Shown: piece after piece, positions 1 to 22,884 of the stretch
How positions within the stretch are numbered: the stretch's first letter is position 1
Layout: each line of letters opens with the position of its first letter
Assembly (NCBI GenBank): GCA_030603495.1
Contig: JAUVXR010000038.1
Span: forward strand, 1 to 22,884
DNA from: a bacterium
Lineage (GTDB): Bacteria > Armatimonadota > Zipacnadia > Zipacnadales > Zipacnadaceae
Reading direction: 5' to 3'
Length of the DNA stretch: 22,884 bases
Position numbers and translations under genes: made by a program
The notes under the pieces: model-generated
The model's input: the letters and a program-made list of their open reading frames with translations, nothing else
Database searches by the model: none
What the model was told of the DNA's origin: nothing

Positions 1-130
1 GGGCATCCTGCCCCTGGGTTTTTTCCGTGGCACCTGCTGGCCTCCGCAGGAGGGTTACTCCGGCGCGTGTCGAAACAGTCCTGTGGACAGCAGCCAGCTT
101 CACTTCAGTTCCCAAAGGGAGCGATCCACT
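1..130. other. 5' edge and leader of the SDR gene
   Basis: The window starts in non-coding sequence or the tail of an unseen gene. Positions 1-13 can form a small hairpin (GGGCA/TGCCC, three-base loop), followed at 19-24 by six T residues, so this may be a weak terminator for an upstream plus-strand gene. A second short inverted repeat (CCTGC/GCAGG) lies near 33-50. I see no convincing -35/-10 pair before the SDR gene. The terminator reading is tentative because the stem is only five base pairs and the T run is four bases away from it. Confidence 0.3.
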
Positions 131-898
131 GTGGCTATCAAGCAGCTATTTGATCTTAGGGGTAGGGCAGCACTGGTAACAGGTGGCGCGCGGGGTATCG
201 GTCGCGCCTGTGCCGAGGGACTGGCGGAGTTCGGCGCGGATGTGGCTATCGCCGACATCCACGAGGAGAACGTCAATAAGACCGTCGCTCAGATGACCGA
301 GATTTACGATGTGCACATCGAGGGCGTAGTATGCGACGTGACTGACGGGGAGGCCGTCGCGGCTATGATCGAGCAGGTGGTAACTGCCTTCGGCAAGCTG
401 GATATTCTGGTCAATAGCGTTGGCATCGTCATCTGGAAGGCCGCCGAGGAGGTTACCGAGGAAGAGTGGCGCAAGGTGATGGATACTAACCTGACCGGCA
501 CTTTTCTGTGCTGCCGGGATGCGGCCAAGCAGATGATTGCCGCCGGTGGTGGGGCGATGGTCAATATTGCCTCTATGTCGGGCAGTATCGTCAATACGCC
601 CCAGGATCAGGCCTCGTACAACACCTCCAAGGCGGGCATGATCCACATGACCCGGAGCATGGCGGCCGAGTGGGCCGAGCACAACATCCGGGTGAACACA
701 ATTAGCCCGGGCTATACGCTTACCGAGATGACCCAAACGGTGCCCGAGTATCACGAGGGATGGAGCGAGTTGACTCCGATGAAGCGGCTGTGCGAGCCGG
801 AAGAGCTGGTCGGTGGGGTGATCTATCTGGTTTCAGAGGCAGCCAGCTTCACGACCGGCCACGACCTGGTCATTGACGGCGGGTATATGCTCTGGTAG
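131..898 (+). CDS. SDR family NAD-type oxidoreductase
   Basis: A classical short-chain dehydrogenase/reductase of about 255 residues. From the GTG at 131, the Rossmann dinucleotide motif TGGARGIG lies at residues 17-24. An Asp at about 42, ending beta-2 (IAD), points to NAD rather than NADP. NSVG at 95-98 replaces the usual NNAG, Asn120 is in place, and the catalytic Ser150, Tyr163 and Lys167 follow (SYNTSK). The C-terminal GHDLVIDGG is typical of the family. I prefer GTG 131 to GTG 83 because AAAGGGAG at 114-121 gives a good ribosome binding site nine bases upstream, while GTG 83 has none and only adds a non-conserved tail. The substrate cannot be told; a sugar, polyol or hydroxy-acid is likely from the family. 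It is the only plus-strand gene in the left half and converges on the gene at 1121-1600. Confidence 0.9.
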   Translation: MAIKQLFDLRGRAALVTGGARGIGRACAEGLAEFGADVAIADIHEENVNKTVAQMTEIYDVHIEGVVCDVTDGEAVAAMIEQVVTAFGKLDILVNSVGIVIWKAAEEVTEEEWRKVMDTNLTGTFLCCRDAAKQMIAAGGGAMVNIASMSGSIVNTPQDQASYNTSKAGMIHMTRSMAAEWAEHNIRVNTISPGYTLTEMTQTVPEYHEGWSELTPMKRLCEPEELVGGVIYLVSEAASFTTGHDLVIDGGYMLW

Positions 899-930
899 CT
901 GACCCCTCTGACGCCTGCGCTGTCCGGTAC

Positions 931-1100
931 TGTGGGAGGGGCTTCTGCGGATGCGAGTGGCCGCTTGGCCCCGACCATGCTATACCGTAGGAGCGACATT
1001 CTTGTCGCGACTACATTGGACAAAGGCCGACAGGCGAGACGCCTGTCGTACCGAACGGCAGCGGCAGTCGCGACAAGAATGTCGCTCCTACCACCGTATA
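931..1100. repeat. Composite palindromic repeat island
   Basis: This island sits between two convergent stop codons. 931-980 is a variant of the GTGGGAGGGGC...GCCCCGACC repeat also found at 8206-8238 and 18484-18512. Directly after it, 987-1012 and 1066-1091 form a perfect 26-base inverted repeat. Each arm is itself a hairpin (GCGACA TTCT TGTCGC). In the centre, 1028-1036 and 1040-1048 form another perfect nine-base stem (CGACAGGCG, loop AGA). Its outer sequence (GGTACGACAGGCGTCTCGCC in reverse) matches the repeat at 7713 and 5959. The structure looks like one palindromic element nested in another. It could also act as a bidirectional terminator or REP-like mRNA stabiliser. Confidence 0.85.
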
Positions 1101-1120
1101 GTTTGTCGCATCTTCGCTCC

Positions 1121-1600
1121 CTACTCGAAGTCGTACAAGTGCCCTTCGGCTTCCGGCCAGTCGCCGCCAACGCTGGCCACCAGCCACCGCTTCTTCTGTT
1201 GCTCCAACTCCACCCGCAGCGCCAGATGCAGGGGGGATTCCGCCGGCCCTGCATCGAGCCACACGTCCACCTCTAGTTGTGCCCTGGCCCTATCGCCGGT
1301 GATCTGCAGGTCACGGAGCACCGGCGTGACTCTGATGGTTCTGAATTGACGAAAGGCAGCAACTGCCTGCCGCTTCAGCTCCCCCTTGGTGTAAACGCCG
1401 TCGTCGTAGTCATCGGCCACGAGCCGCAGTAGCCGGCCGGGGCTTTTCTCCTCCATTGCTCGTTCGGCTTGTATGAAAAGCTCTTGAATCTGCTGCCTAT
1501 CGGACTTCTCCGGCCGCATCAGCCACCATGCTCCCACGATGACCCCGACGAGTGCGGCGACACCTACTGACAAGGCCAGACCAGTGCGCGAAAGTCTCAT
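1121..1600 (-). CDS. Membrane-anchored NTF2-like hypothetical protein
   Basis: A 159-residue protein of unknown function. Residues 1-28 are a short Arg-containing head followed by one hydrophobic segment (about 8-27), which is an uncleaved anchor or signal anchor. The rest looks like a small alpha+beta cone fold of the NTF2/SnoaL-like kind. A helix (IQELFIQAERAMEEKS) is followed by LVADDYDDGVYTKGELKR, then beta-strands with RVTPVLRDLQITGDRARAQLEVDVWL and a Trp-rich C-terminal strand. Such domains often bind small ligands or act as structural lids; no catalytic residue can be assigned. The ATG at 1600 is preceded by CAGGGGA at a short spacing. The gene lies just downstream of the site-2 protease on the same strand but with a gap of about 75 bases, so linkage is uncertain. 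Confidence 0.7.
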   Translation of the reverse strand: MRLSRTGLALSVGVAALVGVIVGAWWLMRPEKSDRQQIQELFIQAERAMEEKSPGRLLRLVADDYDDGVYTKGELKRQAVAAFRQFRTIRVTPVLRDLQITGDRARAQLEVDVWLDAGPAESPLHLALRVELEQQKKRWLVASVGGDWPEAEGHLYDFE

Positions 1601-1675
1601 GATGTCCCCTGCTTTGTGAAGAATCTACACTCGGCGATGTTGCGGCCTCGGTTGACATCCCTAGCTGGCGTTCGC

Positions 1676-2878
1676 TCAGTAGCCCAATTGCAGGCGCAGT
1701 TGCACCAGCCTCAACAGCTCCTGCTGGCTGAGGATGCCCACAAAACGGTCATCTTCCACGACCACGAGCAGACCTCCGCCGTGTCGGGTCAGCTTGCCCA
1801 GAGCCGTGGCAACCGCGTCATTAGGCGCGACGATGTGGTCGGGATCTATGGGGCGCACCAGGCTGGCTACAGTGTGGTCATATCTGGCATCCCGGTCAAT
1901 GTTGCGAATTTCTTCGACACTGATGATGCCCAAGAAGCTATCGCCTTCTACGACCGGAAAGATGTTGGCGGGGTACTGTACGAAGTAGTTATCAATCGCC
2001 TCCTGCACGCTGATACTCCCGGGAATAATTGGCGGTGTAGCGCTCATAATCTCTCCCACCTTCACTCCGGCAATACTCTCGCGTACCAGGAGTTGCTGGT
2101 AGCCGGCTTGGGCGGCCTGAAGCAGGAACCAACCGATGAAAGCCATCCAGATGCCGCCAGCACTACTCAGGACTAACAGTTCGGCAATGCCCAGAAAGAT
2201 GAGCGCGTAGCCCACAAATTGACCAACATTAGTCGCGATGCGCGTGGCCAGGCGCAGGTTACCGGTCCGGTACCAGATGATCGAGCGCAGCACCCTTCCG
2301 CCATCCAGCGGGAAGCCGGGGACCAGATTAAAGGCGCCGAGGAGGAAGTTGAGCCAGGCCAAGTATCCGGCCGCCACCGCTAGTGGTGGTATTGTCGGCC
2401 GCAGCACTACCCACAGAGCCAGGAAGATCGCGGCCAAGAGGAAGCTGGCCAGTGGCCCAACGATTGCCATCACAAACTCCTGGCCCGAAGTACGCGGCTC
2501 TTCATCCAGCTTGGCCACCCCGCCGAAGATGAACAGGTCTATACCCTCGACGGGCATCCCGTTGAGTCGGGCCACTATTGAGTGGGCTAGCTCGTGCGCG
2601 AGTACCGACGCGAAGAACAGCAGCGTCGTCAGCAGCGCCAGCACCCAGATCACTGTCCGCGGTATGGTGGGCAGTGAGTGGGGCAAGTAGCCGGTGCCCA
2701 TGGCCAGTAGCACTAGCGCGAAGATGATAAACCAGCTATAGTCCAGGCCAATTTCGACACCGGCAACTCGGCCCAGGCGAATCCGTCCCGGCCGGCCCGC
2801 GGCTGCGGCAACTGAGGCCGAGCCGGTCCTGCGCGTGCGATTGACATGCGGTGACTTAGCTGCTGGTGGCTCTTGCAT
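1676..2878 (-). CDS. Site-2 protease (M50) family metalloprotease with CBS domains
   Basis: A 400-residue integral membrane zinc metalloprotease of the S2P/M50 class, which cuts transmembrane substrates within the bilayer in regulated proteolysis. Hydrophobic segments surround the zinc motif HELAH at residues 95-99. The third ligand region is NLVPGFPLDGG at about 184-194, with Asp192. GGVAKLDEEP (119-128) and the membrane helices 170-260 fit the bacterial SpoIVFB/Rip3-type group. Residues about 275-395 hold two CBS repeats (VGEIMSATPPIIPGSISVQE; ASLVRPIDPDHIVAPNDAVA), which usually sense adenine nucleotides. ATG 2878 has GGGAGG seven bases upstream. The N-terminal 35 residues are Arg/Ala-rich and probably cytosolic. 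No anti-sigma factor or pro-sigma substrate is nearby, so its target is unknown. Confidence 0.93.
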   Translation of the reverse strand: MQEPPAAKSPHVNRTRRTGSASVAAAAGRPGRIRLGRVAGVEIGLDYSWFIIFALVLLAMGTGYLPHSLPTIPRTVIWVLALLTTLLFFASVLAHELAHSIVARLNGMPVEGIDLFIFGGVAKLDEEPRTSGQEFVMAIVGPLASFLLAAIFLALWVVLRPTIPPLAVAAGYLAWLNFLLGAFNLVPGFPLDGGRVLRSIIWYRTGNLRLATRIATNVGQFVGYALIFLGIAELLVLSSAGGIWMAFIGWFLLQAAQAGYQQLLVRESIAGVKVGEIMSATPPIIPGSISVQEAIDNYFVQYPANIFPVVEGDSFLGIISVEEIRNIDRDARYDHTVASLVRPIDPDHIVAPNDAVATALGKLTRHGGGLLVVVEDDRFVGILSQQELLRLVQLRLQLGY

Positions 2879-2997
2879 TTGCAGTCCTCCCTGTCAGCCG
2901 TCTGTCGGTTGTCCTCGATAAGCGACTGCCGTCTGGTGTTCCCGTATGCTCTTTCCTGTGGTTGTGCTGTCTCTGTGCTACTGTTGGGCTGCGGTTG

Positions 2998-4074
2998 CTA
3001 GGCCACGGCCTCAGCAAGCGGTTTCGGGGCGGCGACTGGTTGCTCAGCTGCTTCCGTCGCCGCCGCCCATAAATACAGGCAGGTGTAGTAGGCGGTGCGT
3101 AGGTAACTGGTGAAGATCATTATGAAGCTGATAATCGCCGCTGCGATGACGATCGCAAGCGGCAGTAGCGCCGGGCTGGTCAGATAGAGCAGTATGCCCT
3201 GGCCGATGGCCGCAAGCAACGCCAGCGTGCTCAGAAGCCTATTGACTAGAGTTACCCCGATCTCGGCCACCACTACGTCCGTCAGCCGACCGCGGTGAAG
3301 CTGCCATGCCCGCGACATCGCCTGGCGCAGCGGTATATCTTCAATGATAATGATAGGCAGCATCAGGTAGGTGGCTGCTTGCCACGTCTTGTCAATGGCT
3401 TCCGAGGCTAGCGCGCGGGCCCGGCTGCCCTTCCCCCGGACAGCCGACGATAGCGCGGCGACGATGGTGCTGAGCACAGCCAGCGATACCAGGGCGCCGA
3501 CGTTCTTCAGTGCATCCTGGAGCGCTTCCCCCAGCCGCGCGTCGCGACCCTTGAGGTGAGTGTCAATGAGGTTGACGGTCATGGCCGTGTAGAAGTAGGT
3601 GATTACGTAAGCGAGCAAGGAGATGGGAATAGCTATCGCCCAGAACAGCAGGTTCGATTCGTCGCTATTGCTGACAAATCGCCCCCAGAGCCCCGTGCCC
3701 ACCAGAATCCAGTAGCACAAGCCGAAGAACACCGCCAGGTTGAGCAGGGAGAGGAATGAGGGTACGAGCAAGTCCTTGTCATTCAGCCACATCGTCATCG
3801 CCTGCTTGAGAAAGATCCAACCCCGCTCCAGCTTCACCCAGAAGCCGCCGCCCGTGGGCATCTGGCTGGGGTCCCAGGGCTGCCTGTGCTGGGGCGAGAT
3901 CTCATACTCGGGCTGGGGTGACTCTAGCTCCACCTCCAGCGTATCAGCCGCCGTAGCTGGCGCGTCGGCCAGGCCGCCCTCGTCCAGCCGGACTCCGCAG
4001 GAGAGGCACTGCGCATCAGTGTAGAGGATATTCGCGCTGCAGCGGGGACAAGTCAACCTCTGGTTATCCGCCAT
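2998..4074 (-). CDS. Zinc-ribbon DUF6159-like multi-pass membrane protein
   Basis: About 358 residues from ATG 4074, which I prefer over GTG 4083 because AGGGA lies ten bases upstream of the ATG but touches the GTG. The N-terminus has a zinc ribbon: CPRC at residues 9-12 and CLSC at 23-26. An acidic linker follows to about residue 70. Then comes LERGWIFLKQAMTMWLNDKDLLVPSF in two parts (amphipathic entry plus first membrane helix) and about six transmembrane segments, ending in LRTAYYTCLYLWA. That layout matches what I recall of DUF6159, membrane proteins of unknown role. The C-terminal 20 residues are Ala/Pro-rich. It begins about 30 bases after gatA stops, so it may be co-transcribed with gatCA. 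No function can be assigned from sequence. Confidence 0.75.
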   Translation of the reverse strand: MADNQRLTCPRCSANILYTDAQCLSCGVRLDEGGLADAPATAADTLEVELESPQPEYEISPQHRQPWDPSQMPTGGGFWVKLERGWIFLKQAMTMWLNDKDLLVPSFLSLLNLAVFFGLCYWILVGTGLWGRFVSNSDESNLLFWAIAIPISLLAYVITYFYTAMTVNLIDTHLKGRDARLGEALQDALKNVGALVSLAVLSTIVAALSSAVRGKGSRARALASEAIDKTWQAATYLMLPIIIIEDIPLRQAMSRAWQLHRGRLTDVVVAEIGVTLVNRLLSTLALLAAIGQGILLYLTSPALLPLAIVIAAAIISFIMIFTSYLRTAYYTCLYLWAAATEAAEQPVAAPKPLAEAVA

Positions 4075-4106
4075 CGTTGCCACTTCCCTGCGCCAGGGCC
4101 ACGCCC

Positions 4107-5567
<1,461 letters not shown>

Positions 5568-5600
5568 GACAAACCTCCGTCAATATCAAGCTTACACAGC

Positions 5601-5894
5601 TTACTTGTCCACGATTCGGGGTACGCGGAAGAACACCTCAGCGCTGTCGGGGGCGTTGGCGATGACCTCTTCGACCGGCAGGGAGGGCCGCGAGCTGTCC
5701 TCGCGGTAGACGTTCTCCATCGCGACAGCGTGCGAGGTTATCGCCACGTCATCAGTGTTGAGTTCCTGAAGCTCCTGGAAGTAGACCAGAATGCGATTGA
5801 GCTCGCGCCCAACGCGTGCCAATTCCTCGGGCGGCAGCGCCAGACGTGCTAAGTCCGCAACATGCTGTACTTCTTCGGGGGATATCTCAGCCAT
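5601..5894 (-). CDS. gatC: Asp-tRNA(Asn)/Glu-tRNA(Gln) amidotransferase subunit C
   Basis: GatC (97 residues) wraps around and stabilises the GatA-GatB interface. It shows the family pattern: EEVQHVADLARLALPPEEL near residues 5-23, then a helical core LNRILVYFQELQELNTDDV, then the extended tail with PLPVEEV-like SLPVEEVIANAPD and a terminal FFRVPRIVDK. The ATG at 5894 is chosen over the upstream in-frame start because AGGAGGG lies eight bases before it. It is first in a gatC-gatA pair. No clear sigma-70 promoter was found upstream; the region instead holds several palindromes (5932-5950, 5959-6008, 6024-6065). Confidence 0.97.
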   Translation of the reverse strand: MAEISPEEVQHVADLARLALPPEELARVGRELNRILVYFQELQELNTDDVAITSHAVAMENVYREDSSRPSLPVEEVIANAPDSAEVFFRVPRIVDK

Positions 5895-5931
5895 TTGAAT
5901 GGCCCTCCTGGTACCCATTGCGTTTCAGTGG

Positions 5932-5950
5932 CATGGGCTTCCAGCCCGTG
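5932..5950. repeat. Short palindrome upstream of gatC
   Basis: CATGGGCT and AGCCCGTG form an eight-base stem (one G-U type pair) with a three-base TCC loop. It lies 38 bases before the gatC start, so it would be in the mRNA leader. It belongs to the same style of short G-rich palindromes as the other repeats in the window, though I see no second copy here. Confidence 0.6.
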
Positions 5951-5958
5951 TGTCTTGT

Positions 5959-6008
5959 GGTACGATGCGCGTCTCGCGTGTAGTGAGTTTGTCGAACTGC
6001 CTGTCGGC
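5959..6008. repeat. Dispersed repeat copy, gatC upstream region
   Basis: This 50-base stretch begins GGTACGATGCGCGTCTCGCG and aligns without gaps to 7713-7762 upstream of argG, about 41 of 50 positions identical by eye. A shorter palindromic form lies at 1028-1050. Both long copies sit in the same orientation relative to the downstream minus-strand gene. Confidence 0.75.
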
Positions 6009-6023
6009 ACTGCTGTTGCCGTT

Positions 6024-6065
6024 TGTAGGGGCGAATGTTCTAACGAACATTCGCCCGCCCCTGCT
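6024..6065. repeat. Strong intergenic hairpin
   Basis: GCGAATGTTC (6031-6040) pairs perfectly with GAACATTCGC (6045-6054) around a TAAC loop. GTAGGGG on the left can pair further with CCCCTGCTAC on the right across a small bulge. It lies downstream of the membrane protein gene (stop at 6141) and upstream of gatC. There is no T run in the minus-strand direction, so it is better described as a palindromic repeat than as a classical terminator. Confidence 0.75.
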
Positions 6066-6135
6066 ACTGCTTCTTAGTGCAGCGCCCGCTCATAATCTCA
6101 TACTGCAGCGTGTGGACTTTCCTTGTGGCCGTAGC
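6062..6135 (-). pseudogene. Decayed duplicate of the argG 3' end
   Basis: Positions 6083-6129 align to the last coding bases of argG (6496-6539) with 37 of 44 matching bases and one three-base gap. On the minus strand it encodes ATRKVHTLQYEIMSGR then a stop a few codons later; ArgG ends ATKIHALQYKIISRR plus five residues. The gap is one codon and most changes are conservative, so the copy seems to have been coding when it arose. It starts directly after the stop codon of the small membrane protein gene and has no start of its own. Confidence 0.65.
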
Positions 6136-6140
6136 GCACC

Positions 6141-6464
6141 TTATTGGTACAACCTCGGCACCAGCAGCACGACCACACCGGCCAGAGCGGCTGCTATTAG
6201 GAGCTGTCCCACGTAGAGGGCTGCCTTGCTGCGCCGGGCGCGGATCCCAAAGATGGATAGTACCACCGCAACCAGGCACTGAACGAGGCCCAGAACAAAG
6301 GCGAAGTTCACCGCCATGTCAGGTGGGTGCGTGCGGATATAGTTGGCGATGGCTGCCCAACCACCAAGCATCAGCAGACAGCCGATGAATAGAAGCACGG
6401 AGGCGCTGTTCAGCAGCCTCGCCGAGGCTCCTTGTTTGTCATTGCCCTGCGCATCATGTGTCAT
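6141..6464 (-). CDS. Small three-helix membrane protein, unknown function
   Basis: A 107-residue protein with a polar head (MTHDAQGNDKQGASARLL) and three predicted transmembrane segments at about 20-41, 51-72 and 83-104. Arg/Lys residues between the second and third (GIRARRSKAA) favour a cytoplasmic loop there. I do not recognise the family. The ATG at 6464 follows a strong GGGAGGGAG site and comes 12 bases after the argG stop, so it is almost certainly co-transcribed with argG. It is bracketed by two copies of the argG 3' end, which suggests it arrived or was rearranged by a duplication event. A plain role in arginine synthesis is not implied. Confidence 0.7.
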   Translation of the reverse strand: MTHDAQGNDKQGASARLLNSASVLLFIGCLLMLGGWAAIANYIRTHPPDMAVNFAFVLGLVQCLVAVVLSIFGIRARRSKAALYVGQLLIAAALAGVVVLLVPRLYQ

Positions 6465-6476
6465 AATTCTCCCTCC

Positions 6477-7694
6477 CTAATCAAGTGTCAGTCCTCGCCT
6501 GCTGATTATCTTATACTGCAGCGCGTGGATTTTGGTGGCCGGGCCGCTGTCCTGCTGGACGAATTCGGTCGTGGCCAGCGAGCGCAGCTCCGGCGCGAAT
6601 AGGCCGCTGTCCGACTCCCGCTCCAGGATATCAATGTTGCCCTTGTAGAGCTGCACTTTGTACTTGCCGTTGACCGCCCACTGGGAGCTTTGCAGGAAGG
6701 CATCGCAATCCTGCTTGACCGGGTGGAACCAGCCGCCGTGGTAGACCATATACGCCCAGCGCTGCTCGACGAGCGGCTTAAACTGCACCTGCTCCTTGGT
6801 CAGGCAGAGCTGCTCGAGGTCGCGGTGCAGCGTGAGGATAACCTGTGCAGCCGGCGCTTCGTAGGCCTCGCGCGACTTCAGCCCAATCAGCCCGTCTTCG
6901 AACATATCAATCTTCCCGATACCGTGCTGGCCGGCGACGCGGTTGAGGTAGTGGATGATGTCGCGCAGGCCGGTCTGGTCATCGCAGCGTACCGGTAGTC
7001 CCGCCTCGAACTCAATCTCGATAATCTGCGGCTCGTCCGGTGCATTCTCCGGGAACTGATACCAGATGTAGTCTTCCTGGGGGATGCGCATCCGCAGGTT
7101 GTCCACCTCGCCGGAGCCGATCGACCGGCACCACATCGTCCGGTCGTCACCGATGCCCGGGTTATAGGGAATGTCGTACTGCTCGCTGAGCTGCTTTTCC
7201 TCCTCGCGGGTAAAGTTGAAATCGCGCACCGGCAGAATCACGGTCAGCTCCGGCGCGAAGATAGAGAAGACATTTTTCATCCGGTACTGGTCGTTGCCCT
7301 TGCCGGTGGATCCCTCGCAGATGGCGTCGCAGCCCTGCTCCAGTGCAAATTCGGCGACCTTGCGGGCGATGAGCTGGCGGGTCATCGAGGTGGCCACCGG
7401 ATAGCCCTCGTAGTCGGAGTTCGCGTAGATGGCTCTGGTGATGTAGTCGTCCACGAACTCGTCGGTCGCCTCGAGCAAGAAGAAAGGAGTATCGGCGGCC
7501 TCGGCTTTCATCTCGGCGTCGGCGATCTCCTCGTCCATCAGCCCGACGTTGACGGTCACCGCCAGCACCTCTTCGGCGCCGTAGTATTCGGGCAGCAGCT
7601 TCAGCGCCAGCGCCGAGTCCAGCCCCCCGGAATAGGCCACCGCCACTTTCTTCACTTGCGGAATTTCAATAGTGTACTTCCCACTCATGTCCAT
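6477..7694 (-). CDS. argG: Argininosuccinate synthase
   Basis: ArgG joins citrulline and aspartate with ATP to give argininosuccinate, the next-to-last step of arginine synthesis. About 405 residues, normal for the family. The N-terminal PP-loop ATP motif AYSGGLDSALA spans residues 20-30. The middle has EGSTGKGNDQYRM and the ILPVRDFNF block, and FEDGLIGLKSREAYEAPAA holds the late substrate-binding region. The ORF opens at TTG 7709, but the GGAGG site lies at 7703-7707, so ATG 7694 (eight bases downstream of it) is the real start. A good promoter lies at 7836-7864, giving a leader of roughly 135 bases that contains a hairpin and a dispersed repeat. No argH is present in the window. Confidence 0.98.
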   Translation of the reverse strand: MDMSGKYTIEIPQVKKVAVAYSGGLDSALALKLLPEYYGAEEVLAVTVNVGLMDEEIADAEMKAEAADTPFFLLEATDEFVDDYITRAIYANSDYEGYPVATSMTRQLIARKVAEFALEQGCDAICEGSTGKGNDQYRMKNVFSIFAPELTVILPVRDFNFTREEEKQLSEQYDIPYNPGIGDDRTMWCRSIGSGEVDNLRMRIPQEDYIWYQFPENAPDEPQIIEIEFEAGLPVRCDDQTGLRDIIHYLNRVAGQHGIGKIDMFEDGLIGLKSREAYEAPAAQVILTLHRDLEQLCLTKEQVQFKPLVEQRWAYMVYHGGWFHPVKQDCDAFLQSSQWAVNGKYKVQLYKGNIDILERESDSGLFAPELRSLATTEFVQQDSGPATKIHALQYKIISRRGLTLD

Positions 7695-7712
7695 ATCTGT
7701 ATCCTCCAATTC

Positions 7713-7762
7713 GGTACGACAGGCGTCTCGCCCGTAGTGAGCTTGCCGAACTGCCTATCGGG
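7713..7762. repeat. Dispersed repeat copy in the argG leader
   Basis: Starts GGTACGACAGGCGTCTCGCC and continues with GTAGTGAGCTTGCCGAACTG. It matches 5959-6008 over its full length. It lies just upstream of the argG ribosome binding site, between the promoter at 7836-7864 and the start codon, so it would be transcribed as part of the leader. Confidence 0.75.
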
Positions 7763-7791
7763 TCCCACTTGTGTTGTACGAGGGACAGGAG

Positions 7792-7814
7792 GGCCGACCC
7801 ACTCGGGGCCGGCC
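7792..7814. repeat. Hairpin in argG leader
   Basis: GGCCGACCC (7792-7800) and GGGCCGGCC (7806-7814) pair over nine positions, including one G-U pair in the minus-strand RNA, with a five-base loop. It lies about 15-37 bases downstream of the predicted argG transcription start. There is no U run after it, so a simple intrinsic terminator is not indicated. Confidence 0.6.
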
Positions 7815-7835
7815 TGAATTGCTTCTTGAGCTACT

Positions 7836-7864
7836 ATTATGCCTGCTGGGCGTTTGTCCGTCAA
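7836..7864 (-). promoter_or_regulatory. Predicted sigma-70-type promoter of argG
   Basis: On the minus strand TTGACG (7864-7859) and CATAAT (7841-7836) are separated by 17 bases, each one mismatch from consensus. Transcription would start near 7829. The promoter lies between the SAM methyltransferase stop (7877) and argG, so argG probably has its own transcript. Confidence 0.6.
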
Positions 7865-7876
7865 CAGTTTGGACGC

Positions 7877-8590
7877 TCAGCTTGCTTCCGGCTTGATGAA
7901 TCTGACAGTGTAAGCCCAGAAGTTCCCATACGCCTGATCCAGTATGAAACCAGCCTGCTGCCCTTCCCTGACGGTGGTAGACTTCAGGCGATAGTCCGGG
8001 TCCATAAACATCTCAGTAACAGCCAGATAGCCGCCGACTCGTAGCACTCTCTTGATCTCGTGGAGAGCCTGCTGGGGGTCAGGGATTTCATACAGAACGC
8101 TCGTCACCCCGACGACATCAAGCGAATTCGCTGCAAAGGGCAACTGGTGGGCGCTGGCCCGTATCAGTCCGACATTCGCTGGTGGCTCTTGTATCCTCAA
8201 TGATGCTGTGGGAGGGGCACCCTTGCCCCGACCATGCTCGTTGCTAGCCTCGTTCTCCAGCCGGGCCAGCTTGCGGGCAAGTAGGTCGAGCATCGCCGGC
8301 TGAATATCTAGCGCACATACCCGACCGTTCTCGCCGACCGCTCGGGCATAGGGAATAGTAAGCGTGCCGCTGCCGCAGCCCAGGTCGAGGACCGTCAGCC
8401 CCTCGGCAATGCCGCTCCACTCTATCAGCTTCTCCGGCGGCTGGACTCGTCTTCTCAGCTTGCTATCCAGAACGTGGCTGATAAAGGCCGGCGCGGGAAA
8501 GTGCCAGAACCGCCGGACAACCCGCGCCAGCACCTGGTGGAGGAGGATAATGCATCCGACAATTACCAGCAGGAGCTTGATAGCTGTCAT
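7877..8590 (-). CDS. Membrane-anchored class I SAM-dependent methyltransferase with a palindromic insertion
   Basis: A 237-residue methyltransferase. Residues 4-22 form one hydrophobic anchor, followed by a basic stretch (ARVVRRFWHFPAPAFISHVL). The SAM-binding motif I is LDLGCGSG at 68-75, the acidic residue ending beta-2 is in CALDIQP (92-98), and motif III-like LDVVGVTSVLYEIPDP and RVLRVGGYLAVTEMF follow. Between the beta-2 helix (LARKLARLE) and NVGLIRASAHQLPF there are about 20 extra residues (114-136). Part of these (HGRGKGAPPT) is encoded by the palindromic repeat at 8206-8238. The frame stays open, so the gene may still work. The substrate is unknown; UbiE-like small molecules or lipids fit a membrane anchor. 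ATG 8590 comes two bases after the DNA methyltransferase stop, with AGAGGA upstream, so the two are coupled. Confidence 0.88.
   Translation of the reverse strand: MTAIKLLLVIVGCIILLHQVLARVVRRFWHFPAPAFISHVLDSKLRRRVQPPEKLIEWSGIAEGLTVLDLGCGSGTLTIPYARAVGENGRVCALDIQPAMLDLLARKLARLENEASNEHGRGKGAPPTASLRIQEPPANVGLIRASAHQLPFAANSLDVVGVTSVLYEIPDPQQALHEIKRVLRVGGYLAVTEMFMDPDYRLKSTTVREGQQAGFILDQAYGNFWAYTVRFIKPEAS
8206..8238 (-). repeat. Palindromic element inside the SAM methyltransferase gene
   Basis: In coding direction the sequence runs GCATGGTCGGGG, then CAAGGG, then TGCCCCTCCCACAGC. The core hairpin is GGGGCA / TGCCCC with loop AGGG. The same core lies at 18493-18508 inside miaB, and a variant at 931-980 between genes. 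Here it is translated as HGRGKGAPPTA. Confidence 0.85.
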
Positions 8591-8592
8591 AC

Positions 8593-9426
8593 TCAGTCCT
8601 CTTGTGGGGTGGTGCCTCGATATTCAAAGGATACAGCCTCCGGCTGGCACGAATCAGCTTTCAGCTTCTCCCTTATCACCGGCTCGAAGTCGGGGTTGAT
8701 TTCGTAGCCAATCGAGTTGCGGCCTTCCAGTTCGGCGGCCCGGCAGGTCGTGCCGCTGCCCAGGAACGGGTCGAGCACTGTCTCGCCGGAGAAGGTGTAC
8801 ATCTTTATCAGCCGCCGGGGCAGCTCCACCGGAAACATCGCCACGTGTCCATCCTGCCGCTCGGGCGCGAGCCGCCAGATACCCCGGAACCACTCGCTGC
8901 GCTGCTGCTTGGTCAGCTTGCTCTGCTCTTTCTGCGCGGGGGTCGGGCGGGGCCAGTCGCCCGGCTTGCGCAGCAGGATGATATACTCGTGCTCGTAGGT
9001 GACGTGCCCGTCGCGGGGGTAGTAGATCGAGCCCATCCACTGCCCGCCGCCGGTGGTGTTGGTCGTCGAAATCTTCTCCCAGATGATATTGCCCATAAAG
9101 TCGAAGCCCAGCCCGCGGCCCATGCTGATGATGTCAGCGGGAATGGGCTGGACGCGGTAGCGGCCGTGCTCACTGGCGCGCAGGTACTGATCGCCGATAT
9201 TGATCGCCGCCCGGCAGCCCGGATGTAGCACGCGGTAGCACTCCGCCAGCACCTGCCCCAGGTCGGCGAGGTACTCCTCGTAGGATTGGTCGTAGCCGAT
9301 CTGGCCGGGGTGGGCGTAGTCTTTGATGCACCAGTACGGCGGCGAGGTGACCACCAGGTGCACCTTCTGGTCGCCCACCTCTCTCATATGCCGACTGTCA
9401 CCAAAGATTATGCGATGTTGCTCGAT
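8593..9426 (-). CDS. Site-specific DNA methyltransferase, beta-class, probably N4-cytosine
   Basis: About 277 residues if it starts at ATC 9426. The catalytic motif IV TSPPYW (27-32) comes before the SAM motif I DPFLGSGTT (219-227), the order of the beta class. SPPYW is usual for N4-cytosine enzymes, though N6-adenine activity cannot be ruled out. The stretch between (WMGSIYYPRDGHVTYEHEYI, SEWFRGIW) should hold target recognition. The first ATG at 9387 would cut off HRIIFGDSRHM, which looks like the conserved N-terminus (IIxGDSR, part of SAM binding). Extending upstream gives no ATG, GTG or TTG, but ATC 9426 sits seven bases after GGGAGG. No restriction endonuclease or specificity subunit is adjacent, so it looks like an orphan methylase. 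Confidence 0.9.
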   Translation of the reverse strand: MEQHRIIFGDSRHMREVGDQKVHLVVTSPPYWCIKDYAHPGQIGYDQSYEEYLADLGQVLAECYRVLHPGCRAAINIGDQYLRASEHGRYRVQPIPADIISMGRGLGFDFMGNIIWEKISTTNTTGGGQWMGSIYYPRDGHVTYEHEYIILLRKPGDWPRPTPAQKEQSKLTKQQRSEWFRGIWRLAPERQDGHVAMFPVELPRRLIKMYTFSGETVLDPFLGSGTTCRAAELEGRNSIGYEINPDFEPVIREKLKADSCQPEAVSFEYRGTTPQED

Positions 9427-9459
9427 GAGTAGTCCTCCCTGATTGCCCAGCTTGCCTAG

Positions 9460-10029
9460 TCAGAACATTCGTGCCAAGCAAATGGCGATGAGCGCAAATC
9501 CCAGTAGTATCCAGAACAGCATTAGTGGGAGCTTCCAACGCTGTGACCTGCGCATCTGCTGTTCGAGAATCTGGCCCAGCGAACCCGGCAGCGCGGATTT
9601 GCGTAATGCTCTGCGTGCCCTCCCCACTGCAATGACCGCGAAGGGGCCTTGGCCTACCCATGATGTGAATGTAATTTGCACCGCCGCTATCATTACCAGG
9701 CAGAAAACCACGCCCCATAATCCAATCCACCACTTCTCCCACGCGAAAATCCAAGGCACACGTGGCAAGGTGAAGCGTAGCACTAGCTTCACCACGATTT
9801 CGGCCACCACTGGAAGTAATATGAGAGCGCTCCAGACCCACGGCATCAGCCATGCTCCCACCACCATGGCACGCTTTTGCCGAAACTCTGGCTGTCTGCG
9901 CAAATACGCCAGAGAAACGCCACTTACGATGAAGAGCAGGACTACTATGAGCAAAGGCATTATGAAGTCCCTGTGCCACAGATAGTAGACCCAGCTATGC
10001 ACTGGATTATTAATCGGGTCAAAGCGCAT
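9460..10029 (-). CDS. Four-helix membrane protein, unknown function
   Basis: About 189 residues with likely transmembrane segments near 24-42, 57-80, 100-123 and 167-187 and a basic cytoplasmic stretch before the last (GRARRALRKSALPG, EQQMRRSQRWK). I do not recognise a family. ATG 10029 is chosen over GTG 10038 because GAGGAG (10043-10038) lies eight bases before the ATG and overlaps the GTG. It starts 41 bases after pyrB stops and is followed by the DNA methyltransferase after about 33 bases, so it probably shares their transcript. Nothing in the sequence links its role to either neighbour. Confidence 0.7.
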   Translation of the reverse strand: MRFDPINNPVHSWVYYLWHRDFIMPLLIVVLLFIVSGVSLAYLRRQPEFRQKRAMVVGAWLMPWVWSALILLPVVAEIVVKLVLRFTLPRVPWIFAWEKWWIGLWGVVFCLVMIAAVQITFTSWVGQGPFAVIAVGRARRALRKSALPGSLGQILEQQMRRSQRWKLPLMLFWILLGFALIAICLARMF

Positions 10030-10070
10030 CTTTATCACTCCTCTATACCGAAATTGCCGCTCTCGTTCTT

Positions 10071-11054
10071 CTACGGCTCAACCAGCCCCGAGTGCTTGCC
10101 TGACTGCGTTTCTTCAACGATTCCCAGCAGCAGGGCGATGAGGGCCATGCGCACGGGCACGCCGCCGCGGGCCTGCTCGAAGTAGACGGCGCGCGGGTCG
10201 TCGTCAATCTCCAGGGCGATCTCGTCCACTCGGGGCAGCGGATGCAGTACAATCATATCCTCCGGCGCTTTCTTCATCAGCTTCTCGTCCAGCACGTAGA
10301 CGCCCTGGTACTTCTTATATTCAGCGGGGTCGGCGAAGCGCTCCTGCTGGATGCGCGTCATATAGAGCATATCCAGCCCGTCTAGCGCTGCGGGCAGATC
10401 ATCGGTCACCTCCGGCTCCGCGCCGCCCAGCTCCTGCACTTTCGCGGTGACTTCCTCCGGCATCACCAGCGCCGGTGGCGAGATGAAAATGATTTCGCAG
10501 CCGAGGCGGGCCAGCGCCGGGGCCAGCGAGTGGACCGTCCGCCCGTACCTCAGATCGCCGCATAGGCCCGCCCGCAACCCTTCCAGCGTGCCCTTATGGC
10601 GGCGCAGGCAGAAGAGGTCGGTGAGTGTCTGGGTGGGGTGTTCGTTGTGCCCGTCGCCGGCGTTGATGACCGGCACCGACGCCGCCTCGGCGAGCGCCTG
10701 GGCCGAACCGGTCTCCGGGTGGCGGCAGACGATGATGTCGCAGTAAGCGCTGACGATGCGGGCGGTATCGGCCAGACTCTCGCCCTTGGCCGCCGAGCTG
10801 GCCTTGGCATCGGCCATGCTGATGACGCTGCCCCCGAGCCGCAGCATCGCCGACTCAAACGACATCCGCGTCCGCGTGGACGGCTCGAAGAAGAGCGTCG
10901 CGAGAATGCGATCCAGCGGCGCCAGCGGTTGCTGTTCGGTGCTCTCTTCCCAGCCCAGGGCTGTGGCCATCTGCTCCGCGGTATCCAGCACCAGCGTAAT
11001 CTCGTCATTGGAAACATCGAGTATTGAAACCAGGTCTCTTCCGGTCAGCGCCAT
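10071..11054 (-). CDS. pyrB: Aspartate carbamoyltransferase catalytic subunit
   Basis: PyrB condenses carbamoyl phosphate and aspartate, the committed step of pyrimidine synthesis. About 327 residues. The carbamoyl-phosphate motif FEPSTRTRMSFE lies at 56-67, the Lys-containing loop is ASSAAKGES (85-92), HPTQTLTDLF spans about 139-148, and the C-terminal HPLPRVDEI binds aspartate. RYGRTVHSLAPALAR replaces the GDLxxxRtvhSL region with minor changes. ATG 11054 is favoured by AAAGGAGGT six bases upstream; the upstream in-frame start would place that site inside the gene. It follows pyrF by 13 bases. No pyrI regulatory subunit and no dihydroorotase gene are adjacent. Confidence 0.98.
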   Translation of the reverse strand: MALTGRDLVSILDVSNDEITLVLDTAEQMATALGWEESTEQQPLAPLDRILATLFFEPSTRTRMSFESAMLRLGGSVISMADAKASSAAKGESLADTARIVSAYCDIIVCRHPETGSAQALAEAASVPVINAGDGHNEHPTQTLTDLFCLRRHKGTLEGLRAGLCGDLRYGRTVHSLAPALARLGCEIIFISPPALVMPEEVTAKVQELGGAEPEVTDDLPAALDGLDMLYMTRIQQERFADPAEYKKYQGVYVLDEKLMKKAPEDMIVLHPLPRVDEIALEIDDDPRAVYFEQARGGVPVRMALIALLLGIVEETQSGKHSGLVEP

Positions 11055-11067
11055 GGGCCGACCTCCT

Positions 11068-11961
11068 TTAACTTGCATTCTGCTCTAGAGCTGAATTGAT
11101 TTGGCTTTTCATCTCTACGGTTGCGGCCTGGGCCGCCTGAGCAAATTCGGTGGGCGGCAGATTCCTCTTCTGGTAGGCGAAGATGATTCCGCGCGAAGAG
11201 TTAACAATAGCGCCCAGACCACGGTCATCAAACGCCGCGGCCACGTCTTCGGCGGTGGCGCCCTGCGCGCCGTAGCCCGGTACCAGCAACAGTGTTTGGG
11301 ACATTCGCTCGCGCAATTCGGCAAGCTCCTGCGGGTGGGTCGCGCCGACCACCGCTCCCACCGACGAATAGCCGTGCGCGCCGACCAGCTCGTGGCCCCA
11401 GTCGGCCACCAGGTCAGCCATCTGCTGGTAGACCAGCTTGTCGGTATCCTGAAGCGAGAGGTCTTGCAGCTCGCCGGACGAGGGGTTGGAGGTCTTGGTC
11501 AGTACAAAGAGCCCACGCGCTTCTGCCGCGGCGGTCTTGACGAACGGAATCACCCCGTTGCTGCCCAGGTAAGGATTGACGGTGATGGCGTCTACCGGCG
11601 CGTCGTCGCGCAGGTAGGCCTGAGCGTAGGCATCGGCGGTCGAGCCGATGTCGTTGCGCTTGGCATCGAGTATAACCAGCAGGCCGGCCTGCTTTGCGTA
11701 GCGCATCACTGACCAAAGCACGGAGGATGCATCCTCGCGCAGCATCTCAAAGTAAGCCGCCTGGGGCTTTACCGCCACACAATGCTCAGCGGCCGCGTCA
11801 ATGATCTCGCAGCAGAAGCGCTCCACTGCTTCGCCTTCCGTGTTGCCTTCGAGCAGATGCTTGGGCAGGCGCTCGAGATCGGGGTCCAATCCGACGCAGA
11901 CACGGCTGTCCTTGTCCAGGACAGCCGCGCACAGTCTATCGGCAAAGTTGTCTACTTTCAC
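11068..11961 (-). CDS. pyrF: Orotidine 5'-phosphate decarboxylase
   Basis: PyrF decarboxylates OMP to UMP, the last step of de novo pyrimidine synthesis. The 297 residues fit the longer type-2 group rather than the 230-residue E. coli type. The active site DAKRNDIGST occupies about 99-108, with the catalytic Asp-Lys-x-x-Asp set. VCVGLDPDLERLP is the first strand and VKPQAAYFE (64-72) the substrate Lys strand; VPGYGAQG and IVNSSRGIIFA close the barrel phosphate site. GTG 11961 has AGGAGG five bases upstream. A perfect-consensus promoter lies just before it. It leads a pyrF-pyrB pair that probably continues through the membrane protein and two methyltransferases. Confidence 0.97.
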   Translation of the reverse strand: MKVDNFADRLCAAVLDKDSRVCVGLDPDLERLPKHLLEGNTEGEAVERFCCEIIDAAAEHCVAVKPQAAYFEMLREDASSVLWSVMRYAKQAGLLVILDAKRNDIGSTADAYAQAYLRDDAPVDAITVNPYLGSNGVIPFVKTAAAEARGLFVLTKTSNPSSGELQDLSLQDTDKLVYQQMADLVADWGHELVGAHGYSSVGAVVGATHPQELAELRERMSQTLLLVPGYGAQGATAEDVAAAFDDRGLGAIVNSSRGIIFAYQKRNLPPTEFAQAAQAATVEMKSQINSALEQNAS

Positions 11962-11990
11962 CGTTGCCTCCTGGAGCCAGTCTCGGGTCG

Positions 11991-12020
11991 ATTATATCCT
12001 GCATCGCAGCGGCCTGTCAA
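11991..12020 (-). promoter_or_regulatory. Consensus sigma-70-type promoter of pyrF
   Basis: On the minus strand TTGACA (12020-12015) and TATAAT (11996-11991) are separated by 18 bases, both hexamers matching consensus fully. Transcription would start near 11984, leaving a leader of about 20 bases, too short for a PyrR-type attenuator. It lies in the 87-base gap between pgeF and pyrF. Confidence 0.8.
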
Positions 12021-12048
12021 AGCTGAACAGGTTGGTGGCATCGGATGT

Positions 12049-12822
12049 TCAATCCGGCCTTAGCGCCAGGAATGCCCCCATCTCTGGGCAGCCCGGTCCC
12101 AGGCGACGATACGAGAAGAACAGGTCGGGCCGGCAGTGCGTGCACAGTTCGCTCACTTCGATGTCACCTGGACTCAGCCCTGTCTGCTTGAGTTGCCGCC
12201 GGTTGATGCCCTTTAGGTCCAGATGCCATTTATCGCCTATCTTTGACAGAAAACCTTCCGCGGCGGGCAGTCTGGCAGCGGCTTCCGCCACCTCGGGACC
12301 TACTTCGTAGCAATGGGCGCAGATTGCCGGGCCGATTGCTGCGTGCATCTGTTCCGGCTTGGCATTGGTAGCTGCGGCAAGCTCGCGGACAGTATCACCA
12401 GCAACATCCGCTAGCGTCCCGCGCCAGCCGGCGTGCGCCAGCCCGATGCCCGTGCCCTCCGGCACCCATAGGAATACCGGCACGCAGTCGGCATGACACG
12501 TGCTCAAAACAATCCCCGGTTCTGTCGTGACCAGGGCATCAGCCTGTGGCACTAGATAGCGTCCGTCGTCGCGCAACAGCCCGGGCAGGCCCGCCGCGGT
12601 GACGTGGTGGACGGCATTGCCGTGGACCTGCTGGGCCTCGACCAGCGGAAAGCGGGTCAGCCCCAGGTCCTGGAGCACTCCCCGGCGATTTGCACCGACG
12701 TCTTCCGGCGTTCCGGTGGGATAGTGGAGGTTCCCGGCCACTTGGTTGGTAAAGCCACCAACGACTGCCCCCTCTTCGATGCGCAACTCCCACAGCGAAC
12801 CCATAGTCATCACGCTATCCAT
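12049..12822 (-). CDS. pgeF: Peptidoglycan editing factor / YfiH-type laccase-domain protein
   Basis: Members of the YfiH/YlmD (Cu-oxidase_4) family were once annotated as polyphenol oxidase and include PgeF, which clears mis-built cell-wall precursors; purine nucleoside activity has also been reported for relatives. The 257 residues show the three metal ligands: His67 in QQVHG, Cys113 in HADCVPV and His130 in GLAHAGWRGT. GPAICAHCYEVGPEV near 160 and the C-terminal FFSYRRLGPGCPEMGAFLAL block are conserved family marks. ATG 12822 directly abuts the larA stop codon (TAAATG), which suggests translational coupling. ATGs at codons 5 and 7 are possible alternatives since no strong ribosome binding site precedes any of them. 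Confidence 0.92.
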   Translation of the reverse strand: MDSVMTMGSLWELRIEEGAVVGGFTNQVAGNLHYPTGTPEDVGANRRGVLQDLGLTRFPLVEAQQVHGNAVHHVTAAGLPGLLRDDGRYLVPQADALVTTEPGIVLSTCHADCVPVFLWVPEGTGIGLAHAGWRGTLADVAGDTVRELAAATNAKPEQMHAAIGPAICAHCYEVGPEVAEAAARLPAAEGFLSKIGDKWHLDLKGINRRQLKQTGLSPGDIEVSELCTHCRPDLFFSYRRLGPGCPEMGAFLALRPD

Positions 12823-14163
12823 TTACCACTCGTAAAGCTCATGGCACTCCTCCTGCATTTGGCGCACTGTCATCCTACCCACGCGGCAGTCTGCCAGGCA
12901 CGGCATCACATAGGGACCTTCGGGAATGACCGCGATCTTGGCACCCCGGCCATATTCCGCCAGCGCCTGCTCCAGCCCCTCTTCAACGCTGCTGATCGGC
13001 TCGACAAACAGCTTCTTCTTCTGCTCGGGGGGAATACCGGTCGAATAGTTGTAGACCTTCCGCTCGCGCAGCACTTTCTCGAGCTGATGCAAGGCCCACT
13101 GGTCAATATGGTTCTCGCTGGTGGCCAGCGCTCGGCGGACGTACTCGTGCGGGTCGTCCACGCTTAGCATCAGTTCAGTATACTCCTCGTTGCCGATGCC
13201 CTCGGCGTTCTCCTGGCAGATGATGATCGTCCCCCCGGGCCGGGTGATCTGTGCCCCGGCGGTCGCCGCCTTGATTCCCTGGTAGAAGGTCAGGTCCAGC
13301 GGGTAGCCGGCGTTGGAGGTGATCGTGATGTCCGCCGGCCCGTCGAGCACCACCTTGGCCTGGCGCTCGGCCAGTGCCATTGCGGCCAGCGGCGCATCAC
13401 GCAAGTGCCCGCAGAAGATGCCCGTAATCTGGCGCTGTTCATCCAGTGTACAGTTGACGGTGAAGTCGGCGCCGCCAGCCTGGCGGGCTACCGCCCAGGC
13501 CTCGATGTCGGAGGGGTTGGTGCCAATGTTGCCCGTAATTGCGGCAGCCGACTCGATGAGCGCGGGGCTGTGGAAGCCGAAGATTGTCTCAGTGGCCGCC
13601 AGCCCCGGGCAGATCGTCTTGCGCCCGCCCGAGTAGCCGGTGAACAGGTGTGGCTCGACCAGTGATACCAGAATCTTCAGATCCGCCTCCACATAGCGTC
13701 GGTCGATCAACACGCGCGTGCCGGCGGGCGTTGTACCCAGTTCCACGTGCGAGTCGAGATCGCGTGCCTGGTGGCTCTCGATCCGGTAGTTGCTGGCGAT
13801 CTCTGGCCCCAGCATCTCCACCAGTTCCGCTTTGGTCGCTTCCCGGTGCAGGCCGGTCGCCACCAGGATAAGAATATCCTCCCGCTTCAAGTCCGCGTCT
13901 TCCAGCACCTCCAGTACCGGACCCACGAGCAATTCATTCGGCACCGGCCGGGTGATGTCAGATATCACGACGCAGGCATCCCGTCGCCCCCGCGCCAGTT
14001 CCACGAGCGGTGCGGTGGCCAGAGGGGCTGCTAAGCTCTCTCGCATCGTTTGCTCGGGGCTGGCTAGCTGAGGAACTCTGTTGAGGTGCAGAACCTGGAT
14101 ATTCGCCTCATCGGGCACCTCCACTTCCAGACCCTGCCTGCCGTAACGCATCTCGACGATCAT
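12823..14163 (-). CDS. larA: Nickel-dependent lactate racemase family protein
   Basis: LarA-family enzymes use the nickel-pincer cofactor (NPN) to epimerise lactate or other 2-hydroxy acids. The 446 residues contain DITRPVP (69-75), TGLHR with His106, PHLFTGYSGGRK with His172 and the cofactor-bearing Lys182, and a late SGKELW-like region replaced by PYVMPCLADCRVG. These positions match the His108, His174 and Lys184 set of the Lactobacillus plantarum enzyme to within two residues. The cofactor genes larB, larC and larE are not in the window, so they must be elsewhere. The family acts on several hydroxy acids, so lactate is not certain. ATG 14163 follows AAGAGGAG, and a strong promoter lies at 14202-14230. 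Confidence 0.92.
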   Translation of the reverse strand: MIVEMRYGRQGLEVEVPDEANIQVLHLNRVPQLASPEQTMRESLAAPLATAPLVELARGRRDACVVISDITRPVPNELLVGPVLEVLEDADLKREDILILVATGLHREATKAELVEMLGPEIASNYRIESHQARDLDSHVELGTTPAGTRVLIDRRYVEADLKILVSLVEPHLFTGYSGGRKTICPGLAATETIFGFHSPALIESAAAITGNIGTNPSDIEAWAVARQAGGADFTVNCTLDEQRQITGIFCGHLRDAPLAAMALAERQAKVVLDGPADITITSNAGYPLDLTFYQGIKAATAGAQITRPGGTIIICQENAEGIGNEEYTELMLSVDDPHEYVRRALATSENHIDQWALHQLEKVLRERKVYNYSTGIPPEQKKKLFVEPISSVEEGLEQALAEYGRGAKIAVIPEGPYVMPCLADCRVGRMTVRQMQEECHELYEW

Positions 14164-14201
14164 AGACGACTCCTCTTGGGGACTCTTGAGTGGCTCCTTC
14201 T

Positions 14202-14230
14202 ATTCTAGTAGCGACAGCCGATACTGTCAA
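14202..14230 (-). promoter_or_regulatory. Predicted sigma-70-type promoter of larA
   Basis: On the minus strand TTGACA (14230-14225) and TAGAAT (14207-14202) are 17 bases apart, the first perfect and the second with one mismatch. Predicted start near 14195 gives a leader of about 30 bases. This probably drives larA-pgeF and may read on into pyrF. Confidence 0.75.
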
Positions 14231-14264
14231 ATCCCTGATCATAGATCCGACCGGTGATTGACTT

Positions 14265-14465
14265 TTGCCTGCGCCGCCCCTACACTCCGCGCTGGGGGCC
14301 ATCGGGCTGGATATTCTCTTGGCCGACGGTACAACGCATCAATTGCTCTGGGCTGAGCAGGCTGGGGTGCGGCGGCAGATCAATGGCATCGATACGCGGG
14401 ATGCCGTGCTGTTCCGAGCGTTCGGTGCCAGCGGTACGGAGGTTAAGCGCTTCTGCGTGGAGTAG
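14265..14465 (+). pseudogene. Probable C-terminal remnant of a larger gene
   Basis: The gap of 325 bases between larA and the response regulator holds the larA promoter and this short open frame. It reads IGLDILLADGTTHQLLWAEQ, then AGVRRQINGIDTRDAVLFRA and FGASGTEVKRFCVE, ending at TAG. The pattern (beta-strand, DGT, LLW, then INGIDTRDAVLFR) recalls the C-terminal beta-sandwich of heparinase-like or related polysaccharide-active proteins, by eye only. There is no ribosome binding site and no plausible start near the first residues, and the frame is closed upstream. I take it as the tail of a deleted plus-strand gene, not a working small protein. Confidence 0.35.
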
Positions 14466-14488
14466 TAGTGGTTGCCGCGATCAGGCTC

Positions 14489-14878
14489 CTAGGCATCTGC
14501 TTGCATGATTCTTTCTACTAGCTCGCCAGCGATATCCACGAAACCATCTTTCTTCTCGATGAATAGGCCGTCGTATTCGGCAACCCGGGCAATGTCCTGA
14601 TCGGACGTGGCAGTACCAGTGAGCACCACAACGTTGATATGTCGCCACAGCGGGTTGTTCTTGAGCGCGTGCAGGACGTCCCAACCGTCCACCAGCGGCA
14701 TCATTATGTCCAGAATGACCGCATCGTAGAGGTTGTCCTCCACTGTGCGCGCACAGACCTTGCGCAGGGCCTGGTCACCGTTGATGGCTGTGTCAGTCGC
14801 CAGACCGTGCTGGGCCAGGACGGCACTCATCACCGCCAATATAGCAGCGTCGTCGTCTACAACTAGCACCTCGCCCAT
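14489..14878 (-). CDS. Stand-alone response regulator receiver domain
   Basis: A 129-residue CheY-like single receiver domain. The acidic pocket is DDD at residues 8-10, the phospho-acceptor Asp57 lies in DAVILDIMMPLVDGWD, the switch Thr87 is in VVVLTGTA, and a Lys at 109 or 110 (FIEKKDG) replaces the usual KP pair. There is no output domain, so it acts by protein contact or as part of a phosphorelay. No histidine kinase is nearby. ATG 14878 follows GGAGGGGAG. It starts 23 bases after smpB stops and is probably the last gene of that minus-strand run. The partner is unknown. Confidence 0.92.
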   Translation of the reverse strand: MGEVLVVDDDAAILAVMSAVLAQHGLATDTAINGDQALRKVCARTVEDNLYDAVILDIMMPLVDGWDVLHALKNNPLWRHINVVVLTGTATSDQDIARVAEYDGLFIEKKDGFVDIAGELVERIMQADA

Positions 14879-14901
14879 TCTTCGGCTCCCCTCCTATCTG
14901 T

Positions 14902-15363
14902 TTATCTCCGCTGATGATCGCGCAGGTCACGTTCGGCTCGTCGCTTGAAGTCGCGTTCCTTGATTGTCTCACGCTTGTCGTACTGCCGTTTGCCTCTGCC
15001 CAGGCCCAGTTGGACCTTGGCGTGGCCGCGGCTGGTGAAGTATATCTTCAAGGGGATTAGTGTATATCCCTTCTGCTGGACCGCCCGATTTAGGCGCCGG
15101 ATCTCGGACTTGCGCAGCAGCAGCTTGCGCCGTCGGTAAGGATCGAGACCCTCCTGACGTGCTGGCTTGTACGGTGCAATGTGCATATTATGGACCCAAA
15201 CCTCGCCGCCTTCCACCGTTGCATAGGCCTCCTGAATACTGACGTGGCGCTCGCGTAGGGACTTGACCTCCGGCCCCTCAAGCGCCAGCCCGGCCTCGAA
15301 GGTGTCTTCGATGAAGTAGTCGTGCCAGGCTCTTCGATTTGTCGCTACCGTACTGTCTGCCAT
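14902..15363 (-). CDS. smpB: SsrA-binding protein
   Basis: SmpB binds tmRNA and guides it to stalled ribosomes for trans-translation. The 153 residues are normal. NRRAWHDYFIEDTFEAGLAL and GPEVKSLRE form the first half of the OB-fold, VHNMHIAPYK the middle, KLLLRKSEIRRLN and GYTLIPLKIYF follow, and GRGKRQYDKRETIKERDFKR is the conserved basic C-terminal tail that folds in the mRNA channel. No clear ribosome binding site is seen before ATG 15363. The ssrA RNA gene, often next door, is not in this window. It lies between the TIM-barrel-like protein and the response regulator on the same strand. Confidence 0.98.
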   Translation of the reverse strand: MADSTVATNRRAWHDYFIEDTFEAGLALEGPEVKSLRERHVSIQEAYATVEGGEVWVHNMHIAPYKPARQEGLDPYRRRKLLLRKSEIRRLNRAVQQKGYTLIPLKIYFTSRGHAKVQLGLGRGKRQYDKRETIKERDFKRRAERDLRDHQRR

Positions 15364-15406
15364 GGGTACACTTCGATTATTGGCCTTCCCGGACAGGGCT
15401 CTCCGG

Positions 15407-16489
15407 CTATGAGCCTTGTTGCCATCTTTTGAGCTGCTGGTAAACTGCGTTTCGGTTTTGATCTGAGACTATCGTTTCGTTGAAGAAAAGGATACCTACC
15501 AGATTATCGCCGGGATATTCCGCCACCCAATTCATAACCTCTGCTATGATCTCTGGTGTCTTGATCCATATTGGATAATTCCGGGGAGCTTTGTCGCGGA
15601 CGCAGAAATGGAGCACGCATGGCTTGGGAGCGAGACGGTCCAGCATATTGTATAATTCATGCTGCTTCGTCGGGAATTGAATAGTGTGCGGCAGCAGGTA
15701 GTCTAGGTCCAGCTTTCTGAGATTATTGGGGTTCTGTCCGGATTCGGGGTTACCTCGGGAATGTAGCCAGACTTGCATATCTGGTCTCAGGCCTTTGATA
15801 TGCTCGATATACGCTTTGATGCGGCCATATATGTTTTTCGATTTCCAATCAAATAAGCAAGCATCATCAGCCTCAAAGATGTTAGACCCAGTGTCCTGTA
15901 GGAACTTTTTCTGAGTGTATTCACAAAAGCAAGCACCGTAATCTATGCATTCAAATACGTAGCTGGTAACATTAGGATGATCATAATAGGAGAGAAGATC
16001 TGTCACCTCGTCCAGACCCTTCTGCCAAACATCCGGACAATCAGGGCAGTGGCGCCAGCTATACGGGTGGTAGTCGCATTGGCGGTCTTTTTGCCGCGTG
16101 GCAGATGGATAGGATTCTATTACTCTGGCTGGGTTCCACAATCCCCAGTTCATGAAAAGCTGGACTTCTATGCCTCTTTGTGCAGCGGTACAGATCACTT
16201 CGCGAACGAATTCAGTAGACTCTGAGCCGTTAATCGCGGTAGAGTCCCAGAAATTCCTCAATCTGGGGTTCTGGACTGGCCAACAATAACCGTCGTGGTT
16301 GGGATCGTAGTTGGCATAGCTTATCATCATGAGACTGAGTAGATTCATCTCGTTTTCAGCCATCTCATCCAGCAAGCGCATAAGGTGCTCCCGGTCCACA
16401 CCACCGGGTGCCTCACTCTGGTAGGTGATGCCAACTTGCCATCCTAATAATCTCGGTCTTTCTGGTATTATACTGCTTTTCTCGTTCAT
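15407..16489 (-). CDS. TIM-barrel glycoside-hydrolase-like protein, unknown function
   Basis: A 360-residue protein without a signal peptide. The text of the sequence suggests a (beta/alpha)8 barrel: an opening strand LGWQVGITY, NLLSLMMISY, VREVICTAAQRGIEVQLFMNWG, a long helix-strand with HPNVTSYVFECID, then LRPDMQVWLHSRG, LDLDYLLPH and DNLVGILFFNE near the end. GACFCEYTQKKF recalls the CxCxxCxxxF element seen in some GH-like barrels. Cys is frequent (CDYHPYSWRHCPDC), which could bind metal. Glu residues at strand ends (FECID, FFNET) could be catalytic but this is a guess. Base composition is visibly more AT-rich than in all neighbours, which suggests transfer. ATG 16489 has no strong ribosome binding site. 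It follows the URO-D gene by 31 bases. Confidence 0.65.
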   Translation of the reverse strand: MNEKSSIIPERPRLLGWQVGITYQSEAPGGVDREHLMRLLDEMAENEMNLLSLMMISYANYDPNHDGYCWPVQNPRLRNFWDSTAINGSESTEFVREVICTAAQRGIEVQLFMNWGLWNPARVIESYPSATRQKDRQCDYHPYSWRHCPDCPDVWQKGLDEVTDLLSYYDHPNVTSYVFECIDYGACFCEYTQKKFLQDTGSNIFEADDACLFDWKSKNIYGRIKAYIEHIKGLRPDMQVWLHSRGNPESGQNPNNLRKLDLDYLLPHTIQFPTKQHELYNMLDRLAPKPCVLHFCVRDKAPRNYPIWIKTPEIIAEVMNWVAEYPGDNLVGILFFNETIVSDQNRNAVYQQLKRWQQGS

Positions 16490-16520
16490 TGGTTCTCATT
16501 AACAGGTCTGGGAGTTCATC

Positions 16521-17762
16521 CTATTGATGCGCTGCCTCCAGCATCGCCACCACGTTCTGGGGTGGGACGTCGCTTAGGATATTGTGCACCTGAGTGAAGA
16601 CGTACCCGCCGCCGGCACCGAATACTTCCACTCGCCGTTTGACTTCCTCGATAACTTGTGCAGGTGTGCCGTGGACGAGTGTGGATTGCGTCTCGCAGCC
16701 GCCGCCCCAGAAGCACAAATCTCGACCGAACTCGCGCTTGAGTCGCTCCGGCTCCATATTCCTCGCCGAGGTCTGTACGGGATTGAGGATCTCAACGCCC
16801 GCTTCAATCAGCATCGGGATCAGCTCGTATACACCCCCGCAGTTGTGCATGAACACGAAAGCGTCGCTATGCTGTTTCACTGCGGTGTATATCTGCTTGT
16901 GTCGCGGTAGGAAGAACTCGCGGTACATCTGGGGGGAGAATTGGGGCCCGGTCTGAGTCCCCAGGTCGTCGCCCATCTGGATGATGTCAATATATGGTCC
17001 CAGCGCAGTTAGGAATCGCTCCAGGTTCGCCAGGTGTACTTCGGTCAGCTGGTCGAGTAACCTGTGTGCGCTACGGGGATCGCCGGCTAGGTCCATCAGA
17101 AACCGGTCGAAGCCCCGCAAGAACTGCGCGTTCTCATTCAGGTTCCCGCCGAAAGCGACCATAATGGCGTAGTCAGTCTCCTCACGAAGCTTCCGGGCCA
17201 CGTGGGCTATTTCTGCGAGCCACTCGTCGGTCATCGGTTGGTGGTGGGGAGCGCACGCGATCTTCGCCCACATGCTCTGGCTCATCTGGTAGGGCAAGTC
17301 GGCCAGCTTCTCCTCAGTTATCCCGTCCCCCAAGGGCCAGTAGGTCTGCGAGAAGAAGTCTTGGTGGAGCGGGCAGGTCGCGATAACCTGGCCCTCGTCG
17401 CCCCGGATCAGCCAACCGCCGTTGCCATCAGGCTCCAGCATCGCCTCAATTCCCGCTGGGATCGTCACCGGTGTGCCGTCTTTGAGTTGAAAAGGGCGAC
17501 GCTCCTCAGGGCGGGTAAAGAAAGCCCTACCCAGGTCAATTACGTCAATATCAAAGCGCTCCAGAATTGCATCCTCCGGCTGAGCTAAGCACTGGGTTGC
17601 GTCGTAGACAAAGGTTTCCGAGTCGCTAAGGCCGAGGTAGTCGGTCAGGCGGTTGTAGGCTTTGGCCATTATGTTCGTCGAGCGCATTCCGCCCAGGTCA
17701 ATCGGCACCCGGTCCGGCTCCTGATGCGTAATAGCAGCGCGCACTCGTTCGCGTGAGGTCAC
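16521..17762 (-). CDS. URO-D/corrinoid methyltransferase-type protein
   Basis: A uroporphyrinogen decarboxylase-superfamily protein of about 413 residues. TSRERVRAAITHQEPDRVPID is the standard opening, which is why I choose GTG 17762 over the upstream GTG 17813 that would overlap miaB. Later parts are DDLGTQTGPQFSPQMYREFF, FMHNCGGVYELIPMLIEAGV and the end block. The residues His306, Cys308 (HNC) and Cys356 (GGGCETQ) match the His-x-Cys...Cys zinc site of MtaA/MtbA/CmuA-type methyltransferases, and true HemE lacks that set. It is therefore more likely to move methyl groups to or from a corrinoid or thiol than to make heme. No corrinoid protein or MtaB-like partner is adjacent, so the substrate is unknown. 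It starts 14 bases after miaB stops. Confidence 0.85.
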   Translation of the reverse strand: MTSRERVRAAITHQEPDRVPIDLGGMRSTNIMAKAYNRLTDYLGLSDSETFVYDATQCLAQPEDAILERFDIDVIDLGRAFFTRPEERRPFQLKDGTPVTIPAGIEAMLEPDGNGGWLIRGDEGQVIATCPLHQDFFSQTYWPLGDGITEEKLADLPYQMSQSMWAKIACAPHHQPMTDEWLAEIAHVARKLREETDYAIMVAFGGNLNENAQFLRGFDRFLMDLAGDPRSAHRLLDQLTEVHLANLERFLTALGPYIDIIQMGDDLGTQTGPQFSPQMYREFFLPRHKQIYTAVKQHSDAFVFMHNCGGVYELIPMLIEAGVEILNPVQTSARNMEPERLKREFGRDLCFWGGGCETQSTLVHGTPAQVIEEVKRRVEVFGAGGGYVFTQVHNILSDVPPQNVVAMLEAAHQ

Positions 17763-17776
17763 AGCTTGTTCATCCC

Positions 17777-19141
17777 TTAGCTCTGTGCTGCTATCTCGCC
17801 TAAAAAGCCCCACAGGTAGGCCTCTTGGGTCTGCACCTGGACCAGTTTGCCGATGAGTCGCTCCTGGCCAGGGAATATCACCAATCTATTCGTGCGCGTG
17901 CGCCCTCGGACCTTCCCGGGCGACTTGGCGTCGGCTCCTGCCACGAGCACCTCGAAGCTCTTGCCGACGAGCTTCTGATTGATCTGGCGGGCTGTTTCAT
18001 TCTGCAGCGCCACCAGTTGCTCCAGGCGGGCTTGCTTGACCGCTTCGGGGACCTTATCCGGCATCTCCGCGGCGCGGGTGCCGGGGCGGTCGCTGTATTT
18101 GAACATAAAGGCCTGATCGAAGCGGATTTCCTCGAATGCCCGCAGCGTATTGTGAAACTGCTCTTCGGTCTCGCCGGGGAAGCCGACCATCACGTCGGTA
18201 GTGATGCTGAGGCCGGGGATGCGCTCGCGGGCAGCTTCGACAAGATGGCGATACTGCTCATAGGTATAGCCCCGGCCCATCCGCGCCAGCACCTCGTCGT
18301 CGCCAGCCTGGATGGGCAGGTGCAGGTGCTCGCAGACATTGGGGAGTCCGGCTATTGCTGCGAGGAGGCTAACCGAGATGTCCTTGGGATGCGAGGTGGT
18401 AAAGCGGATACGCTCGAGTTCTTCAACCCTGCTCACCTCTGCCAACAAATCGGCAAACCCGTAGCCCTCCTCCTGACTCATCACAGTGGGGGAGGGGCAC
18501 CCTTGCCCCGCTCCCGAGCCGTATGAATTAACGTTTTGCCCCAGCAGCGTGACCTCCTTGTATCCCTCGGCCACCGCCTGCTCGACCTCGGCCACAATCT
18601 CCTGCACAGGTCGGCTCTGTTCCCGGCCGCGGGCGTAGGGCACGACGCAGTAGGTACAGAAGTTGTTGCAGCCGTAAGTGACGTTCACGAACGCGGAAAC
18701 TGGTGTTGTGCGCCGCACGGGCAAGGCCTCGGGGATCGTCTTGTGGCTGTCGGTCACGATGACAGGGTCGTTGGGTGCCGAAGTGCGCTGGACAGTCTTG
18801 ATCGCCTGGGCCAGTTGCGCATAGTTGCGGGGGCCGATGATGATATCCACATAGGGCGCGCGGCGGGCAATCTCTTGAGCCGCGACCTGGGCGACGCAGC
18901 CGAGTACTGCGATGATGGTCTGGGGTCGCTCTTGCTTGATCCGGCGCAGCTCCCCGAGCTTGGAGAAGACCTTATGCTCGGGCTTAGCCCGCACTGCGCA
19001 AGTATTGAGCGCGATGAAATCCGCCTCTGCAGGGGTCTGCGCCGGCTGGTAGCCTAGACAGTGCAGGATTCCGGCGACCGTCTCCGAGTCGCGCTCGTTC
19101 ATCTGGCAGCCCATAGTGTCTATAGTATATCGTCGCGGCAT
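17777..19141 (-). CDS. miaB: tRNA-2-methylthio-N6-dimethylallyladenosine synthase with palindromic insertion
   Basis: MiaB is a radical-SAM methylthiotransferase that adds a methylthio group to i6A37 of tRNAs reading UNN codons. About 454 residues from ATG 19141. The N-terminal UPF0004 domain supplies Cys12 (MGCQMN), Cys48 (LNTCAVR) and Cys82 (LGCVAQ). The radical-SAM triad CNNFCTYC is at 158-165, and the C-terminal TRAM domain starts near 390 (LVGKSFEVLV, GRTRTNRLVIF). Between NVNSYG and FADLL (about 209-228) there are extra residues SGAGQGCPSPTVMSQE encoded by a palindromic repeat. Homologues have a short variable loop there. The start lacks a ribosome binding site but a TATACT box lies nine bases upstream, so a leaderless mRNA is likely. 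Confidence 0.97.
   Translation of the reverse strand: MPRRYTIDTMGCQMNERDSETVAGILHCLGYQPAQTPAEADFIALNTCAVRAKPEHKVFSKLGELRRIKQERPQTIIAVLGCVAQVAAQEIARRAPYVDIIIGPRNYAQLAQAIKTVQRTSAPNDPVIVTDSHKTIPEALPVRRTTPVSAFVNVTYGCNNFCTYCVVPYARGREQSRPVQEIVAEVEQAVAEGYKEVTLLGQNVNSYGSGAGQGCPSPTVMSQEEGYGFADLLAEVSRVEELERIRFTTSHPKDISVSLLAAIAGLPNVCEHLHLPIQAGDDEVLARMGRGYTYEQYRHLVEAARERIPGLSITTDVMVGFPGETEEQFHNTLRAFEEIRFDQAFMFKYSDRPGTRAAEMPDKVPEAVKQARLEQLVALQNETARQINQKLVGKSFEVLVAGADAKSPGKVRGRTRTNRLVIFPGQERLIGKLVQVQTQEAYLWGFLGEIAAQS
18484..18512 (-). repeat. Palindromic element inside miaB
   Basis: In coding direction GGGGCAAGGGTGCCCC then TCCCCCACTG. It shares the whole hairpin core with the copy at 8206-8238 but is read one frame over, as AGQGCPSPT instead of GRGKGAPPT. 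The frame stays open on both sides. Confidence 0.85.
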
Positions 19142-19180
19142 GATAGCTTGAGTATAGCATCTCCGGCGGGACCTGGGCAA
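19142..19180 (-). promoter_or_regulatory. Predicted miaB promoter, probably leaderless
   Basis: On the minus strand TATACT (19156-19151) lies nine bases before ATG 19141. A weak -35 TTGCCC is 18 bases further up. A normal start 6-8 bases after the -10 would fall within about three bases of the ATG, and no ribosome binding site is present. Confidence 0.5.
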
Positions 19181-19262
19181 CCCGAAGCCGAGCGCGGAAC
19201 GCCAATTCAGGAGGTGGGGCAGAGGGGATAGGAACGATGGCGTGGCCGCTGTGGTGCTTCGA

Positions 19263-19317
19263 TTGACACTGCCGGTTCGGCTCTGTTATACTGCCGACTA
19301 GTCTATCACTGTCGGCA
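19263..19317 (+). promoter_or_regulatory. Predicted promoter and leader hairpin of the TPR gene
   Basis: TTGACA (19263-19268) and TATACT (19287-19292) are 18 bases apart. The leader begins near 19299. TGCCGAC (19292-19298) and GTCGGCA (19311-19317) form a perfect seven-base inverted repeat, and its right arm ends in the ribosome binding site AGGAG (19317-19321). If the arms pair in the RNA, they would crowd the start region. Only part of the left arm may be transcribed, so an operator role is also possible. Confidence 0.6.
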
Positions 19318-19328
19318 GGAGTCGCTTT

Positions 19329-19817
19329 GTGTGGCCTTTTGGTAGAAAAAAACTGCGCACAATCGCGTCGAAACTGCGCGCCGGTACCAAAGCAATAGCG
19401 CGGGGCGACTACGTGATGACAGTGCAGTGGCTGGGCGAGGTTGTGGCCGAGGAACCTGAGCATATTACGGCACTGCTGAACCTGGGCGCTGCGTACCATC
19501 ATCTCGAGCAGCACAGTCGAGCCATTGAGTATTTCGAGCGCGTTACGGCGTTGCGACCCGGGCATGCCAAGGCTTGGCTCAACATGGCAGCCGCACGCAG
19601 TGCGCTGGGACATCTGGAGCTGGCTGAACAGGCTCTTGATCAAGTTATGGAGATTGATCCTCATTTCCCCGACGTTCACTATAATCTGGCTGTCGTAAAG
19701 CTTCGCCTGGCTCGTCCCTTTGAGGCTTTAGCGGAGGTGGAGCTGCAGCTGGCGGACAATCCCGGCCATGTGGCCGCCCGGGAGCTACTGGAGAAGCTGC
19801 GCGCAGAAGTGATCTAG
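19329..19817 (+). CDS. TPR repeat protein
   Basis: A 162-residue helical protein starting at GTG 19329 (AGGAG seven bases upstream). After a basic head (MWPFGRKKLRTIASKLRAG) there are about four TPR-like helix pairs: GTKAIARGDYVMTVQWLGEVVAEEP, then ALLNLGAAYHHLEQHSRAIE, then AWLNMAAARSALGHLELAEQ, then VHYNLAVVKLRLARPFEALA, with the usual Pro turns (AEEPEH, ALRPGH, EIDPHF). TPRs bind partner proteins. The gene is 43 bases upstream of the type II secretion F-domain gene on the same strand, so the two are probably co-expressed. The TPR protein could be a cytosolic partner or pilotin-like scaffold for that membrane protein; this is inference. Confidence 0.85.
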   Translation: MWPFGRKKLRTIASKLRAGTKAIARGDYVMTVQWLGEVVAEEPEHITALLNLGAAYHHLEQHSRAIEYFERVTALRPGHAKAWLNMAAARSALGHLELAEQALDQVMEIDPHFPDVHYNLAVVKLRLARPFEALAEVELQLADNPGHVAARELLEKLRAEVI

Positions 19818-19860
19818 TGGGCAGGTAGACCGAAGCAGCAACCGGAGGTGCTACGTAGTT

Positions 19861-20433
19861 ATGCTTGAAAGCCAGAGCGAAATCAGCAATTCCGAATTGG
19901 CGGCCCTTTGTCGGCAGTTTTCCAGTCTGTTGCATGCTGAGATCAATATCCTCGACATCTTCGATACCCTGCGCGAGCAAAGTGATGACGTCTTCCTGCG
20001 CGAGGTCGTTGATTCGGTTCGCGAGGATGTAGAGATGGGACGGACAATGGCCACGGCCTTCAGCCGCTATCCGCAGACCTTCTCGCCGTTCTTCATTAGT
20101 ATGGTCCGGCAGGGCGAGCTCGAAGGGGAGCTGGACCAGGCCTTTGCTGACTTGGCGGATCATTTCGAAAGCCGTCTCGAGGACAGTGTTGATGCCCTCC
20201 GTCGGCGGGAGGCTAGCGCCTTTGACCTCGAAACTGTGGCCTCCGCCTTCCAGTGGCTGTTCATCTGGGTTGCTGTGCTGGCCGCCTCTTGCGCGCTGGG
20301 GGCGGGCCTGATCTGGTATGCTACGGAAGTGGGCGGGCTACCTGGCGCGGCGCTGCCTAACGTGCTCCTGCTGGTCGGCGTGATTACGCTGCTGGGAGTC
20401 CTCGTCTTTTCCCGCGGTCGCAAGCGCAGGTAG
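19861..20433 (+). CDS. Half-size type II secretion system F-domain protein
   Basis: A 190-residue protein with one T2SSF domain at about 12-115. Its marks are LAALCRQFSSLLHAEINILDIFDTL, REDVEMGRTMATAFSRYPQTFSPFF, and MVRQGELEGELDQAFADLADHFE, which match the GspF/PilC consensus (sGxxL..al; G.sl..al; GE.sG.L). Two transmembrane segments follow at about 131-153 and 162-183, then a basic tail (SRGRKRR). Classical GspF has two such domains and three helices in about 400 residues, so this is a half protein that may act as a homodimer. No pilin, ATPase, prepilin peptidase or secretin gene is nearby. ATG 19861 has GGAGG 12 bases upstream, slightly far. Confidence 0.82.
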   Translation: MLESQSEISNSELAALCRQFSSLLHAEINILDIFDTLREQSDDVFLREVVDSVREDVEMGRTMATAFSRYPQTFSPFFISMVRQGELEGELDQAFADLADHFESRLEDSVDALRRREASAFDLETVASAFQWLFIWVAVLAASCALGAGLIWYATEVGGLPGAALPNVLLLVGVITLLGVLVFSRGRKRR

Positions 20434-20736
20434 AATAGCGGCTGAGGGAGATGGTCGCGGGAGGACGATAAACAACCAGGTGGTGCCCGTGACATGTCGC
20501 TTAGAAAGCGCCTCAACCACAACTAAAGCGAAAAACTGGATATCGTACCCTCTCAATTGTGAGAGGTAGCTCTTACAACAATCTATGCATAGCTACGATC
20601 ACCGTTATTGAATAGTCCTGCCGCTATCAACCATATCCATTATAGCACATTTACTGCTTGACTTGTACCCTCCCATGCTATACTATAGCATGAGCGTGGC
20701 TTTTACACCAGTCTCTACTAAAAAGGAGGCAGTATT
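20434..20736. other. 303-base intergenic region with promoter elements
   Basis: No protein or RNA gene seen. It is more AT-rich than its surroundings. A hairpin at about 20547-20568 pairs TACC-TCTCA with TGAGA-GGTA (one bulged C, loop ATTG); without a T run it is not a clear terminator for the upstream gene. The last 80 bases hold the promoter and palindrome of the LamG gene. Confidence 0.6.
20658..20692 (+). promoter_or_regulatory. Promoter with overlapping 19-base palindrome
   Basis: TTGACT at 20658-20663 is a good -35. Downstream, CATGCTATACTATAGCATG (20674-20692) is a perfect palindrome around a central C. It contains both possible -10 boxes: TATACT at spacing 15 and TACTAT at spacing 17. 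A dimeric repressor bound there would cover the -10. Transcription would start near 20693, leaving a leader of about 44 bases with AAAAGGAGG at 20721-20729. Confidence 0.65.
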
Positions 20737-22884
20737 ATGAAGACGGCCAGTCTTGTCGGTTTGATGATGCTCATTGTGGCAGTTAGCCTCGTGAGTACGC
20801 AATGCAAGGAGAGTCCAATGTCTGACGACTTCACGAAGCCGTTCGAGCCGGATGAGCACACGGTGGTTTTGTATCATTTCGACGAGGGTGAGGGGGGCGA
20901 GGCGCATGACGCCTGTGGTGATCCTGAGCTGACGCTGCGAGTCCACGAAGAGGCGTTGTGGGGCAGTCGGCCGGGCTTCGGGGCCACGGCCCGCTTCGAG
21001 CAGATCGAGGACGACGCCAACGTATTTGTCGGGCCGGTTAACAACCCCAAATTGATGTTGAAGCCCTGTACCCGGGAATGGACCATCGAAGCCTGGGTGC
21101 GTTACACCGGACCATGGGGTGGGTGGGCGTCGGCGAACATTACGTACGCATACATTGCCGGATCGTCGGAAGAGGGCTATTATCTGTCGCACACTGGGGT
21201 CCGGGCCGGATTTCAATTACGGCTGCAGGGCGGCAGCACTCCAGAAGCAGAGCATGGACTTCTGCCGACAGCCAGGTATGAAGGCAATTTTGCTGGCAAG
21301 GATCCCAATAACGATGTACAGCTGAAGGGCGGCTACACGGATAAAGAGCCGGCCGGGATAAGAGACGAGCAGTGGCATCATGTGGCCTGGCAGTTTCGCT
21401 ACCGCGACCAGATGCATTTCCTTTTTGTGGACGGGAATCTGGTCAGGCGCATTCAGCCTCCCCGGAAAATTGTCAACGATACGGACGAGAATGTCGGCGT
21501 ACCGTTTATGGTGGGCGGATTTTTGTGTTGGAATGACCCACCTTGGTCGGGCCGGGGTAATTTTGTAGGGGAAATGGATGAACTCCGGATATCCGATGTC
21601 ATGAGGTACCCGGTTGCCGACCAGCTCTCCATTATCGGTGGTCCCGGCAATACGCCCTTTGCCGGTTACCTGTGCGAATCGCTGCGGGCCGCCCATAGGT
21701 TCGGCGGGGAAGCACTGCTGTCTGCCGCCCTGAACATTCCCTATCGGGTGGAACTTGGTGTTGACGCTCCGGATGGAGCGGTGAAATGGGAGCAGACCGA
21801 CGGCGAGCTTCCCGAAGGCCTGGCCCTGCAGGAAGACGGAGTTGTGCACGGAGTTGTAACCAAGGTGGACCGACCTGAATATCGTTTCACGGTCAGGGCC
21901 GTTGATGAGGGTGGCCATACCGATAGCCATACCTTTACCATCGGCATCGAAGAAGGCAAGATAGCAACCGATGTTCTGCCGCCGTCATTTGTCGGGAAAC
22001 ACTATCAATATGAGCTGGAAACAGAGTACATGGTGAACCCGGTGAAATGGGAGGTAGCTTCCGGGAGACTGCCAGCGGGCATGGCTCTTGACGAAACCTC
22101 GGGAGAATTGACGGGTGTACCAGTTGACCCCGGCACAGGCGAATTCCGGGTAACGGCAACGGATGCCAACAACCTGAGCGCGACTCAAGATCTCGCGATT
22201 CGGGTTCTTCCCGCGGAACTGGAGCGGATCAATGCCGACAACAATACCGTACTCCTGTACGACTGGCAGGACAAGGAGGATGTCCTGTATGCCAAGGATG
22301 CGATGGGAGATGAGGCCTTAACCCTGACCTGCACCGGCCGGCATTCCGACAGAAGAGTGGCGTGGCCGGGACGTGAAGGTCGTTTTCCGCAGGATACCGG
22401 GCATGGTGAGCACGGCTCGGTTAGTTTGGAAACCAACAACGACAAACATAACCTGCGAAGCTGCAAGAAGGAATGGACTGTTGAAGTATGGATAAGGCCC
22501 GGCGGTCCTGTGCAGGCTTTCGGTGTCACCAAACCTTTCGATTTCGGACATATTTGCGGTACGTATGACACGTCGGAGCGAGGCGTATGGGAATTGTATA
22601 TATCCGACCACGATTCCCCCGATGGCAGCTGGGCGCCCGGAGTGCATTTTCAGAGTGCCGACTACACCTGGAAGGACCTGCATCCGTGGAAACGGATAGA
22701 GGGCATTGTGGGCAACAAAGAAGATGCCGGAATAAGGGACAATCAGTGGCACCATGTGGCCTGGCAATACAGTTACGAAGAAGACCTGCACCAGTTGTTC
22801 CTTGATGGCCGGTTGATATGGCAGATGCATAACCCTGATGGAAGAAAGCTGGTCAACAACCGGCAGCACAAGGCGCAGTTCAGC
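20737..22884 (+). CDS. Secreted LamG/putative-Ig domain protein, cut by window end
   Basis: The frame is open from ATG 20737 (AAAAGGAGG seven bases upstream) to the window end, 716 residues so far. Residues 1-22 are a signal peptide; Cys23 after VSTQ is a poor lipobox, so lipidation is doubtful. A LamG/concanavalin-type sandwich spans about 42-290 (TVVLYHFDEGEGG; WTIEAWVRY; QWHHVAWQF; FLFVDGNLVRRI; GEMDELRISD). Two He_PIG-like Ig domains follow, about 330-405 (LPEGLALQEDGVVHGVV) and 413-492 (LPAGMALDETSGELTGVP). A second LamG-like domain begins at about 500 and repeats the motifs of the first (TVLLYDW; WTVEVWIR; AGIRDNQWHHVAWQY; LFLDGRLIWQM). Such proteins bind glycans or other surface ligands outside the cell. 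No catalytic domain is seen in the part present. Confidence 0.85.
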   Translation, partial: MKTASLVGLMMLIVAVSLVSTQCKESPMSDDFTKPFEPDEHTVVLYHFDEGEGGEAHDACGDPELTLRVHEEALWGSRPGFGATARFEQIEDDANVFVGPVNNPKLMLKPCTREWTIEAWVRYTGPWGGWASANITYAYIAGSSEEGYYLSHTGVRAGFQLRLQGGSTPEAEHGLLPTARYEGNFAGKDPNNDVQLKGGYTDKEPAGIRDEQWHHVAWQFRYRDQMHFLFVDGNLVRRIQPPRKIVNDTDENVGVPFMVGGFLCWNDPPWSGRGNFVGEMDELRISDVMRYPVADQLSIIGGPGNTPFAGYLCESLRAAHRFGGEALLSAALNIPYRVELGVDAPDGAVKWEQTDGELPEGLALQEDGVVHGVVTKVDRPEYRFTVRAVDEGGHTDSHTFTIGIEEGKIATDVLPPSFVGKHYQYELETEYMVNPVKWEVASGRLPAGMALDETSGELTGVPVDPGTGEFRVTATDANNLSATQDLAIRVLPAELERINADNNTVLLYDWQDKEDVLYAKDAMGDEALTLTCTGRHSDRRVAWPGREGRFPQDTGHGEHGSVSLETNNDKHNLRSCKKEWTVEVWIRPGGPVQAFGVTKPFDFGHICGTYDTSERGVWELYISDHDSPDGSWAPGVHFQSADYTWKDLHPWKRIEGIVGNKEDAGIRDNQWHHVAWQYSYEEDLHQLFLDGRLIWQMHNPDGRKLVNNRQHKAQFS

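Follow-up and report, generated by a model that had tools for sequence, protein, structure and literature searches.

In-frame REP elements of the GTAG superfamily in protein genes of a Zipacnadia bacterium (Armatimonadota) and its relatives

A stretch of 22,884 nucleotides from a Zipacnadia genome (the window) contains a short palindromic repeat that is read in frame within two protein genes, one for a SAM-dependent methyltransferase and the other miaB. The repeat is a REP element of the GTAG superfamily, dispersed through the genome and apparently mobile. Very probably it has been spread by a RAYT transposase, the genic copies surviving where they are in frame, free of stop codons and placed in a surface loop of the host protein. 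In five relatives, complete RAYT genes are themselves found in frame inside DNA methyltransferases, four of them Type ISP enzymes and one a DUF1156 enzyme. It is these embedded RAYTs that most merit follow-up: they go beyond precedent, as does a loop of the Type ISP enzymes that serves as a hotspot for REPs.

The repeat in the window and in the genome

The preliminary description of this DNA had reported one hairpin core in both genes, and the window search locates it: the 16-nt core GGGGCAAGGGTGCCCC, on the minus strand, matches exactly at 8214-8229 and at 18494-18509. The full element is longer than the core, spanning 8206-8233 in the methyltransferase gene (CTGTGGGAGGGGCACCCTTGCCCCGACC, written 5'-CTGTGGGAGGGGCACCCTTGCCCCGAC) and 18488-18511 in miaB. 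The intergenic variant first placed at 931-980 is a copy with a long loop at 932-974, and the peptides given for the two genic copies, GRGKGAPPT and AGQGCPSPT, are the correct readings, in different frames. The features of the window are as follows.

932..974, plus strand: REP family A variant with an enlarged loop, intergenic
987..1010, plus strand: REP family B, GTAGGAGCGACATTCTTGTCGCGA, intergenic
1029..1051, minus strand: REP family C, GTACGACAGGCGTCTCGCCTGTC, intergenic, flanked by two family B copies
1068..1091, minus strand: REP family B, inverted partner of 987-1010
7714..7736, plus strand: REP family C, diverged (2 mismatches), intergenic between argG and the methyltransferase gene
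7877..8590, minus strand: SAM-dependent methyltransferase (Methyltransf_11 / UbiE-like), 237 aa, with a 63-nt in-frame insert that includes a REP
8206..8233, plus strand: REP family A, canonical copy, inside the methyltransferase gene and antisense to it, read as GRGKGAPPT
17777..19180, minus strand: miaB, tRNA methylthiotransferase, 467 aa as an open frame (TIGR01574, 505.6 bits), with a 36-nt in-frame insert
18488..18511, plus strand: REP family A, degenerate copy, inside miaB, with the head GGGG for GTGG, read as AGQGCPSPT

Positions 932-1091 form an intergenic cluster of three REP families: A (with the long loop), B, C and an inverted B. A likeness between 20662-20688 and 964-990 was set aside, as it looks like a -10-like TATA stretch and not like a REP.

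Two copies in the window alone are weak evidence and mildly surprising, with 3 of 100 shuffled windows reaching two core matches at up to three mismatches; it is the genome-wide count that settles the matter. Such a count had been proposed in the preliminary description, and it lies far above chance. In the source genome (G000, 2.67 Mb; the other G numbers denote genomes of relatives, and the genomes are draft assemblies) the exact core occurs 15 times, and 25 times at up to two mismatches, a tolerance at which the reversed core used as a control matches once. When the 15 cores are aligned together with their flanks, conservation ends at GTC...CCCAC/CCTAC, which is GTGG/GTAG plus the hairpin on the other strand, and the sequence flanking the element is not conserved between copies. 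The REP element is 25-28 nt long, 5'-GTRG followed by a 6-bp stem. The head was not part of the search pattern: 12 of the 15 exact-core copies carry GTGG, two carry GTAG and one, that of miaB, is mutated, so that the GTRG tag is present in 14 of 15 and lost in the miaB copy.

A strict pattern based on this architecture, GTRGGAGNGNCAYYCYTGNCNCGA, was searched in 15 genomes with the reversed pattern as control. It finds 40 copies in G000, 57 in G001, 50 in G004 and up to 111 in relatives from two genera, and none in the family's remaining two genera; the control has no matches in any of the 15 genomes. The stem is paired in 97.4% of cells, and both of the pairs that the pattern leaves free covary (GC, CG, AU, UA), with 22 double-changed cells, a value as high as which was found in 0 of 500 shuffles. 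Families A (GTGGGAGGGGCACCCTTGCCCCGAC) and B (GTAGGAGCGACATTCYTGTCGCGAC) are distinguishable, and family C (GTASGACAGGCGTCYCGCCTGTC) has 77 copies in G000 (control, 0). Counts against controls, for families A/B and for C, rule out a chance origin of the repeat. Among 84,980 species genomes, the exact A element is found only in Candidatus Zipacnadia records or unnamed MAGs.

Inserts in the methyltransferase, MiaB and other proteins

Between two conserved blocks the methyltransferase has 46 residues in G000 and 54 in G001, compared with 25 in G004, G006, G011 and G016, which amounts to a net insert of 63 nt in G000 and 87 nt in G001. The insert occupies about residues 117-139 and is missing in four to five orthologues, which run directly from KLA..N(K/S)G to N(V/I); the preliminary description had likewise put the repeat between a helix and the next strand, where relatives pass straight through. 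The predicted structure (mean pLDDT 91) has the ordinary class I methyltransferase fold, and the model places the insert in a loop at the surface, as a low-confidence coil (pLDDT 63-73) between helix 98-118 and strand 140-144. In G001 the same site is filled by an A copy whose own loop contains another palindrome.

Three side observations concern this gene. The REP accounts for 27 of the 63 nt, and the other ~36 nt, at window positions 8234-8270 and 8176-8205, are unexplained and partly common to G001. In the G001 gene (L029:641-1369), TTCGGCAAGCTCAGGATAA lies in the REP loop as a nested REP-like insertion. A second, partial copy of the methyltransferase lies at a contig edge of the source genome (G000:C51:64-195), where a fragment matches its final 44 residues with 86% identity.

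In MiaB, the spacing between conserved blocks is 35 residues in G000, 48 in G001 and 23 in six relatives, giving net inserts of 36 nt and 75 nt. The insert is missing in at least 15 orthologues, and the extra residues align with a loop of 7mjv. The G001 gene carries B and A copies in tandem. Insert length was a check suggested in the preliminary description, and the 63 nt and 36 nt of the source genome are both multiples of three; distant orthologues that share the extra residues without a related DNA repeat, which it had named as counter-evidence, did not appear, the distant orthologues being devoid of these residues. Both host genes are under purifying selection, with dN/dS against G001 of 0.28 for the methyltransferase and 0.16 for miaB.

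It is very improbable that the inserts are an artefact of assembly or binning, with repeats misjoined in a metagenome-assembled genome. The assemblies are drafts and REPs do break contigs, as in the Type ISP gene of G008, but the reading frames run on across the repeat, the sites are common to two independently assembled species, and the purifying selection on the host genes also argues against an artefact. Both sites are filled in G000 and G001, and differently, so the inserts are older than the species split and have been altered since: insertion into the methyltransferase and miaB would have preceded the separation of G000 from its nearest compared relative, where different or additional REPs now fill both sites. 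No clean empty site was found in any close relative, and for this reason the exact insert borders and any target duplication are not fixed.

Across the genome, with the genes around each copy called by a hexamer coding score, the REPs are mainly intergenic. About 14 of ~120 copies (40 strict A/B and 77 C) are inside genes, far below the expectation for a mostly coding genome with unselected insertion. About nine genes of G000 carry in-frame REPs: those for the methyltransferase, MiaB, an AddA/UvrD-like helicase, PheT, DnaX, a glycosyltransferase, a spermidine-synthase-like protein, a Type ISP enzyme and the RAYT at C1. The helicase insert is missing in nine orthologues and the REP pair of pheT is missing in relatives; the alignments with empty orthologues exclude dnaX, the glycosyltransferase and the spermidine-synthase-like gene. 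Pairs of orthologues with and without an insert make tolerance directly testable.

Several other candidates were rejected as intragenic copies. L116/L355 (FixC-like), L298 (amidase), L221, L302, L331 and L334 are upstream DNA behind a misplaced start; L090, L099, L106, L110 and L114 are shadow ORFs by the hexamer coding score; L107, L144 and L145 are chance matches of the variable-gap pattern; and in L208 (sugar-kinase-like) the stem pairs poorly and the residues look native. The REP in the G001 DEAD/DEAH helicase is not extra sequence: it falls within a variable tail whose length is unchanged.

The repeat had been described as a frame-neutral palindrome, and a six-frame stop scan bears this out for families A and C, which are open in 6 of 6 frames; B is open in 5 of 6. 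Across loci the elements are read in at least eight different combinations of frame and orientation, and the near-absence of stops would make the element tolerable in either orientation. Among random 28-mers of the same composition, 23% are open in all six frames, and the stop-free frames are a modest aid to tolerance, not a proof of design. The in-frame pattern is silent on targeting, since selection alone would leave the same pattern.

The insert peptides are probably translated and neutral. It is quite unlikely that the REPs are instead kept for a function, be it an mRNA hairpin that makes translation slower or the message more stable, or a peptide that alters the protein. For many REPs a role at the level of RNA or DNA is presumed (PMC3733652), and related species have REPs in the same loops (miaB and the methyltransferase in G000 and G001, and site 2 of the Type ISP enzymes in six genomes). 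The elements at one site nevertheless differ in family, number and frame, with neither peptide nor RNA sequence conserved; most relatives do without inserts altogether; and in the methyltransferase the model gives the insert as a coil of low confidence.

RAYT genes, free and embedded in DNA methyltransferases

The preliminary description noted that a source of mobility, for example a RAYT, is not in the window. This is right for the window and holds only there: the source genome encodes three RAYTs, at C48 (97.6 bits), C20 (101.2 bits) and C1 (80.5 bits), scored with NCBIfam NF047646, for which the curated cut-off is 80 bits, and the HuH and catalytic Tyr motifs are present. The C48 gene (G000:C48:107661-108071) is flanked by a plus and a minus copy of REP A at distances of 16-20 nt, and the 542-nt unit of this RAYT with its inverted REP A copies is also found in G005. 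RAYTs of the C48 kind cleave single-stranded REPs at CT, with GTAG read as a guide (PMC8266576), and the C48 RAYT presumably moves the REPs described here. The C1 RAYT has an internal family C copy, in frame. The C20 RAYT (G000:C20:219251-219643) has no family A/B copies at its ends. RAYT genes with in-frame family C REPs between HuH and Tyr lie at L294:946-1542(-) and L400:1544-2209(-), a placement already published for subclass 2.4.

In the proposed mechanism, the REP would spread as single-stranded DNA, moved by a RAYT whose gene lies outside the window; RAYTs are HUH tyrosine transposases of the IS200/IS605 kind. Copies would arrive at many sites, most of them surviving only between genes; within a gene, a copy would persist only if the net insert were a multiple of three, left the host's reading frame free of stops and fell in a surface loop.

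One loop appears to have been occupied repeatedly. Between VRY and RVYINK (site 2), the Type ISP enzymes of six genomes contain REPs of different families.

G000: two family C copies
G003 and G013: family A copies
G008: CGGC and GGCC hairpins
G011: one family B copy
G009, from a genus without A/B: GTAGGGGCGGCGCTTGCGCCGCCC

The loop is in the C-terminal domain (L322:1402-4560(-); L280-L286), and the Type ISP genes of G003 and G008 have tandem runs of REP units. In the Type ISP enzymes of the outgroup families the loop is short, with no REP between VRY and RVYINK, and the second Type ISP copy of G013 (L324) also has a short loop and no REP. As this hotspot shows, REPs of different families can settle anew in one and the same loop of a protein.

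Intragenic copies could also arise with no part played by RAYT, through replication slippage or through gene conversion among REPs that a variable loop already contains. REP clusters and the REP within a REP in G001 are consistent with this, as are the tandem runs in G003 and G008 and the turnover of families at one site. As a general account it is unlikely: it covers turnover at an occupied site but not the first arrival in otherwise ungapped proteins (PheT and MiaB, for example), and RAYTs with REP ends exist in the genome.

The enzymes into which entire RAYT genes are built are the following.

G011, Type ISP site 1, L402:4107-8261(-): 1385-aa ORF
G017 (another family), Type ISP site 1, L389:2298-6494(-): 1399-aa ORF, with a RAYT 40% identical to that of G011
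G003, Type ISP site 2, L323:2-1912(+): 637-aa partial ORF, frameshift near the end
G008, Type ISP site 3, L384:1-2787(+): the contig ends inside
G039, DUF1156 enzyme (anti-phage-type), L383:3-3662(-): 1220-aa partial ORF

The embedded RAYTs have intact HuH and Tyr motifs, REP ends and no stop. That of G011 is 71% identical to the free C1 RAYT of G000. The Type ISP hosts belong to PF18135, and plasmid homologues are contiguous, with no RAYT. In the structural model of the G011 protein, the RAYT (pLDDT 92-97) and the ISP domain fold apart, joined by disordered REP-encoded linkers (pLDDT 27-42). The PDB entries that match this model best are those of the E. coli RAYT (4er8) and of the Type ISP enzymes LlaGI and LlaBIII. 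The G003 gene has its frameshift close to the 3' end (L323 near 1855), and this copy may be inactive. A further candidate, a RAYT inside a DUF1156 enzyme of Candidatus Chlorohelix (Chloroflexota), was dropped, as the transposase is directly upstream, adjacent and not inside (L403:2300-2800).

On balance, it seems somewhat probable that a whole transposon lives in frame in host proteins: these would be single polypeptides from which the transposase domain projects on disordered linkers encoded by REPs, and certain loops would be recurrent docking sites in which successive REP families replace one another. If true, the in-frame RAYTs are a rare instance of a bacterial transposase gene carried within the protein it interrupted, and would make escape from the cost of gene disruption testable. 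No earlier report of in-frame RAYTs in DNA methyltransferases was found, in a search that was thin on subscription journals.

Comparison with known systems

The preliminary description took Rickettsia palindromic elements as the precedent and a repeat of this kind outside Rickettsia as new. The precedent proves to be the wrong relative. Rickettsia elements are also palindromes that insert in frame and are kept as peptide, but they form another superfamily with a CGTC tag and no known or dedicated transposase (PMC3733652), whereas the tag here is GTGG/GTAG and there is a RAYT with cognate REP ends; that the repeat is an element of the Rickettsia type (RPE/CGTC superfamily) in a new host has a next to negligible probability. 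Nor is the habit new: in-frame GTAG REPs were published in 2013 (PMC3733652), and REPs in frame inside RAYT genes were described in 2018 (Quentin et al., PMC6006769). MITEs have 70-300 nt, terminal inverted repeats and a target duplication; the element here has 25-28 nt.

The closest match is the GTAG superfamily (Di Nocera et al. 2013, PMC3733652), which shares the unpaired GTRG head, the short stem (5-13 bp in that superfamily, 6 bp here), the short loop, the tens of copies, the dimers and clusters, the mostly intergenic location, the REP-flanked RAYT and some in-frame genic copies. Intragenic in-frame copies are described there from Opitutus, Thauera, Xanthomonas, Stenotrophomonas and others, including GTGG-headed REPs (as in O. 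terrae), lying wholly inside ORFs as singles, dimers or groups that encode 20-82 residues. Frequent hosts are uvrABCD (uvrD among them), recBCD, polymerase and tRNA-modification genes, and recB of two Xanthomonas species has GTAG REPs at about the same site.

The C1 RAYT resembles RAYT/TnpAREP subclass 2.4, with its double-foot REPs (PMC6006769), in having a REP between HuH and Tyr, and family C often ends in GTAC/GTAG on both sides, as the double-foot REPs do. The available text of Quentin et al. (2018) does not describe whole RAYTs in other proteins, and unusually long fused proteins were discarded in that work (PMC6006769). A literature search for REPs in Armatimonadetes or RAYT fusions gave nothing relevant, and Armatimonadota are not among the hosts reported in the cited text of the 2013 survey (PMC3733652), which covers 24 families. 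The present elements extend REP/RAYT systems with in-frame intragenic copies to this phylum, and their extent is a further addition. The hotspot gene has the fold of the Type ISP enzymes LlaGI and LlaBIII (5ffj, 4xqk), to which the Zipacnadia relatives add REPs, or an entire RAYT, in loops.
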